Origin: Zoogloea sp.
GTDB lineage: Bacteria > Pseudomonadota > Gammaproteobacteria > Burkholderiales > Rhodocyclaceae
Assembly (NCBI RefSeq): GCF_017302315.1
Contig: NZ_JAFLDT010000008.1
Span: forward strand, 1 to 64,000
Direction: 5' to 3'
Length of the DNA: 64,000 nt
In this document: positions 1-64,000 of the stretch, piece by piece
How positions within the stretch are numbered: the first letter of the stretch is position 1
How the letters are laid out: each line of letters starts with the position of its first letter
The notes under the pieces: model-generated
Database searches by the model: none
Told to the model about the DNA's origin: nothing
Seen by the model: the letters and a program-made list of their open reading frames with translations, nothing else
Made by a program: the position numbers and the translations under genes

Positions 1-42
1 GAAACGTTCGGCCAGTGCGATGACCAGTTCAGTGGGTGTCAT
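1..42 (-). CDS. Possible 5' end of a CDS running off the left edge
   Basis: Reading leftwards from an ATG at 42-40 gives 14 open codons, MTPTELVIALAERF, before the window ends. The peptide resembles the first residues of IHF-beta (compare [14 protein letters not shown] at the right end of this window; 9 of 14 identical), so a divergent HU/IHF-family protein is conceivable. Fourteen residues cannot establish this, and no convincing ribosome binding site is visible upstream. Confidence 0.3.
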   Translation of the reverse strand, partial: MTPTELVIALAERF

Positions 43-760
43 GAAAATGGCTAATTAAATCAATGGCGTGGATTTTTGCAGATAGTTCCAGTGTGGTACA
101 CAAATCGATAAGCCAAGAATCCCCACTATGTTGCTAAAAAATCATCGCTTTGGGTAGGCCAATAGCGCCAACACACAAATTGGTCGTGACGGAGCTCAAG
201 AATATATACATGAGCCAAGTGCCCAAAAATTAAGCGGCTCATCGAAATCGTTATCTCTTCAGTCTGTTAAGACTCGTCCTTAGCGCCCATCCACAAGCTT
301 ATCCACAGATTCCGGGGATAAACGGTGCTTATCACAGCAAGGCCTGCTGCTGGGTTACAGCGACGAGTTCATTGGCCTGAAACGGATAAAGGAAATCCCG
401 GCTATCTGCCGCCGATGCCTGAAGCCAGCCGCTCGACTATCTGGCAAGCGTCAATTGCTGGTTGCTCCTCTGGGGAGAGATGTCTTTTGATGTCCACTAC
501 TGCAGCATGCTTCGTTAACGGTGGATTGAATTGTATTGGGTTAGGGGTAAGTACAGTTACAGAGTGTAGCCGCATAACTGTATCTGGTATTTGTAAAACA
601 ATAATTCTATTGTTTCTCTGGAAGTTTTTAACGGTAAAACAAGTGTTTTCTCAATTTCATCAAAAATACGCCTAAATGCGGTCAATTATGCAATATTCAT
701 ATATTGGCATGTGTATGCTTGTTCTACGCAGACTTTCTTAAATTATTTGTTGGGAAATCA
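43..760. other. AT-rich gene-poor region upstream of gltX
   Basis: About 720 bases with no gene I can support. Base composition is far below the window's usual GC, falling to roughly 30-40% GC at 541-700. A perfect DnaA-box sequence TTATCCACA lies at 299-307, with near matches at 287-295 and 328-336. An open frame at 325-675 has no recognisable product and looks spurious. The low GC continues into gltX. Confidence 0.5.
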
Positions 761-2152
761 ATGAAACAGGTTCGCACTCGTTTTGCTCCAAGTCCGACAG
801 GTTTTCTTCATATTGGAGGTGCAAGGACTGCTCTCTTCTCTTGGGCATACGCACGTCACCACGGAGGAAAATTTATATTGCGTATCGAGGATACAGATGT
901 CGGCCGCTCCACACCTGAGGCGGCAAAGGCCATCATTGATGCTATGCAATGGCTTGACTTGGCTCACGACGAGGGGCCTTTCTATCAGATGCAGCGGATT
1001 GAACGCTACAAAGAGGTCATTCAGCAGATGCTAGCGGCGGGAACTGCTTACTATTGTTACACCACCCGAGAAGAGCTTGATGTTTTGCGAACAGAACAAG
1101 AGTCGAGAAAAGAAAAGCCACGTTATGACAGACGCTGGCGTCCGGAGCTAGGCAAGGAACTCCCACCGCCACCCAATGTCACGCCGGTTGTCCGTTTCAA
1201 GCAACCCAAGGACGGTGTCGTAGCCTGGGATGACAAGGTAAAAGGGACGATCCAGTTCTCTAATTCTGAGTTAGACGATCTAATTATTGCGCGAGCAGAT
1301 GGTACTCCCACCTACAACTTCTGTGTGGTGGTGGACGATTGGGACATGGGCATCACCCAGGTGATCCGCGGTGACGACCATGTGAACAATACGCCGCGCC
1401 AGATCAACATCCTGAAGGCCCTGGGTGCCGTGGTGCCGCAATACGCCCACCTGTCCATGATCCTGGGGGATGACGGCCAGAAGCTGTCCAAGCGCCACGG
1501 TGCGGTGAGCGTGACCCAGTATGACGACGATGGCTACCTGCCGGAAGCCGTCATCAACTACCTGGCCCGCCTCGGCTGGAGCCACGGGGACGACGAGATC
1601 TTCACCCGCGAGCAGCTGGTGGAATGGTTCGACCTGGACCACATCACCCCGTCGGCGGCCCAGTTCAATACCGAGAAGCTCAACTGGCTCAACGCCCATT
1701 ACATCAAGCAGGCCGACGATGGCCGCCTGGCCGCCGATGTGAGCCGCCGTCTCGCCCGCCGCGGCGTGAACCCGGAAGCCGGTCCGGCACTGGAGGCGAT
1801 CATCGCCCTGTACAAGGACCGGTCAAGCACGCTCAATGCCCTGGCCGATGCGGCCGAGCCCTTTTACATCGACCTCCACCCGGCGCCCGAGCTGATAGCC
1901 CAGCACCTCACGGAGCCGGCCCGGGAGGCCCTGACCACTCTGCGTGGCAAGCTCGCCGGTACGGTCTGGGAAAAGGCGGCGCTCAACGCCGCCATCAAGG
2001 AAACCTGCACCGCCCACGGCCTGAAAATGCCCCAGGTGGCCATTCCCCTGCGGGTTGCCATCCTCGGTCAGCCCCAGACGCCGTCCATCGACGCGGTGCT
2101 GGAAACCATGGGCCGGGAACGGGTGCTGGGGCGGCTTGAGCGGGTGCTCTGA
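761..2152 (+). CDS. gltX: Glutamyl-tRNA synthetase
   Basis: Charges tRNA-Glu with glutamate in the cytoplasm. The class I signature appears at the start ([17 protein letters not shown]) and the KMSKS-type loop reads KLSKRHG around residues 244-250. At 463 residues the length is normal. I start at 761 ([12 protein letters not shown]) because the family begins there; an upstream ATG at 704 would add 19 unrelated residues. The gene is compositionally split: about 51% GC at 781-1320, then 60-70% GC, while the protein stays intact and conserved across the join. It converges on the ferredoxin gene at 2202. Confidence 0.97.
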
Positions 2153-2163
2153 GCCTTGTTCAG

Positions 2164-2194
2164 CGGCAGGGGGGGGCTACCGCAGCCCCTGCCG
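2164..2194. terminator. Hairpin between convergent gltX and fdx
   Basis: A 9-bp perfect GC stem (2164-2172 with 2186-2194) fills the 49-base gap between two convergent genes. It has no U-tract on either side, so its role as a bidirectional terminator is inferred from position. Confidence 0.4.
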
Positions 2195-2201
2195 GTTGGT
2201 A

Positions 2202-2539
2202 TCAGCCATGTTCCCGCGCGTGGTTGCGGGAGTGCTTGGGGATTTCGATCAGCAGGTCGCCCTCGCCGATCTTTACGCAGCAGGCCAGGCGGGAGTCGGC
2301 TTGGAGGGCCCAGGCCGAGTCGAGTTGGTCTTCTTCCAGGTCGGTGCTGGGCGCAACACTCGCCCCGCCCTGGCGGATATAGACGTGGCAGGTGGCGCAG
2401 GCGGCCACCTTTTCGCAGGCGTGCTCAAGGGGGACGCCGTGGGCCAGCAGGGCATCGCACAGGGACTGGCCCGGTTTTGACTCGAAGTTGACGCCGTCAG
2501 GGCACAGGTGCGGATGGGGCAGGACGCGGACGGTGCTCA

Positions 2540-2540
<1 letters not shown>
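2202..2540 (-). CDS. fdx: Isc-type [2Fe-2S] ferredoxin
   Basis: Adrenodoxin-like ferredoxin that supplies electrons during Fe-S cluster assembly. Cysteine ligands lie in the pattern ACEKVAACATCHVY and later RLACCV. It has 112 residues. The ATG at 2540 overlaps the hscA stop codon by one base (TGATG), so translation is probably coupled. It is the last gene of the isc operon, matching the canonical hscA-fdx order. The C-terminal tail is His/Arg-rich (KHSRNHAREHG). Confidence 0.93.
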
Positions 2541-4417
<1,877 letters not shown>

Positions 4418-4439
4418 GATGGGTTCTCCCTTTACGTGG

Positions 4440-4763
4440 TCAGACGGCGAAACTCTCACCGCAGCCGCATTCGGCCTTGGCATTCGGGTTGTTGAACTTG
4501 AAGCCCTCGTTGAGCCCTTCACGGACGAAGTCCAGTTCGGTGCCCTCCAGGTAGGGAAGACTGCGCGGGTCCACCAGCAGCTTGACACCGGCGCTTTCAA
4601 AGATCAGATCCTCGGGCTGGCTCTCGTCGGCAAATTCCAGGGCGTAGGCCATGCCCGAGCAGCCACTGGTCTTGACGGCGAGGCGCAGGCCGACACCCTT
4701 GCCGCGCTTGTCGAGGGTCTTCAGGATGTGCCGGGCAGCCTTCTCGGTAACGGTGACGCTCAT
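4440..4763 (-). CDS. iscA: A-type Fe-S carrier IscA
   Basis: HesB/IscA family protein of 107 residues that carries Fe or Fe-S clusters to apoproteins. The three conserved cysteines are present: TSGCSGMAY and the terminal [10 protein letters not shown]. The start at 4763 ([10 protein letters not shown]) has GAGGT about 8 bases upstream. It follows a second, different A-type carrier by 10 bases, so the operon has two tandem A-type proteins. Confidence 0.93.
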
Positions 4764-4773
4764 GATGCCGACC

Positions 4774-5127
4774 TCACACGGAGAAGGAACTGCCGCAGCC
4801 GCAGGTGCTGGTGGCGTTCGGATTGCGGATGACAAAGCGTGAGCCTTCGAGACCATCCTCGTAGTCGATCTCGGCGCCCATCAGGTACTGGGTGCTCATG
4901 GAGTCGATCAGCAGGGTGACGCCCGACTGCTCGATGCGCAGGTCATCGTCGTTGGCGACCTCGTCGAAGGAGAATCCGTACTGGAAGCCGGAGCAGCCAC
5001 CGCCACTCACATAGACGCGCAGCTTGAGTTCGGTGTTGCCCTCTTCGGCGATGAGCTCGGCAACCTTGCCGGCGGCGGCCTGGGTGAAGACGACGGGGGC
5101 GGGCATTTCGGTGACAGCGGTGTTCAT
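4774..5127 (-). CDS. Second A-type Fe-S carrier, ErpA/IscA-like
   Basis: 117-residue HesB-fold protein with [12 protein letters not shown] and the terminal [10 protein letters not shown], the three-cysteine signature. The sequence [15 protein letters not shown]... plus the [11 protein letters not shown] variant is closer to ErpA-type carriers than to the IscA encoded next to it. It lies between iscU and iscA, where canonical isc operons have no gene. GGAG precedes the ATG at 5127. Presumed role: cluster delivery, possibly to nitrogenase-related proteins given the operon's nif-type promoter. Confidence 0.9.
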
Positions 5128-5138
5128 GGCGTGACTCC

Positions 5139-5561
5139 TCAGGGGGCAACAGGGGTGCAGATCGGGGTTTCGGTTTCCGTGCTGCCGTGCTTCGAGCGGT
5201 AGTCGGCAACGGCGGCCTTGATGGCATCTTCCGCAAGGATCGAGCAGTGGATCTTGACCGGGGGCAGGGCCAGCTCCTCTGCGATCTCGGTGTTCTTGAT
5301 CTCCAGGGCCTGGCTCAGGGTCTTGCCCTTCACCCATTCGGTGACGAGCGAACTGGAGGCAATGGCCGAGCCACAGCCATAGGTCTTGAACTTGGCATCC
5401 TCGATGACACCTTCGGCGGAAACCTTGATCTGCAGGCGCATCACGTCGCCGCAGGCGGGGGCGCCGACCATGCCGGTGCCCACGTCCTCGTCGTCCTTGC
5501 CGAAGGCGCCGACGTTACGGGGGTTCTCGTAGTGCTCGATGACTTTTTCGCTATAGGCCAT
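5139..5561 (-). CDS. iscU: Fe-S cluster scaffold IscU
   Basis: Scaffold on which IscS-derived sulfur and iron form [2Fe-2S]/[4Fe-4S] clusters. The ligand cysteines occur in [15 protein letters not shown] and [11 protein letters not shown], and Asp follows the first one (ACGD). The HscA-binding motif LPPVK precedes the third cysteine. It has 140 residues against about 128 in E. coli; the extra length is a C-terminal tail ([19 protein letters not shown]) with an additional cysteine. This is an IscU, not the longer three-domain NifU. Confidence 0.95.
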
Positions 5562-5597
5562 GATGGTTCTCCGGGGGGCTCTGTCAGGTTGCGGGAA

Positions 5598-6812
5598 TCA
5601 GTGGGCGGCCCACTGGATGCTTTCGAGATCGATGCCCTCGCGCACCATCTCCCAAAGGGGGCTGAGTTCGCGCAGCTTGGCCACTGCGTCGGTGACCAGG
5701 GCGATGGTGGTGTCCACTTCGGCCTCGGTGGTGAAGCGGCCGATGGAGAAGCGGATGGAGCTGTGGGCCAGTTCGTCGTTGCGGCCCAGGGCACGCAGCA
5801 CGTAGGAAGGCTCCAGGCTGGCCGAGGTGCAGGCCGAACCCGAGGACACCGCCAACTGCTTGATGCCCATCAGCAGGGATTCGCCTTCCACGTAATTGAA
5901 ACTGACGTTGAGGTTGTGGGGCACGCGGGCGTCGAGATCACCATTGAGATAGACCTCCTCCATGGTGGACAGGCCCGTCCACAGGCGATCACGCAGCCAG
6001 CGGATGCGCTCGTTCTCCGCTGCCATGCTGCTTCGGGCGATGGCGTAGGCTTCACCCATGCCGACGATCTGATGGGTGGGCAAGGTGCCCGAGCGCAGGC
6101 CACGCTCGTGACCACCACCGTGGATCAGGGCTTCCAGGCGCACACGAGGTTTGCGGCGCACATACAGAGCGCCGATGCCCTTGGGTCCGTAGGATTTGTG
6201 GGCCGACAAGGACAGCAGGTCGATGGGGGTCTTAGCCAGGTCGATTTCCACCTTGCCGGCGGCCTGGGCGGCATCCACATGGTAGATGACGCCCTTTTCG
6301 CGGCACAGGGCGCCGATGGCGGCCACGTCCTGGATCACGCCGATTTCGTTGTTCACATACATGGTGGACACCAGCACCGTGTCCGGGCGGATGGCGGCGG
6401 CGAGCTTTTCCAGGTCGATCAGGCCGTTGGGTTCCACGTCCAGGTAGGTCACGGTGAAACCCTCCCGCTCCAGCTCGCGGCAGGTGTCGAGCACTGACTT
6501 GTGCTCGGTCTTCGGGGTGATCAGGTGCTTGCCGCGGGATGCGGCATAGAAGCGTGCTGCGCCCTTGATCGCCAGGTTGTTGGACTCGGTGGCGCCCGAT
6601 GTCCAGACGATCTCCTTGGGGTCGGCACCGATCAGGGTGGCCACCTGCTCGCGGGCAAGCTCCACGGCTTCTTCGGCGACCCAGCCATAGGCATGGGAAC
6701 GGCTCGCCGGGTTGCCGAAGAGTTCGGTAAGGTAGGGAATCATCTTGGCGGCCACCCGGGGGTCAACCGGGGTGGTCGCAGCGTAATCGAGATAGATCGG
6801 TTGGGTCGTCAT
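5598..6812 (-). CDS. iscS: Cysteine desulfurase IscS
   Basis: PLP enzyme that converts cysteine to alanine and passes persulfide to IscU. The Schiff-base lysine is in [11 protein letters not shown], and the persulfide loop is [14 protein letters not shown]. It has 404 residues, the IscS length. It is the first gene of the operon. No iscR precedes it; the region upstream instead has a sigma-54 promoter and a NifA site. A second, NifS-type desulfurase is encoded at 16065, so the labour may be divided between housekeeping/nif-induced IscS and NifS. Confidence 0.96.
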
Positions 6813-6850
6813 GGGCCTTGTTCTCCGCTGGGGGCTTTTACGGAAACGTC

Positions 6851-6867
6851 AGCAACTTCGATGCCAA
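6851..6867 (-). promoter_or_regulatory. Sigma-54 promoter of the isc operon
   Basis: On the minus strand this reads TTGGCATCGAAGTTGCT, a GG-N10-GC element matching TGGCAC-N5-TTGCW with one substitution in the -24 box. It lies 39 bases before the iscS start, leaving a short leader. Confidence 0.82.
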
Positions 6868-6959
6868 GCCGGGAGTGGTGTTGCAGGTGTTTGAATATAA
6901 AGGATTGTTGCATTTCCGCCGGCGGGGTTTCGCGATCTGACGGGCCGCTTTGTAGGCTT

Positions 6960-6975
6960 TGTCGGATTTCACACA
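6960..6975. promoter_or_regulatory. NifA upstream activator site
   Basis: TGTCGGATTTCACACA is an exact TGT-N10-ACA palindrome. It is about 95-110 bases upstream of the -24 element of the isc promoter, the usual distance for NifA. It may also serve the divergent nifA gene. Confidence 0.8.
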
Positions 6976-7154
6976 CGTATCCGGGCGACAGCCGCGCGGG
7001 GGCACCATAGCGGGGCGTCGTGCGCTGCGACGGGGCACCGCAGGCCGGGTGGCAGCGCTGCAGTGCAAGGTTCTGGTCGCCTTGACTTTTTGTGCATCGC
7101 GGTGGAACGCGGCTCTCCGCGGTATTCCGCGCCAGTCAAGCATCTAAGGCCTGC

Positions 7155-7170
7155 AGGTACGAGCCTTGCT
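7155..7170 (+). promoter_or_regulatory. Weak sigma-54-like element upstream of nifA
   Basis: AGGTACGAGCCTTGCT keeps GG-N10-GC spacing and an exact TTGCT -12 box but a degenerate -24 box. With the NifA site 180 bases upstream it could allow autoactivation of nifA. This is an inference. Confidence 0.35.
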
Positions 7171-7258
7171 TCTGTTCGTCCCCATATCCTGTCGTGGAGA
7201 CCCCGTGTCCCGCGGCACCTGCCGGCATGCTGACCGGTGTATTTTCAGGAGGCTCGTC

Positions 7259-8911
7259 ATGAACGCGGTGATGCACATGCGGGCTCAGACCGAACTCGCC
7301 ACCATCTACGAAATCAGCAAGATCCTCACCTCCAGCCTCGATGTGTCCAAGACCTGTCGTGAAGCGCTCAACGTGCTGGCCAACAACATGGGCTACCGGC
7401 GCTGCATGATCATTGTTGACACCGAGGAGGGAGAGCTGCATCTGCTGGCGGCGGTTGGCCTGAGCCCCGAGGAGTACGATGCCGGGCACTACCGTGCCGG
7501 CGAAGGCATTATCGGCAAGGTGTATTCGAATGGCATGCCTGCGGTGGTGCACGATCTGGCCGCCGAACCCTTCTTCCTCAACCGCACCGGTGCCCTTGAT
7601 CATATCGACGGGGAGCGCATCGCTTTGGCGGCAATGCCCATCCGTGTCGCCAAGGAAGTGGTCGGGGTGATCACCATCGACCGGGTCAGCGAGCGGGCGG
7701 GTGGCGGCTTCAATGATGACATTCGCCTGATGACCATGACGGCCAGTCTGGTGGGGCAGGCCCTCGCGCTGCAGCGCACGGTCTTGGCCGAACGCAACCA
7801 GTTGATCAGCGAGAGCCGGCGTCTGCGCCACGAGCTGAAAAGCCGGTTCCGGCTCGACAACGTGATTGGCGTTTCGAAGCGCATGCAGGATGTCTTCGCC
7901 GAGGTCCATCAGGCCGGACCGTCCCGCTCGACGGTGCTGCTGCGCGGCGAGAGTGGCACCGGCAAGGAGGTCATTGCCCGGGCGCTGCATACCCTGTCGC
8001 CGCGCAAGGATGGTCCGTTTGTGAAGGTCAACTGCGCTGCGCTGACCGAGAGCCTGCTTGAGTCAGAACTCTTCGGCCACGAGAAGGGCAGCTTCACGGG
8101 CGCGGTCGGCGAGCGCAAGGGGCGCTTCGAGATGGCCGACAAGGGCACGCTCTTCCTCGACGAGATCGGTGATATCTCCCCCGCGTTTCAGGCAAAACTG
8201 CTGCGTGTGCTGCAGGAGCGGGAGTTCGAGCGGGTGGGTGGAAACCGGTCGATCAAAGTGGATGTGCGATTGGTTTTCGCCACCAATCGCAATCTGGAGA
8301 AGATGGTGGCGGCGGGTGAGTTCCGCGCCGACCTGTATTACCGCATCAATGTCGTGAGCCTATTCCTGCCCCCCCTGCGGGAACGTCGAGAGGACATCCC
8401 GCCGCTGATTGCCTACTTCCTTGACCGCTACAACAAGGACAACGGTCGTGAGCTGAGAATCACGCAGGAAGCCCTCAATGTGCTGGTGAACTGTTACTGG
8501 CCCGGCAACGTGCGCGAACTGGAGAATTGTGTCGAGCGCACCGCAACCATGGCCCGGGGTGACACCATCAACGAACTTCACTTTCCGTGTCAGACCAATC
8601 GCTGTCTCACCCAGACCCTTCACCACGTGGACAAGGATGATGCGGTGGCGCCTGTGAATGGGCACGGGCATGGGCATGGGCATGGCGGTCCCATCGAGAT
8701 CTCCGTGCCTGTCCCCGAGCTTCCCCATCGAACGTCTGCGCCCGAGCGCCTGTTTGGCGAGGAAATGCCGGAAGGAGAGAAGGAGCGCCTCATCTGGGCC
8801 ATGGAGCGCAGTGGCTGGGTCCAGGCAAAGGCCGCGCGCTTGCTCAACATCACTCCCCGTCAGATGGGCTACGCATTGCAGAAATTCGATATCGAGGTGC
8901 GCCGCTTCTGA
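7259..8911 (+). CDS. nifA: Nif-specific transcriptional activator NifA
   Basis: Sigma-54-dependent activator of the nif promoters, 550 residues. Domains: N-terminal GAF (about 20-180), AAA+ (about 200-440; Walker A GESGTGKE near 230-237, sigma-54 contact loop GSFTGA near 277-282, LFLDEIGD Walker B), an interdomain linker, and a Fis-type helix-turn-helix at the C-terminus ([17 protein letters not shown]). Cysteines at about 412, 424, 444 and 449 form C-X11-C-X19-C-X4-C, the signature of oxygen-sensitive NifA. The linker carries a HGHGHGHG run near 468-475. CAGGAGG at 7246-7252 fixes the ATG at 7259. No nifL is adjacent. Confidence 0.96.
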
Positions 8912-8971
8912 TTCCGCTTTGGCGTGAGTGGCTGCGTCGGCGCTGTGGCTGCAGCGCCGAGTTGATTCAGC

Positions 8972-10342
8972 ATGCATGCGGATGCCGGAGTGCTTATATA
9001 CTCCGGAATTGCCGATATCCGCATCGCCGAGGCCACTGCTCCGCCCATGCCCAACTCCGAAAACCTGCCGTCTTCTGCCGTGGCCTTTCTACCCGCGGCG
9101 GAAGTGCTGTTCGATCAGCTTGCGGACGCGGTCTATCTCATTGATCCGGAATCTTCCCGCATCGTGTGGGGCAATCGGAAAGCATGGGAAAGCCTCGGCT
9201 TGAGCCGCGAGGATGTGCTGGACCACAGTGTGCTCAGCCTGCAGATGGATGTGCATGGGCTGCCCCAGTGGTCCGAGATTGCCAAGGCCATACGCAGCAC
9301 CGATTGTTTCCGCTTCATCGGTCGGCACCGCCATCAGAAGGGGTATGAGCTTGCCGTGGAGGTCAATACCACCCATTTCGAGCTTGATGGCAGGGGTTAT
9401 TTCCTGTCGGTTGCCCGGGACATCACCCGCCGGGTGGCCCAGGAGGACAGCACCCCACGCCGGGAGAAGCAGCTCTGGTTTGCCCTCAACGAGGCCACTG
9501 ACGGCCTGTGGGACTGGGATGTTGCCACCGGTGTCCTGTTCTTCAGCCCCCAGCTCAAGCGCATGCTCGGCTATGGCCCCGACGAGATGGCGCCGGTACT
9601 CGAAACCTGGAGCGACAACGTCCATCCGGAGGACGCACCCGGGGTGATGGCCGTGCTCCAGGAGCATCTTCAGGGCCGCCGTACCCGCTACGAAGCGGAG
9701 TACCGCATCCGCAATCGGAACGGTCACTACATCTGGGTCCACGACCGGGGCCGGGTGTGCGAATACGGCCCCGATGGCCAGCCCCTGCGGGCGGTTGGCA
9801 TGGTTCAGGACATCAGCACCCGCAAGCAGATGGAACTGCAGCTTCAGGCGCTGGCCTCCAGCGACATGCTCACCGGTCTGGCCAATCGCTACCAGGGCAC
9901 CACCTTCCTCAAGTCCCAGACCGAGTTGTGCCAGCGCCTGGGTCTTCCCCTGGGCCTGGCCTTCCTTGACATCGACAATTTCAAGGCCATCAACGACGTC
10001 TATGGCCACCTCACCGGTGATCGTGTGCTGCAGGAGGTCGGGCGAGCCGTGAAGGGGGCCGTGCGTGGTGCTGACCTCGTGTGCCGTTGGGGGGGCGAAG
10101 AATTCATCGTGATTGCGCCCAATACGACGGCCACGCAGATGGCCCTTGTGGCCGAGAAGGTCCGCCTTGCGGTGCTCAACGAGCTGACCGGCCAGGAGCC
10201 GCCGGTCACCATTAGTGTGGGCGTGGCGGCAGCCTCAGGGCCTGCCATCGACTCGAATGCGCTGATGGCGCGGGCCGACTCAGCGCTCTATCGGGCCAAG
10301 GAGAAGGGTCGCAACCGGGTCGAACTCGCCCCGGAAGAGTGA
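8972..10342 (+). CDS. PAS-PAS-GGDEF diguanylate cyclase
   Basis: Predicted cytoplasmic enzyme making c-di-GMP from two GTP. It has two PAS domains (about 45-150 and 165-285; the second ends with a PAC-like stretch, GHYIWVHDRGRVCEYG) and a GGDEF domain (about 290-450). The active site reads WGGEEF, preceded by RGAD at the I-site position, so product inhibition is likely. There are no transmembrane segments. The start is uncertain: 8972 has no clear ribosome site and 9047 (MPNSENLP) is an alternative. It lies 60 bases after nifA in the same direction, so it may be co-transcribed. Confidence 0.88.
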   Translation: MHADAGVLIYSGIADIRIAEATAPPMPNSENLPSSAVAFLPAAEVLFDQLADAVYLIDPESSRIVWGNRKAWESLGLSREDVLDHSVLSLQMDVHGLPQWSEIAKAIRSTDCFRFIGRHRHQKGYELAVEVNTTHFELDGRGYFLSVARDITRRVAQEDSTPRREKQLWFALNEATDGLWDWDVATGVLFFSPQLKRMLGYGPDEMAPVLETWSDNVHPEDAPGVMAVLQEHLQGRRTRYEAEYRIRNRNGHYIWVHDRGRVCEYGPDGQPLRAVGMVQDISTRKQMELQLQALASSDMLTGLANRYQGTTFLKSQTELCQRLGLPLGLAFLDIDNFKAINDVYGHLTGDRVLQEVGRAVKGAVRGADLVCRWGGEEFIVIAPNTTATQMALVAEKVRLAVLNELTGQEPPVTISVGVAAASGPAIDSNALMARADSALYRAKEKGRNRVELAPEE

Positions 10343-10670
10343 TCCGGAAGACTTCGGGGCGTGTGAAGACATCATAGCGAGCAGTATGGGTTCGCTCTGA
10401 GAGGCCGCGCCGTCTATCGATTCACAAGCACTCTGTCTGAGCCTGACGGTCGGAGTGGCCGCTCCGGGCGACATGTGAAGGCGACCTCAGCCTCCCCGGC
10501 CGTTCCTTAAATCCTCTTCGGTATATCCGGCGCGCCCTCCCGGCCGCTTTGTTCTCCCTGTCCAGTCCGTGTCCGGTCGTTGTGCGGAGCCCACGTCGGA
10601 TGCGTGGAGTCTCACTTGGCAGGGGCGGGAAAACGGGCATCTGTCGCCTCCGGATAGGGTCTGTCCGCTT
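10343..10670. other. Non-coding stretch between the GGDEF gene and the nifB control region
   Basis: No gene, repeat or clear hairpin is visible in this part of the 514-base gap; the regulatory signals for nifB are in its 3' portion. Confidence 0.5.
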
Positions 10671-10686
10671 TGTCGCAAGCCCGACA
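10671..10686. promoter_or_regulatory. NifA upstream activator site for nifB
   Basis: TGTCGCAAGCCCGACA is an exact TGT-N10-ACA site about 97 bases upstream of the nifB -24 element. Confidence 0.8.
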
Positions 10687-10782
10687 TGCGCCCTTCAGGA
10701 CACCGACGATTGTCTCGACCGCGACATTCCCCGATTTTTCCGATAGCTCCGCAACTCAATGATCTGAAAAGAAAATATGCCC

Positions 10783-10798
10783 TGGCATGGATCTGGCT
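10783..10798 (+). promoter_or_regulatory. Sigma-54 promoter of nifB
   Basis: TGGCATGGATCTGGCT has GG-N10-GC spacing, a good -24 box and a -12 box with one mismatch (TGGCT for TTGCT). It lies 58 bases before the nifB ATG. Confidence 0.75.
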
Positions 10799-10856
10799 AT
10801 CCGACTCTCAAACGAGACCTATACGTCCCCCCGAACAGAGACAAGGAGCCGCCCCC

Positions 10857-12428
10857 ATGCAAAGCGCCTACATCAGCCTTGGTGACCTGAAAGCCAATCG
10901 CAACGCACTGGCAGAGCCCGCCGCCAGTGAATCCGCCGGAGGTTGTTCCAGCTCCGGCGGGTCCGGCAAGTCCAGCTGTGGTTCGTCGGGTGGCCCCGAC
11001 GACATGCCTTCCGAGATCTGGGACAAGGTCAAGAACCACCCCTGTTACTCGGAAGAGGCCCACCACCACTTTGCCCGCATGCACGTGGCGGTTGCACCGG
11101 CCTGCAACATCCAGTGCAACTACTGCAATCGCAAGTACGACTGCAGTAACGAGAGTCGCCCGGGTGTGGTCAGCCAGAAGCTCACCCCCGACCAGGCGGT
11201 GAAGAAGGTGCTGGCCGTGGCCAGCGAGATTCCCCAGATGACCGTGCTCGGCATTGCCGGCCCTGGTGATGCCCTGGCCAACCCGAAGAAGACCTTCGAC
11301 ACCATGCGCCAGCTCACCGAGAAGGCGCCGGACATCAAGCTGTGTCTCTCTACCAATGGCCTGGCCCTGCCGGAGATGGTGGACGAGATCTGCAAGCACA
11401 ACATCGATCACGTGACCATCACCATCAACATGGTGGACCCGGAGATCGGCGCCAAGATCTACCCGTGGATCTTCTGGAACCACAAGCGGGTCACCGGCGT
11501 CGAGGCCGCCCGCATCCTGCACGAACAGCAGATGAAGGGCCTGGAGATGCTCACCGCCCGCGGCGTGCTCACCAAGATCAATTCGGTGCTGATCCCCGGC
11601 ATCAACGATGAGCACCTGATTGAGGTGAACCGCGAAGTCAAGAAACGCGGCGCATTCCTGCACAACATCATGCCGCTGATCAGTGAGGCTGAGCACGGTA
11701 CCCACTTCGGCCTCACCGGCCAGCGTGGCCCCACCGCCCAGGAGCTGAAGGCCGTGCAGGACGCCTGCATGGGCGGCGCCAACCTGATGCGTCACTGCCG
11801 CCAGTGCCGCGCCGACGCGGTCGGCCTGCTCGGCGAAGACCGTAGTGAAGAGTTCACCCTCGACAAGATCGAGGAGATGGACATCGTCTATGACATCGAC
11901 AAGCGTCGCGCCTACCAGGAGAAGGTCGAGGCCGAGCGCCAGGCCCAGCACCAGGCCAAGGTGGATGCCCTGGCCGATGCCCTCGACGCCAGCCTGATCG
12001 CCGGCCAGGAAGACTTGAAGGTGCTGGTGGCCGTCGCCACCGAAGGCCAGGGCCGGGTGAATCAACACTTCGGCCACGCCACCGAGTTCCAGATCTTCGA
12101 AGTCAGCCGCAAGGAAGCCCTGTTTGTCGGCCACCGTCGTGTGGATCTGTACTGCCAGGGTGGCTACGGCGAGGACGAGCAACTGCCCTCCATCGTCAAT
12201 GCCATCAACGACTGCCACGCCGTGCTGGTCTCCAAGATCGGTGCCTGCCCCCGCGATGAACTGAAGGCAGCCGGCATCGAGCCGGTCGAGGAGTACGCCC
12301 ACGAGTTCATCGAGAAGGCTGCGCTGAACTGGTTTGCCGACTACTGCACTCGCGTGGCCAGCGGCGCCATCGTCCATCAGGAGCGCGGTGATGCCCGCAT
12401 CCGCCAGGGCGCCGTGATGGCGGCCTGA
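10857..12428 (+). CDS. nifB: Nitrogenase cofactor biosynthesis protein NifB
   Basis: Radical-SAM enzyme that fuses two [4Fe-4S] units and inserts carbide to make NifB-co, the precursor of FeMo-co. 523 residues. A Ser/Gly/Cys-rich N-terminal segment (about 25-50) is followed by the radical-SAM motif CNIQCNYC near residue 82, then the C-terminal NifX/NafY-like domain ([20 protein letters not shown] near 395-415). Further conserved cysteines are seen in [20 protein letters not shown] at 10841-10848 supports the ATG at 10857; the open frame continues upstream without a credible start. It heads a tight gene run extending to 15382. Confidence 0.98.
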
Positions 12429-12472
12429 CCTGTTCCCCCCCATTTCGTACCCACTACCGCAAGGAGACCATC

Positions 12473-12667
12473 ATGGCCTACAAAATCATCGGTTCCACCT
12501 GCTCCGGTTGCTCCGCTTGCGACCCGGAATGCCCCAACGACGCCATCCGCGAAAAGAGCGGCGTCTTCATCATCGACCCGGCCAAGTGCACGGAATGCGA
12601 GGGCCACTTCGACACGCCCCAGTGCGTGGCGGTGTGCCCGGTCGATGGCTGCATCGTGAAGGCTTGA
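12473..12667 (+). CDS. fdxN: 2[4Fe-4S] ferredoxin FdxN
   Basis: 64-residue bacterial-type ferredoxin, a probable electron donor for NifB chemistry or nitrogenase. The first cluster motif is [12 protein letters not shown]. The second half, [18 protein letters not shown], has the expanded spacing typical of nif-associated FdxN proteins. AAGGAG precedes the ATG. It is immediately downstream of nifB, as in many diazotrophs, and is followed two bases later by an A-type carrier gene. Confidence 0.95.
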
Positions 12668-12669
12668 TC

Positions 12670-13053
12670 ATGCTGCCCAATGTGACTGTGAATCCGGCTG
12701 CCGAGAAATTCATGCGCCGCATGGTGCGTTTTGCGGGGCAGGGCGAGGGTGCCGGTTTCCGCCTCACCGTGAGTGCAGGCGGCTGCTCGGGCTACAGCTC
12801 CGAGTTCACCGTCGAGGGCGCGCCCCTGGCCGGCGACGAGGTGCTGTCGGTCGGTGATCTCAAGCTCTTCCTGCCGGCCGAATCGCGGCTGATGCTGGAG
12901 GGCGTGACCATCGACTTCTCCGATACGCCTACCGCCAGCGGTCTGACCTTCTTCAACCCCAACGCCGGCGCCTGTGGCTGCTCTTCCAGCAGCACCAGCG
13001 CACCGCCGCCGGGGGTGGTGAAGGTGGATATCGGCTCCATCCGGCGCAGCTGA
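12670..13053 (+). CDS. Nif-associated HesB/IscA-type Fe-S carrier
   Basis: 127-residue A-type carrier: AGGCSGYSSEF supplies the first cysteine and GACGCSSSS the C-terminal pair. The tail beyond the CGC motif is extended by about 20 residues with low-complexity Ser/Pro. It starts two bases after the fdxN stop. It is the third A-type protein of the window and the only one inside the nifB operon; it likely delivers clusters to nitrogenase maturation proteins. The 'iscA-nif' label is an inference from context. Confidence 0.88.
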   Translation: MLPNVTVNPAAEKFMRRMVRFAGQGEGAGFRLTVSAGGCSGYSSEFTVEGAPLAGDEVLSVGDLKLFLPAESRLMLEGVTIDFSDTPTASGLTFFNPNAGACGCSSSSTSAPPPGVVKVDIGSIRRS

Positions 13054-13066
13054 GGCGGAGACGGGC

Positions 13067-13630
13067 ATGTCGACCAGCGGATCGCCCGGTGCCACCCCCG
13101 GCTTCGAGGACGCCGTCCTCGGGGCCGGGCTGACGCCAGCCGTCGAGGCGCTGATCGACAAGGCCGGACGTGCCGGCATCGGCGACGAGGGGGCGCTGGA
13201 AATGCTGCTGCGTGCGCGCGCACTGGCACCCACCCACCCCGCGCCGCTGATTGCCCACTACCGTTTTCATTTCTATGCCAATCGCCTGCCCGAAGCCCGG
13301 GCCGTGGCGGTTGAGGCCATTGCCCTGGCGGCCAGCCAACTTGGCTTGCCTGCCGAATGGCGCCAGGTGCAGCCCCATCTCCAGTGGGGCGCCAAGCGCC
13401 TGGATGAACTGCGCGCCCACGCCGTGGCACCGCGCTTTTACTTGTTCGCCCTGAAAGGCTACGCCTACCTCAGTCTGCGCCTCGGCGAAGCAGAGGAAGG
13501 CGCGGCCGTGCTGGCCCTGCTTGAGCAACTCGATCCGACCGACAGCCTGGGTCATCGGGTGCTTGGCGCCGTGCTGGCCCGTGCCGGGCGCGACGTGGAC
13601 TACGACGAACCCGTGGAGACCGCGCCATGA
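13067..13630 (+). CDS. Nif-cluster TPR-like helical protein
   Basis: 187-residue soluble protein with tandem amphipathic helix pairs like TPRs (ALEMLLRARALAPTHPAPLIAHYRFHFY; YLFALKGYAYLSLRLGEAEEGAAVL). The only recognisable theme is a tetratricopeptide-like scaffold. Its position between the hesB-like and LRV genes, with a 4-base overlap into the next frame, says it belongs to the nifB operon. Proteins of this kind recur in nif operons of proteobacteria, but I cannot assign a biochemical role. Confidence 0.72.
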   Translation: MSTSGSPGATPGFEDAVLGAGLTPAVEALIDKAGRAGIGDEGALEMLLRARALAPTHPAPLIAHYRFHFYANRLPEARAVAVEAIALAASQLGLPAEWRQVQPHLQWGAKRLDELRAHAVAPRFYLFALKGYAYLSLRLGEAEEGAAVLALLEQLDPTDSLGHRVLGAVLARAGRDVDYDEPVETAP

Positions 13631-14427
13631 ACACGGTAACCCGGGAGTCCGCAACGACTTGGGTGCCCAACGAGCCCCCCAGTGTTGACTGGCTTGGGCG
13701 CAACCTGGATTGCGGCAGTTGTGTCAATCAGGGCTTGCTGACCGAGGGCAAGTGCCAGTTGGCCTTCTCCTGCGTCTTTGATCGCTACGCCAAGCGCATC
13801 GACCGTTTTTTCCGCTGGAATCCGGGGCTGGCCAACGACTACCTTGAGCACCCGTATTTCGAGGTGCGCGCAGTGGCATCGCGGTCGGCCGACGTGTTCC
13901 GCCTGGTCGGGTTGATGCATGACCCGGATGAAACCGTGCGTCTGCACGTTGCCTTGCGCTTGCCCCAGCGCCTGCTGGCGGAGTTGCGCAACGATCCCGA
14001 CCGTGAGGTGCGCATCCGGGTTGCCCAGCGTCTCGACGCCAGCATGCTGGTGGAGATGGCCGGCGACCCGGATTACTTCGTCCGCAAGCTGGTAGCCCAG
14101 CGCCTGCCCTTGCCGCTGCTGCCGCGCATGGCGACCGATCCCGACCAGGAGGTGCGTCTGGCGGTGGCCTCGCGCCTGCAGGTGCCTGCGCTGCTGGCCC
14201 TGCGCAACGACCCCGAGGTCGCCGTGCGGCGGGTCGTGGTCGATCGCCTGCCGATCGGCCTGCTGGCCGACATGGCTGACGACCCGGCTTGGGAGGTACG
14301 GTGGGAAGTGGCCCAGCGTGCCGATCCGTCCCTGGCCCGGCGTCTTCTCCACGATGACGAGGCCGAGGTTTGCGAGGCAGCCCGGCTCCGTCTGACCACC
14401 CTTGATTCGGAGGCCCGCCATGGGTGA
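13627..14427 (+). CDS. [4Fe-4S] leucine-rich-repeat-variant (LRV) protein
   Basis: 266-residue protein resembling the Azotobacter LRV protein, which pairs an N-terminal 4Fe-4S module with helical LRV repeats. The cysteine cluster near residues 35-55 is C-X2-C-X10-C-X5-C (DCGSC...GKC...FSC). After it come about eight repeats of roughly 24 residues (for example DPDREVRIRVAQRLDASML, DPDYFVRKLVAQRLPLPLL). The family's function is unknown; the location in nif operons suggests a role in nitrogenase maturation or protection. Its ATG overlaps the end of the TPR gene, and its end overlaps nifZ. Confidence 0.85.
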   Translation: MNTVTRESATTWVPNEPPSVDWLGRNLDCGSCVNQGLLTEGKCQLAFSCVFDRYAKRIDRFFRWNPGLANDYLEHPYFEVRAVASRSADVFRLVGLMHDPDETVRLHVALRLPQRLLAELRNDPDREVRIRVAQRLDASMLVEMAGDPDYFVRKLVAQRLPLPLLPRMATDPDQEVRLAVASRLQVPALLALRNDPEVAVRRVVVDRLPIGLLADMADDPAWEVRWEVAQRADPSLARRLLHDDEAEVCEAARLRLTTLDSEARHG

Positions 14428-14761
14428 CATCTCCCGCGACAGTGACGTCATCGAGCTCGAAGGCCCACCCCAGTTCGACTTTGGCGAACGGGTGGTGAGC
14501 CGCTACAAGGTGCGCAATGACGGCACCTACCCCGGCAAGGATGTGGGTGAAGTGCTGGTGAACAAGGGTGACGTGGGTTACGTCACCTCGGTGGGCACCT
14601 TTCTGCAGCAGTTCTACATCTACGCCGTCGAGTTTGTTTCCACCGGCCACAAGGTCGGCATGCGCGCCCGCGAAATCGTGTCCCTCGACAAGTTGCCGCC
14701 CCATGTGGCCGAAGCCCTCGGGGGCGACAAGGTGGCGCAGCTCGCCCATATCAAGGAGTAA
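14420..14761 (+). CDS. nifZ: NifZ family protein (copy 1)
   Basis: 113 residues with the NifZ core: FDFGERVVSRYKVRNDGTYPGKDVGEVLVNKGDVGYV and an FYIYAVEF strand. NifZ assists formation of the second P-cluster pair in the MoFe protein. The ATG at 14420 overlaps the LRV gene by 8 bases; a ribosome site GGAGG is present at 14409-14413. A second NifZ-like gene follows after 4 bases. Confidence 0.9.
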   Translation: MGDISRDSDVIELEGPPQFDFGERVVSRYKVRNDGTYPGKDVGEVLVNKGDVGYVTSVGTFLQQFYIYAVEFVSTGHKVGMRAREIVSLDKLPPHVAEALGGDKVAQLAHIKE

Positions 14762-14765
14762 GGCC

Positions 14766-15020
14766 ATGCTTGAACCGCGCGAACCGAAATACCAGTGGGG
14801 CCAGCAGGTCACCGCCGCCACCGATCTGTTCAACGACGGCAGCCATCCCGAGGTGCCGGAGAACGAACTCATCGTGGCCGCCGGGACGGCGGGCGAAGTG
14901 GTGCAGATCGGTCACCACGAAGAGGCCAACATCCCGGTGTACATCGTTGAGTTCGGCGCCTCCGAAGGCCGCAGCGGGCGGGTGGTGGGCTGCCTTGAAG
15001 AGGAGCTGGCGGCGACCTGA
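14766..15020 (+). CDS. NifZ family protein (copy 2, short)
   Basis: 84 residues: YQWGQQVTAATDLFNDGSHPEVPENELIVAAGTAGEVVQIG, then a VYIVEFG strand, which is the NifZ SH3-like fold without the N-terminal extension of copy 1. It starts 4 bases after the first nifZ stop. The two copies are clearly divergent, so this looks like an old, retained duplication and perhaps distinct partners. Confidence 0.82.
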   Translation: MLEPREPKYQWGQQVTAATDLFNDGSHPEVPENELIVAAGTAGEVVQIGHHEEANIPVYIVEFGASEGRSGRVVGCLEEELAAT

Positions 15021-15046
15021 GTGTCGCCCGCCGCGGAGGCCAGTCG

Positions 15047-15382
15047 ATGATCCGCCAAGCCAGCGTCACCGGGCCCGGCGAACTCGTCCGTCGGCGGATT
15101 CTGCGCCAGCTTGAAGGTCGCAGCCGCTATCGCTACGTGCAACCGGAAGTGGCCTGGTGTGACGACGGTTGGCAGATCAGCAGTCCGTGTTGCTCCCGCA
15201 ATGTGGATCCGCAGGGTGGTGTGATCGACATCGCCCGCTTTGAACACCCCGAGCCCGACGTGTGGCGCCTGTATGCCCGTGACCATGTGGCCGGGCGCTG
15301 GCTGTGGCAGGCCAGCGCCGCGCGGATCGACGAACTGCTGGCGCTGGTGGTGGACGACGCCGAGCGGATTTTCTGGCCATGA
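15047..15382 (+). CDS. DUF3024-type nif-associated protein
   Basis: 111 residues with no signal peptide or membrane segment. Core: RSRYRYVQPEVAWCDDGWQISSPCCSRNVD and GGVIDIARFE, which I associate with the DUF3024 family found in nif clusters. Three cysteines (WC, PCC) could bind metal. Function unknown. It is the last gene of the nifB operon, 26 bases after nifZ copy 2, and is followed by the long inverted-repeat element. Confidence 0.65.
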   Translation: MIRQASVTGPGELVRRRILRQLEGRSRYRYVQPEVAWCDDGWQISSPCCSRNVDPQGGVIDIARFEHPEPDVWRLYARDHVAGRWLWQASAARIDELLALVVDDAERIFWP

Positions 15383-15477
15383 GGAGGGGGCGATGAGGCG
15401 CGTTTGGTTTGGGAAGGGGGTGGATCGATTCGCCCTAAGGCGGGCTGTTGGCAAGAATTCCCGTTTGATGCGTCACG

Positions 15478-15969
15478 TTGGCCGGGTCTCGCCCCGGCGG
15501 GCGACCTACTTCTTTGTCGCACGACAAAGAAGTAGGCAAGAAAGCGTGCCCCGCTGCCGCGCCCCCTTCGGGGGTTCCCTCCTTCCGGCGATGCCGGGCG
15601 GGGTCTTCGCAAACTCGCCCTTCGGGCTCAAACATGCGAAGCCCTTTTTCCGCCCGTCATCACCTCCAGTCGGCACGTCAGAGGGGACAGGAAAGGCAGG
15701 TGATCAACGGTCAGTGCCAATCGATCTGTCCGCAGGGGCTCGGTGCATCCGGAAAGCCCGTTCCGATCCGCCGAGCAGCGCACCAGCGGGCGGGGCCTTC
15801 CGGTGCGGCTGTTTGAGCCGGCGTAGCCGGCGAGTTCCGCACCGGCCGCCTGCTGGGAGCAGCGCAGGGCAGTCGGCCGCAGGCCGACCGGTGAGGCGGG
15901 TCGCCTTCTTTGCCTTCTTTCTTGGCGACGCAAGAAAGAAGGTCGCCCGCCGGGGCGAGACCCGGCCAA
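15478..15969. repeat. About 490-bp element with 30-bp terminal inverted repeats
   Basis: Outer repeats 15478-15507 and 15940-15969 are exact inverted copies (30 bp). Just inside each is a second palindrome: a 15-bp stem at 15505-15536 and a 12-bp stem at 15913-15942. The interior has no credible gene, although several frames stay open. It looks like a non-autonomous, REPIN- or MITE-like intergenic element sitting between the DUF3024 gene and nifS. Confidence 0.75.
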
Positions 15970-16064
15970 TGCAACTGATTTATCCGGAAAGCCTTGCAGT
16001 AAAGGCTCTGTCATTCCTGAGTCCGGGGGCATTGGCGTCCCCGCTGCCAACGTAGGCACCCCCC

Positions 16065-17204
16065 ATGATCTACCTGGACAACAACGCCACCACCCGCCCC
16101 CTGCCTGAAGTCGTGGCGGCCATGCACGAGGCCCTGACCCAGAGCTGGGCCAACCCCTCGTCGAAGCATGTGGCCGGCGAGCAGGCCCGCGGCAAGGTGA
16201 CCGAGGCCCGCGCGGCGGTTGCCCGGCTGCTGGGTGCCCAGCCGGCCGAGCTGGTGTTCACCGCCAGCGCCACCGAGGCCAATGCCATGGCCCTGCATGC
16301 GGCACTGGCCGTGCCGGGAGCGCCGCGCCGGGTGGTGCTGTCGGCGGTGGAGCACTCCGGTCTCGTGCATGTGGCCAAGGTGCTGGCCGGGCAGGGCGTG
16401 GAGATCCTGCGGCTGCCGGTGGATGCGCATGGCGTCGTGCGCTGTGAAACCCTGCCGGCCCTGCTTGAAGGCGGCGCGGCCCTGGTGTCGGTGATGGCGG
16501 CCAACAACGAGACCGGCGTGATTCAGCCGGTGGCCGAGGTGCTGCGGCTGGCGAGCGCCGCAGGCGTTCCGGTGCATGTGGACGCCACCCAGGCGGCGGG
16601 GCGCATCCCGGTGGATTTTGCAGGCCTGGGCGCGCGCTTCCTCACGGCTTCGGCCCACAAGCTGCATGGCCCCAAGGGGGTGGGTGTGCTGGTGGTGAAG
16701 AAGGGCGCGCCCTTTGAGTCCCTTTTGCCCGGCTACCAGGAACGCAAGCGCCGTGGCGGTACCGAAAACGTGCCGGGCATCGTGGGTTTTGGGGTTGCCG
16801 CCCGCCATGCGGAGACGGCCTTTGCCGAGGCTTCCCGTATTGCAGCCCTGCGCGACGCCCTCGAGGCGGGTCTGGGCGAAGCCCTGCCGGGGGTTCGCGT
16901 GTTCGGTGCCGGTGCGCCGCGCCTGCCGAACACCGCTTGCATGGCCTTCGGGCTGCTGGATGCGGACGTGGTGCTGCAGCGTCTGGCGCGCGCCGGCATC
17001 TGCGTGTCGAGTGGCTCGGCGTGCAGTTCGGGGGGCACCGAGCCTTCCCCGGTACTGCTGGCCATGGGCACGGAGGTGGCGGCCGCGCGCGCGGCAGTGC
17101 GCTTCTCCCTGTCTGCCGAGACCACACCGGCCGAGATCGCCTGCGTCATCGAAACCCTGCAGGCCGCCCTGACACCGCTGCTGGCCGAAGCCTTTACCGC
17201 ATGA
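16065..17204 (+). CDS. nifS: Cysteine desulfurase NifS
   Basis: PLP-dependent sulfur donor for nitrogenase Fe-S clusters. YLDNNATTRPLPEV opens the protein; the Schiff-base lysine is in SAHKLHGPKG and the persulfide cysteine in SSGSACSSGG. 379 residues, shorter than the window's IscS and of NifS type. The ATG at 16065 has no strong ribosome site. No nifU follows, so the partner scaffold may be IscU from 5139-5561. Confidence 0.93.
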   Translation: MIYLDNNATTRPLPEVVAAMHEALTQSWANPSSKHVAGEQARGKVTEARAAVARLLGAQPAELVFTASATEANAMALHAALAVPGAPRRVVLSAVEHSGLVHVAKVLAGQGVEILRLPVDAHGVVRCETLPALLEGGAALVSVMAANNETGVIQPVAEVLRLASAAGVPVHVDATQAAGRIPVDFAGLGARFLTASAHKLHGPKGVGVLVVKKGAPFESLLPGYQERKRRGGTENVPGIVGFGVAARHAETAFAEASRIAALRDALEAGLGEALPGVRVFGAGAPRLPNTACMAFGLLDADVVLQRLARAGICVSSGSACSSGGTEPSPVLLAMGTEVAAARAAVRFSLSAETTPAEIACVIETLQAALTPLLAEAFTA

Positions 17205-17246
17205 CCCGTATCTGAACCGCATTATTTCAACTTCAGGAGCCTCACC

Positions 17247-17456
17247 ATGAAAGTCATGCTGCGCAACACCCCCCAGGGCCTGTCGGCCTATGTGCCCAAG
17301 AAAGACCTGGAAGAGCCCGTCGTGGCCCAGGAGAACGCCGGACTGTGGGGCGGCACCATCACCCTGGCCAATGGCTGGATCCTGGCCCTGCCTGAAATGG
17401 CTGCCGAAACCCGCCTGCCCATCACGGTCGAGGCACGCAAGGTCGGGGGTGAATGA
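17247..17456 (+). CDS. nifT: NifT/FixU protein
   Basis: 69-residue protein with the NifT signature: MKVMLR...GLSAYVPKKDLEEPVV and WGGTITLANGWILALPEM. Its function is not settled and it is dispensable in tested diazotrophs. The CAGGAG ribosome site is at 17234-17239. It overlaps the next gene by 4 bases. Confidence 0.93.
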   Translation: MKVMLRNTPQGLSAYVPKKDLEEPVVAQENAGLWGGTITLANGWILALPEMAAETRLPITVEARKVGGE

Positions 17457-17719
17457 TGGCCCTCACCACCGATGACCTTGCTGCGCTGGTGAGCCTGGGC
17501 AATTCGGCGCCCGACATCGCCACCCTCGCGGCCGAAGCCCGTGCCCGCTGGAGCGGACTGCGTGTCACCGTGGTGGATGCCCTCGACGTGCGGGGGGAAA
17601 CCCCGGCCTTTGAGACGGCCGCCGCCAATGTCTTCCTCATGGGGTGCGACGGCCATTGCTGGTCGATGACCGCCGATCCCGCCGCTGCTGCCGGTCTCGT
17701 GCTGGCGGCCAGGAGCTGA
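17453..17719 (+). CDS. Small nif-cluster protein, DUF6129-like
   Basis: 88 residues, or 87 from the second Met at 17456, soluble. The C-terminal GHCWSMTADPAAAAGLVLA matches the pattern I associate with DUF6129 proteins of nif clusters; the N-terminal half is a short helical segment. No catalytic motif is visible apart from two cysteines in MGCDGHC. It is translationally coupled to nifT and two bases from the DegT-like gene. Function unknown. Confidence 0.6.
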   Translation: MMALTTDDLAALVSLGNSAPDIATLAAEARARWSGLRVTVVDALDVRGETPAFETAAANVFLMGCDGHCWSMTADPAAAAGLVLAARS

Positions 17720-17721
17720 TC

Positions 17722-18918
17722 ATGGATGCCCCCGTCAACCCTCCGGACGTGGATCACGACGAGGATTGGATCCTGCTGACCGACCCGGACGTCAGCGGCC
17801 GTGAATTGGAGCGGGTGATCCGGGCCCTGCGCAGCTCGCGCCTCTCTGCCGGGCCGCTGGTCGAGGACTTCGAGGCCGAGTTCGCCGCTCATCACGGCCG
17901 TGCCTATGGCGTTGCCACCGCCAGCGGCACCATCGGCATGTGGCTGGCTCTGCGTGCTTTGGGTATCGGGCCGGGGGATGAGGTGGTGGCCTGCAGCTAC
18001 GGCTGGCACCAGACCGCCCACGCCATCCTGCTTGCCGGCGCCACCCCCAATTTTGCCGAGATCGACTATTGGTCCGGGTGCATTTCGCCGTCTGCCGCAG
18101 CCGACCGCATCGGGCCCAAGACCAAGGCCATCATCGGCAACAACTGCAACGGCCACCCGGCGGCCTGGAAAGCCCTGCGCCAACTGGCCGAGTCCCGGGG
18201 TGTGGCCTTGCTGGAGGACTCCACCGAGGCCATCGGCTCGCGCTACCTGGGCAAACCGGTGGGCAGCTTCGGCGATCTGTCGGTGTTCGACTTCTCCCAG
18301 CCTGGCGCCCTGTGCTGCGGCGAGGGCGGCATGGTGCTGACCGATGATCCTCACCTGGCCACCGAGCTGCGTTACCTGCGCGCCCATCGCCTGTCCGATC
18401 GCACTTCTGTGTCCATCGGCAGTCGTGTCCCCCTGCAGGGGGGCATGAGCGACCTCACCGCTGCCCTGGGGCTGGCCCAGCTTGAGCGCATCGACGAGAT
18501 TCTGGCTCGCCGCAAGCAGGTGGAGGCCTTTTACCGGGACGAGATGCAGAGCTTCGAGGGCATCAAGCCCCCTTACCTGGGGCCTGACGTGGATGAGGTG
18601 CACTGGATGCTCTACGTGGTGCACCTTGGGGCGCGCTTCAGTGCCAGCTCCCGCGCCCAGATCGTGGATGACCTGGAGGCCGATCTCATCGAAGCCGCAC
18701 CTTTCAGTGCCCTCATGCACCAGCAGTTTGCCTATCAGGCCCTGGGCGAAGCCTACAACTGCAAGCGTGGCTGCCTGAAGAACACCGAACGCATCGGCGA
18801 CCGTTCCCTGGCGCTGCCCTTCTACGGGCAGTTGGGCGCCGACGAGGTCAAGTTCCTGGTCAAGACACTCAAGGACGCCTGTACCAATGTGGGTGCCGGC
18901 GCCGCGATCTACCTGTAA
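17722..18918 (+). CDS. DegT/DnrJ/EryC1-fold protein lacking the PLP lysine
   Basis: 398-residue member of the sugar-aminotransferase fold family (ATASGTIGMWLALRALGIGPGDEVV; GNNCNGHPA; LLEDSTEAIGSRYLGKPVGSFGDLS). In the family the active-site lysine sits in a motif such as FSFHPVKNITTGEGG; here the segment reads FDFSQPGALCCGEGG, with Gly at the lysine position and no lysine nearby. The aspartate that contacts the PLP ring nitrogen (EDSTEA) is kept. So it cannot act as an ordinary aminotransferase and may be a pseudo-enzyme or a carrier. Related genes occur in other nif clusters; role unknown. GGAG is at 17712-17715. Confidence 0.85.
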   Translation: MDAPVNPPDVDHDEDWILLTDPDVSGRELERVIRALRSSRLSAGPLVEDFEAEFAAHHGRAYGVATASGTIGMWLALRALGIGPGDEVVACSYGWHQTAHAILLAGATPNFAEIDYWSGCISPSAAADRIGPKTKAIIGNNCNGHPAAWKALRQLAESRGVALLEDSTEAIGSRYLGKPVGSFGDLSVFDFSQPGALCCGEGGMVLTDDPHLATELRYLRAHRLSDRTSVSIGSRVPLQGGMSDLTAALGLAQLERIDEILARRKQVEAFYRDEMQSFEGIKPPYLGPDVDEVHWMLYVVHLGARFSASSRAQIVDDLEADLIEAAPFSALMHQQFAYQALGEAYNCKRGCLKNTERIGDRSLALPFYGQLGADEVKFLVKTLKDACTNVGAGAAIYL

Positions 18919-18935
18919 GACACCCGAGGTTTCCC

Positions 18936-19814
18936 ATGACAACCACTCTCGCCACTCCCGATATCGCTCCTTCCGCCATCCTGCCCGACGGTCTTCCCGT
19001 CAGCCTGGTCGAGGCCCTGGCCGCAGGTCGCGTGGTGCCTTATCTCGGCCCGCGCGTGCTCGCCCTGGCCCCCGACTATGCGGTGCCGGCCACCCCCGAA
19101 GCGCTGGTGACCCAGCTCACGGCCAAGAGCTCCGTGCCCCACAAGATCCGCAACCGGCTTACCCAGTCGGCCCAGTACATCGAGAACTTCAAGCACCGCA
19201 AGACCCTGGTGGGGCTGATGAACGAGGCCTTTGCAGCGCCACCCAAGCCGGCTCCCCTGCATGAAAGCCTCGCCGGCTTCGGCTTTCCGCTGATCGTCGA
19301 CGCCTGGTACGACGATGCCATGGCCACGGCCCTGGCCGCCCATGCCCCCACCGGTAGCTGGGGGCAGGTCCAGGGGCTGGCCCAATCCGAGCATTTCGGT
19401 ACCTGGACGGGGTGGTATGACGCGGCGGGCAATGCCGTGCCCGACTGCAACCCGGACTGGAAGACCATCCTCTACAAGCCCATCGGTGCCCATGGCCCGG
19501 CGGGTAACTATCTGGTGTCGGATACCGATTACGTGGAAGTGCTGACCGAGATCGACATTCAGACGCCGATTCCGGTGGAAGTCCAGCGCCTGCGCACGGG
19601 CAGCAACTTCCTGTTCGTGGGTTGCCGCTTCAATGATCAGCTTCCCCGCGCCTTTGCCCGCCAGATCATGAAGCGTTCGTCGGACCGCCATTGGGCAGTG
19701 CTGCCCGACGAACCGACCCGCATGGAAGCGCGCTTCCTCGCCGAGCAGGGGATCGAGCGCATCCCCTTGTCCCTGGACGTATTCGTTCCCGCCCTTCTGG
19801 CCCGTCTGGGCTGA
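18936..19814 (+). CDS. SIR2-like domain protein of the nif cluster
   Basis: 292 residues. The N-terminal GRVVPYLGPRVLAL is a variant of the (V/L)PFxGAG nucleotide loop of SIR2-like proteins; the C-terminal NFLFVGCRFNDQLPRAFARQI and RIPLSLDVF fit the family's closing motifs. The glycine-rich NAD loop is degenerate (GPR for GAG), so catalysis is doubtful. No membrane segment. It follows the DegT-like gene by 17 bases and precedes a ferredoxin. The neighbouring dra operon is also NAD-linked, which makes a nucleotide-sensing role possible but unproven. Confidence 0.72.
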   Translation: MTTTLATPDIAPSAILPDGLPVSLVEALAAGRVVPYLGPRVLALAPDYAVPATPEALVTQLTAKSSVPHKIRNRLTQSAQYIENFKHRKTLVGLMNEAFAAPPKPAPLHESLAGFGFPLIVDAWYDDAMATALAAHAPTGSWGQVQGLAQSEHFGTWTGWYDAAGNAVPDCNPDWKTILYKPIGAHGPAGNYLVSDTDYVEVLTEIDIQTPIPVEVQRLRTGSNFLFVGCRFNDQLPRAFARQIMKRSSDRHWAVLPDEPTRMEARFLAEQGIERIPLSLDVFVPALLARLG

Positions 19815-19856
19815 AGGCCATTTTCGTTGTTCATCTGCAAGCAAGAAGGAATTTCC

Positions 19857-20153
19857 ATGGCTCTACTTACCATCCAGCCCTCGGGCAAGGCCGTTGAGGT
19901 CGCCGCCGGTGCCACGCTTCTCAGTGCCATCCTCGCGTCAGGAGAAAGCATCCGCCACAAGTGTGAGGGCAAGGCCGAATGTGGGAGCTGCCACATCTTC
20001 ATCCAGGAGGGCCGCAAGACCCTTCCGCGCATCCAGAAGCTCGAGAACGAAAAGCTCGATACCCTGGTGGGCGTCAGCAGCAAGTCGCGTCTGGCCTGCC
20101 AGACCCTGATGGGCGAAGAGCCCGTCACCATCGAGTTGCTCAGCTTCGTCTGA
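19857..20153 (+). CDS. [2Fe-2S] ferredoxin, nif-associated
   Basis: 98 residues with the plant/Shethna-type ligand pattern CEGKAECGSCH...RLACQ. The ATG at 19857 is preceded by AAGAAGGA. It closes the plus-strand nif run that begins at nifS. It is a likely electron carrier, either to a nif maturation enzyme or in concert with the SIR2-like/DegT-like proteins. It differs from the FeSII-like protein at 28478, which is longer and has the extra insertion. Confidence 0.88.
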   Translation: MALLTIQPSGKAVEVAAGATLLSAILASGESIRHKCEGKAECGSCHIFIQEGRKTLPRIQKLENEKLDTLVGVSSKSRLACQTLMGEEPVTIELLSFV

Positions 20154-20289
20154 GTGAGTGACGCCCGTGGGTGAGCGAACGCTCGCCTGCGGGTTCCGGT
20201 CAATGGCTTTTCGGTGATTCCGGCCACAGAGCTCATGAACGCTGCGGTTTGGCGCGTCGTCCGATGGCCGTAGCGGTGTCTACCGCTGG

Positions 20290-20379
20290 GGGCGATTTGG
20301 GGCGACTTCAGTCGCCCATCCGCGCGTCGATCACCGGCATGCCTTTGATCGAAGTCCGCGGGCGACTGAAGTCGCCCCT
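20290..20379. repeat. Pair of REP-like palindromes
   Basis: Two copies of an 18-base palindromic unit in inverted orientation: GGGCGACTTCAGTCGCCC near 20291-20310 and its reverse complement near 20360-20378. Each can fold alone or pair with the other. They lie between two convergent operons and may stop transcription from both sides. Confidence 0.65.
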
Positions 20380-20412
20380 ACGGTCCCTCCGGCTTCCCGG
20401 ATGTTGCTCCAA

Positions 20413-20838
20413 TCAGGCCGAGCACTTCTTCCCCGAAATGTTGGCTGCGCATCCTTCGGTGCGCCGTCCGTCCAGTTCGGCGAGGCTTGGACTGTCCAGC
20501 CACGCCGCCACCGCGTTGGGTTCAAACCCGACGAGCTTGCGCCCGTCGGCTTCCATCAGGGGGCGGCGGATGAGCAGGGGTTCGGCAAGCAACAGGGCCA
20601 GGGCGGCATCCCGGTCGAGCTGTTCCGGTACGACTTCACCCGACTTGACCCGTGGTGCGGCACGGTTGAACCATTCGGCCACGGGCAGCGGGGCGAGGAA
20701 GGTGAGCAGGCTGTCCGCGGTCCAGGGCCAGGCGAGCAGGCTGCGGACGTCAAGGGTATGGCCGGCCGATTCGAGCCAGGCTTTCTGCTTGGCGTTGCCG
20801 CCACATCCGGGCTTTTCATAGAAGACGACGTGGGTCAT
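20413..20838 (-). CDS. ArsC/Spx-fold nitrogenase-associated protein (NifO-like)
   Basis: 141-residue thioredoxin-fold protein of the ArsC/Spx type (VVFYEKPGCGGNAKQKAWLESAGH at the N-terminus). The active-site loop reads CGGN rather than CXXC. The family includes NifO and 'nitrogenase-associated protein' and is linked to molybdenum or nitrate effects on nitrogen fixation. The extended C-terminal region (CAANISGKKCSA) has two more cysteines. It is the last gene of the globin-dra operon. Confidence 0.8.
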   Translation of the reverse strand: MTHVVFYEKPGCGGNAKQKAWLESAGHTLDVRSLLAWPWTADSLLTFLAPLPVAEWFNRAAPRVKSGEVVPEQLDRDAALALLLAEPLLIRRPLMEADGRKLVGFEPNAVAAWLDSPSLAELDGRRTEGCAANISGKKCSA

Positions 20839-20856
20839 GGGGCCTCCGGTTTGGGA

Positions 20857-21798
20857 TCAGGGCCGCGGTCTGGCGGCCAGATTCAGCAATGCGTCGGTCT
20901 GTTTGACAATGGCCGCAGCGATGGTCCGGTCGAGCCGATCGAGCCAGGCGCGGGGCAGGGCGCTGGCACCGCACTGGGCACCGTGCAGCATGCCAACAAG
21001 GGCGGCGGTGGTGTCGGCGTCGTCACCGCGATTGACGGCGCCGATAAGGGCGTCTTCGAAAGTGCTTTCGGTGAAGGTGAAATGAAAGACTGTCTGCAGG
21101 GTGTCCACCACGTAGCCACTGGCTCGCCCGGGATAGGGTTGAAAGCGGAACATGGGGTGGTCGACAACGAACGCGTCTGCGAGGGGGCGGGCCTCGGACA
21201 GGCGTCCGCCGAGCAGCAGGCGGCGGAGCAGGCGCCCGCAGATCAGGGTGGCGGCGTCGGAGAGGGCGTTGTTGTGGGTGAAGCGGGCCTGGGCCAGGCT
21301 GCGGGCTTCGAAGGCCGCTTCGTTGTGAAGAGTGGCGAGCACCACGGGCAGGTTGCGCATGACTGCGCCGTTGCCCGCGTCACCTTCGCCCGCCGGCCCG
21401 GCGAAGGAACCATCGGTCATGTAGCGACGGATACCGCGCCGGCAGGTGTTGCCGCAATCCACGGGCTTGCTGCGCAGCCACGCCACATAGGCCTCGGCAA
21501 CGGCTTTCATGCACCAGCCGTCGGCGTCGAGGATGGACTTGCCCAGGGCCAGACACATGGTCGTGTCGTCGGTGACCTGGCCCGGCGCGAGCTTGAGCCA
21601 GCCGCCCCCGGTCATGTGGCGATGGACGCCGTACTGGGCGACGATTTCCCGCGGGGTCATGAACTCGGTGGTCGCCCCCAGGGCGTCACCGATGGCCAAG
21701 CCGAGATAGGCGCCGAGGGCCTTGTCACGCAGGCTGCCGGGCCGCAGGCCGGAGGGCAGTATGGACGGATGGGTGCGCAGGAGGAGTGCATCAAGCAT
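20857..21798 (-). CDS. draG: ADP-ribosyl-[dinitrogen reductase] hydrolase DraG
   Basis: Removes ADP-ribose from NifH, restoring nitrogenase activity when ammonium is consumed. Dinuclear-metal motifs are present: GDALGATTEF, TDDTTMCLALG and NRGDDADTTAALVG. 313 residues against about 295-300, with a short extra N-terminus. The start overlaps draT by 8 bases. AmtB (35689-36891), its usual membrane-recruitment partner via PII, is also in this window. Confidence 0.96.
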   Translation of the reverse strand: MLDALLLRTHPSILPSGLRPGSLRDKALGAYLGLAIGDALGATTEFMTPREIVAQYGVHRHMTGGGWLKLAPGQVTDDTTMCLALGKSILDADGWCMKAVAEAYVAWLRSKPVDCGNTCRRGIRRYMTDGSFAGPAGEGDAGNGAVMRNLPVVLATLHNEAAFEARSLAQARFTHNNALSDAATLICGRLLRRLLLGGRLSEARPLADAFVVDHPMFRFQPYPGRASGYVVDTLQTVFHFTFTESTFEDALIGAVNRGDDADTTAALVGMLHGAQCGASALPRAWLDRLDRTIAAAIVKQTDALLNLAARPRP

Positions 21799-22660
21799 AG
21801 CGGGCCACCACTTCGTATTCGCCGCCGATCACCAGCACCTCGCCTTCTCCGGCGAGGGGGGCGCCCGGCAGCAGGCCGGGAAAGAACAGGATCTTGACCA
21901 CCGGAACGTGCGCTTCGAGGATCCAGTCGCCGAACTCGTCGGCGCGCTCGCGGGAGGTGGAAAAGGACACGATGTTGTTCAGGCGCAGGACGCAGGCACG
22001 GTCACGCCGGTCACCGGCGACCACTCGCTGCTCCGTGAAGTCGTTGATGCCGCGCCATAGGGTGACGAAATCCCGGGCGGGCTGGCCAAAGCGCTGGATG
22101 GCCCATTGGCAGTATTCAAACAGCAGATCGAGCTGCTGGTGGATGCAGTTGTTGTGGAAGCGGCTGCTGCCCTTTTCCTCGATATAGGCAATCCACGCCG
22201 GCGATGGAAACCGCCCCAGGGGCGCCTTGTGGAAGGTGGGCACCAGGCCGAAACGGCTTTCAGCCCAGCCTTTCAGTACGGCGCCAGCGGCGGAATTGGA
22301 GTCCAGCCCCCAGCCCTGCAGCAGTTTGAGGTAGCTGGAGCGATGCCGTGATCGCGGTGTGCTGCGGGTGCCGGGTTCGGGCGGTGCGATGCCGAAGACG
22401 ATCTCCATGAAGTGCCGGAAGACCGCTGAAGCGGCGGTCAGGTCTCCGGCGCTTTCGAGGAGCCGGAACAGGCCGCGGTGGGTCTCGCGAACGCCGGAAA
22501 TGGCGAATGGCTGAGGGTGGGTGTTGAAGGCCGTGGAGCCGAGCAGGCCAACCGGCAGCCCGACCAGATTGGTCGAGTACCAGCGGCCGGGATCGGTGCC
22601 CCTTCCTTCTCCGGCCCAGTCCTCAGCCACCGCCCCGCGTCGGGGCGACGGCTCGTTCAT
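21791..22660 (-). CDS. draT: NAD+-dinitrogen-reductase ADP-ribosyltransferase DraT
   Basis: Transfers ADP-ribose from NAD+ to a NifH arginine (the Arg in CAGRGVIT of the nifH product here), switching nitrogenase off. 289 residues. Family motifs seen are WYSTNLVGLPVGLLGSTAFN near residues 27-46, the catalytic-domain strand VTLWRGINDF, and NNIVSFSTSRERADEFGDWI. It pairs with draG by an 8-base overlap, as in other Dra systems. Confidence 0.95.
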   Translation of the reverse strand: MNEPSPRRGAVAEDWAGEGRGTDPGRWYSTNLVGLPVGLLGSTAFNTHPQPFAISGVRETHRGLFRLLESAGDLTAASAVFRHFMEIVFGIAPPEPGTRSTPRSRHRSSYLKLLQGWGLDSNSAAGAVLKGWAESRFGLVPTFHKAPLGRFPSPAWIAYIEEKGSSRFHNNCIHQQLDLLFEYCQWAIQRFGQPARDFVTLWRGINDFTEQRVVAGDRRDRACVLRLNNIVSFSTSRERADEFGDWILEAHVPVVKILFFPGLLPGAPLAGEGEVLVIGGEYEVVARYA

Positions 22661-22674
22661 GGGGCAGCCTGGTT

Positions 22675-23262
22675 TCAGACGGGACGGTTTGCGCCCAGAT
22701 CGCGGATCGGACCCATGATCTTGAGGCCTTCCTCGAAGGTCAGCGGGGCGTAGGTGGCCGAGAACTTGGTGGCCGCGTTGGCGACGGCGTCCAGCTTGCC
22801 GGCGGTGTCGAGCTTCTTCAGGTCGTTCTTCTCGAGGTACAGCAGTTCGAGGGTTTCGTTGTACACGGTGGCCTCGTCGATGGGCAGCACGGTGTAGCTG
22901 ATGTCACCCATCTTCACGGTGTACTTTTTCGACAGATCAATGTTGTCGCAGAAGACGATGTACTTGCCGGTGGGTGTGAAGTAGGGGCCGAGGACTTCGT
23001 GCACCAGAGCCAGGTATTCAAAGGACAGCAGGAAGCTGGAGAAGAAGGGAATGGTCTTGCCATCGTCGCAGACCATCATGACCTGATCGGTGACGATCTC
23101 GGGCGGGCGCTTTTCGTCGGCAAACTGCTCGGCAAACTTCAGCGCGACATCGCCCCGGAAGCCGTAGCGGCCGGCCTTCTTGGTCTCGCCCTTGAAGACC
23201 GGGTTGAGCAGGCGGCCCTTTTCGTCCAGGTCGAGGATGGCATTAGTGAGAGTGGTGGTCAT
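22675..23262 (-). CDS. Conserved protein of unknown function in the dra operon
   Basis: 195 residues from the ATG at 23262, chosen because AAAGGAAG lies 7 bases upstream; another ATG at 23280 adds six residues. The protein is soluble and acidic, without signal peptide or metal motif (DLDEKGRLLNPVFKGETKKAGRYGFRGDVALKF...). I do not recognise the family. Its start overlaps the end of the globin gene by 20 bases, so the two are translated as a unit. Its place before draT suggests a role in nitrogenase switch-off or protection. Confidence 0.7.
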   Translation of the reverse strand: MTTTLTNAILDLDEKGRLLNPVFKGETKKAGRYGFRGDVALKFAEQFADEKRPPEIVTDQVMMVCDDGKTIPFFSSFLLSFEYLALVHEVLGPYFTPTGKYIVFCDNIDLSKKYTVKMGDISYTVLPIDEATVYNETLELLYLEKNDLKKLDTAGKLDAVANAATKFSATYAPLTFEEGLKIMGPIRDLGANRPV

Positions 23263-23827
23263 GACTGCTTCCTTTGTCATTGCGGATGAAATCGGCGGTC
23301 TTGGCGAACGCGCGGGTGAGTTGATCCTTGAGATCCGGGTCGGCGACCACCTCGTCGAGGGCCTGGGTCATGCACAGCATCCAGGCGTCGCGCTCGGCCT
23401 GGCCGATGGCGAAGGGGAGATGCTTGCGGCGCAGGCGCGGGTGGCCGCGTTCGGCGGAGTAAACCTGGGGTCCGCCCGTCCACTCCGTGATGTAGCGCAC
23501 CAGCACCTCCTTGACCGGGGCCAGGTTGGGGCCATGCATGGCACGGATGGTGGCGGCTTCGGGAAGGGTGTCCATGAGGGCGTAAAAGCGGTCCACCAGT
23601 TGCTCGATGATGGTCACGCCTCCCAGGCGGGCGAAGTGGGGGTTGGTGCCGCTGGGCACCGAGGTGACCGACGGTGCGGGTGGCGTGTTCGTGTCCGCGC
23701 CGTGGAGGCCGGTGTGGGTCGGTTCGCCATACACGGGAACGGCCCAGCCATCGCGCCGCAGATAGCCCACCACGACCCGGGCGGGGCAGGCTGGTGGGGT
23801 GCTGTCAGGGGTGTCCGGCTTGCTCAT
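23243..23827 (-). CDS. Group II truncated hemoglobin with N-terminal extension
   Basis: 194 residues. The globin part spans about 60-185: FARLGGVTIIEQLVDRFYALMD, then YITEWTGGPQVYSAERGHPRLRRKHLPFAIG, which includes the proximal-His region of group II trHbs, and AERDAWMLCMTQALDE with the conserved Trp. A 60-residue Pro/Thr-rich extension precedes it (a charged RVVVGYLRRDGWAVPVYGE segment). The C-terminus is His-rich (SSHDHHSH). It is a first-gene partner of the dra operon; probable role is scavenging or sensing O2 or NO under fixing conditions. Confidence 0.87.
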   Translation of the reverse strand: MSKPDTPDSTPPACPARVVVGYLRRDGWAVPVYGEPTHTGLHGADTNTPPAPSVTSVPSGTNPHFARLGGVTIIEQLVDRFYALMDTLPEAATIRAMHGPNLAPVKEVLVRYITEWTGGPQVYSAERGHPRLRRKHLPFAIGQAERDAWMLCMTQALDEVVADPDLKDQLTRAFAKTADFIRNDKGSSHDHHSH

Positions 23828-23894
23828 GGTGGTGGCTCCTGGTTTGCGGCGAGTGGCGATCTGATCTGCCGGGGCCGTCTGTCGGCCTTATATA

Positions 23895-23911
23895 GGCAAT
23901 TGTTGTGCCGA
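23895..23911 (-). promoter_or_regulatory. Sigma-54 promoter of the globin-dra operon
   Basis: On the minus strand this reads TCGGCACAACAATTGCC, keeping GG-N10-GC and the TTGC core. It is about 68 bases before the globin ATG and faces away from nifH. Confidence 0.7.
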
Positions 23912-24013
23912 ACCGCTGCCGAAGTCCGCTTGTTTCAATAAAAGCCTTTCACGTCAGTGCTTTGGATCTCATTGTCGGGTTGTCGTCGGGTGTCAGGTGA
24001 GACGTCGGGCGTC

Positions 24014-24029
24014 TGTGCCCTTCCTGACA
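24014..24029. promoter_or_regulatory. NifA activator site 1, nifH/globin intergenic region
   Basis: TGTGCCCTTCCTGACA, exact TGT-N10-ACA. It lies 104 bases from the globin -24 box and about 110 from the nifH -24 box. Confidence 0.78.
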
Positions 24030-24042
24030 GCGCTGGGCCCTT

Positions 24043-24058
24043 TGTCGTATTCCACACA
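24043..24058. promoter_or_regulatory. NifA activator site 2, nifH/globin intergenic region
   Basis: TGTCGTATTCCACACA, exact TGT-N10-ACA, 29 bases from site 1 and about 81 from the nifH -24 box. Confidence 0.82.
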
Positions 24059-24103
24059 CACCCTCCAATCATTGCCCGGACCCTGGGTGAATCTATTTTT
24101 CAA

Positions 24104-24119
24104 TTAAAAAACAATGATT
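24104..24119 (-). promoter_or_regulatory. Possible IHF site in the nifH promoter
   Basis: The AT-rich minus-strand sequence AATCATTGTTTTTT resembles the IHF core WATCAANNNNTTR with one mismatch. It lies between the NifA sites and the sigma-54 promoter, where IHF bending is expected. Confidence 0.5.
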
Positions 24120-24138
24120 TGAAGAAATATTTCACGGT

Positions 24139-24154
24139 TGGCACGGCGATTGCT
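24139..24154 (+). promoter_or_regulatory. Sigma-54 promoter of nifHDK
   Basis: TGGCACGGCGATTGCT is a perfect consensus -24/-12 element (TGGCACG-N4-TTGCT). It is 160 bases before nifH, so the transcript has a leader of about 150 bases. Confidence 0.95.
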
Positions 24155-24175
24155 GAATGCTCCTCGCACCGATAA

Positions 24176-25195
<1,020 letters not shown>

Positions 25196-25200
25196 CGCGT

Positions 25201-25316
25201 CGAGAGTCGAGGGTCGAGAGTCGGGGCTGTACGTGCCGGCTCTCCTCCGGTGCCTTCGGGCACCGGCCGACATGGCCTGATCTCGACTCTCCGCTCTCTA
25301 CTCTCGACCCACCCGA
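25201..25316. repeat. nifH-nifD intergenic inverted repeat with nested tetraloop hairpin
   Basis: Arms of repeated GAGAGTCGAG-type units at about 25199-25224 and their imperfect reverse complement at about 25284-25312 enclose a perfect 8-bp stem with a UUCG loop (25247-25266). Such structures in nifHDK operons are thought to end most transcripts after nifH or to stabilise its 3' end, giving an excess of NifH over NifDK. Confidence 0.7.
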
Positions 25317-25337
25317 CTAAATGACAGGAGCAATGAA

Positions 25338-26786
25338 ATGAGCCTGACCGTTGAAGAAAACAAGGCACTTATCGAAGAAGTGCTGAAGGCCTACCCGGAA
25401 AAGACCGCCAAGAAGCGTGCCAAGCACCTGGGCACCTTCGAGGATGGCAAGCCGGATTGCGGCGTGAAGTCCAACATCAAGTCCCTGCCGGGCGTGATGA
25501 CGATTCGTGGCTGTGCCTACGCCGGTTCCAAGGGCGTGGTGTGGGGCCCGATCAAGGACATGATCCACATTTCCCATGGCCCGGTGGGCTGCGGCCAGTA
25601 TTCCTGGGCCTCGCGCCGGAACTACTACATCGGTGAGACCGGCATCGACACCTTCGGCACGATGCAATTCACGTCCGACTTCCAGGAGAAGGACATCGTC
25701 TTCGGCGGCGACAAGAAGCTCGAGAAGATCATCGACGAAATCCAGGAACTGTTCCCCCTCAACAAGGGCATCACCGTCCAGTCCGAGTGCCCGATCGGCC
25801 TGATCGGCGACGACATCGAGGCCGTTTCGAAGAAGAAGGCCAAGGAATACGAAGGCAAGACCATCGTTCCCGTGCGTTGCGAGGGCTTCCGCGGCGTCAG
25901 CCAGTCCCTCGGCCACCACATCGCCAACGATGCGGTGCGTGACTGGGTTTTCGACAAGGTCGATCCGAACAAGAACGTGTTCGAATCCAGCCCCTACGAC
26001 GTGGCCATCATCGGTGACTACAACATCGGTGGCGATGCCTGGTCCAGTCGCATCCTCCTCGAGGAGATGGGCCTGCGCGTGATCGCCCAGTGGTCCGGCG
26101 ACGGCACCATCGCCGAACTGGAGAACACCCCCAAGGCCAAGCTCAACGTGCTGCACTGCTACCGCTCGATGAACTACATCAGCCGGCACATGGAAGAGAA
26201 GTACGGGATCCCCTGGGTCGAGTACAACTTCTTCGGCCCGACGATGATCGAGAAGAGCCTGCGCGAGATCGCCAGCCACTTCGACGACACCATCAAGGCC
26301 AATGCCGAGGTGGTCATCGCCAAGTACCGCAAGCTGATTGACGAGACCATCGCCAAGTACAAGCCGCGCCTGCAGGGCAAGAAGGTCATGCTCTTCGTGG
26401 GTGGCCTGCGTCCCCGTCACGTGATCGGCGCCTACGAGGATCTGGGCATGGAAGTGGTCGGCACCGGCTACGAATTCGGCCACAACGACGACTATCAGCG
26501 CACCACGCACTACGTGAAGGACGGCACGCTGATCTACGACGACGTGACCGGCTACGAGTTCGAGAAGTTCGTCGAGAAGGTCCAGCCCGACCTGGTGGGT
26601 TCCGGCATCAAGGAAAAGTACGTTTTCCAGAAGATGGGCGTGCCCTTCCGTCAGATGCACAGCTGGGACTACTCCGGCCCGTACCACGGCTACGACGGTT
26701 TCGCGATCTTCGCCCGTGACATGGACATGGCGATCAACTCGCCGGTCTGGGGCCTTGCCAAGGCTCCGTGGAAGAAGGCTGCCTAA
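25338..26786 (+). CDS. nifD: Nitrogenase MoFe protein alpha chain NifD
   Basis: Alpha subunit of dinitrogenase, 482 residues, holding FeMo-co. P-cluster cysteines appear in [26 protein letters not shown] and [12 protein letters not shown]. The cofactor ligands are Cys in [15 protein letters not shown] and His in [14 protein letters not shown]. The ATG at 25338 follows GACAGGAGC. All ligands for the Mo-type enzyme are intact. Confidence 0.99.
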
Positions 26787-26797
26787 TTCTTCTTCCG

Positions 26798-26817
26798 GGC
26801 GGGGCTGTGGCCCCGCC
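26798..26817 (+). other. Hairpin in the nifD-nifK gap
   Basis: An 8-bp GC stem (26798-26805 with 26810-26817) around a TGTG loop, without a T-tract. It may stabilise the mRNA rather than end it, since nifK is just downstream. Confidence 0.45.
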
Positions 26818-26853
26818 GCCCCCGCCCTGATTACTGATTCAAGGAGTGCTGAC

Positions 26854-28413
26854 ATGCCCCAAAATGTTGAAAAGGTCCTCGACCACGAAAATCTGTTCCG
26901 CGAGCCGGAATACAAGGCCATGTTCGACAACAAGCGGAGCCAGTTCGAGTTCCGCGTGCCTGCCGAAGAACTGGCCAAGCAGATCGAATATGCCAAGACC
27001 TGGGAATATCGCGAGAAGAACTTCGCCCGCGAAGCCCTGACGGTCAACCCCGCCAAGGCCTGCCAGCCGCTGGGCGCCGTTTTTGCTGCCGTCGGCTTCG
27101 AAAAGACCCTGCCCTTCGTGCATGGCTCCCAGGGTTGCGTGGCCTACTACCGTTCGCACTTCTCCCGTCACTTCAAGGAGCCGACCTCCTGCGTCAGCTC
27201 CTCGATGACCGAAGATGCGGCGGTGTTCGGCGGCCTCAACAACATGATTGACGGCCTCGCCAACACGTTCAACCTGTACAAGCCGGAGATGATCGCCGTC
27301 TCCACCACCTGCATGGCCGAAGTGATCGGTGATGACTTGGACGCCTTCATCAAGACGTCCAAGCAGAAGGGTTCCATCCCCGCCGAGTTCGACGTGCCCT
27401 TTGCCCACACCCCGGCCTTCGTCGGCAGCCACATCACCGGCTACGACAATGCCCTGCAGGGCATCATCAAGTACTTCTGGGACGGCAAGGCCGGCCAGGG
27501 CACGGCCCTGACCCGCATCCCCAACGAGTCCATCAACTTCATCGGCGGCTTCGACGGCTTCGTCTGCGGCAACCTGCCGGAAATTCGTCGCATGCTGGAC
27601 CTGATGGGCGTCGAGCACACCATCCTGTGCGACCCGTCCGACGTGTGGAACACCCCCACCGACGGCGAGTTCCGCATGTACGACGGTGGCACCACCAAGG
27701 CCCAGGTTGAAGCAGCGATCAACGCCAAGGCCACCATCAGCTTCCAGGGCTACTCCACCGAGAAGACCATGAAGCTGATCAAGGAGCATGGCCACGAAAC
27801 CGCCAGCTTCCATCACCCGATGGGCGTGACCGGCACCGATGCCTTCCTGATGAAGGTCTCCGAGCTGACCGGCAAGCCGATTCCCAAGGAACTCGAGCTC
27901 GAGCGCGGCCGTCTGGTCGATGCCATCGCCGACAGCCAGGCCCACCTGCACGGCAAGAAGTTCGCCCTCTACGGGGATCCGGACCTCATGCTGGGCATGA
28001 CCGCCTTCCTGCTGGAGCTCGGTGCCGAGCCGGTCCATGTGCTCTCCACCAACGGCGACAAGGAGTGGGCCGACAAGGTCCAGGCTTTGCTCGACGCCAG
28101 CCCCTTCGGCAAGAACTGCAAGGCCTACCCCAAGGCCGACCTGTGGCACATGCGCTCCCTGCTCTTCACGGAGAAGGTGGACTTCTTGATCGGCAACACC
28201 TACGGCAAGTACCTGGAGCGTGACTGCGGCACCCCGCTGATCCGTCTGGGCTTCCCGATCTTCGATCGCCACCATCACCATCGTTTCCCCATCTGGGGTT
28301 ACCAGGGTGCCCTGCGCGTGCTGACCATGCTGCTCGACGAGTACTTCGAGGCTCTTGATGCCAACACCATCGGCATCGGAACCACCGACTACTCCTACGA
28401 CATCATCCGCTAA
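26854..28413 (+). CDS. nifK: Nitrogenase MoFe protein beta chain NifK
   Basis: Beta subunit, 519 residues, which shares the P-cluster with NifD. Its P-cluster cysteines are in [23 protein letters not shown] and [12 protein letters not shown]. The ATG at 26854 ([10 protein letters not shown]) is chosen for the ribosome site AAGGAG at 26841-26846; the open frame extends further upstream without family similarity. A strong hairpin at 28425 separates it from the FeSII-like gene. Confidence 0.99.
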
Positions 28414-28424
28414 GCACCGCGGAA

Positions 28425-28446
28425 GGGGAGGCCTCCGGGCCTCCCC
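28425..28446 (+). terminator. Hairpin after nifK
   Basis: A 9-bp GC stem (GGGGAGGCC and its complement) 12 bases after the nifK stop. It has only a weak T-run, so it may attenuate rather than stop transcription into the FeSII-like gene. Confidence 0.6.
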
Positions 28447-28477
28447 GTTCTTACTACCGGACAAAGGCAAAGCCATC

Positions 28478-28825
28478 ATGGCCAACATCACTTTCAGCTC
28501 GCCCAAGATGAAGAAGGACGTCACGGTCTACGCGACGGCCGGCGACACCCATACCCTGCTGCTGATTGCGCAGAACAACAAGATCCCCGTCGAATTCGAA
28601 TGCGAAAACGGCGAGTGCGGTTCCTGTTGCGTCGAGGTCCAGATCCTCTCCGGCAAGACCCCCATGGGTATTGCCCTGACCGAAAAGGAGAAGGTTGCCC
28701 TTCGCCTGGCCGGCAAGATCACCAAAGAGCAGATTGCCGATGCGGAAGAGAAGGACCTGCCGCCGCCGTACCGGCTGGCCTGTCAGTTCATCGCCCGCAA
28801 CGAGGACGTGCTGGTCAAGTTCTGA
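28478..28825 (+). CDS. FeSII (Shethna)-like [2Fe-2S] ferredoxin
   Basis: 115 residues that align with the Azotobacter FeSII protein along the length: ITFSSPKMKKDVTVYA, the ligands CENGECGSCC and RLACQF, and the loop ALTEKEKVALRLAGKI...DLPPPYRLACQ that FeSII uses to bind NifH and NifDK. In Azotobacter FeSII forms an inactive but oxygen-protected complex with nitrogenase. Its position directly after nifK fits that role. AAAGGC precedes the ATG; the start is secure. Confidence 0.88.
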   Translation: MANITFSSPKMKKDVTVYATAGDTHTLLLIAQNNKIPVEFECENGECGSCCVEVQILSGKTPMGIALTEKEKVALRLAGKITKEQIADAEEKDLPPPYRLACQFIARNEDVLVKF

Positions 28826-28888
28826 CCCGTCTTCACCGCCCCCGCCGGCCGGGGGCGGCATTGCCATTACCGCCTGCCGGAGCGTCCC

Positions 28889-29125
28889 ATGCCCATCTAC
28901 GATTTTCACTGCCTGTCCTGTGATCGGATCTTCGAGCGCATTGCCCGCGCCGATGCCCTTCCACCCTGCCCCCATTGCGGTGCCGAGCAGGTCGAGAAAC
29001 TGGTGTCCATGCCCGCCGCCCCCGGGAAGTCCGCCGGCATTATTGCCAGCGCGCGCAAGCAGGCGGCGAAGGAAGGGCATTTCAGCAACTACAGCAAGAC
29101 TGATCGGGCGCGGGTGAAGGGCTAA
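28889..29125 (+). CDS. FmdB-family zinc ribbon protein
   Basis: 78 residues. The N-terminal MPIYDFHCLSCDRIFE and CPHCGAEQVEKLVS form the FmdB four-cysteine zinc ribbon; the tail is basic. FmdB proteins are small putative regulators whose mechanism is unknown. GGAG lies upstream. It follows the FeSII-like gene by 63 bases with a GC hairpin between, so co-transcription with nifHDK is possible. Confidence 0.88.
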   Translation: MPIYDFHCLSCDRIFERIARADALPPCPHCGAEQVEKLVSMPAAPGKSAGIIASARKQAAKEGHFSNYSKTDRARVKG

Positions 29126-29157
29126 CACCGCTCTTTCCTGGCGATCGCGGCAAACGG

Positions 29158-29178
29158 GGCAGCTTTGGCTGCCTTTTT
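29158..29178 (+). terminator. Rho-independent terminator after the nifHDK operon
   Basis: GGCAGC stem, TTTG loop, GCTGCC, then TTTTT. Confidence 0.85.
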
Positions 29179-29261
29179 GCACTTGCACGCCCCCGTTCGT
29201 CAGGGGGGACCCGGCCATCGACCCTGCCTCCACGTGTCGAAGGGAGAATAGGCGCGGCGCG

Positions 29262-29289
29262 GGAATAAACTGCCTACGGGCGCCGTATA
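29262..29289 (+). promoter_or_regulatory. Possible ECF-sigma promoter
   Basis: GGAATAA at 29262-29268 and CGTATA at 29284-29289, 15 bases apart. It resembles the GGAA / CGT elements of ECF sigma promoters and would let the sigma factor at 29720 activate its own operon. Confidence 0.5.
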
Positions 29290-29323
29290 CCTCCGTGTAC
29301 CCCTACACTTCAACGGAGGCTGT

Positions 29324-29713
29324 ATGCGCATCAAGAACACTATCCTTCCCCTCCTGCTCTCCGGTCTGCTTGTGGCGTGTGGCGGATACGCCACCACCAC
29401 GGGCGCAGCGCCGGCCCGATTGGCGGACGGTGTGCTCGTGGATGGCGCGGGCATGACGCTCTACGTCTTTGACAAGGATGCGGCCCATTCGGGCAAGAGC
29501 GTCTGCAACGGCCCCTGCGCCGCAAACTGGCCGCCCTTGATGGTTGTCGATGGAACGGCCGGCGGAGTCGATTTCAGTGTCGTCACACGGGACGACGGGG
29601 CACGTCAATGGGCCTTCAAGGGCAAACCCCTGTATCGCTGGGTCAAGGACCAGAAGCCCGGTGACCGGACCGGTGACGGTTTCAACTCGGTCTGGCACGT
29701 TGTCAGGCCCTGA
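29324..29713 (+). CDS. Predicted lipoprotein, Yx(FWY)xxD (COG4315) family
   Basis: 129 residues. The signal peptide ends in a lipobox (SGLLVACGG), so Cys19 would be lipidated. The repeat motif LYVFDKD and the CNGPCAANWPP segment are typical of this periplasmic family, whose function is unknown. It is the first gene of a stress cassette. The stop is 6 bases before the sigma gene's ATG. Confidence 0.85.
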   Translation: MRIKNTILPLLLSGLLVACGGYATTTGAAPARLADGVLVDGAGMTLYVFDKDAAHSGKSVCNGPCAANWPPLMVVDGTAGGVDFSVVTRDDGARQWAFKGKPLYRWVKDQKPGDRTGDGFNSVWHVVRP

Positions 29714-29719
29714 TTGCTG

Positions 29720-30220
29720 ATGGACAGACAGACGCTTCTTGCCGAACTGCCGCGCCTGCGCCGCTATGCGCGGGCATTGGTGGGGGAGCGCTGCGCCGCT
29801 GACGATCTGGTGCAGGACACGCTCGAGCGTGCCTGGGCGCGCTTCGGGCAATGGCGGGCAGATGGTGATTTGCGCCCGTGGCTGTTTGCCATCATGCACA
29901 ACCTGCGGATGGACCAATTACGCAAGCCGAGGCTGGATCTTGTTCCCATCGATGATGATGTGCCTGAACTGCCGGTGCGCGCGAATCAGAGCGACCGCAT
30001 TGAAGTGGCCGATCTGGCCGCCGCCCTGGCGCAGTTGCCGGAGGAGCAGCGCGCCGTGCTCTTGCTTGTGACCCTTGAGGAGATGCGCTATGCGGACGTG
30101 GCGAGCACCCTGGGTATTGCTGTCGGGACAGTGATGTCCCGTCTGTCTCGAGGGCGCGAACACCTGCGCCAGATCCTGGCGGGCGAGGCCCCGTCTCCCC
30201 AATTGCGAGTGGTGCGATGA
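29720..30220 (+). CDS. ECF-subfamily RNA polymerase sigma factor
   Basis: 166 residues. Region 2: ALVGERCAADDLVQDTLERAWARFGQW and PWLFAIMHNLRMDQLRK. Region 4: LPEEQRAVLLLVTLEEMRYADVASTLGIAVGTVMSRLSRGREHLR. I start at the ATG at 29720; a TTG at 29714 would add two residues. Its stop overlaps the anti-sigma start (ATGA), the usual arrangement for a sigma/anti-sigma pair. Confidence 0.93.
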   Translation: MDRQTLLAELPRLRRYARALVGERCAADDLVQDTLERAWARFGQWRADGDLRPWLFAIMHNLRMDQLRKPRLDLVPIDDDVPELPVRANQSDRIEVADLAAALAQLPEEQRAVLLLVTLEEMRYADVASTLGIAVGTVMSRLSRGREHLRQILAGEAPSPQLRVVR

Positions 30221-31002
30221 ACTCCAGCCCTGTCACCGATGCGGATCTCCATGCCTTTCTCGACGGCGAGCTGCCGCCCGAGCGCCACAGGGCCGTAGAG
30301 GTCTGGCTGGCCGCCCATCCCGATGGGGCCCGGCGTCTCGAGTCCTTTCGCGAACAGCAGAGAGCCCTGCGCCGGATGTTCGCCCCGGTTCTGGACGAGC
30401 CCCTTCCGGAAGCCCTGATCCAGGCCAGTCGGTCTCCCATAGCTGCTCCCCGGGCGCGGCCGCGTCGGCCCTGGTTGCAGCTTGTCGCGGCGGTTCTGAT
30501 GACCTGCACCGGCGTTGCAGGCGGGTGGATCGCACGGGGGCAGCAGGACGCAGTGGGAATGGCCGCGGTCGTACCCCTGCCGCGTCAGGCTGCGGTGGCC
30601 CATGTGGTGTTCAGTCCCGACGTGAAGCGGCCCGTGGAGATACGTGCAGAGCATGAGGAGCAGCTGATCACCTGGCTCTCCAAGCGACTCGGGACGGCGG
30701 TTCGGCCTCCCCGGCTCACGGCGCAGGGCTTCGAGCTGATTGGGGGGCGGCTGCTCCCCGGGAACACCGGGCCGGTGGCCCAGTTCATGTATCACGACGC
30801 CAGCGGACAGCGTCTGACCCTCTATGTCAGTACCGAGAATGCGAGCAATCGCGACACCGCCTTCCGCTTTGCCCAGGAGGGGCCGGTGAACGTCTTCTAC
30901 TGGATTGATGGCAAGTTCGGCTACGCCTTGTCGGCCGGGATTCCCAAGGACACCCTGGCAGGGATCGCCACGGCGGTCTACGAGCAGTTGGAAAGTCGTT
31001 GA
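30217..31002 (+). CDS. Transmembrane anti-sigma factor
   Basis: 261 residues. The N-terminal DADLHAFLDGELPPERHRAVEVWL is the anti-sigma helical bundle, but it lacks the HxxxCxxC zinc motif of ZAS proteins, so redox sensing through that motif is unlikely. One membrane segment spans about 88-106 (WLQLVAAVLMTCTGVAGGWIA); the rest is periplasmic. It probably holds the sigma factor until an envelope signal arrives. Confidence 0.85.
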   Translation: MNSSPVTDADLHAFLDGELPPERHRAVEVWLAAHPDGARRLESFREQQRALRRMFAPVLDEPLPEALIQASRSPIAAPRARPRRPWLQLVAAVLMTCTGVAGGWIARGQQDAVGMAAVVPLPRQAAVAHVVFSPDVKRPVEIRAEHEEQLITWLSKRLGTAVRPPRLTAQGFELIGGRLLPGNTGPVAQFMYHDASGQRLTLYVSTENASNRDTAFRFAQEGPVNVFYWIDGKFGYALSAGIPKDTLAGIATAVYEQLESR

Positions 31003-31083
31003 GCCTCCCGGCGCGGCCTGACGGCGGCGCCGGGTTGGTGTTTCTCCCGTGATTCCCTCCCATACATCTCCCGGAGTATCTTC

Positions 31084-32085
31084 ATGCGCCTTTTTTCCGT
31101 TTGCAGTGCATTGGCTGCGAGCTTTGCAATGTCGTCCCTGTCGGGTCTTGCCGCCGACTTGCCGCAGCCCGATGCACCCGAAGTCGTCGGGGCCATTGAG
31201 GGCAGTTTTGGTGTGACGCCGGGTGCCCGCCGCAATCACATCAAGGGCAGTTGTGCGCTGGGTGAGTTCGTGGGTAGCCGTGAGGCTGCCCGGTATTCCC
31301 GTTCGCCCTTGTTCTCGGGAAAGGGGGTGCCGGTGGTGGCCCGATTCTCCCTCTCGGGCGGCAACCCCAAGGCGCCGGACACGGCGCGCAGCGGGCGGGG
31401 GATGGCGCTTGAATTCCGACTGCCCAAAGGGCAGGTGCACCACATGACCATGCTCAACACGCCCGTCTTTGGCGCGGCGCAGCCCCGGACCTTCCTTGAC
31501 CTGATGCATGCCCTGCGGCCGGACCCGACCACCGGCAAGCCCGACCCGGAGAAGCTCAAGGCATTCAAGGCAAGCCACCCGGACAGCCTGGCCCAGGCCG
31601 AGTACCTGGCCAGCCACAATCCGCCGGCAAGCTATGCCAACAGCACCTACTGGGGGATTCATACTTTCCGCTTCATCGACCGCAAGGGGCGGGTGACGCC
31701 GGTGCGCTGGCGCTTCGTGCCACAGGACGGCGAGCTGCCCCTCGGCGACGCCGCCCTGAAGGCGGCCGGGGCGGACTTCCTCGAGCAGGCCTTGATCGCG
31801 CGAACTACGCAGGGGGCGGCCCGCTGGGACATGCTGGTGTCCGTCGGCCAGCCGGGGGATCCGGATGACGACCCGACCGTGGCCTGGCCCGCCGAACGTC
31901 GAGAGTTCCGGGCCGGCACGCTCAGCATCGTGCAGGCCATGCCCCAGACGGGCGCCGCCTGCGAGCCGATCAACTTTGATCCGCTGGTCATGGCGGACGG
32001 CATTGCACCCAGCCGGGACCCCATCCTGCTGTTCCGTTCACCTGCCTACGCCGTGTCCTTCGCCAAGCGTCTGAGCGGGCAGTAG
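31084..32085 (+). CDS. Periplasmic catalase-family peroxidase (SrpA-like)
   Basis: 333 residues with a signal peptide (MRLFSVCSALAASFAMSSLSGLAAD). The protein is a minimal catalase-fold heme peroxidase: GVPVVARFSLSGGNPKAPD, GMALEFRLPKGQ, NSTYWGIHTFRF and the closing proximal-side region RDPILLFRSPAYAVSFAKR. Shorter than monofunctional catalases (about 480 residues), so it is probably a peroxidase rather than a strict catalase. It ends the lipoprotein-sigma-antisigma cassette, making peroxide or reactive chlorine stress the likely signal. Confidence 0.88.
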   Translation: MRLFSVCSALAASFAMSSLSGLAADLPQPDAPEVVGAIEGSFGVTPGARRNHIKGSCALGEFVGSREAARYSRSPLFSGKGVPVVARFSLSGGNPKAPDTARSGRGMALEFRLPKGQVHHMTMLNTPVFGAAQPRTFLDLMHALRPDPTTGKPDPEKLKAFKASHPDSLAQAEYLASHNPPASYANSTYWGIHTFRFIDRKGRVTPVRWRFVPQDGELPLGDAALKAAGADFLEQALIARTTQGAARWDMLVSVGQPGDPDDDPTVAWPAERREFRAGTLSIVQAMPQTGAACEPINFDPLVMADGIAPSRDPILLFRSPAYAVSFAKRLSGQ

Positions 32086-32095
32086 ACCGGGGCTG

Positions 32096-32314
32096 TCAGC
32101 GTGGTTGACGGCAGCCGGCGTCGCGGAAGGGCCCGCTGACCCGGGTCCAGGCGGCCCCCGGCGATGTCTGGGCGCAGACCCGGCGTGCGTCGAGCTGGCT
32201 CTCCCATCGATACCAGGCGGCGGGCGCGGCATGGAGTGTCGATGTGGTCACGAGCGCCAGCGTGATCGCCACTGGCCCGGTCCATGCCTTCCGGGGGCTG
32301 GGGCGGGGGATCAT
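32096..32314 (-). CDS. Small secreted protein, uncharacterised
   Basis: 72 residues with a plausible signal peptide (GPVAITLALVTTSTLHAAPA). The mature part of about 43 residues has two cysteines (RVCAQ, AGC). I do not recognise it. It overlaps the DUF2238 gene by 4 bases, supporting it as a real gene of that operon. A short 10-base gap separates it from the catalase gene on the other strand. Confidence 0.5.
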   Translation of the reverse strand: MIPRPSPRKAWTGPVAITLALVTTSTLHAAPAAWYRWESQLDARRVCAQTSPGAAWTRVSGPFRDAGCRQPR

Positions 32315-32940
32315 GGGTAGTTAGGGCTCCGCAACTGACGGTCGTGCAGGCGGCTGAAGACGACCAGGGCCGTGATGGCGCCCAACAACGCGAAGAACAT
32401 GTCCGACTGGGTGTCCCAGGGGTCGCCCTGGGTACCCAGGAATTCGTCGGCACCCTGGCCGAGGGCCAGCGCGGCGCCCCATTCGATGAACTCGTAAGTG
32501 GCACTGATGGCGAGCACCACGCACACCGTCAGGAAGGCGAGCATCTTGCGGCCCTCTACGTGATGCCCGCGCAGCAGGATCTCCCGGGTGACCAGTGCCG
32601 GCACGAAGCCCTGGGCGAAGTGGCCGATCTTGTCATAGGGGTTACGACCCAGGTGCAGCAGATCCTGCAGCTGGAAGCCCAGCGGTACCCGCGCATAGGT
32701 GTAGGCCCCGCCCAGCATCAGGATCAGGGCATGGATGAAGATGCAGGCGTAGAGCAGGGATGTGAGTGGGAAACGCTGCCGGGTCGCCACGAGGATAGGC
32801 AGGGCGATCATCACGGGCGCTACTTCCATCAGCCAGGTGGCCCGGTCGTAGGGCTGCCAGCCGGAAAGGGCCAGGAGGACGACAAGGAGCAGTCCGGCGG
32901 TGATGAGCAGGAGGTTCGGTGGTGTTGTGCTTGGCGTCAT
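32311..32940 (-). CDS. DUF2238 (YjdF-type) inner-membrane protein
   Basis: 209 residues from the ATG at 32940, chosen because the open frame upstream has no membrane or family character. About five transmembrane segments are visible (LLLITAGLLLVVLLALSGW; VMIALPILVA; LYACIFIHALILMLGGAYTY and others). The family motif DKIGHFAQGFVPALVTREI and YEFIEWGAAL are present. Function unknown; the family is annotated as membrane proteins of possible phosphatidate-phosphatase-like fold. Confidence 0.8.
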   Translation of the reverse strand: MTPSTTPPNLLLITAGLLLVVLLALSGWQPYDRATWLMEVAPVMIALPILVATRQRFPLTSLLYACIFIHALILMLGGAYTYARVPLGFQLQDLLHLGRNPYDKIGHFAQGFVPALVTREILLRGHHVEGRKMLAFLTVCVVLAISATYEFIEWGAALALGQGADEFLGTQGDPWDTQSDMFFALLGAITALVVFSRLHDRQLRSPNYP

Positions 32941-32957
32941 AGGGCGGACATGGAGGA

Positions 32958-33185
32958 TCAGACCTGCATGATCGTATCGCCATAGCGCGCGACGATGGGG
33001 TCGTGAGTCATCAGGCACATGGGTTCGACCCGGGCCTGGGCAACGAGCGTCCGGTCGAATGGATCGTGGTGGTGGGGTGGGCGTGTTTCAGCTTGAACCG
33101 CATGTTTGGCGTCGATGGGCAGAAGTCGGTAGCCTGAATCTTCAAAGTAACGCAGGGTGTCGTGGGTGTCGGGCAGCAGATTCAA
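32958..33185 (-). pseudogene. Decayed VapC-type toxin (internal deletion)
   Basis: 75 codons from a TTG that overlaps the antitoxin stop. The start NLLPDTHDTL matches the VapC opening (LLLDTH), and the end PPHHHDPFDRTLVAQARVE...LMTHDPIVARYG matches the C-terminal PIN motif. About 50-60 residues between them, including the middle acidic residues, are missing compared with the usual 120-130. It cannot form a complete PIN nuclease. The antitoxin upstream is also broken. Confidence 0.75.
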
Positions 33186-33433
33186 GGCTGTCCCCCGCCC
33201 ATGAAAAGCCGGGCGACTTCGTCGTTGTGGGCATCAATGTGGTCAGGCACTTCGAACACACCCTTTGCCACGCCGATCCGCCTATCGTGGAGCCCCGTGT
33301 CCATGGGCACCAGGCGGGCGGCGGGGCGGCCGTTGCGGGCAATGACGATCTCGCGTTAATCCCCGCGCTCAATGGCCTCCACCAGACGGGACAGGGACGA
33401 TTTGGCCTGCGGCATATTGACGGGATCCATCAT
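33182..33433 (-). pseudogene. Phd-type antitoxin with an in-frame stop
   Basis: The minus-strand frame reads MMDPVNMPQAKSSLSRLV...EAIERGD, then TAA at 33358-33356, then resumes as REIVIARNGRPAARLVPMD...GVFEVPDHIDAHNDEVARLFMGG. That is a Phd/YefM antitoxin with a nonsense codon where an acidic residue (as in GEE) is normal. The ribosome site GTGGAGG remains. A sequencing error is possible, but the truncated toxin next door argues for real decay. Confidence 0.8.
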
Positions 33434-33502
33434 CACCTCCACGGGGTTGTAAGGCTTAGTCTAGTCTGGCCAAGTAGCTTGGAGAAGGCTGCGCCTGCCT
33501 CG

Positions 33503-35599
33503 TCAATCCCACATCGCCCGCATCTTCGCTGCCAGATCAACCGCAGCCTGGCGGGTTTCATTCCGGGCGGCCGTCTGGATCTCGGCTTCGGGCCAGGTGA
33601 TCTGTTCGAAGTGGGGGAGCAGACGGTTGGGGATGAAGCGGCTGCGGCTGGCGTATACATGACGGTCGCCGGTGGCGGATTGACCCGAGACGTAGAAACG
33701 CTGGGGGATCAGCAGGTCCAGGTGGTCCCGGGCGCGGGTCATGGCCACGTAGAGCAGGCGCATCTCTTCCTCGATCTCCCGCTCGCTGCCGGTGGCCAGG
33801 TCGGAAGGGAGGCAGCCATCCACCGTGTTGAGAATGCTCACCGCGGGCCATTCCCGGCCCTTGGCTGAGTGGATGGTGGACAGGATGAGGTAGTCCTCGT
33901 CGAGCAGGGGCTTGCCGGATTCGTCGCTGGTGGCGTCGGGCGGGTCGAGGGTGAGTTCGGTGAGGAAGCGCTCGCGGCTGGGGTAGGTGGCGGCGATGCG
34001 GGTGAGCTGCTGGATGTCGGCCTTGCGTACCTCGTGGTCGTCATAGAGGCTCTCCATGCGGGTTTCGTACCAGTTGGCGATGTGTTCGAGGGGGGCCGGC
34101 CAGGCGGTGGAGGCGGCCAGTTGCTCGACCATGCCGGCGAATGCCATCCAGCCCGGGCGGGCCGCGTCGGGGACCGGCTGCTCGGGGAGCAGGGCACAGC
34201 CGGGGGGCGCAGCCTGGACGTTGTCGAGGATGCGCCCGGCGATCTTCGGGCCGACGCCGGGCAGCAGCTGGATGGCGCGGAAGCCGGAAACCCGGTCGCG
34301 AGGGTTCTGGGCCCAGCGCAGCACGGCCAGCAGATCCTTGATGTGGGCGGCCTCGAGAAACTTGAGCCCGCCGAACTTCACGAAGGGAATGTGACGCCGG
34401 GTCAGCTCGATCTCCAGTCGGGCACTGTGCTGCGCCGCCCGGAACAGCACCGCCTGCTGCTTGAGCTTGAGGCCTTCCTCCCGGCGGGCGAGGACCTGCT
34501 CCACCACACAGGCGGCCTGATCGGCCTCGTCGCGAATGCTTACAAGGCGCGGACGGGCGGCGGAGATCCGGTCGGTCCAGAGGTTCTTGCAATAGCGTTC
34601 GCGGGCCTGGTCGATGACAGCGTTGGCGGCGGCGAGGATGGGCTGGGTGGAGCGGTAGTTGCGGTCGAGGGTGACCTGCCGGGCGGGCGGGTCGAAGTGC
34701 CCAGGAAAGTCGAGGATGTTGCGGATGTCGGCACCGCGGAAGCTGTAGATGCTCTGGGCGTCGTCGCCCACGACGGTGAGGCCGCGGCCGTCGGGCTTCA
34801 TGGCCAGCAGGATGGCGGCCTGCAGGCGGTTGGTGTCCTGGTACTCATCCACCAGCACGTGGCTGAAGCGCTCGCCCACCTCCCGGGCCAGCGCGGGTTC
34901 GGACACCATCTGCGACCAGTAGAGCAGCAGGTCATCGTAGTCGAGCACCTGCTGGGCCTGTTTGGCCTTTACGTAGGCGCGGAACAGGGCCTTCAGGTCA
35001 CCCTCCCAGCCCGCGTACCAGGGAAAGCTGCCTAGGAGTACTTCCGTCAGGGGCGCGCGGGTATTCACGGCTGCCGAGTAGATGGCCAGGCAGGTGCCCT
35101 TGAGGGGGAAACGCTTGCCCTTTGCCGACAGCCTCAGTTCGTGACGCACCAGGTTCATCAGGTCGGCGGAGTCTTCCCGGTCGTGGATGGTGAAGGCCGG
35201 GTCGAGGCTGATGCGCCCGGCGAATTCCCGCAGCAGTCGGGCGCCGACGCTGTGAAAGGTGCCCGCCCACGGAAAACCGCCGCTGACCAGGCGGGCGTGG
35301 CGGGGGGAGACCTTGGCAGCGATGCGCTGCACGCGCCGGGTCATCTCGTCGGCGGCGCGCCGGGAGAAGGTCAGCAGCAGGATGCGCCCGGGGTCGGCAC
35401 CCTGGGCCAGCAGGTGGGCGACCCGATGGGCAAGGGTATTGGTTTTGCCGGAGCCCGCGCCGGCAATGACCAGCAGCGGGCCGTCTTCCGCCCCGGTGCC
35501 GATGCCATGGAGCGCGGCACTGCGCTGGGCATCGTTGAGGGTGTCGAGATAGGTGGGGCAGGCGGTCGGGGCCGCCGGGGGGCAGGACGGGGGGTGCAT
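33503..35599 (-). CDS. UvrD/REP-family ATP-dependent DNA helicase
   Basis: 698-residue SF1A helicase. Motif I GAGSGKTNTLAHR, motif II VDEYQDTN, motif III GDDAQSIYSFRGAD, motif IV RNYRST, motif V HSAKGREW, motif VI YVAMTRARDHLDLL. Similar in size to UvrD/Rep (670-720), but the fork is too divergent from either for a gene name. No nuclease domain. The plus-strand frame through it is a shadow. Confidence 0.93.
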   Translation of the reverse strand: MHPPSCPPAAPTACPTYLDTLNDAQRSAALHGIGTGAEDGPLLVIAGAGSGKTNTLAHRVAHLLAQGADPGRILLLTFSRRAADEMTRRVQRIAAKVSPRHARLVSGGFPWAGTFHSVGARLLREFAGRISLDPAFTIHDREDSADLMNLVRHELRLSAKGKRFPLKGTCLAIYSAAVNTRAPLTEVLLGSFPWYAGWEGDLKALFRAYVKAKQAQQVLDYDDLLLYWSQMVSEPALAREVGERFSHVLVDEYQDTNRLQAAILLAMKPDGRGLTVVGDDAQSIYSFRGADIRNILDFPGHFDPPARQVTLDRNYRSTQPILAAANAVIDQARERYCKNLWTDRISAARPRLVSIRDEADQAACVVEQVLARREEGLKLKQQAVLFRAAQHSARLEIELTRRHIPFVKFGGLKFLEAAHIKDLLAVLRWAQNPRDRVSGFRAIQLLPGVGPKIAGRILDNVQAAPPGCALLPEQPVPDAARPGWMAFAGMVEQLAASTAWPAPLEHIANWYETRMESLYDDHEVRKADIQQLTRIAATYPSRERFLTELTLDPPDATSDESGKPLLDEDYLILSTIHSAKGREWPAVSILNTVDGCLPSDLATGSEREIEEEMRLLYVAMTRARDHLDLLIPQRFYVSGQSATGDRHVYASRSRFIPNRLLPHFEQITWPEAEIQTAARNETRQAAVDLAAKMRAMWD

Positions 35600-35688
35600 G
35601 GGCGCTCCTTTGCTGTTATTTTATACAGCCAAGGAGCGCTGGTAAATCCATGGGCGCACAGAAATGCGCCCGGGCGACGCTCAGGTGC

Positions 35689-36891
35689 TCACCAATGGGT
35701 TTCCCGGTCGGGTGTGGCGGTGATCTTGTGGATGGTCAGATCGGCGCCTTCGTACTCTTCTTCCGGATCCAGGCGGATGCCGATGGTGGCACGCAGCAGC
35801 CCATAGACAAGATAGCCGCCCGCCAGGGCGACGACGATGCCGCCCAGGGTGCCGATGAACTGCGCGGCCAGACTGACACCGCCCATGCCGCCCAAGGCCT
35901 TGGCACCGAAGATACCTGCGGCAATGCCGCCCCAGGCACCGCACAGGCCGTGCAGGGGCCACACACCGAGCACGTCATCGATCTTCCAGCGGTTCTGGGT
36001 GAGGGTGAATAGCTGGACGAAGAGGCCGCCCGCCACCAGGCCGGTGATCAGGGCGCCGATGGGGTGCATCAGGTCGGAGCCGGCACACACGGCCACCAGA
36101 CCGGCCAGAGGGCCGTTGTGGATGAAGCCCGGGTCATTCTTGCCCAGCACCATGGCAGCCATGGTGCCGCCGACCATTGCCATCAGGGAGTTGAGGGCCA
36201 CCAGGCCGCTGATCTTGTCCAGGGTCTGGGCCGACATCACGTTGAAGCCGAACCAGCCCACGGTGAGGATCCAGGCGCCCAGGGCCAGGAAGGGGATGTT
36301 CGAGGGCGGATGGGCCGCCACGTTGCCGTCCTTGGTGTAGCGGCCGCGCCGGGCGCCCAGCAGTAGCACCGCGGGCAGGGCGATCCAGCCGCCGACGGCG
36401 TGCACCACCACCGAGCCGGCAAAGTCATGGAACTTGGCCCCGAAGGCGGCTTCCAGCCAGGGCTGGATGCCCAGGTTGTCGTTCCAGGCAATGCCCTCGA
36501 AGAACGGGTAGACAAAGCCCACCAGCAGGAAGGTGGCGATGCTCTGGGGGTGGAAGCGGGCGCGCTCGGCGATGCCACCGGAGATGATGGCCGGGATGGC
36601 TGCCGCAAAGGTGAGCAGGAAGAAGAACTTGACCATCTCGTAGCCACTCTTCTGGGACAGCACTTCGGCGCTGGCAAAGAAGTGGGCGCCGTAGGCCACG
36701 GTGTAGCCGATGAAGAAGTAGGCGAGGGCCGAGACGCCGAAATCCGTCAGGATCTTGACCAGGGCATTGACCTGGTTCTTCTTGCGAACGGTACCGAGTT
36801 CGAGAAAGGCAAAGCCGGCATGCATGGCCAGCACCATGATGGCGCCCAGCAGTACGAAGAGGACATTGCTGGCGTGATGTGTTTGCTCCAT
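35689..36891 (-). CDS. amtB: Ammonium transporter AmtB
   Basis: Eleven-segment ammonium channel, 400 residues from the ATG at 36891. Signature regions: AFLELGTVRKKNQVNALVK, FHDFAGSVVVHAVGG with one of the twin pore histidines, GKNDPGFIHNGPLAGLVAVCAGSD, and GVWPLHGLCGAWGGIAAGIF with the second pore histidine. It lacks the cleaved leader of the E. coli protein, beginning directly MEQTHHASNVLF. No glnK is next to it. It is driven by an NtrC-type sigma-54 promoter. AmtB is needed for DraG membrane sequestration in diazotrophs. Confidence 0.95.
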   Translation of the reverse strand: MEQTHHASNVLFVLLGAIMVLAMHAGFAFLELGTVRKKNQVNALVKILTDFGVSALAYFFIGYTVAYGAHFFASAEVLSQKSGYEMVKFFFLLTFAAAIPAIISGGIAERARFHPQSIATFLLVGFVYPFFEGIAWNDNLGIQPWLEAAFGAKFHDFAGSVVVHAVGGWIALPAVLLLGARRGRYTKDGNVAAHPPSNIPFLALGAWILTVGWFGFNVMSAQTLDKISGLVALNSLMAMVGGTMAAMVLGKNDPGFIHNGPLAGLVAVCAGSDLMHPIGALITGLVAGGLFVQLFTLTQNRWKIDDVLGVWPLHGLCGAWGGIAAGIFGAKALGGMGGVSLAAQFIGTLGGIVVALAGGYLVYGLLRATIGIRLDPEEEYEGADLTIHKITATPDRETHW

Positions 36892-36921
36892 TTTGGGCTC
36901 CGGAAACGAAGCGAGGCACCA

Positions 36922-36938
36922 AGCAGGTGCCATGCCAA
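36922..36938 (-). promoter_or_regulatory. Sigma-54 promoter of amtB
   Basis: On the minus strand this reads TTGGCATGGCACCTGCT (GG-N10-GC). It is about 31 bases before the amtB ATG. Confidence 0.78.
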
Positions 36939-36999
36939 TCCTGCTTCGAAAGAAACGCTTTAGAAACAAAGCGATTTACAATGCATGGCTAAAATAGAT

Positions 37000-37014
37000 G
37001 CACCATAATCGTGC
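37000..37014. promoter_or_regulatory. NtrC-binding site 1 upstream of amtB
   Basis: GCACCATAATCGTGC fits GCACC-N5-GGTGC with one mismatch. Its centre is 70 bases upstream of the -24 box and 30 bases (about three helical turns) from site 2. Confidence 0.72.
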
Positions 37015-37029
37015 TTTTTTATGGCAATG

Positions 37030-37044
37030 GCACCTATATGGTGC
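37030..37044. promoter_or_regulatory. NtrC-binding site 2 upstream of amtB
   Basis: GCACCTATATGGTGC is a perfect GCACC-N5-GGTGC palindrome, centred about 100 bases upstream of the -24 box. Confidence 0.85.
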
Positions 37045-37241
37045 GCAATGGCTGTCTCGTCGTGGAATGGTGGGCGTCGTGTTTCCTGTGCTCCGCAAGG
37101 GCATGCCTGCCGCATTTGGGCATGGCAGGTGACGCAATGCGTCACCTGCCAAAGTTTGAGAGGCTTGTGTTCCGTGCCGATGAGGCAGGCTTGTGGTTTT
37201 AGATGATTGATAAATAAGGAGTTACATCTTTTTTCGTCAGC

Positions 37242-37258
37242 TTGGCACGGGGGTTGCA
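37242..37258 (+). promoter_or_regulatory. Sigma-54 promoter of pilA
   Basis: TTGGCACGGGGGTTGCA matches the consensus TGGCACG-N4-TTGC exactly. It is 80 bases before the pilA start, as expected for PilR/RpoN-driven pilin genes. Confidence 0.92.
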
Positions 37259-37337
37259 ATACGTTCCACATCGGATGCCGATATGCAGATCCGAAATGCT
37301 CCAAACCCATATTCAGCCGTTCATAGGAGATGTCATC

Positions 37338-37760
37338 ATGAAAAAGCAAGCTCAAGCCGGTTTTACCCTGATCGAACTGATGATCGTTGTGGCGATCATC
37401 GGCATTCTGGCGGCTGTTGCCGTGCCCCAGTATCAGGACTACGTGGCGAAGTCCAAGTGGAGCGCTGCGTTGGCTGAGGTTTCCTCCGGTCAGAAGCTGA
37501 TCGAAACCGAACTGTCCCGTAATTCCGCTCTGACCAATGCTGAAGCGATGACTGCCTCGGGCATGCAGGCCACTACGGGCAATTGTGGCCTTGCTGCCAC
37601 CAACGCCGCTGGTGTTGCGACCTTCATCTGCACCATCAATAGCGGTCCCGCCCCCGTCAACGGTAAGACGATTACATGGAGTCGTACGGCCGCGGGCGTC
37701 TGGAGCTGTGCCTCCAATGCTGCAGTCAAGTACACTAGCCCTGGCTGTCCGGGTGTGTAA
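37338..37760 (+). CDS. pilA: Type IV pilin PilA
   Basis: 140-residue prepilin. Leader MKKQAQAG is cut before Phe by PilD; the +5 glutamate is in [32 protein letters not shown] disulfide-bonded D-region is likely from [14 protein letters not shown]; another cysteine pair is GNCG / FICT. The start at 37338 has AGGAGA just upstream (37325-37330). Type IV pili support twitching, attachment and DNA uptake. It stands alone here, with a strong terminator after it. Confidence 0.96.
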
Positions 37761-37805
37761 CGGAAATTGATCTGACCCGGGCTTGATTTCCCGGGTTGCA
37801 GATTC

Positions 37806-37850
37806 GGCCAAAAGCCCTGCAGAGTGATCTGCGGGGCTTTTGGCCTTTTG
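37806..37850 (+). terminator. Terminator after pilA
   Basis: A 17-bp near-perfect stem (GGCCAAAAGCCC...GGGGCTTTTGGCC) followed by TTTT. It leads directly into the ampD leader. Confidence 0.85.
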
Positions 37851-37884
37851 TGGCTATTTTTACGACCTTGTTTTCAGGCCGAAC

Positions 37885-38505
37885 ATGCCCGATCCACGTC
37901 TGATTCCCTCTCCCAACGCTGATGCCCGTCCCGATGGCGTTTTGCCCGAGCTCATCATCATCCATGCCATCAGCCTGCCTCCCGATCGTTTTGGTGGCCT
38001 GGGCGTTGAGCAGCTCTTCACCAACCGTCTCGATCCGGCCGGGCATCCTTACTACGCGCAGATCCACATGCTCAGGGTGTCGGCCCACTACTTCATCCGG
38101 CGTACCGGCGAGCTGATCCAGTTCGTTGCACCCGAACTGCGCGCCTGGCACGCGGGGGTTTCGTCCTGGGGTGGACGGGAGCGCTGCAACGACTTCTCCA
38201 TCGGTATTGAACTGGAGGGGTGCGATACGCTGCCCTTCGAGCCGATCCAGTACGAGACCCTTGCCGGGCTGCTGGCCGACCTGTGCGCGCGTTTTCCGGT
38301 TGCAGGAATCACCGGCCATTCCAACATCGCGCCCGGGCGCAAGACCGATCCTGGCCCATGGTTCTCATGGGGGCATCTGCGGCGTCTGCTGGCCGATGCC
38401 GGGCATGGCGAAGTGGGGCAGATGGTTGAACCGGAGGATGCTGCCGACCCCGCTGACGATGCCTTTCTGCGTTGGCCATTTCCAGTCACGGCGCGGCCTG
38501 GCTAG
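37885..38505 (+). CDS. ampD: 1,6-anhydro-MurNAc-L-alanine amidase AmpD
   Basis: 206 residues. Cytoplasmic zinc amidase that cleaves peptide from anhydro-muropeptides in cell-wall recycling. Motifs: LPELIIIHAISLPP with the first zinc His; IGIELEGCD with the catalytic Glu region; and ITGHSNIAPGRKTDPGPWF with the second His and the Asp. I use the ATG at 37885 (MPDPRLIPSPN). No signal peptide, consistent with AmpD rather than AmiD. Confidence 0.94.
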   Translation: MPDPRLIPSPNADARPDGVLPELIIIHAISLPPDRFGGLGVEQLFTNRLDPAGHPYYAQIHMLRVSAHYFIRRTGELIQFVAPELRAWHAGVSSWGGRERCNDFSIGIELEGCDTLPFEPIQYETLAGLLADLCARFPVAGITGHSNIAPGRKTDPGPWFSWGHLRRLLADAGHGEVGQMVEPEDAADPADDAFLRWPFPVTARPG

Positions 38506-38638
38506 GGGTGACGGGTCGGTTTCGGAAAGCCGCTTGGGGCCTGGCTTTGCGCCGGGAGAGATGCGGAGGACAACATGCTGCGGGGCTTTGCGGGAATGTC
38601 ATTGGAATCCGTTTGAAAGGGCTTCGAGATGCCCCGGT

Positions 38639-38667
38639 TTGACAAAACCCAGTCGAATCAATAGAAT
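38639..38667 (+). promoter_or_regulatory. Consensus-like sigma-70 promoter
   Basis: TTGACA at 38639-38644 and TAGAAT at 38662-38667, separated by exactly 17 bases. It is the best sigma-70 match I noticed in the window. Initiation near 38674 would leave about 330 untranslated bases before the transglycosylase. Confidence 0.7.
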
Positions 38668-39000
38668 GCGATTTGTGTGCAGTGCAGCACGCATAAATTT
38701 TGTTACACGTCGGTGTCGAAGCCGTCGCATGGCCGGGCCTCTTCCCTCCGGCTACTGACCGTCCCAAGGTCTGGTTTCGATACTATTTTTTGGCACGCTG
38801 TCTGGTTGCGTCAGCGTGTTTGGATCAACCCCTGGCGACCTGGCTTTTGATTGCCGTCGGCCGTATTTCAGGCTGATGAGTTGAACCCGACTCTGCATTT
38901 CCAGGGCTGTCGGGCGATACAAGCGGATTCTCCGTGCCCCTGTTTTCAGGCACGGGTTTGCGTGGGCATTCACGGGCCGTGGCCACAGAAAGGAGAGCCC

Positions 39001-39702
39001 ATGTTCGCAACTCGTATCGCGAAGTACGCACGTCACGCGGCTTCATTCATGCTTCATTTCGCCCACGGCGGTCTTCTCGTCGCTGGCCTGATCGTTACCC
39101 TTTTCGTGGCGTCCCGTATCGCCAATCATGGTATCCAGGGGCTTTCCCTGGGTAGTTTCACCGAAGATCCTGCCATCACCGCGATGGTGGAAGACGCTGA
39201 GCCGGAGTTGGTTCAAGTCGTCGAAAGCCCCTCCGCCAAGCTGAGCCCAGACCTGCAACGGGTCAAGATCTATATCGCCAAACGCTATCAGGTCTCTGCC
39301 GTGGCTCTTGAGCCCCTGCTGGCCTCGGCCCAGCAGACCGGGCGCAATATCGGTGTCGATCCCTTGTTGCTGGTGGCCGTGATGGCCATCGAGTCGCGCT
39401 TCAATCCCTTCGCCGAAAGCCCGATGGGCGCCCAGGGCCTGATGCAGATCATCCCCAAGTGGCACCCGGACAAGGTGGACGTCAAGTCTGATCGGGCTGC
39501 CCTGTTTGATCCCGACACCAATATCCGTGTCGGCGCTCAAGTGCTCAAGGAGTACATCCAGACCACCGGGTCGGTTGAGCGTGCCCTGCAGCAATACAAT
39601 GGTTCCAGTGACCCTGCGACGCCCTACGCCAACAAGGTGATGGCCGTGAAGGCTGCACTGGCCCAGGCGGCGCGCAGTAGTGGCCGGTTTGTTGGCGCCT
39701 GA
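39001..39702 (+). CDS. Lytic transglycosylase, SLT-type, membrane anchored
   Basis: 233 residues. An N-terminal membrane segment at about 20-40 (LLVAGLIVTLFVAS) anchors a periplasmic SLT domain (about 115-225). The catalytic Glu is in LLLVAVMAIESRFNPFAES, followed by GAQGLMQIIPKWH and NIRVGAQVLKEY. It cleaves the MurNAc-GlcNAc bond in murein. The ATG at 39001 has AAAGGAGAG upstream. The preceding 495 bases contain a promoter and no gene. Confidence 0.9.
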   Translation: MFATRIAKYARHAASFMLHFAHGGLLVAGLIVTLFVASRIANHGIQGLSLGSFTEDPAITAMVEDAEPELVQVVESPSAKLSPDLQRVKIYIAKRYQVSAVALEPLLASAQQTGRNIGVDPLLLVAVMAIESRFNPFAESPMGAQGLMQIIPKWHPDKVDVKSDRAALFDPDTNIRVGAQVLKEYIQTTGSVERALQQYNGSSDPATPYANKVMAVKAALAQAARSSGRFVGA

Positions 39703-39732
39703 CGCGCGCTACATACCGGGGGAGGCAAAAGG

Positions 39733-39756
39733 CCCGCCGCGATTGGCGGGTTTTTT
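39733..39756 (+). terminator. Terminator after the transglycosylase
   Basis: CCCGCC stem, GCGATT loop, GGCGGG, then six Ts. Confidence 0.9.
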
Positions 39757-39989
39757 GCGTTCGTGCTGAGCCCACGCAGCTCACCGTACCCCTTTTGTGC
39801 TTGAGATTCCCCGCGTGAAGCGGGGCCGTTTGCCAGGATTTCTTCACGAGCTTCGAGCCGGGAAACGAAAATCCAAAAGCGAGCGCCGTCGAGCATGGGC
39901 GTCCGCGGGCTGCCCGTACGGTTGTCCGTGCCAAGCCGCACCTGCCCGGCTCCGGTATCATGGCGGTCTTGTTAACTTGTGGCGTGGCA

Positions 39990-40637
39990 ATGGAACTGCT
40001 CACTCAATTCATCGACATCATCCTGCATCTGGACGTGCATCTGGCTGCCCTGACGGCCCAGTACGGCACCTGGATCTACGTGATCCTCTTTCTGATCATC
40101 TTCTGTGAGACCGGTCTGGTGGTGTTTCCTTTCCTTCCGGGTGACTCGCTGCTGTTCGTGGCGGGGGCCCTGGCGGCCACAGGTGGAATGGACATCTATG
40201 TACTCTGTGGCGTGCTGCTCGCGGCGGCGGTGCTGGGCGACAACACCAACTACTGGATCGGCCATTCCATCGGCCCCAAGGTGTTCCGCTGGGAGAACTC
40301 CCGCCTGTTCAACCGTGCAGCCTTCGACAAGACCCACGCGTACTTCGAGTCTCACGGTGGCAAGACGATCATCATTGCCCGATTCCTGCCCCTGCTGCGT
40401 ACCTTTGCGCCCTTCGTGGCCGGCGTGGCGCGGATGACCTACAGCCGCTTCGTGGCCCTTGATTTCCTGGGGGGCTGCATCTGGATCTTTTCGCTGACCT
40501 GGCTTGGCTACGGTTTCGGCAACATGCCCGTGGTCAAGAAGAATCTGTCGGTGGTGATCCTTGGCATCATCGCCATCTCGCTGATCCCGATCTTCCTGGG
40601 CTGGCTGAAGAGCCGCCGTGCCCCTGCGGCGGGTTGA
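39990..40637 (+). CDS. DedA-family membrane protein
   Basis: 215 residues from the ATG at 39990 (MELLTQFIDIIL); an earlier ATG at 39960 is less likely. DedA hallmarks: FCETGLVVFPFLPGDSLLFVAGALAA, GDNTNYWIGHSIG, GGKTIIIARFLPLLRTFAPFVAG with the RF(L/I)P...R core. Four or more transmembrane segments. DedA proteins act in membrane lipid carrier transport (undecaprenyl phosphate flipping in some members) and envelope homeostasis. It is followed by purN after 8 bases. Confidence 0.92.
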   Translation: MELLTQFIDIILHLDVHLAALTAQYGTWIYVILFLIIFCETGLVVFPFLPGDSLLFVAGALAATGGMDIYVLCGVLLAAAVLGDNTNYWIGHSIGPKVFRWENSRLFNRAAFDKTHAYFESHGGKTIIIARFLPLLRTFAPFVAGVARMTYSRFVALDFLGGCIWIFSLTWLGYGFGNMPVVKKNLSVVILGIIAISLIPIFLGWLKSRRAPAAG

Positions 40638-40645
40638 GGTCGAGC

Positions 40646-41290
40646 ATGAAGAACGTCGTCATTCTCATCTCCGGTCGTGGCAGCAACATGGAGGCGATTG
40701 TCCGGGCGCAGATTCCCGGTGCCCACATCGCAGCCGTCATTTCCAATCGGCCGGATGCCGCCGGCCTCGAATTTGCTGTCCGCCATGGCATCCAGGCCCG
40801 GGTTGTTGACCACAAGGCCTATCCGAGTCGGGATGCCTTCGATGCGGCCCTGGCCGAGCTTGTCGATACCCTATCTCCTGACCTGGTGGTGCTTGCCGGT
40901 TTCATGCGGGTGCTGACCGATGGGTTCGTCAATCGCTATGCGGGCCGCTTGCTCAACATCCATCCCAGCCTGCTGCCGTCCTTTCCGGGGCTGCACACCC
41001 ATCGCCGGGCCCTGGAGGCTGGCGTGCGGGTTCATGGTACGACGGTGCATTTTGTGACGCCGACTCTGGATTGCGGTCCGGTGGTGATCCAGGCCGCAGT
41101 GCCGGTGCTGGCCGATGACGACGAAGACAGCCTTGCTGCCCGCGTGCTGGCCCAGGAGCATCGCATCTACCCGCAAGCCGTGCGCTGGTTTGTCGAGGGC
41201 CGGCTGGCCGTTACCGAAGCTGGCCGGGTAAAGGTGACGGGGGAGTCTGCAGGGCCTGATGGCTGGACGGTACCGCCGGTAGAGGCCTGA
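40646..41290 (+). CDS. purN: Phosphoribosylglycinamide formyltransferase
   Basis: 214 residues. GART step of purine synthesis: 10-formyl-THF plus GAR gives FGAR. Phosphate loop ISGRGSNMEAI, the active-site Asn-His region LLNIHPSLLPSFPGLHTHRRAL, and GTTVHFVTPTLDCGPVV with the catalytic Asp. The start is set at 40646 (MKNVVILISG); GGTCGAG upstream. Possibly co-transcribed with the dedA-like gene before and the DUF3108 gene after. Confidence 0.96.
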   Translation: MKNVVILISGRGSNMEAIVRAQIPGAHIAAVISNRPDAAGLEFAVRHGIQARVVDHKAYPSRDAFDAALAELVDTLSPDLVVLAGFMRVLTDGFVNRYAGRLLNIHPSLLPSFPGLHTHRRALEAGVRVHGTTVHFVTPTLDCGPVVIQAAVPVLADDDEDSLAARVLAQEHRIYPQAVRWFVEGRLAVTEAGRVKVTGESAGPDGWTVPPVEA

Positions 41291-41297
41291 GTTGTCG

Positions 41298-42410
41298 ATG
41301 GCTGCAGCCGAGGGATACAACCGCACGCTGATCTTTGCCGTCGCGGTGTCCGCCGTGGCGCATCTGCTTGCGCTTTTCGGGCCGGCCTGGGAGGTGCCCA
41401 ACGAAAAGGCAAGTGTTCTCCCGCCCCTTGATGCCCGCCTCACGCCGCTGCCAAAGCCTGCGCTGAAGAGCCCGGATGACAAGCGCGTGATCTTGGGTGA
41501 CGCGCCACCACCCCGGCCCAGGCCGCGGCCCCGCAAACCCGCGAAACCGGCCGAACCCGAGACTTCCTCCACCCCGATGGCCCAGCCAGAGCCCGACGGT
41601 TCAACCTTGGGCAGTGCGGGTGAAGGCCTTGATCAGGCCTCCCCCCCCGCGCCGGTGGTCGAGGCCGAGGCCGAGGCGGCTTCCGGTAGTGGCAAGGGCG
41701 GTGCGGGAGGCATGCCGGCCAAGGGGGCCGGGCCGAGCCTGGGCGAGCTCTGGGCTGCGTCCGGCAAGATCCAGTACAACGTGATTCGGGGTGAGCAGAA
41801 TTTCATCATCGGCCGCACCACCCATGCGTGGACCCATGACCAGGAGCACTATTCGATGGAGACGGTCATTGAGACGTCGGGCCTGGTGGGTTTGATCAAG
41901 CCGTTCCGGATGGTGCAGCGTAGTGAGGGCCGGATCGGCCCCGGCGGACTGCAGCCCGAGAAATTCACCGTCGAAAGGGATGGCCGGATGCGTGAGCGGG
42001 CTGACTTCGACTGGTCATCCGCCAAGGTGGTGTTGGTGGCGGGTGAGCGCCGGAGGGAGTTCTCGATTGCAGAAGGCGATCAGGATGTGCTTTCGTTGAT
42101 GCACCACCTGTCCCTCCAGCCGGACGGTCCGCTAAATGCTGAGTTGCTGGTCGTGACCGGGAAGAGTGCAGTGCGCTCGGTGATCGAGAATCTCGGTATC
42201 GAGGAGATCGAGGTGCCGGCGGGCCGGGTTTCGGCCTACCATCTTGGCAGTACGGGCCATCGAGGCGATCTGAAGATCGATATCTGGCTGGCCCGGGACT
42301 ATGCCAATCTGCCGGTGCGCCTGAAGATCACCGACAAGAGCGGTGAGGTACTCGATCAGGTCGCCACGGGTGTGGACCTGGGTAAGTCGGCCGCCGCCCA
42401 TCAGCAGTGA
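41298..42410 (+). CDS. DUF3108 domain protein, N-terminal membrane anchor
   Basis: 370 residues. A transmembrane segment (TLIFAVAVSAVAHLLALFG, about 10-28) is followed by a Pro-rich linker (PPPRPRPRPRKPAKPAEPE and an Ala/Glu stretch), then a DUF3108 beta domain from about 155 (SGKIQYNVIRGEQNFIIGRT). The build resembles TonB-like anchored envelope proteins. Function unknown. It ends before a strong terminator. Confidence 0.82.
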   Translation: MAAAEGYNRTLIFAVAVSAVAHLLALFGPAWEVPNEKASVLPPLDARLTPLPKPALKSPDDKRVILGDAPPPRPRPRPRKPAKPAEPETSSTPMAQPEPDGSTLGSAGEGLDQASPPAPVVEAEAEAASGSGKGGAGGMPAKGAGPSLGELWAASGKIQYNVIRGEQNFIIGRTTHAWTHDQEHYSMETVIETSGLVGLIKPFRMVQRSEGRIGPGGLQPEKFTVERDGRMRERADFDWSSAKVVLVAGERRREFSIAEGDQDVLSLMHHLSLQPDGPLNAELLVVTGKSAVRSVIENLGIEEIEVPAGRVSAYHLGSTGHRGDLKIDIWLARDYANLPVRLKITDKSGEVLDQVATGVDLGKSAAAHQQ

Positions 42411-42420
42411 AGTCAGTCTG

Positions 42421-42447
42421 CCGGACGCAGCAGCGTCCGGTTTTTTT
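42421..42447 (+). terminator. Terminator after the DUF3108 gene
   Basis: CCGGACGC, AGCA loop, GCGTCCGG, then seven Ts. It lies only 17 bases before the rsmB start. Confidence 0.92.
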
Positions 42448-42463
42448 CTCGTATCGGATTTCC

Positions 42464-43723
42464 ATGACCATTACTCCCGCCCAGATACAGTCCGCCAGCC
42501 AGGCTCTTCGTTCAGTGCTGCGCTTCGATTATCCGGCCGACTCTGTGCTGTCCCGTTATTTCCGTGATCTCCCCGAGCTTGGTGCCCGGGATCGGGCCTT
42601 CGTGGCCGAGGCGGTGTACGGCGTGCTCCGGCGCAAGCGTACCCTTGAGCGGCTGTGCGGCCCGGAGGCCTCCACCCGGCATCTGGTGCTGGCCTGGCTG
42701 GCACGCGTCGAAGGCACTACCCTGCGGCAACTCGGCGACGGCCTGCATGGCCGTGACACGGATTTCTTCGCCGAGATCAAAGGGCGTGACGGTGGCGAGC
42801 CGACCCTGGCAGAGTCGGCCGATCTCCCCGACTGGCTGGCAGAGCGCCTGCTCGCCACCCTGAGCCCCGAGCAGGTTGTGTCCCTGGCCCAGAGCCTCAA
42901 TCGGCCGGCGCCTCTGGATCTGCGGGTTAATACCCTCAAGATCGACCGGGATGCACTCGTGGCGCGCCTTAAGACCGATGGGGTCGCGTGTGCCCCGGGG
43001 CGTTACTCTCCCACGGCCGTGCGCCTCGAAGGCAAGCCGGCACTGCAGAAGCACCCCTTGTTCCTGGACGGAAGTTTCGAGGTTCAGGATGAGGGCAGCC
43101 AGCTACTGGGCTACCTGCTGCAGCCCAAGCGCGGCGAGATGGCTGTCGACTTCTGTGCGGGTGCCGGCGGCAAGACTCTGCTGTTGGGTGCCTTGATGCG
43201 CAACAGCGGTCGTCTGTACGCCTTCGATGTGTCGGACAAGCGTCTGTCCAAACTCAAACCGCGTATGGCTCGCTCCGGTCTGTCCAATGTTCATCCGGTG
43301 GTTATTGCCAGTGAGAACGATCCGCGGGTCAAACGTCTGGCCGGCAAGATTGATCGGGTGCTGGTGGATGCGCCCTGCAGTGGTCTGGGCACCCTGCGCC
43401 GCAACCCGGATCTCAAGTGGCGTCAAAGCCCCGAGGCTCTGGCTGAACTTACCGTCAAGCAGGGTGCGATCCTGGCCAGTGCGGCCCGATTGGTGAAGCC
43501 GGGCGGGCGGCTGGTGTACGCCACCTGCAGCCTGCTGCCTGAAGAGAACGAAGCCATCGTCGCCGCCTTCCTCGCCGCCAATGAGGGGTTTGTGCTGCTC
43601 AACGCTCAGGAAGTGCTGGCCCGACAGGGCATCACGGTTGAATGTGGAGAGCAGTTGCGTCTGACCCCGCTGGCCCACGATACCGATGGATTCTTTGCGG
43701 CCGTGCTTGAGCGCAAGGCCTGA
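42464..43723 (+). CDS. rsmB: 16S rRNA m5C967 methyltransferase RsmB-like
   Basis: 419 residues. N-terminal NusB-like helical domain (DLPELGARDRAFVAEAVYGVLRRK), then a SAM methyltransferase domain: MAVDFCAGAGGKTLLLGALM, VLVDAPCSGLGTLRRNPDLKWR with the motif IV Cys and RLVYATCSLLPEENE with the motif VI catalytic Cys. It lacks the PUA-type extension of other family members. The start at 42464 falls after a terminator, so it has its own promoter or depends on readthrough. One-base overlap with the next gene. Confidence 0.9.
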   Translation: MTITPAQIQSASQALRSVLRFDYPADSVLSRYFRDLPELGARDRAFVAEAVYGVLRRKRTLERLCGPEASTRHLVLAWLARVEGTTLRQLGDGLHGRDTDFFAEIKGRDGGEPTLAESADLPDWLAERLLATLSPEQVVSLAQSLNRPAPLDLRVNTLKIDRDALVARLKTDGVACAPGRYSPTAVRLEGKPALQKHPLFLDGSFEVQDEGSQLLGYLLQPKRGEMAVDFCAGAGGKTLLLGALMRNSGRLYAFDVSDKRLSKLKPRMARSGLSNVHPVVIASENDPRVKRLAGKIDRVLVDAPCSGLGTLRRNPDLKWRQSPEALAELTVKQGAILASAARLVKPGGRLVYATCSLLPEENEAIVAAFLAANEGFVLLNAQEVLARQGITVECGEQLRLTPLAHDTDGFFAAVLERKA

Positions 43724-44352
43724 TGCGAGGTCTGAGCGGTCTGCTGGCATGCGGGGCGCTGTTTCTGGGGGCTCCGGCCTGGGCGCTGGCGCCGGAGCCG
43801 GCCCTGAATGTGGTGGCGACGGGTACGGTGGAGGTGGTCTTTTCCCCGTGGAATGACGGCGAAGCCGCCCTGCTCGCGGCGATTGATGCGGCGCGAGAGC
43901 AGATCCTGGTGCAGGCATATCTGTTCACCAGCAAACCACTGGCGCGTGCCCTGATTGCAGCCCACCGGCGCGGTGTGCGTGTGGAGGTCATGCTGGATGC
44001 CGAGAGCAATCGCCCGGCATCGGCAAGCATGCTCCCGGATTTCATGGCTGCCGGTGTGCCGGTGCTGGTTGAAACGCGTCACAACATTGCCCACAACAAG
44101 GTGATGTTGTTTGATCCGGCCTCATCCAGGGCCGCCGTGGCCACCGGGTCATACAACTACACCCGCTCAGCGCGGGTTGCCAATGCCGAGAACCTGTTGA
44201 TCCTGCGGGGCAACCCGGCGCTGGCGAGGGCCTACCTGGACAACTGGCTGCGTCACAAGGCCGAAGCGCAGTTGCTGCAAAGTCTCGACAATCTGCCCGC
44301 AAGAAGAAGGAAAGACGATGGAAGAGAACCAGATCGCGCAACTGCTGATTGA
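43723..44352 (+). CDS. Phospholipase D-family endonuclease-like protein, secreted
   Basis: 209 residues with a signal peptide (LLACGALFLGAPAWALA). One HKD motif near residues 126-140: AHNKVMLFDPASSRAAVATGSYNYT, matching the Nuc/Nth-type PLD nucleases, which dimerise to form the active site. It is likely a periplasmic or secreted nuclease. Start overlaps the rsmB stop (TGATG); its end overlaps the MscS gene by 35 bases. Confidence 0.87.
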   Translation: MRGLSGLLACGALFLGAPAWALAPEPALNVVATGTVEVVFSPWNDGEAALLAAIDAAREQILVQAYLFTSKPLARALIAAHRRGVRVEVMLDAESNRPASASMLPDFMAAGVPVLVETRHNIAHNKVMLFDPASSRAAVATGSYNYTRSARVANAENLLILRGNPALARAYLDNWLRHKAEAQLLQSLDNLPARRRKDDGREPDRATAD

Positions 44353-45649
44353 GGTTTGGGACGATGTCCAGAAGCCGGCAATCTTCTGGCAGATCGGTGT
44401 GTTGGCGGTGTGTCTATTGATTGCCGGGTTGATTTCGCGGCAGGTCAAGGCGATGTTGCACCGACGGGCGAGTGCTGAGCCGGGCTCCGTGCGGGACGTT
44501 GGGGAGGAGGGGTTGCGGCGGGTGGTCTTCCCACTCTCGGCGCTGTTGCTGGTGGCGCTGGCCAGGGTGACGCTCGACAAGTGGCACCATGTCAATCTGC
44601 TCAAACTGGCCATACCCCTCTTGTTGGCCATGGCGGTGATCAGGCTGACCGTGCACGCGCTCAAGCGCGCTTTTCCCCGGGCCGGCTGGCTGGCTTCCTT
44701 CGAGCGCTTCTTCGCATTTTCTGCGTGGGCTGCGGTGGCCTTGCACATCATCGGGGTGCTGCCGGCGGTCATCGACGGGCTTGAGCAGATCAGCTTTCCT
44801 GTTGGCAAGTCCAGCGTCAATCTCTGGATGCTGCTGCAGGGGGGGCTGACCGTGATGCTGACCGTCCTCATCGCCCTGTGGCTTGCGGGTACGGTGGAGG
44901 CGCGGCTGATGCACACGGAGGGTCTCGACGCCAACCTCAAGCTGGTTTTTGCGCGTCTCTCCAAGGCCCTTCTGATCATCCTCGCCGTATCCATCGGCTT
45001 GCCCCTGGTAGGCATCGACCTGACCGCCCTGTCGGTTTTTGGCGGGGCGCTGGGGGTGGGGCTTGGCCTCGGCATGCAGAAGATCGCAGCCAACTATGTG
45101 TCCGGCTTCATATTGTTGCTGGACCGCTCGATCCGTATGGGCAACCTGATCTCGGTCGGAAACGAGCGTGGCGTGGTCAGTCAGATCACCACCCGGTACA
45201 CGGTGCTAAAGGGAATGAGCGGCATCGAGTCCATCGTGCCCAATGAAACACTTGTCGGTGCGGTGGTGCAGAACGAAACTTTCACTGACCCGAAGGTGCG
45301 TATCGCCCTGCCCGTTCAGGTGAGCTATGCGACCGATCTGGAGAAAGCCATGGTCATCCTGGTCGAAGCTGCTGGGAATCAAGCCCGCGTGATGACAGAT
45401 CCGGCGCCCGGCGCTTTTGTGGAAGCTTTCGCGGATAGTGGTATCAACCTGCAGCTCGGCTTCTGGATCCGTGACCCGGCTGAAGGAACCCTGGGAATCC
45501 GTTCGGCGATCAACCTGGAGATCTGGCGGCGCTTCAAGGAGGAGGGCATCGAGATCCCCTTTCCCCAGCGTGAGGTGCGTGTCCTCAACCCGGCCCCGTC
45601 GGTGCCGATAGAAGCACAGGGCGGCGCTGTATCGATTCAGCCACAGTAA
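44318..45649 (+). CDS. Mechanosensitive ion channel, MscS family
   Basis: 443 residues. Several N-terminal membrane segments (about 30-50, 75-95, 110-150, 175-195), then the MscS pore helix and beta domain: LVGIDLTALSVFGGALGVGLGLGMQKIAANYVSGFILLLDRSIRMGN. It relieves turgor during hypo-osmotic shock. Longer N-terminus than E. coli MscS (286), closer to YbdG/YnaI size. Confidence 0.93.
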   Translation: MEENQIAQLLIEVWDDVQKPAIFWQIGVLAVCLLIAGLISRQVKAMLHRRASAEPGSVRDVGEEGLRRVVFPLSALLLVALARVTLDKWHHVNLLKLAIPLLLAMAVIRLTVHALKRAFPRAGWLASFERFFAFSAWAAVALHIIGVLPAVIDGLEQISFPVGKSSVNLWMLLQGGLTVMLTVLIALWLAGTVEARLMHTEGLDANLKLVFARLSKALLIILAVSIGLPLVGIDLTALSVFGGALGVGLGLGMQKIAANYVSGFILLLDRSIRMGNLISVGNERGVVSQITTRYTVLKGMSGIESIVPNETLVGAVVQNETFTDPKVRIALPVQVSYATDLEKAMVILVEAAGNQARVMTDPAPGAFVEAFADSGINLQLGFWIRDPAEGTLGIRSAINLEIWRRFKEEGIEIPFPQREVRVLNPAPSVPIEAQGGAVSIQPQ

Positions 45650-45755
45650 GACCGGCTTGCTGGCGCCAAGGCCCGTGTATTTGAGCACTTTCCTTGGTTT
45701 GGGAAGGGGGCTCGACTAGAATTCGCGCACCACTCGAACAAGGACGTACGGCCTG

Positions 45756-46928
45756 ATGTTTTCCGGATTGCTTGACATGCCCTGGTGGGGCTATGTTGTC
45801 GCCACCCTGGCGATGACTCACGTGACCATTGCCTCGGTCACCATTTTTCTGCATCGCCATCAGGCGCATCGGTCCCTTGATCTGCATCCGCTGCCAGCAT
45901 TGTTCTTCCGTTTCTGGTTGTGGCTCACCACCGGCATGGTGACCAAGGAGTGGGCCGCCATCCACCGCAAGCACCACGCCAAGTGCGAAACTCCCGAAGA
46001 TCCCCATAGCCCCCAGATCCACGGCATCAACAAGGTCTTGTGGGCGGGGGTGTTCCTTTACGTGAAGGAAGCCCGCAATCGGGAGACCATCTCCCGTTAC
46101 GGTCATGGCACGCCGGACGACTGGGCGGAGCGGAAGATCCTCTCGGCCTACCCCAAGAGCGGCATCGTGATCATGCTGGCGGCGGACATCCTCCTGTTCG
46201 GCATCTGGCCTGGTGTGCTTATCTGGGGCATCCAGATGGTATGGATTCCGTTCTGGGCGGCCGGTGTCATCAATGGTCTGGGGCACTATTGGGGATATCG
46301 CAATTACAACTGTGCCGATGCCTCCACCAATCTCTTTCCGTGGGGCATCCTGATCGGTGGTGAGGAGCTGCACAACAACCATCACAGTTTCGCCACTTCG
46401 GCCAAGCTATCGGCCCGTTGGTATGAGTTCGACATCGGCTGGATGTACATCCGCATGCTTGAAGTGCTCGGTCTGGCCCGGGTCAAGAAGACCATTCCCA
46501 CCCCAAAGTTCGGAATTGCCAAGGCGAGGGCCGATTTCGACACCCTGCAGGCCATCATCACCTGTCGCTACGACGTGATGACCCGCTATGTGCAATCCCT
46601 CAAAGTCGTTGCCCAGGAAGAGTTCTCCGCGCTCAAGATCCAGCCCGGGGGCAAACTCAGTGTGAAGGAACTGCGTCGATGGTTGGCGACCGACGAAAGT
46701 GAGCTGGCACCGGAAGAAAAGTCTCGTCTGGCCTTCCTGCTGCAGTCCAACTCCCGTCTGCAGACGGTTGTCACCATGCGCAAGGAACTGACGGCCCTAT
46801 GGGCCCGCTCCACTGCCACCCGCGAGCAGTTGCTGCAGGAGCTGCAGGATTGGATCGCCCGGGCCGAGAAGAGCGGTATTCAGCAGCTGGAAGATTTTTC
46901 CCTGCGTTTGCGCCGATACGCTGTCTGA
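45756..46928 (+). CDS. Acyl-CoA/acyl-lipid delta-9-type fatty acid desaturase
   Basis: 390 residues. Three histidine boxes bind the di-iron site: HRHQAHRS, HRKHHAKCE and HNNHHSFATS. Two to four transmembrane segments. It introduces a double bond into membrane acyl chains with O2. The C-terminal 130 residues (LKIQPGGKLSVKELRRWLA ...) are a helical extension with similarity I cannot name. A terminator follows at 46949. Confidence 0.93.
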   Translation: MFSGLLDMPWWGYVVATLAMTHVTIASVTIFLHRHQAHRSLDLHPLPALFFRFWLWLTTGMVTKEWAAIHRKHHAKCETPEDPHSPQIHGINKVLWAGVFLYVKEARNRETISRYGHGTPDDWAERKILSAYPKSGIVIMLAADILLFGIWPGVLIWGIQMVWIPFWAAGVINGLGHYWGYRNYNCADASTNLFPWGILIGGEELHNNHHSFATSAKLSARWYEFDIGWMYIRMLEVLGLARVKKTIPTPKFGIAKARADFDTLQAIITCRYDVMTRYVQSLKVVAQEEFSALKIQPGGKLSVKELRRWLATDESELAPEEKSRLAFLLQSNSRLQTVVTMRKELTALWARSTATREQLLQELQDWIARAEKSGIQQLEDFSLRLRRYAV

Positions 46929-46948
46929 GCGTGCGTTCCACGCCCGTC

Positions 46949-46978
46949 AAGCCCGCTGTTTCGGCGGGCTTGTTGTTT
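46949..46978 (+). terminator. Terminator after the desaturase
   Basis: AAGCCCGC stem paired with GCGGGCTT, followed by a T-rich tail. Confidence 0.85.
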
Positions 46979-46998
46979 TCTGAGTCTGGCGAGTGGGC

Positions 46999-47643
46999 AT
47001 GCTGATTCTATTCAACAAGCCCTACGGCGTCCTGTGCCAATTCACTGGCGAGCCTGGTCGAGAGACGCTGGCCGGTTACATCCCTGTACCCGGTGTGTAT
47101 GCGGCGGGGCGTCTTGACACGGATAGCGAGGGTTTGCTGGTACTGACCGATGACGGGGCGCTGCAGGCTCGCATCGCCGATCCACGCCACAAGCTGGCGA
47201 AGACCTATCTGGTGCAGGTGGAGGGCGTGCCCGACGAGGCTGCCCTGGCCGCCTTGAGGGCCGGAGTCGATCTTGGGGATTTTGTGACCAGGCCCTGTCA
47301 GGTTCGCCTGGTTGCTGAGCCAGCCTGGCTGTGGCCGCGTGTTCCCCCGATCCGGGAGCGCAAGTCAATTCCTACCCGCTGGCTTGAGATCGTCCTGAAG
47401 GAGGGCAAGAACCGCCAGGTTCGGCGCATGACGGCAAAGATTGGCTTTCCGACCCTGCGCCTTGTACGGGCGCGGGTGGGGGAGTGGTCCCTGGAAGGGA
47501 TTGCGCCTGGAGAGTGGCGCGAGATCCTCGTGGAACCTGTCGGCGCACTGACAACTCCGGCATCAACCTTGCCGCGGCAGCCCCGGCCCTCACCCCGTCG
47601 CAATGGGGCTTCCCTACGGAGGCCTTTGCGGCGCTCGACTTGA
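46999..47643 (+). CDS. rluE: 23S rRNA pseudouridine synthase RluE-like
   Basis: 214 residues. Isomerises a 23S rRNA uridine. Catalytic Asp in [25 protein letters not shown] and [24 protein letters not shown] complete the RsuA/RluE family. It has no S4 domain, which is the RluE trait. I use the ATG at 46999 ([11 protein letters not shown]) over the GTG at 46993. The C-terminus is rich in Arg/Pro and may be an overlong read. Confidence 0.9.
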
Positions 47644-47694
47644 TCTCGTTTCATGCTAAGTTCGCGCCCATCGCTCTTCATAATCGACGCTGCC

Positions 47695-48156
47695 ATGCCG
47701 CTTTATCACTCCGCCGCCGCCTCCCTTGCGCTGGTTGTGGTTCTCCTCTCTGCCACCCCCGCCCAGGCCCAGTCGGGCATGCCCCGTGCCGAGCTTTCCG
47801 CCGGCATGTACCGCGTAGAGGCCGAGGTGGCCGCCACCCAGGAGAATCGCATGACCGGGCTGATGCAACGCCGCAGCATGCCCGCCAATCAGGGCATGCT
47901 CTTCGTCTTCACCCAGTCCCAGCGCCACTGTATGTGGATGAAGAACACCCTGTTGCCACTGTCAGTGGCCTTTCTCGATGATGAGGGACGCATCCTCAAT
48001 GTCGAAGACATGCAGCCCCAGACCGAAGACAACCACTGCGCCGCCAGGCCCGCCCGCTTTGCCCTGGAAATGAACCTCGGCTGGTTCCGGCAGAAGGGCA
48101 TCAGGCCGGGGCAGAAGATCGATGGCGTGGTTCGCCTGACGGATCTTGCCCGTTGA
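47695..48156 (+). CDS. DUF192 periplasmic protein
   Basis: 153 residues from the ATG at 47695, with a signal peptide (SLALVVVLLSATPAQAQ). DUF192 core: ENRMTGLMQRRSMPANQGMLFVF and HCMWMKNTLLPLSVAFLDDEGRI. Function unknown; the fold is small and compact. The upstream ATG at 47653 would disrupt the signal peptide. Confidence 0.88.
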   Translation: MPLYHSAAASLALVVVLLSATPAQAQSGMPRAELSAGMYRVEAEVAATQENRMTGLMQRRSMPANQGMLFVFTQSQRHCMWMKNTLLPLSVAFLDDEGRILNVEDMQPQTEDNHCAARPARFALEMNLGWFRQKGIRPGQKIDGVVRLTDLAR

Positions 48157-48186
48157 CGCGGGTTGGCAGGCTTTCCCCCAGGAAAT

Positions 48187-48220
48187 GAAAAACGCCAAGT
48201 GAAATCAATCACTTGGCGCT
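48187..48220 (-). terminator. tmRNA terminator
   Basis: On the minus strand, GCGCCAAGTGATTGATTTCACTTGGCG followed by TTTTTC, directly after the mature tmRNA 3' end. Confidence 0.9.
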
Positions 48221-48225
48221 GAATT

Positions 48226-48590
48226 GGTGGAGCCGGGGGGAATCGAACCCCCGTCCGCAAGTCCTCTACAGTCAGTTCTACATACTTAGCCGACCTATTT
48301 GGGTTTAACCCGGGGTTTAGCCAATCGGCAGGCCGACCACAGGCGAGTCACCTTGAGTTTCGCGTTGAACCAAGTAACCCGATTCATTGCTAGTCCCTGT
48401 AAATGACACTGCGGCGGGTTTGACCCCATCTGACCCAGGAGACCTGTCAGTGCAGTGGCTTAGGCCTTAAGCGGCCAGAGCGAAACGCTCGTCGTTGGCG
48501 TTTGTAGATTTCCAGTGGATTTACGAGGTAACTGGTCCTCGGTATGCCCTGATCTGCTTTGCAACCCACGTCGAAGCCAAGTCGGCCCCC
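48226..48590 (-). ncRNA. ssrA: tmRNA (SsrA)
   Basis: Minus-strand transcript of about 365 bases that rescues stalled ribosomes. The 3' end carries the tRNA-like part: GGTTCGATTCC T-arm and GGCTCCACCA end. The 5' end begins GGGGGCCGACTTGGCTTCGA, pairing with the 3' acceptor side. Inside, the tag reading frame at 48499-48467 encodes ANDERFALAA and ends in TAA. That tag is typical of betaproteobacteria. Confidence 0.97.
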
Positions 48591-48646
48591 TTCGTCTGTG
48601 CGATGACTGGATTTTCATCCACTCACTTGGAGATGATAGCACGCTC

Positions 48647-49303
48647 TCAGTATTTTTCGAGAACACCGAGCAGGTCGAGTGGGTGTGCGATGACGGCGTC
48701 GGCGTCCCAGGTCGCAATGGGTGGAGAGCTTCCAAGGTATCCGTACGCGGCAGCGACGGTCCGCATGCCTGCAGCCTTGCCCGCATGGATGTCGCGGATG
48801 TCATCACCCACATAGAGACAGCCTTCCGGTTTGATACCGGTACTGGAGCACGCGTGGAGGAGGGGATCGGCAAAGGGTTTGGGGCGTGCCGCGGTGTCGC
48901 CGCCGACAATACATGCACAGCGGGCTGTGAGGCCGAGGGCGTCGATCAGAGGGCGGGCGAAGCGCTCGGCCTTGTTGGTGACGACGCCCCAGGCAATTCC
49001 GGCATCGTCGAGGTGCGACAGAAGTTCGTCCATCCCGGCGAATAGCCGGGTTTCTACGCACAGCGCGCTGGCGTAGAAATGCAGAAAACGTTCGGCAAGT
49101 GCCGGGTACAGAGGGGCGTCCGGCGTGATTCCGAAGCCGACTCCGAGCATGCCGCGCACGCCGTTTGATACCAAGGGGCGCAATCGGTTCAGCGGGCTTG
49201 GCGCCAGCCCCTGCTCCGCTTTCAGGCGGTTGAGGGCGTTCGCCAAGTCGGGTGCGGTGTCGGCGAATGTTCCGTCAAGGTCGAAAAGGACTGCTTCAGG
49301 CAT
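48647..49303 (-). CDS. gph: Phosphoglycolate phosphatase, HAD family
   Basis: 218 residues. HAD motif [13 protein letters not shown] (nucleophile Asp), motif II VVTNK, motif III KPFADP with Lys, motif [18 protein letters not shown]. It dephosphorylates 2-phosphoglycolate; in the ubiG-gph operon it may also act in ubiquinone-related or mucin-type HAD roles (MupP-like phosphatases share this context). Starts inside the end of ubiG (8-base overlap). Confidence 0.9.
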
Positions 49304-49991
49304 TCCGTGACGTACACATCAGGTAGTTCACATCGGTGTCTTGTCCCAGCGCATAGATCTTGGTCAGTGGGTTGTAGCTCATGCCGCGCAGCTCCTCGAC
49401 GTTCAGCCCCGCCTCCCGGACGTAGCGGGACAACTCGGAGGGTTTGATGAATTTGGCGTACTCGTGAGTGCCCCTGGGGAGAAGGTTCAGTACATATTCC
49501 GCGCCGACCACGGCGAGGAGGTAGGCTTTCAGATTGCGGTTCAGTGTCGAAAAGAAGACCTTGCCCCCCGGTTTGACCAGGGTGGCGCATGCCCTGATGG
49601 TGCTGGCGGGGTCGGGCACATGCTCAAGCATCTCCATGCAAGTCACGACGTCAAAGCTCGCGGGCGATTCCCGGGCGATGTCTTCGGCTGAAATGTGCCG
49701 GTAGTTTACCGTCTCGCCACTTTCGTAAAGGTGCAGGCGGGCTACGCCAAGTGCCTTTTCCGAAAGGTCGACACCTGTTACCTCTGCACCCCGGCTTGCC
49801 ATGGATTCCGCCAGGATGCCCCCACCACAGCCGATGTCCACCACCTTCTTGCCGTTCAGACTGACGGTCGTGTCGATCCAGTCGAGACGCAGGGGGTTGA
49901 TCTGGTGCAGGGGCTTGAACTCGGATTCGGGGTCCCACCAGCGGTGGGCAAGGTCACTGAATTTTTGCAGTTCGGCGGGGTCGGCGTTCAT
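49296..49991 (-). CDS. ubiG: Ubiquinone O-methyltransferase UbiG
   Basis: 231 residues. Does both O-methylations in ubiquinone synthesis using SAM. Motif [17 protein letters not shown], motif [15 protein letters not shown], motif [20 protein letters not shown]-terminal signature [29 protein letters not shown] is diagnostic. The start at 49991 ([10 protein letters not shown]) is the family start. SAH made by UbiG is a likely substrate for the deaminase encoded nearby. Confidence 0.96.
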
Positions 49992-50064
49992 GGTGTGATG
50001 CGTTGTCGAGCGTGAGTGATGACAGGCTGAGATTGTAGGGCGAGAGCCTGATCTGCGGAAAAAC

Positions 50065-50091
50065 AAAAAGCCCTGCAGGGCAGGGCTTTTT
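50065..50091 (-). terminator. Terminator between ompA copy 1 and ubiG
   Basis: AAAAAGCCCTG and CAGGGCTTTTT arms around a 5-base loop, T-tract on the minus strand. Confidence 0.9.
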
Positions 50092-50121
50092 GAGGACTTG
50101 CAGGAAACGCTGTTTCGGCGA

Positions 50122-50853
50122 TTACTTGGTGCCGATCACTTCGATTTCCACGCGACGATCCGGCTGCAGGCACTCGACCAGCTTCTTGTTCTTGCCGGAA
50201 TCTTTGCCGAGGTTCTTGCACTTGTCGCCGGTCACGGGCTGCTTCTCGCCCTTGCCTTCGGTGTAAACACGGTTGGCTTCGATGCCCTTGCCGACCAGGT
50301 AGTCCTTGACGGCGGCAGCGCGCTTCTCGGACAGCTTCTGGTTGTAGGCGTCGCCACCGATGCGGTCGGTGTGACCAACGGCCAGGATGACCTCCAGCTT
50401 CACGCTCTTGGACTTGGCGGCCAAGTCGTCAAGCTTGGCCTTGCCGGCGGGCAGCAGGACAGCCTTGTCGAATTCGAAGAGTGCATCGGCAGCCAGCTTG
50501 ATCTTCTCAGCCACGGGAGCCGGGGCGGCCAGAGGAGCGGCGCGGGAGCCAGCAGCAGGCGCTGCTGCGACAGGCTTCACGCACTTCTCTTGCGGAACGA
50601 CGTCCTTGTCGCACTCGCAGCCGACCGGGAATTCGCCAGCCATGGTGTTGGCGGCGGCGGCCGGAGTCCAGTAGCCAGTGCGCCAGCAAAGATCGTGACC
50701 GCTGCGGGCCACAACAGCGCGGGAGTCAATCACGTAAGGCACTTCGCCTTTCGTATCGACAACGACATCTTTGGCGAAGCTGGCGGATGCGGACAGACCG
50801 AGAGCGGCAAGTGCAGCGGCCATCAGCAGTTGTTTTTTGGCTTGTTTGATCAT
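50122..50853 (-). CDS. OmpA-family outer membrane protein (copy 1)
   Basis: 243 residues from the ATG at 50853 ([18 protein letters not shown]), with a signal peptide cleaved near ASASFA. The mature N-terminus includes [15 protein letters not shown] and a Cys-rich CECDKDVVP. The C-terminal OmpA domain (about 125-240) has the peptidoglycan-binding motif [28 protein letters not shown]. No eight-strand barrel precedes it, so it is a short OmpA/Pal-like anchor. GAGGAAAA upstream. Confidence 0.92.
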
Positions 50854-50941
50854 CGTTTTCCTCGTCGCAAGGCAAAGGGGTAGAACCGGAAGATTCATAC
50901 AGGCTGCCAAAGTACGCTATGACTCAGGCAGCATATCCAAT

Positions 50942-52276
50942 TCATTGGCGGAGCTTATTCTGCCATAGGCGAGCGATGCTCAATAGTTCGGTGTTGGTTA
51001 TTTGCAACAGTTCGCCACCCTTTACCCTTCGCTGCCCATCGATCCAGACGTCGGTAACGCAGTGTCGGCCGAGGACGTAGAGCAGGTGGGAAACCGGATC
51101 AAACAGGGGAAGGCTGTCCGGATCGTCAATTCGCAGGGCGCAGAGGTCTGCAGCCTTGCCCGGCAGAAGGGATCCTGTCAGGTCGTCGATGCCCAAGGCG
51201 CGGGCACCATGGAGGGTTGCCATGCGCAGAGCCTGATGGGCCGGTAAGGATGATGCGCTGCCGGTGTCGAGTTTGGCAAGGAGGCTGGCCTGAAGCATTT
51301 CGCGCCACAGGTCCAGGCGGTTGTTGCTGGCTGCGCCGTCGCTGCCAAGGCCGACTGAAAGCCCTTGCTCGAGAAGTTGTGTGACCGGTGCGGCACCGCT
51401 GGCCAGTTTCATGTTTGAGATCGGGCAGTGGGCGATGGTGCAGCGATGATGGCTGAGGCGCTCAATGTCGTGGCGATCCAGGTGCACTGCATGGACGCCG
51501 ATCAGGTTTGGGCCGAGCAGGCCCAGGCTTTCGAGTCGTGCAATGGGGCGCTGCCCGAAATCCCTCAGGCTGCTGGCGATTTCGTCGGAGGTTTCGTGGA
51601 TGTGGATGTGGATGGGGATCTCGAGCTCTCCGGCGAGGATGCCGATGCGCTCGAAGCTCCGGTTGCTGACGGTGTAGGGTGCGTGGGGGGCGAGCGCAAA
51701 CCGGATCAGGGGGTGGTCCCGCCAGGATTCGAAGCTTGCCAATCCCTTGTGGAGATAGTCATCCGCGTCTGAGGCGTACTGGGACGGGAAGTCTATGACC
51801 GTGATGCCCAGGACAGCACGCATGCCGAGTCGGTCAAAGGCCTCGGCGCTGGCCTGCGGGAAGAAATACATGTCGTTGCAGGTGGTGATGCCACCACGCA
51901 GCATTTCCGCTCCAGCGAGGAGGCTGCCGTCACGCACGAAGGCGTGGGAGACATGTTTCGTTTCGGCAGGCCAGATGGCTTCCTGCAGCCAGCGCATCAA
52001 GGGCAGGTCGTCGGCGAGGCCGCGCATCAGGGTCATCGCTGCGTGGGTGTGCAGGTTGATGAGTCCGGGGGTGACAATGTGCTCCGGGAGGCTGACGGTT
52101 TCCGAGGCGGCGTACTGAAGACGTGCCTGATCGGACGGAATGATGTCCACGATGCGCCCGCCTCGGATGGCGACGCTGTGGTGTTCCAGCGTCGTGTTGA
52201 AGGGCTCGACGGGAATGATGTATCGAGCGTCGATGAGCAGGTCGATCGGGGTCGGCGCCATTTTGCGGGCTTTCAT
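50942..52276 (-). CDS. 5-methylthioadenosine/S-adenosylhomocysteine deaminase family
   Basis: 444 residues from the ATG at 52276; 52261 (MAPTPIDLL) is equally possible. Amidohydrolase motifs: PGLINLHTHAAMTLMRG (metal His pair), HIHIHET, IGVHAVHLD and GSDGAASNN (metal Asp). The family deaminates SAH and MTA to inosyl derivatives, relieving methyltransferase inhibition; the neighbouring ubiG supports this. TrzA/AtzA-type chlorohydrolase activity is the alternative. It begins right after a terminator for ompA copy 2. Confidence 0.82.
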   Translation of the reverse strand: MKARKMAPTPIDLLIDARYIIPVEPFNTTLEHHSVAIRGGRIVDIIPSDQARLQYAASETVSLPEHIVTPGLINLHTHAAMTLMRGLADDLPLMRWLQEAIWPAETKHVSHAFVRDGSLLAGAEMLRGGITTCNDMYFFPQASAEAFDRLGMRAVLGITVIDFPSQYASDADDYLHKGLASFESWRDHPLIRFALAPHAPYTVSNRSFERIGILAGELEIPIHIHIHETSDEIASSLRDFGQRPIARLESLGLLGPNLIGVHAVHLDRHDIERLSHHRCTIAHCPISNMKLASGAAPVTQLLEQGLSVGLGSDGAASNNRLDLWREMLQASLLAKLDTGSASSLPAHQALRMATLHGARALGIDDLTGSLLPGKAADLCALRIDDPDSLPLFDPVSHLLYVLGRHCVTDVWIDGQRRVKGGELLQITNTELLSIARLWQNKLRQ

Positions 52277-52282
52277 GTGAAA

Positions 52283-52306
52283 AGACCCCGCCAGGGGGCG
52301 GGGTCT
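52283..52306 (-). terminator. Terminator after ompA copy 2
   Basis: AGACCCCGCC and GGCGGGGTCT arms with a short loop, and TTTTC following on the minus strand. Confidence 0.85.
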
Positions 52307-52330
52307 CAATATGCCAGGGCACGACAGGAA

Positions 52331-53056
52331 TTACTTGGCGGGGCCCTTGACGTCCAGGGTGACGCGGCGATTCGGGGCGAGGCACTCAATGAGCTTCTTG
52401 CGGCCCAGCTTGTCGTCACAGCTCTGGACCGGCTGGGTCTTGCCGGCGCCCATGGTGTCGATGAGGTCAGCCTTGATGCCCTTGGCGACGAGGTAGGACT
52501 GCACCGCCTCGGCGCGCTTCTCCGACAGCTTCTGGTTGTAGGACTGGGAGCCGAGGCGATCCGTATGGCCGGTGATGATCACGGATTTCACTTCGGCACA
52601 GGCGGCGAGCTTGGTGCTGATCATGTCGTCAAGGTTCTTCTTGGCGATGGGGCCAAGCACGGCCTTGTTGAAAGCGAAGGTGTGGTCGGTATGAAGGGTC
52701 ATGCTGAAGTCGCATTTCTTCGGTGCCGGTGCTGCAGCAACGACAGGTGCCGCGGCGGCCGGGGCGGCAGCCGGTGCTGCAGCGGGGGCGCATTTGTTGG
52801 CACCGACAACGTCCTTGTCGCATTCGCAAGCGACCGGAACTTCGCCTGCCTTGGCTTCACCAGCCGCGCCGGGTGTCCAGTAACCTGTGCGCCAGCACAG
52901 GTCCGACCCGCTCTTCACGACGACGTTGCGCTGGTCGATGGCGTAGGGTACTTCGCCCTTCGGATCGACAACGATGTCCTTGGATTGGGCCAGGGTAGGG
53001 AGGCTGGCGAGCATCAAAAGGGCGGCCGTCGTGAGACGGAAGTTTGCTGCGGTCAT
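52331..53056 (-). CDS. OmpA-family outer membrane protein (copy 2)
   Basis: 241 residues with signal peptide (LTTAALLMLASLPTLAQS). The mature part matches copy 1 around [25 protein letters not shown] and the OmpA domain [29 protein letters not shown], but has a longer Ala/Pro linker and extra cysteines. It is a clear paralogue separated from copy 1 by the deaminase gene. GAGGAAACC precedes the ATG. Confidence 0.92.
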   Translation of the reverse strand: MTAANFRLTTAALLMLASLPTLAQSKDIVVDPKGEVPYAIDQRNVVVKSGSDLCWRTGYWTPGAAGEAKAGEVPVACECDKDVVGANKCAPAAAPAAAPAAAAPVVAAAPAPKKCDFSMTLHTDHTFAFNKAVLGPIAKKNLDDMISTKLAACAEVKSVIITGHTDRLGSQSYNQKLSEKRAEAVQSYLVAKGIKADLIDTMGAGKTQPVQSCDDKLGRKKLIECLAPNRRVTLDVKGPAK

Positions 53057-53270
53057 CGGGTTTCCTCCTCAATAGGGTGAGGCGCTCGGGGCGCCTGTCT
53101 TGTGTGCTTCACGTGCTCGCCGATTAGAGCATATGAAATGCTTGGATCACAATCGGTGGCGGAGTGTTGTGTCTGGCGCGTGCGCAACAGCGGGTCGGGG
53201 CGGGCTCTGCCGGCGTGATAAACTCTGTGTTTTTCGTCTTTTCGACGAATAGTCGATTCCTTGCGGTGCC

Positions 53271-55853
53271 ATGATCCCGTTCGCCAAAGAAACTCTTCCC
53301 ATCAGCCTCGAAGACGAGATGCGTCATGCCTACCTGGATTACGCGATGAGCGTGATCGTCGGGCGGGCTCTCCCGGATGTGCGTGACGGCCTCAAGCCCG
53401 TCCATCGCCGCGTGCTGTTCGCCATGCACGAGCTGGGCAACGACTGGAACAAGGCCTACAAGAAGTCGGCGCGCATCGTTGGGGATGTGATCGGTAAGTA
53501 CCATCCCCACGGCGACCAGTCGGTGTATGACACCATCGTCCGCATGGCGCAGGATTTTTCCCTTCGCTACATGCTGGTGGATGGTCAGGGCAACTTTGGG
53601 TCGGTGGATGGCGACAGCGCGGCAGCGATGCGTTACACCGAGATCCGCATGGCCAAGATCGGCCACGAGCTGCTGGCGGATATCGAGAAGGAAACGGTCG
53701 ACTTCGGGCCGAACTACGACGGTTCCGAGAAGGAGCCGCTGGTGCTGCCAGCGCGTATCCCCAACCTGCTGATCAACGGTTCCGGCGGGATCGCGGTCGG
53801 GATGGCGACCAACATTCCACCCCACAACCTGACCGAGATTGTGGATGCCTGCCTCAAGCTCCTGCAGGATCCGGAAACCACCATTGACGAGCTGATCAAG
53901 ATTGTTCCTGCTCCCGACTTTCCAACGGCGGGTCTGATCTACGGGCTGGCCGGTGTGCAGGAAGGCTATCGCACGGGCCGTGGCCGCGTGGTGATGCGGG
54001 CGCGCACCCACTTCGAGGATATCGGCAAGGGGGATCGCCAGGCCATCATCGTTGACGAGCTGCCCTATCAGGTTAACAAGAAGACCCTGATCGAGAAGAT
54101 CGCCGAGTTGGTCAATGAAAAGCGCATCGAGGGGATCAGCGACCTTCGCGACGAGTCCGACAAGTCCGGCATGCGCGTGGTCATTGAACTGAAGCGCAAC
54201 GAGATGGCCGACGTGGTGCTGAACAACCTGTTCAAGCAGACGCAGCTGCAGGATACCTTCGGCATGAACATGGTGGCGCTGGTGGATGGCAAGCCACGTC
54301 TGCTCAATCTGCTGCAGATGCTCGACTGCTTCCTCGCCCACCGGCGCGAGGTGGTGACCCGTCGCACCATCTTCGAACTGCGCAAGGCCCGCGAGCGTGG
54401 TCATATCCTCGAAGGCCTGGCGGTGGCCTTGTCCAATGTGGATGAGATCATTGCCCTGATCAAGGCGGCGCCGACACCGCCGGAGGCCAAGAAAGCCCTG
54501 ATGGCGCGGCAGTGGCGTTCGGCTCTGGTGGAGGAGATGCTCTCCCGCGCAACGGCGGACAGTTACCGGCCCGATGGCCTCGCGCCGGAGTTCGGTTTGT
54601 CGGCCCAGGGATATCGCCTTTCCGATGCTCAGGCCCAGGCGATCCTGGAGTTGCGCCTGCAACGTTTGACCGGTCTTGAGCAGGACAAGATCGTTGCCGA
54701 ATACAAGGAGGTGATGGACAACATTGCCGACTTGCTGGACATCCTCGCGAAGCCGGCGCGGATCACTGCGATCATCGTGGATGAGCTGACCCTCATCAAG
54801 CAGCAGTTTGGTGATCCCCGGCGCTCCGAAGTGGTGATGAACACCGCCGACATCAATATAGAAGACCTGATTGCGCCTCAGGACATGGTCGTGACCTTGT
54901 CCCATACGGGCTATTTCAAGCGCCAGCCCCTTACCGATTATCGCGCCCAGAAGCGCGGCGGCCGTGGCAAACAGGCGGCAGCGGTGAAGGATGACGACTT
55001 CGTTGACCAGTTGTTCGTGGCCAATACGCATGACCACATCCTGTGCTTCTCCAGCCGCGGCCGCCTCTACTGGCTGAAGGTGTATGAGGTGCCCGAGGGC
55101 ACGCGCAATTCCCGCGGCAAACCCATCGTCAATCTGTTCCCGCTGCTGGAGGGCGAGAAGATCACTGCCGTGCTGCCGGTCAAGGAGTTCGATGAAGGCC
55201 ATTTCGTGTTCATGGCCACGGCTCAGGGTACGGTCAAGAAGACGCCGCTCACCGATTTCTCCAACCCCCGCAAGGCTGGAATCATCGCCGTGGGGCTGGA
55301 CGAGGGGGACTATCTGGTGGGTGTGGCCATTACCGATGGTCAGCACGACGTGATGATGTTCTCCGACGCAGGAAAGGCCGTGCGCTTCAGCGAGAACGAC
55401 GTTCGACCGATGGGGCGCCAGGCCCGAGGTGTGCGCGGCATGATGCTGGAGGACGGCCAGACCGTGATTGCCATGCTGGTGGCGGGCGACGAGGAGCAGA
55501 GCGTGCTGACGGCCACCGAAAATGGCTTTGGCAAGCGTACGCCGATTGGGGAGTACACCCGCCATGGTCGTGGCACCAAGGGCATGATTGCCATCCAGAC
55601 CTCGGATCGGAACGGGCGTGTGGTGGCGGCGACGCTGGTCACCGAGAAGGATCAGATCATGTTGATCACCACGGGGGGCGTGCTGGTGCGGACGCGGGTT
55701 GCCGAGATTCGCGAGATGGGCCGGGCGACCCAGGGGGTCACGCTGATTTCCGTGGATGAGGGCAGCACGCTGTCCGGTGTGCAGAAGATTCTCGAAGGCG
55801 AAGAGGAAGAGCAGGATGTTGCGGGTGACGAAGGCACCCAGCCCGACGCCTGA
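53271..55853 (+). CDS. gyrA: DNA gyrase subunit A
   Basis: 860 residues. Type II topoisomerase that introduces negative supercoils with GyrB. The catalytic Tyr is in [11 protein letters not shown]; the C-terminal beta-pinwheel has the GyrA box (QKRGGRGK). The quinolone region reads [11 protein letters not shown], so the residue equal to E. coli Ser83 is Gln83. An acidic tail ([19 protein letters not shown]) closes the protein. It heads the serC-pheA-hisC-tyrA-aroA-rpsA gene order of betaproteobacteria. Confidence 0.98.
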
Positions 55854-55877
55854 ACCGACTGAACAAGGATTCACACG

Positions 55878-56960
55878 ATGCGGATATTCAATTTCTCAGC
55901 GGGTCCGGCGGTCTTGCCGACCGCGGTTCTGGAGCAGGTGCGCGATGAACTGCTCGACTGGCACGGAACGGGCATGGGCATCATGGAGATGAGCCACCGG
56001 GGCAAGGATTTCTCCGGAGTCATCCACGAGGCCGAAGCCGACCTGAGAGCGTTGATGGGCATTCCATCCAACTACCGGGTGCTGTTCCTGCAGGGCGGGG
56101 CGACCCAGCAGTTCGCGCAGATTCCGATGAATCTCCTGGACGGCCGCTCGGCCGATTACGTCGTCACCGGCGCCTGGTCGAAGAAGGCTTACAAGGAGGC
56201 GCAGCACGTGGGCAACGTGCGGCTGGCGGGATCCACCGAGGGTGATGGATTCAGTCGCCTCCCTGTTGCCCATGAGCTGAAACTTGACCCCCAGGCTGCC
56301 TATCTGCATGTCTGCACCAACGAAACCATTCATGGTGTCGAGATGTTCGATCTGCCCGAGGTGCCTGCCGGGGTTCCCCTGGTGGCGGACATGAGCTCCC
56401 ACATCCTGTCACGTCCGATGGACGTCAGCCGTTACGGGCTGATCTACGCCGGTGCGCAGAAGAACATCGGTCCGGCCGGCCTCGTCTTGGTCATCGTGCG
56501 GGAAGATCTTCTCGGCAGGGCATCGACGATCACGCCCAGCGTGATGAACTACGCGACCATGGCTGACAATGGTTCCATGCTCAACACGCCGCCAACCTTC
56601 GGAATCTACCTTGCCGGATTGATCTTCAAGAACCTCAAGGCCCAGGGCGGCCTTGCGGCAGTGGAGGAAGCCAATGTCGCCAAGGCGAAGCGCGTCTATG
56701 ACACCATCGATGGCAGCGGCGGCTTCTATCGCAACCCGGTCGCGGTGGAATGCCGTTCCCGGATGAACGTACCGTTCACGCTGTCCGACCCTGCCCTTGA
56801 TGCGGCGTTTCTGGCAGAAGCCGCAGAGCGCAAACTGGTGGGCCTCAAGGGGCACAAGTCGGTTGGTGGTATGCGGGCATCGATATATAACGCCATGTCC
56901 CTTGAGGGCGTGGAGGCCCTGGTGGCGTTGATGCAGGATTTCGCCGCACGCAAGGCGTGA
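55878..56960 (+). CDS. serC: Phosphoserine aminotransferase
   Basis: 360 residues. Converts phosphohydroxypyruvate to phosphoserine (serine synthesis) and serves in pyridoxal synthesis. Start MRIFNFSAGPAVLP; the PLP lysine is in YAGAQKNIGPAGLV; C-terminal GGMRASIYNAM signature. Starts 24 bases after gyrA with AAGGA upstream. Confidence 0.97.
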   Translation: MRIFNFSAGPAVLPTAVLEQVRDELLDWHGTGMGIMEMSHRGKDFSGVIHEAEADLRALMGIPSNYRVLFLQGGATQQFAQIPMNLLDGRSADYVVTGAWSKKAYKEAQHVGNVRLAGSTEGDGFSRLPVAHELKLDPQAAYLHVCTNETIHGVEMFDLPEVPAGVPLVADMSSHILSRPMDVSRYGLIYAGAQKNIGPAGLVLVIVREDLLGRASTITPSVMNYATMADNGSMLNTPPTFGIYLAGLIFKNLKAQGGLAAVEEANVAKAKRVYDTIDGSGGFYRNPVAVECRSRMNVPFTLSDPALDAAFLAEAAERKLVGLKGHKSVGGMRASIYNAMSLEGVEALVALMQDFAARKA

Positions 56961-56990
56961 TCGGGCAGGGTTTTGGGTTCAGGAGAAGGC

Positions 56991-58082
56991 ATGAACGAAG
57001 GGATGCTGCAGGAGCTCGGCGTGGTGAGAGAGCAGATCGACGCCATTGATGCGCAGATGCTGGCCTTGCTCAATCAGCGTGCCAGATGCGCTCAGCACGT
57101 TGGTGAGATCAAGGCCCGATATGGCGACGCGGGCTACATCTACCGGCCGGAGCGTGAGGCACAGGTACTGCGCCGGATCCAGGGGCTCAACACCGGCCCC
57201 CTTCCCAACGAAAGCGTCACCTTCTTCTTTCGGGAGGTGATGTCGGCTTGCCTGTCCTTGGAGACGCCGCTCGGGATCGCCTTCCTCGGGCCCTTGGGTA
57301 CATTCTCCGAGAGTGCCGCGGTCAAGCATTTCGGTCATGCCGCCCGTCTTGCGCCCCAGGGCACCATCGACGATGTTTTTCGTGAAGTGGAAGCGGGCCA
57401 TGCCCACTATGGCGTGGCGCCGGTCGAGAACTCCACCGAAGGTGCGGTTGGCCGCACCCTTGATCTGCTCCTCGGCTCGCCCCTTAAGATCTGCGGTGAG
57501 GTTGTGTTGCGCATTCATCAGCATCTGATGACGCGTGAGGTGGAGCTTGGCCGCATTACCAAGGTGTATTCCCATGCCCAGTCCCTGGCCCAGTGTCATG
57601 AGTGGCTGAACCGGTCGCTCCCCGGCGTGACGCGTGTTTCGGTGGGTAGCAATGCCGAAGCGGCGCGCCTTGCTTCCCAGGAGCCCGGAGCGGCGGCCAT
57701 CGCCGGTGAGGCTGCCTCGGAGCGCTATGATCTGCCGCGCCTGGCGGAGAGTATTGAGGATGAGCCCAACAACACCACCCGCTTTCTGGTACTAGGGCGT
57801 CATGATGCGGGACGGACCGGGGCGGACAAGACCTCCCTGATCATGTCCGCAGCCAACCGCCCCGGGGCCGTCCATGAATTGCTGGCGCCTCTGGCCGAGG
57901 CGGGTGTGTCCATGAGCCGCCTTGAGTCCCGGCCCGCCCGTGCCGCCCTGTGGGAGTATGTTTTCTACGTGGATATCGAGGGCCATCGGGATGATCCGGC
58001 CGTAAAGGTGGCGCTGGATGCGCTGGCCAGCCGCGCTGCTTATCTCAAGATCCTGGGATCCTATCCCCAGGCTGTGTACTGA
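56991..58082 (+). CDS. pheA: Bifunctional chorismate mutase / prephenate dehydratase
   Basis: 363 residues. Chorismate mutase (AroQ) at 1-90: [31 protein letters not shown]. Prephenate dehydratase about 95-275: [14 protein letters not shown] and [18 protein letters not shown], with [13 protein letters not shown] regulatory domain at the end ([24 protein letters not shown]), which binds phenylalanine. AGGAGAAGG precedes the ATG at 56991. Confidence 0.97.
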
Positions 58083-58098
58083 TCCCCTGGAGTTGTCC

Positions 58099-59196
58099 AT
58101 GAGTTTGTGTGATCTGGCGCCCGCCTACATCCGGGCGATCTCTCCCTATCAGCCCGGCAAGCCGATCTCGGAGCTGGCCCGGGAGATGGGGCTGGAGGAG
58201 GCGTCCATCGTCAAGCTGGCCTCCAACGAGAACCCGCTGGGCATCGGTGAGCAGACCCGGGCGGCCATTGAGTCGGCGCTGGCAGACATCGCCCGCTACC
58301 CGGACGGGAATGGCTTTGAGCTGAAGGACGCCCTGCGCCGGCGTTACGGCGTGGCCATGGACCAGATTGTTCTCGGCAACGGCTCCAATGACATCCTCGA
58401 GCTGGCGGCGCGGGCTTTTCTCGGTCCGGACCGGGAGGCCATCTACGCCCGCCACGCTTTCGCCGTCTACCCCCTTGCCACTCAGGCGACGGGTGCCCGT
58501 GGTGTCGAGGTGCCGGCGCAGGACTTCGGCCATGATCTGGATGCCATGCTCGCGGCAATCACCCCTCTCACCCGGGTGATCTTCATCGCCAATCCCAACA
58601 ATCCGACCGGCACCTTCCTTCCCGGCGACAGGATCGAAGCCTTCCTGGGCAAGGTGCCCGCCGACGTGCTGGTGGTGCTCGACGAGGCTTACACCGAATA
58701 TCTTGGGCCGGAGCAGCGTTACGACGCCATCGCTTGGCTCTCCCGTTTCCCCAATCTGCTCATCAGCCGTACCTTCTCCAAGGCTTACGGCCTGGCCGGT
58801 CTGCGGGTGGGCTATGGCCTGGGCAGCGCGGCTGTCATCGATCTGCTGAACCGTGTCCGGCAACCGTTCAATGTCACCAGCGTCGGCCTTGCAGCCGCAG
58901 CGGCGGCGCTTTTTGACAACGACTTCCTGGCGCGCAGCTACGCCTTGAACCGGGCCGGGATGACCCAGCTGACTGCCGGTTTTACCGCCCTAGGCCTGGA
59001 GTGGATTCCCTCCGCCGGCAACTTTGTCACCTTCAAGGTTGGCAACGGGGCCAAGGTCAATCAGGGCTTGCTGCGTCAGGGTGTCATCGTGCGCCCCATT
59101 GGCGGATATGGCATGCCTGAATGGTTGCGTGTGTCCATCGGCCTGGAGAGCGAGAACACCCGCTTCCTCGAGGCTCTGCCTGTCGCCCTCGGCTGA
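58099..59196 (+). CDS. hisC: Histidinol-phosphate / aromatic aminotransferase
   Basis: 365 residues. PLP aminotransferase of the HisC family; in this pheA-tyrA setting it probably transaminates phenylpyruvate or prephenate as well as histidinol phosphate (HisC2). PLP lysine in [30 protein letters not shown] and DEAYTEY also present. The start at 58099 ([15 protein letters not shown]) has TGGAG upstream. Confidence 0.93.
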
Positions 59197-59208
59197 GTGA
59201 GGCCCGCC

Positions 59209-60102
59209 GTGCGCAAGATCGAGAAACTTGTGGTGTGCGGCGTTGGCCTGATTGGCGGGTCGGTTGCGCTGGCCCTGCGCCAGGCAAGGCTGGTTGAACG
59301 TGTGGTGGGCATCGGTCGCCGCCCCGGCCCCCTCGCCGAGGCACGGCAGCTCGGTGTGATCGACGAGATTTCCACCAACTGGGCCGAGGCCCTAGATGGG
59401 GCGGACATGGTCTTGCTGGCCATGCCCGTCGGCCAGATGGAGGCGGTGGCGCAGGCCATGGCGCCCCACCTGGGTCCGAATACCATCGTGACCGACGCGG
59501 GTAGCACGAAACGGGATGTGATCGAGGCGATCTATCGTCATCTGGGCGCCCATCTGGTCCAGGTCGTACCCGCGCATCCCATTGCAGGGGCCGAGAAAAG
59601 CGGGCCTTCCGCCGCCCGTGCCGATTTGTACCGCGGGCGCAAGGTGGTGGTAACGCCGCTGCCCGAGAATGCGCCCGAGGCCGTGTTGCGGGTGCGCGAG
59701 CTATGGGCCGCCTGTGGTGCGGTGCTGCACGAGATGAGCCCACAGGAACACGACCGTGTGTTTGCTGCGGTCAGTCATCTGCCCCACCTGCTGGCCTTCG
59801 GTCTGGTCCATGATCTGGCCGGCCGGGCCAATGCCGAGCAGCTTTTCAGCTACGCGGCGAGTGGTTTTCGCGACTTCACCCGAGTGGCGGGAAGTCATCC
59901 GGAGATGTGGCGCGACATCTGCGTGGCCAACCGCCATTCCCTTGTGGCCGAACTTGATGCTTACCTGTCCGAGCTGGCCTATCTTCGAGCGCTGCTCCTG
60001 GCAGGCGACGGACCCGCGCTCGAAGCCGTCTTCGACGAGGCCAGCCGGGCCCGTAACGAATGGGCCGACAAGGCTTTCCCAGCGACGCCTTCGGGCGAGT
60101 GA
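59209..60102 (+). CDS. tyrA: Prephenate / arogenate dehydrogenase
   Basis: 297 residues. Makes 4-hydroxyphenylpyruvate (or tyrosine from arogenate). NAD(P)-binding motif [13 protein letters not shown]; substrate-binding [11 protein letters not shown] and the [10 protein letters not shown] stretch. I choose the GTG at 59209 because GTGAGG is 6 bases upstream; a GTG at 59197 is directly after the hisC stop and adds four residues. No ACT domain, so feedback may be absent. Confidence 0.92.
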
Positions 60103-60116
60103 TACAAGGATTTTTC

Positions 60117-62078
60117 ATGGAATTCATTGATCTGCCGCCGATGCGCAAGGCCGCCGGCACGGTACGTCTTCCCGGTTCCAAGAGCATCTCCAACCGCGTC
60201 CTGCTGCTTGCAGCCCTGGCCGAGGGAGAGACTCTGGTCGAGGATCTGCTGGACTCCGATGACACCCGGGTGATGCGCAATGCCATCTCCGCCCTGGGCG
60301 TGTGCGTCATGGAGGAGGGGGCCGCGCTGCGCGTGGTCGGTTGCAACGGGCGCTTTCCCCAGTTGCGAGCGGATTTGTTCGTCGGTAATTCCGGGCTGAG
60401 CATCCGTACCCTCGTTCCGGCCATTGTCGCGTCCCTCTCCGGCTGCGGTGATGCCCAGGCAGAGGTGCGCCTGTCCGGCGTGCCGCGCATGCACGAGCGT
60501 CCCATCGGCGACCTCGTGGATGGTCTCAAGCAGCTTGGAGCCCGGGTTGTGTGGTTGGGGCAGGAGGGCTATCCGCCTCTGGCGCTGCAGCCTGCCGAGC
60601 TTGACGCCGATCGGGTCAGCGTGCGGGGCAATGTGTCGAGCCAGTTCCTCACCGGGCTGTTGCAGGCCGCGCCACTGGTGGCGCGGGACAAACCCCTCGT
60701 CATTGAAGTGGAAGGGGAGTTGATCAGCCGCCCTTACGTGGAGATTACCCTCAACCTCATGGAGCGTTTCGGGGTGCTGGTGCAGCGGGATGGCTGGAGC
60801 CGCTTCGTCGTGCAACCGGGCCAGCGCTATGTCTCGCCGGGCCGGATCTCGGTGGAGGGGGACGCGTCCACCGCCAGCTATTTTCTTGCTGCCGGTGCGC
60901 TTGGCGGCGGTCCGGTGCGCGTCGTCGGCGCGGGGCGGCGCAGCATCCAGGGGGATGTGAAATTCGCCGACGCCCTGGCCGTCATGGGTGCGGAAATTAC
61001 CTGGGGTGAAGACTGGATCGAGGCACGTGCGCCGGCATCCGGTCGCCTCAAGGCCTTTGATCTGGATCTCAACCACATTCCCGACGCGGCCATGACCCTG
61101 TCGGTAGCCGCCTTGTTTGCGGACGGACCGTGTACGCTGCGCAATATTGGTAGCTGGCGGGTCAAGGAGACGGATCGCATCGCCGCAATGGCGGCCGAGT
61201 TGCGCAAGCTGGGTGCGACCGTGGACGAATTTCCGGAAAGCCTCCGCGTCATACCGCCGGAGCGCCTTCAGTCTGCAGTCATCGACACCTATGACGACCA
61301 CCGGGTTGCCATGTGTTTCTCGCTGGCGACCTTGGGTGGGCCCTATGTGCGGATCAATGATCCCAAGTGTGTGAACAAAACTTTCCCGGAGTATTTCCAG
61401 ACTTTCTCCGGCATTGCCACACCGGTTCCTGTCGTGGCCATCGACGGGCCGTCCGCGTCCGGTAAGGGAACGGTCGCCGCCCAGGTGGCCCTGGCCTTGG
61501 GCTTTGATCACCTCGACAGTGGTGCCCTCTACCGGATCGTGGCCTTGGCCGCCCTGCGTAAGGGCCTCGCCTTCGATGCCGAGGTTGAACTGGCTGCGTT
61601 GGCTTCAACGCTGCCAGTCCGTTTCCAGGATGATCGTGTTCTGCTGGATGGGGATGATGTCACGGACGCGATTCGCAGCGAGGCCTGTTCGGCGGGCGCC
61701 TCTCGCGTGGCAGCTCTTCCGGCGGTGCGGGACGCCCTGTTTGCCCGTCAAAGAGCTTTTCGCCGCGGGAGCGGTTTGGTTGCCGAGGGGCGGGACATGG
61801 GGTCGGTGGTGTTTCCCGACGCCGCCCTCAAGATCTTCCTGACGGCCTCGGCGGAGGCGCGTAGCGAACGCCGCTATAAGCAGTTGATCAGTAAAGGAAT
61901 GACTGCTAGTATGGACGATCTCCTCAGAGACCTGCATGAACGGGATGCGCGGGATTCCCAACGCTCCGTGGCGCCTCTGAAGAGAGGCGAAGATGCTTTG
62001 CTGCTCGATACCTCCGAAATGACTGTCCAGCAGGCTGTCGATTTCGTTGTAGAACGGGCCTCAGTACTTCGCAATTAA
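60117..62078 (+). CDS. aroA-cmk: Fused EPSP synthase / cytidylate kinase
   Basis: 653 residues. The N-terminal EPSP synthase (about 1-432) has [20 protein letters not shown] and [14 protein letters not shown], the shikimate-pathway step. Without a stop, it runs into cytidylate kinase (about 438-653): [17 protein letters not shown]-loop and [13 protein letters not shown]. No frameshift or repeat marks the join. In most bacteria these are separate adjacent genes. Each half is complete. Confidence 0.96.
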
Positions 62079-62158
62079 GGTCTTTCGTGCCCGCCCGGGC
62101 ACGGAAGGTTTGTCAACCAGGAGCCGTCTCGCGACGGTTGTAAGGTTCTTTTTCACAT

Positions 62159-63865
62159 ATGTCCACTGCCACCCCTATTTCCTTCGAGGAAAGCTTTGCC
62201 GCCCTGTTTGAGGAGTCCCTCAATCGCCAGGAAATGCGCGCCGGTGAAGTCATCACCGCCGAAGTCGTGCGGATCGACCAGAACTTCGTGGTCGTCAACG
62301 CCGGCCTCAAGTCCGAGAGCTACATCCCCATCGAGGAATTCCGCACCGATCGCGGCGAACTGACCACCGAAATCGGTGATTACGTTCAGGTCGCCATCGA
62401 GCAGCTCGAAGACGGCTACGGCGAAACCCGCCTGTCCCGCGACAAGGCCAAGCGCATCGCTGCCTGGAACGACCTCGACAAGGCACTCAACGACGCGATC
62501 CTCGTCAAGGGCATGATCACCGGCAAGGTGAAGGGCGGCCTGACCGTCATGGTCAATGGCATCCGTGCGTTCCTGCCGGGTTCCCTGGTGGACATGCGTC
62601 CGGTCAAGGACACCACCCCGTTCGAAGGCAAGGAATTCGAATTCCGCGTCATCAAGCTCGACCGCAAGCGCAACAACGTGGTCGTGTCCCGTCGCGCAGT
62701 GCTTGAAGCTTCCATGGGTGAAGAGCGTCAGAAGCTCCTCGAAACCCTCAAGGAAGGCACTGTCGTCAAGGGTATCGTCAAGAACATCACCGACTACGGC
62801 GCATTCGTGGATCTGGGCGGCATCGATGGTCTGCTGCACATCACCGATCTGGCCTGGCGCCGTGTCCGTCACCCGTCCGAAGTTCTCGCTGTGGGCGACG
62901 AACTCGAGGCCAAGGTGCTCAAGTTTGACCAGGAAAAGAACCGCGTCTCCCTGGGTCTCAAGCAGCTGGGCGAAGATCCGTGGGTCGGCATCTCCCGCCG
63001 TTACCCGCAGGGCACCCGCCTGTTCGGCAAGGTGACCAACATCACCGACTACGGCGCATTTGTCGAAGTCGAGCAGGGTATCGAAGGCCTGGTTCACGTG
63101 TCCGAAATGGACTGGACCAACAAGAACATTCACCCGACCAAGGTTGTCCAGCTGGGCGACGAGGTCGAAGTGATGATCCTCGAAATCGACGAAGATCGTC
63201 GTCGTATCTCCCTGGGCATGAAGCAGTGCATGTCCAACCCGTGGGACGATTTCGCCATCAACCACAAGAAGGGCGACAAGGTCCGTGGTCAGATCAAGTC
63301 CCTGACCGACTTCGGCGTGTTCATCGGCCTGGAAGGCGGTATCGACGGTCTGGTGCACCTGTCCGACCTGTCCTGGTCCCTGACCGGCGAAGAAGCCGTT
63401 CGCCAGTACAAGAAGGGCGACGAAGTCGAGGCCGTGGTGCTGAACATCGACGTCGAGAAGGAGCGCATCTCCCTCGGCATCAAGCAGCTCGATGGCGACC
63501 CCTTCACCAACTTCATCGCCACCCACGACAAGAACACCCTGGTGAACGGTACTGTTCGCAGCGTGGATGCCCGTGGTGCCGTGATCGGCCTGAACAACGA
63601 CGTCGAAGGCTACCTGCGTGCGTCCGAGTTCTCCCGTGATCGCGTTGATGATCTGTCCCTGCTGCTGAAGGTTGGCGACACCGTCGAGGCGATGATCGTT
63701 AACGTTGATCGCAAGACCCGTGGCATCAATCTGTCCATCCGTGCCAAGGATCAGGTCGAACAAACTGAAGCAATGAGCAAGCTGGCGTCTGACAGCGCGT
63801 CGGCTGCCAGCGGCACCACCAACCTCGGTGCGCTGCTGAAGGCCAAGCTCAACGAGCAGAAGTAA
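62159..63865 (+). CDS. rpsA: 30S ribosomal protein S1
   Basis: 568 residues, six S1 RNA-binding domains (for example [61 protein letters not shown]). It is needed to load mRNA on the 30S subunit. A palindromic leader (CGTGCCCGCCCGGGCACG near 62087-62104) precedes it and may mediate autoregulation. Start [20 protein letters not shown]. Confidence 0.98.
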
Positions 63866-63876
63866 GCGGTTCGGGC

Positions 63877-64000
63877 ATGACCAAGTCGGAGCTCATCGCC
63901 CGGCTGGCGGAGCGTTTTCCCCAGCTGGTCGCGAAGGACGCCGAGTTCGCGGTTAAGATGATTCTCGATGCGATGACCGACGCCCTGTCGCGGGGTGATC
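63877..64000 (+). CDS. ihfB: Integration host factor beta subunit (partial)
   Basis: 41 codons to the window edge: [41 protein letters not shown]. It matches the N-terminal half of IHF-beta, which with IHF-alpha bends DNA, including at sigma-54 promoters such as nifH. The arm region is beyond the window. The position after rpsA is conserved. Confidence 0.93.

Follow-up and report, generated by a model that had tools for sequence, protein, structure and literature searches.

The locus raises the question of what the four genes that follow nifT contribute to nitrogen fixation in Zoogloea sp. In the window, that is, the whole stretch of 64,000 nucleotides that was analysed, nifT (17247..17456, + strand; PF06988 at E 1.8e-29, TIGR02934 above cut-off) is followed on the same strand by genes encoding an 88-aa DUF6129-like protein (17453..17719, its start overlapping the end of nifT by 4 nt), a protein of the DegT/DnrJ/EryC1/StrS fold (17722..18918; PF01041 at E 4.6e-85), a SIR2_2-family protein of 292 aa (18936..19814; PF13289 at E 2.3e-19) and an ISC-type [2Fe-2S] ferredoxin (19857..20153; PF00111 (Fer2) at E 1.6e-11). 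These are the four open reading frames that the earlier note had placed at 17453-20153, with gaps of -4, 2, 17 and 42 nt, and the co-directional set, which combines two degenerate enzyme folds with an electron carrier, is conserved. The view that the set has no accepted biochemical role still stands, in that none turned up in openly licensed PMC papers.

The SIR2-like protein is degenerate, as had been proposed: tryptophan occupies the position of the canonical catalytic asparagine and isoleucine that of the histidine. In the 99 beta- and gammaproteobacterial sequences of group 1, to which it belongs, Asn is replaced by Trp and His by Ile, Leu, Trp, Met, Val or Thr; the 34 group-2 sequences retain the Asn and carry Met or Leu for the His; and the 10 alpha-type sequences have Trp for Asn, with the His retained in eight and replaced by Tyr in two. 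Both residues together are kept in none of the 143 nif-type sequences, as judged against one canonical sequence (L193) and leaving out matches of fewer than 181 query positions. For 8wyb and 9xvc the altered positions are given as H171 (DSR2) and H146 (KomC), and both fall in the histidine column. Since the alpha type keeps the His and group 2 the Asn, some NAD chemistry may still be possible. Group 1 and the nifH/draT-linked group 2 share 24-29% identity. Each genome yielded one SIR2 match, and the two subfamilies were never found together at full length in the 26, 17 and 29 positive genomes of three samples, the class- and phylum-sample scans having scored at most six candidates per genome, so that some matches or second copies may have been overlooked. 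The SIR2-positive genomes of the class sample divide into 10 with group 1, 18 with group 2 and one odd case. The window protein shares the SIR2_2 family with the defence NADases KomC, DSR2 and ThsA, with weak PDB matches to 8zsi (E 0.0056) and KomC 8zsf (E 0.0062), but differs from them in having a single domain, in its place in a nif cluster and in the replacement of both Asn and His. A role in anti-phage defence was rejected, as neither the window protein nor one group-2 protein matched any PADLOC family at E 1, and the context is nif at nearly every locus.

It is clear that the SIR2_2 family of the window protein is largely confined to diazotrophs. Among Gammaproteobacteria it was found in 27 of 32 nifH-positive and 2 of 337 nifH-negative genomes (Fisher p 1e-33, kinship ignored), and in the wider phylum sample in 14 of 40 nifH-positive and 3 of 358 other genomes. 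One of the two nifH-negative Gammaproteobacteria (G632) carries a canonical SIR2 and the other (G733) has its match at a contig edge; among the three corresponding phylum-sample genomes, two (G102, G310) show the order nifB-nifZ-nifT-SIR2 and the third (G127) has no nif gene within 12 kb. A nif gene lay in the same stretch of 12-20 kb as SIR2 at 17 of 18 loci, at 6 of 7 further nif-type loci and at 78 of the 80 best of at least 565 matches; at the nif-type loci L145 and L192 none was present in the stretch examined. Because it occurs in most sampled nitrogen fixers of its own class, the family looks like a real, conserved nitrogen-fixation helper, and because no match was obtained in 5 of the 32 nifH-positive Gammaproteobacteria and in 26 of the 40 nifH-positive phylum-sample genomes, it is not essential for fixation. 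According to the available text on R. capsulatus, a SIR2-family protein encoded beside nifT was seen in the wild type and not in a nifA mutant (PMC6925177).

A survey of gene neighbourhoods, which the earlier note had suggested as a check, found that the genes are not scattered. In 67 loci, obtained from the best 80 of at least 565 SIR2 matches by setting aside 13 with short flanks and hence biased to close relatives, the full order nifT-DUF6129-DegT-SIR2-ferredoxin occurred 38 times, nifT was present in all 67 and DegT in 63, and a nifS-like match lay within 4 kb in 60. The four-gene set recurs in many beta- and gammaproteobacterial diazotrophs, and its order is not due to chance. The single module that had been proposed nevertheless splits into two units, nifT-SIR2 and DUF6129-DegT-ferredoxin. 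In Rhizobium etli and Sinorhizobium fredii SIR2 comes after nifT without an accompanying DegT gene; DegT also lies away from SIR2, on the other side of nifB, alongside ferredoxin at loci L148 and L151 and alongside DUF6129 at loci L129 and L151.

Membership of the second protein in the DegT fold follows from a nearly whole-length alignment with the perosamine synthetase 3bn1 (E 8.4e-64), in which the lysine of 3bn1 aligns with Gly195 in FDFSQPGALCCGEGG; the same column holds Lys in 3dr7 and Ala in 3dr4, presumably a mutant structure. This residue, which we take to be the PLP-binding lysine of perosamine synthetases, is absent from the window protein, as had been noticed earlier, and from all 83 nif-type rows, where Ser, Gly, Leu, Ala, Gln or Cys replaces it, but is present in four ordinary DegT matches. 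Asp166, to which we presume a pyridine-nitrogen role, is kept in 87 of 87 rows (83 nif-type and 4 ordinary; L038, with a coverage of 0.47, was left out). An alignment with ArnB and perosamine synthetase over nearly the full length would suit a working sugar aminotransferase that supplies a glycan for O2 protection; the loss of the lysine throughout the nif-type rows, together with the lack of a further sugar-nucleotide gene among the four, led us to reject this reading as extremely improbable, and the linkage to nif further sets these proteins apart from the DegT/DnrJ/EryC1/StrS aminotransferases. At E 1e-120 the DegT-like protein was detected, among nifH-positive genomes of the class sample, in 8 of 10 with group-1 SIR2, in none of 17 with group 2 and in none of 5 without SIR2. 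Of 43 phylum-sample genomes 6 had it, each of them SIR2-positive; wherever it was seen in the samples searched, the SIR2 of the genome was of group 1 or of the alpha type. It is under purifying selection, the dN/dS values (NG86, against Zoogloea dura) being 0.11 for DegT, 0.12 for SIR2, 0.15 for the ferredoxin, 0.23 for the 88-aa protein and 0.02 for nifH.

The 88-aa protein contains a DGHCW motif, with Cys69 present in 66 of 66 aligned rows. Its designation as DUF6129-like holds by homology, as a 41% identical Bradyrhizobium protein annotated as DUF6129 passes PF19624 (25.1 vs 23.6 bits), but not by model, the window protein having no Pfam or NCBIfam match at E 0.1; nor was a PDB relative obtained up to E 5. 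Matches were found in 27 of the 32 nifH-positive Gammaproteobacteria genomes searched and in none of 18 hand-picked nifH-negative ones (G632 plus 17 taken from the rows listed), and openly licensed PMC papers yielded no literature tying DUF6129 to nif. In the ferredoxin, the columns of Cys36, Cys42, Cys45 and Cys81 hold Cys in 65, 62, 64 and 65 of 65 rows, with the spacing of the ISC type. Its top PDB match, 1i7h (E 2.6e-18), likewise places it near the ISC-type ferredoxin Fdx, from which it differs in falling below the cut-off of TIGR02007 (65.7 against 132.1 bits) and in its linkage to nif. The Shethna FeSII protein is a [2Fe-2S] ferredoxin of a diazotroph; the match to it is weak (5ffi, E 0.0013; 98 residues here against 122), and an O2 protection of the FeSII type was rejected on this ground.

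The four genes are preceded by nifB and genes for a ferredoxin, an IscA-like protein, an LRV protein, nifZ, a NifS-like cysteine desulfurase (16065..17204, + strand; TIGR03402 at 392.7 bits, under the cut-off of 530.75) and nifT, in this order. Upstream of nifB (10671..10798, + strand), a pattern search gave two NifA-type sites TGT-N10-ACA at 10671-10686 and 10711-10726 and, at 10783-10798, an imperfect -24/-12 site that departs from the pattern at two positions. Taken singly, these patterns are not commoner than in shuffled sequence; their pairing is like that in the nifH upstream region (24014, 24043, 24139), and the sites are a possible candidate promoter of an operon that ends in the four genes. 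Because of a 682-nt gap 5' of the NifS-like gene, co-transcription from nifB is uncertain in the window strain. A sigma-54 promoter belonging to the four genes themselves was rejected, as 16000-20300 has only two sites, each with two mismatches, and no good one at the SIR2-like gene.

The description of the set as undescribed fails for the SIR2 family, since pnfA (PST_1325) of Pseudomonas stutzeri A1501, labelled SIR2 family (PMC11332353), has been knocked out. As far as the available text of that study goes (PMC2820453), the mutant had 23% of wild-type nitrogenase (its Table 2) with the nifH transcript unchanged; activity was much lower at 0.5% O2 and near wild type anaerobically without nitrate, and nitrate-supported fixation was lost, with complementation given as data not shown. 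PnfA, which its authors call diazotroph-specific, is like the window protein in its SIR2-family label, its linkage to nif and its size (31.7 kDa against 292 aa here), but pnfA is divergent from nifH and has its own putative promoter, whereas the gene in the window lies downstream of nifT, DUF6129 and DegT (PMC2820453; PMC11332353). The SIR2 label, the divergent place by nifH and the agreement with the group-2 neighbourhood suggest that PnfA, compared here by description, belongs to the nifH/draT-linked subfamily; the window protein would then resemble the second subfamily of PnfA reported at about 20% identity (PMC2820453) and would have a PnfA-like job. The earlier note had allowed that the genes might prove scattered in other diazotrophs and their mutants normal: the genes are grouped, and for pnfA only, the mutant is not normal. 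No report on mutants of the DUF6129, DegT or ferredoxin genes was found in the openly licensed PMC literature, and none of the Tn-seq literature in it joins nif, nitrogen fixation and SIR2. The available parts of the Tn-Seq study of nif mutants (PMC9769520) and of the transcriptome (PMC3916325) of Azoarcus BH72 contain no gene linkable to the SIR2 family, and a paper on bog-lake diazotrophs mentions neither SIR2 nor DegT (PMC7341956).

We hold with moderate confidence that these genes encode nif accessory pseudoenzymes that sustain nitrogenase post-transcriptionally during respiration, together with a separate maturation unit. The four genes would form the end of an operon of nif accessory genes, perhaps read from a NifA/sigma-54 promoter before nifB, with the SIR2-like protein and nifT as one unit and DUF6129, the DegT-like protein and the ISC-type ferredoxin as the other. 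The SIR2-like protein would keep nitrogenase active, after transcription, while O2 or nitrate is respired; it probably binds NAD(H) or another such nucleotide and would contact nitrogenase or its electron supply without catalysis. The DegT-like protein may act in metallocluster maturation alongside the NifS-like desulfurase and the ferredoxin, as a partner without catalytic activity, the desulfurase being assigned to it by co-location only.

The variation of the pnfA phenotype with O2 and nitrate, and the identity of about 31% to UspA or ETF-alpha-like regions noted in the available text (PMC2820453), would also agree with an electron-delivery unit, in which the SIR2 fold would bind FAD/NAD like the nucleotide domain of ETF-alpha and feed nitrogenase with the [2Fe-2S] ferredoxin. 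The ferredoxin is adjacent in 49 of the 67 loci (from the best 80 of at least 565 SIR2 matches), but it is nearest to the ISC type, has no match in the other 18, and was seen neither at the loci of R. etli and S. fredii nor close to those group-2 genes that were inspected; we consider this explanation unlikely.

The neighbours on the other side of the set lie on the minus strand: an ArsC-like gene of the TIGR01616 family (20413..20838, above cut-off), which probably corresponds to the gene named DraB/NifO (PMC5249018), draG (20857..21798; TIGR02662 at 403 bits, above cut-off) and draT (21791..22660; PF07357 match at 21809-22573). The set thus adjoins the Dra system in the window, as had been pointed out, but not in general. 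As an accessory of DraT/DraG, it would be an NAD or ADP-ribose sensor tuning the ADP-ribosylation of NifH, and draT does lie within the 1.5 kb flanks of 11 of 13 group-2 loci of close relatives and beside group-2 SIR2 at further loci. A tie between SIR2 and draT was suggested by the close relatives alone and failed in wider samples. No DraT match was obtained in 14 of 28 genomes with group-1 SIR2, mostly isolates picked from the 80 best of at least 565 matches, and in 14 of the 27 nifH-positive, SIR2-positive Gammaproteobacteria (13 of 27 with DraT, against 4 of 5 without SIR2, p 0.34), and among the 40 nifH-positive genomes of the phylum sample DraT occurs less often in those that have SIR2 (5 of 14) than in those that lack it (22 of 26; p 0.004, kinship ignored). 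Paraburkholderia xenovorans LB400 is a laboratory diazotroph that carries the set but gave no match to DraT. A general Dra accessory role was rejected by this co-occurrence and appears very unlikely to us; both units look independent of the DraT/DraG switch.

Switching of nitrogenase is also reported without that system. P. stutzeri A1501 (PMC2820453) and H. seropedicae (PMC3023670) are described, in the available parts of those papers, as switching on and off without draT/draG; A1501 carries a SIR2-family nif gene, Herbaspirillum sp. AP02 has the set and no DraT match, and in Z. mobilis, according to the available text, the nif cluster includes a SIR2-like gene and draT/draG are not annotated (PMC8594446). 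The SIR2-like protein might accordingly be thought to mediate or tune DraT-independent switch-off as an NAD(H)- or energy-responsive effector. The pnfA mutant, however, shows a loss of activity instead of a loss of inhibition, with no report on its switch-off in the available text, and DraT is also found in about half of the carriers, so that such a role is distinctly unlikely in our judgement. We give equally little credence to a bolder proposal, according to which the SIR2-like protein would be a nucleotide-sensing pseudoenzyme and a near-core, overlooked part of gamma- and betaproteobacterial fixation, acting in DraT-free diazotrophs as the missing effector that couples nitrogenase to the NAD(H) or energy state, with the linked DegT pseudo-aminotransferase serving metallocluster assembly as a second sensor or scaffold that has gone unrecognised.

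If the role in sustaining nitrogenase is true, a sirtuin-like label would stand on a family without the catalytic pair that is present in most sampled gamma- and betaproteobacterial fixers (27 of 32). It may then bear on the maintenance of nitrogenase activity during respiration and on nitrogenase switch-off where DraT/DraG are missing, and, since such accessory genes are easily omitted, it may matter for the transfer of nif gene sets to new hosts.

The four module genes (17453–20153) follow nifT, which is itself preceded by nifA, nifB and genes for a short ferredoxin, an IscA-like protein, an LRV protein, NifZ, a DUF3024 protein and a NifS-like cysteine desulfurase. The tight spacing described in the earlier note was borne out, the 88-aa ORF overlapping nifT by 4 nt and the later gaps being 2, 17 and 42 nt. 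The genes draB/nifO, draG and draT (20413–22660) lie on the strand opposite to the module, and nifH starts at 24314. A perfect 19-nt inverted repeat (20299–20317 / 20360–20378) is present between the module ferredoxin gene and draB. A search of genome contigs using the SIR2 alignment gave at least 565 relatives; the best 80 were analysed, and the neighbourhood survey proposed earlier, based on the 67 of these with sufficient flank, found the genes conserved together: nifT at 67/67 loci, the DegT-like gene at 63, the 88-aa protein at 56 or more, the ferredoxin at 49 and the complete window gene order at 38. The value for the 88-aa protein is a lower bound because at L130, a plasmid locus where it was not matched, an annotated ORF of suitable size occupies the same place. 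At least one of nifB, nifT, nifH and nifZ was found at 78 of the best 80 loci, L040 and L067 being the exceptions. Since dN/dS against Zoogloea dura is 0.11–0.23, the four genes are maintained by selection. Overall, the genes form a genuine and conserved tail of a nif operon, and two of their products are pseudoenzymes. In three Paraburkholderia loci (L063, L076 and L085) the ferredoxin ORF (gene at 10881) has 146–148 aa versus 98 and extends beyond the usual C-terminus.

The SIR2-like proteins form two subfamilies with 24–29% identity: group 1, which includes the window protein and is linked to nifT, and group 2, often linked to nifH or draT. Among the matches listed, group 1 is found for example in Paraburkholderia xenovorans LB400, Herbaspirillum, Azoarcus, Aromatoleum, Derxia and Rhodoferax. 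A tree computed with FastTree and rooted with a single canonical sequence places group 2 in one clade (support 1.0) and group 1 together with the alpha-type in another (0.86); beta/gamma group 1 by itself is not a clade. Full-length copies of both subfamilies were not found in any one genome among the 26, 17 and 29 positive genomes of three samples, with up to six candidates scored per genome in the latter two. Genomes G102, G257 and G310 have short second matches (L124–L126), possibly remnants, in addition to a full copy elsewhere. L193, a canonical SIR2_2 protein, served as reference for the catalytic Asn/His pair; its His falls in the same column as DSR2 H171 and KomC H146. The pair is disrupted in all 143 distinct nif-type sequences, by different routes: Asn is replaced by Trp with loss of His in 99, and is retained with Met or Leu for His in 34, while alpha-type proteins have Trp for Asn and either His (8) or Tyr (2) at the second position. 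Of the two glycines in the GxG motif, the first is present in 143/143 and the second in 86/143, and 66 aligned rows share 16 invariant columns, among them Glu83, Arg88, Arg220 and Arg238. The protein is therefore degenerate, as had been proposed, and from its residues reads as a re-purposed fold.

The aminotransferase fold said to lack its PLP lysine is likewise degenerate. The DegT profile matches perosamine synthetase and ArnB across nearly the full length. None of the 83 nif-type rows (80 distinct, three genes being counted twice) has Lys at the PLP-lysine position, which is occupied by Ser, Gly, Leu, Ala, Gln or Cys; the 4 ordinary DegT hits all have Lys there, and Asp166 is retained in 87/87 rows. 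The module ferredoxin most resembles the ISC type. Because a NifS-like match lies within 4 kb at 60/67 loci (from the best 80 of at least 565), the simplest guess from location is a role of the DegT-like protein and its neighbours in cluster maturation.

The claim of a single module did not hold, and the four genes are two units rather than one. In Rhizobium etli and Sinorhizobium fredii, plasmid-borne nifT is followed by the SIR2 gene with DegT absent, and matches to the SIR2 protein were found in 75 plasmid records versus 4 for the DegT protein at E 1e-90. SIR2 occurs without DegT at 4/67 loci (L059, L061, L071 and L073; from the best 80 of at least 565), and DegT matches at E 1e-120 or better are found in 8/32 nifH-positive genomes of the class sample, all of them group 1. 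DegT can also sit apart from SIR2: nifB separates the two in Bradyrhizobium (L129) and in the genomes of L148 and L151, where DegT is accompanied by DUF6129 (L129, L151) or by ferredoxin (L148, L151). In PMC3899966, BRADO5410 and BRADO5411 (2Fe-2S ferredoxin and DegT gene) are tabulated together in the nitrogen-fixation category. Locus L165 (genome G674) holds a DegT-like stretch of only about 320 nt (2376–2696) between SIR2 and the 88-aa gene, possibly a decaying copy; no DegT match was found in that genome at E 1e-60. At L187, in a genome that gave no DegT match, a DUF6129-like gene (4525–4788) lies close to nifT in a cluster containing group-2 SIR2; DUF6129 is therefore not confined to the module.

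The association with nitrogen fixation was assessed in two samples, with up to six SIR2 candidates scored per genome. In the class sample (369 genomes, 32 nifH-positive: 31 above the cut-off and one fragment), 27 of the 29 SIR2-positive genomes were nifH-positive; of the two outsiders, G632 has a canonical SIR2 with both catalytic residues and G733 a match truncated at the end of its contig. The phylum sample comprised 398 genomes, of which 40 were nifH-positive (38 above the cut-off and two fragments), and here 14 of the 17 SIR2-positive genomes were nifH-positive; outsiders G102 and G310 contain nifB-nifZ-nifT-SIR2 clusters, and in G127 no nif gene was found within the 12 kb examined. A SIR2 match was absent from 5 nifH-positive Gammaproteobacteria and 26 nifH-positive phylum-sample genomes. 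P values for these associations, such as the Fisher value of 1e-33 in the class sample, take no account of relatedness among the genomes. In larger stretches a nif gene accompanied SIR2 at 17/18 loci and 6/7 further nif-type loci (exceptions L145 and L192). The 88-aa family was found in 27/32 nifH-positive versus 0/18 nifH-negative genomes searched.

The adjacency to the Dra system noted earlier is real in this strain, where draB/nifO, draG and draT adjoin the module, but does not extend to group-1 carriers at large: DraT (PF07357) was matched in 14 of the 28 reached by locus, which were selected from the best 80 of at least 565 loci and whose genome completeness is not given. No DraT match was found in carriers L036, L048, L051, L052, L055, L057, L063, L066, L070, L072, L076, L083, L085 and L100. 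In the class sample DraT is present in 13/27 nifH-positive genomes with SIR2 versus 4/5 without it, and by subfamily in 4/10 for group 1 and 9/18 for group 2; among close relatives, draT flanks 11/13 group-2 loci. On co-occurrence in these carriers and in the class sample, a role as Dra accessory was rejected as a general one. Since passages of PMC3023670 and PMC2820453 report switch-off without draTG in H. seropedicae and P. stutzeri, respectively, a role in DraT-independent control is possible. Outside the window, the strain's own genome has another DraT match (E 1.7e-85), which is partial and lies at the end of a contig (G000:C38:15-647).

Upstream of nifB are two NifA-type sites and an imperfect -24/-12 box, and upstream of nifH is a perfect box; no good -24/-12 box was found at the module in the window. 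Pattern counts in the window were no higher than in shuffles, so these promoter sites are only suggestive. A perfect sigma-54 -24/-12 match at 37243–37258 is distant from the module. The 682-nt gap between the DUF3024 and NifS-like genes (15383–16064), with terminator-like stems inside, could reduce transcriptional read-through to the module genes in the window strain. This gap also holds a 59-nt imperfect inverted repeat (15458–15516 / 15931–15989); the corresponding genes of Zoogloea dura (L029) are almost adjacent.

SIR2-family nif genes appear in several published accounts. In R. capsulatus a SIR2-family protein adjoining nifT was present in the wild type and not found in a nifA mutant (PMC6925177), SIR2-like genes lie in the nif clusters of Z. 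mobilis (PMC8594446) and Rhodovulum (PMC9412634), and PST_1325 of P. stutzeri A1501, labelled SIR2 family (PMC11332353), is the pnfA of PMC2820453. According to passages of the latter paper, pnfA is NifA/sigma-54 dependent and divergent from nifH. Its mutant had 23% nitrogenase activity (Table 2 there), activity far below wild type at 0.5% O2 and an unchanged nifH transcript; anaerobically without nitrate it resembled the wild type, fixation supported by nitrate was lost, and complementation was given as data not shown. Its authors also described two subfamilies, the second comprising ten proteins, with about 20% identity (PMC2820453). Matched by descriptions rather than sequences, their first subfamily would correspond to group 2 and their second to group 1, and the SIR2-like pseudoenzyme thus appears to have a studied distant relative. 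For a probable relative, a mutant has already been described; what is surprising is a SIR2 family that is catalytically broken yet widespread.
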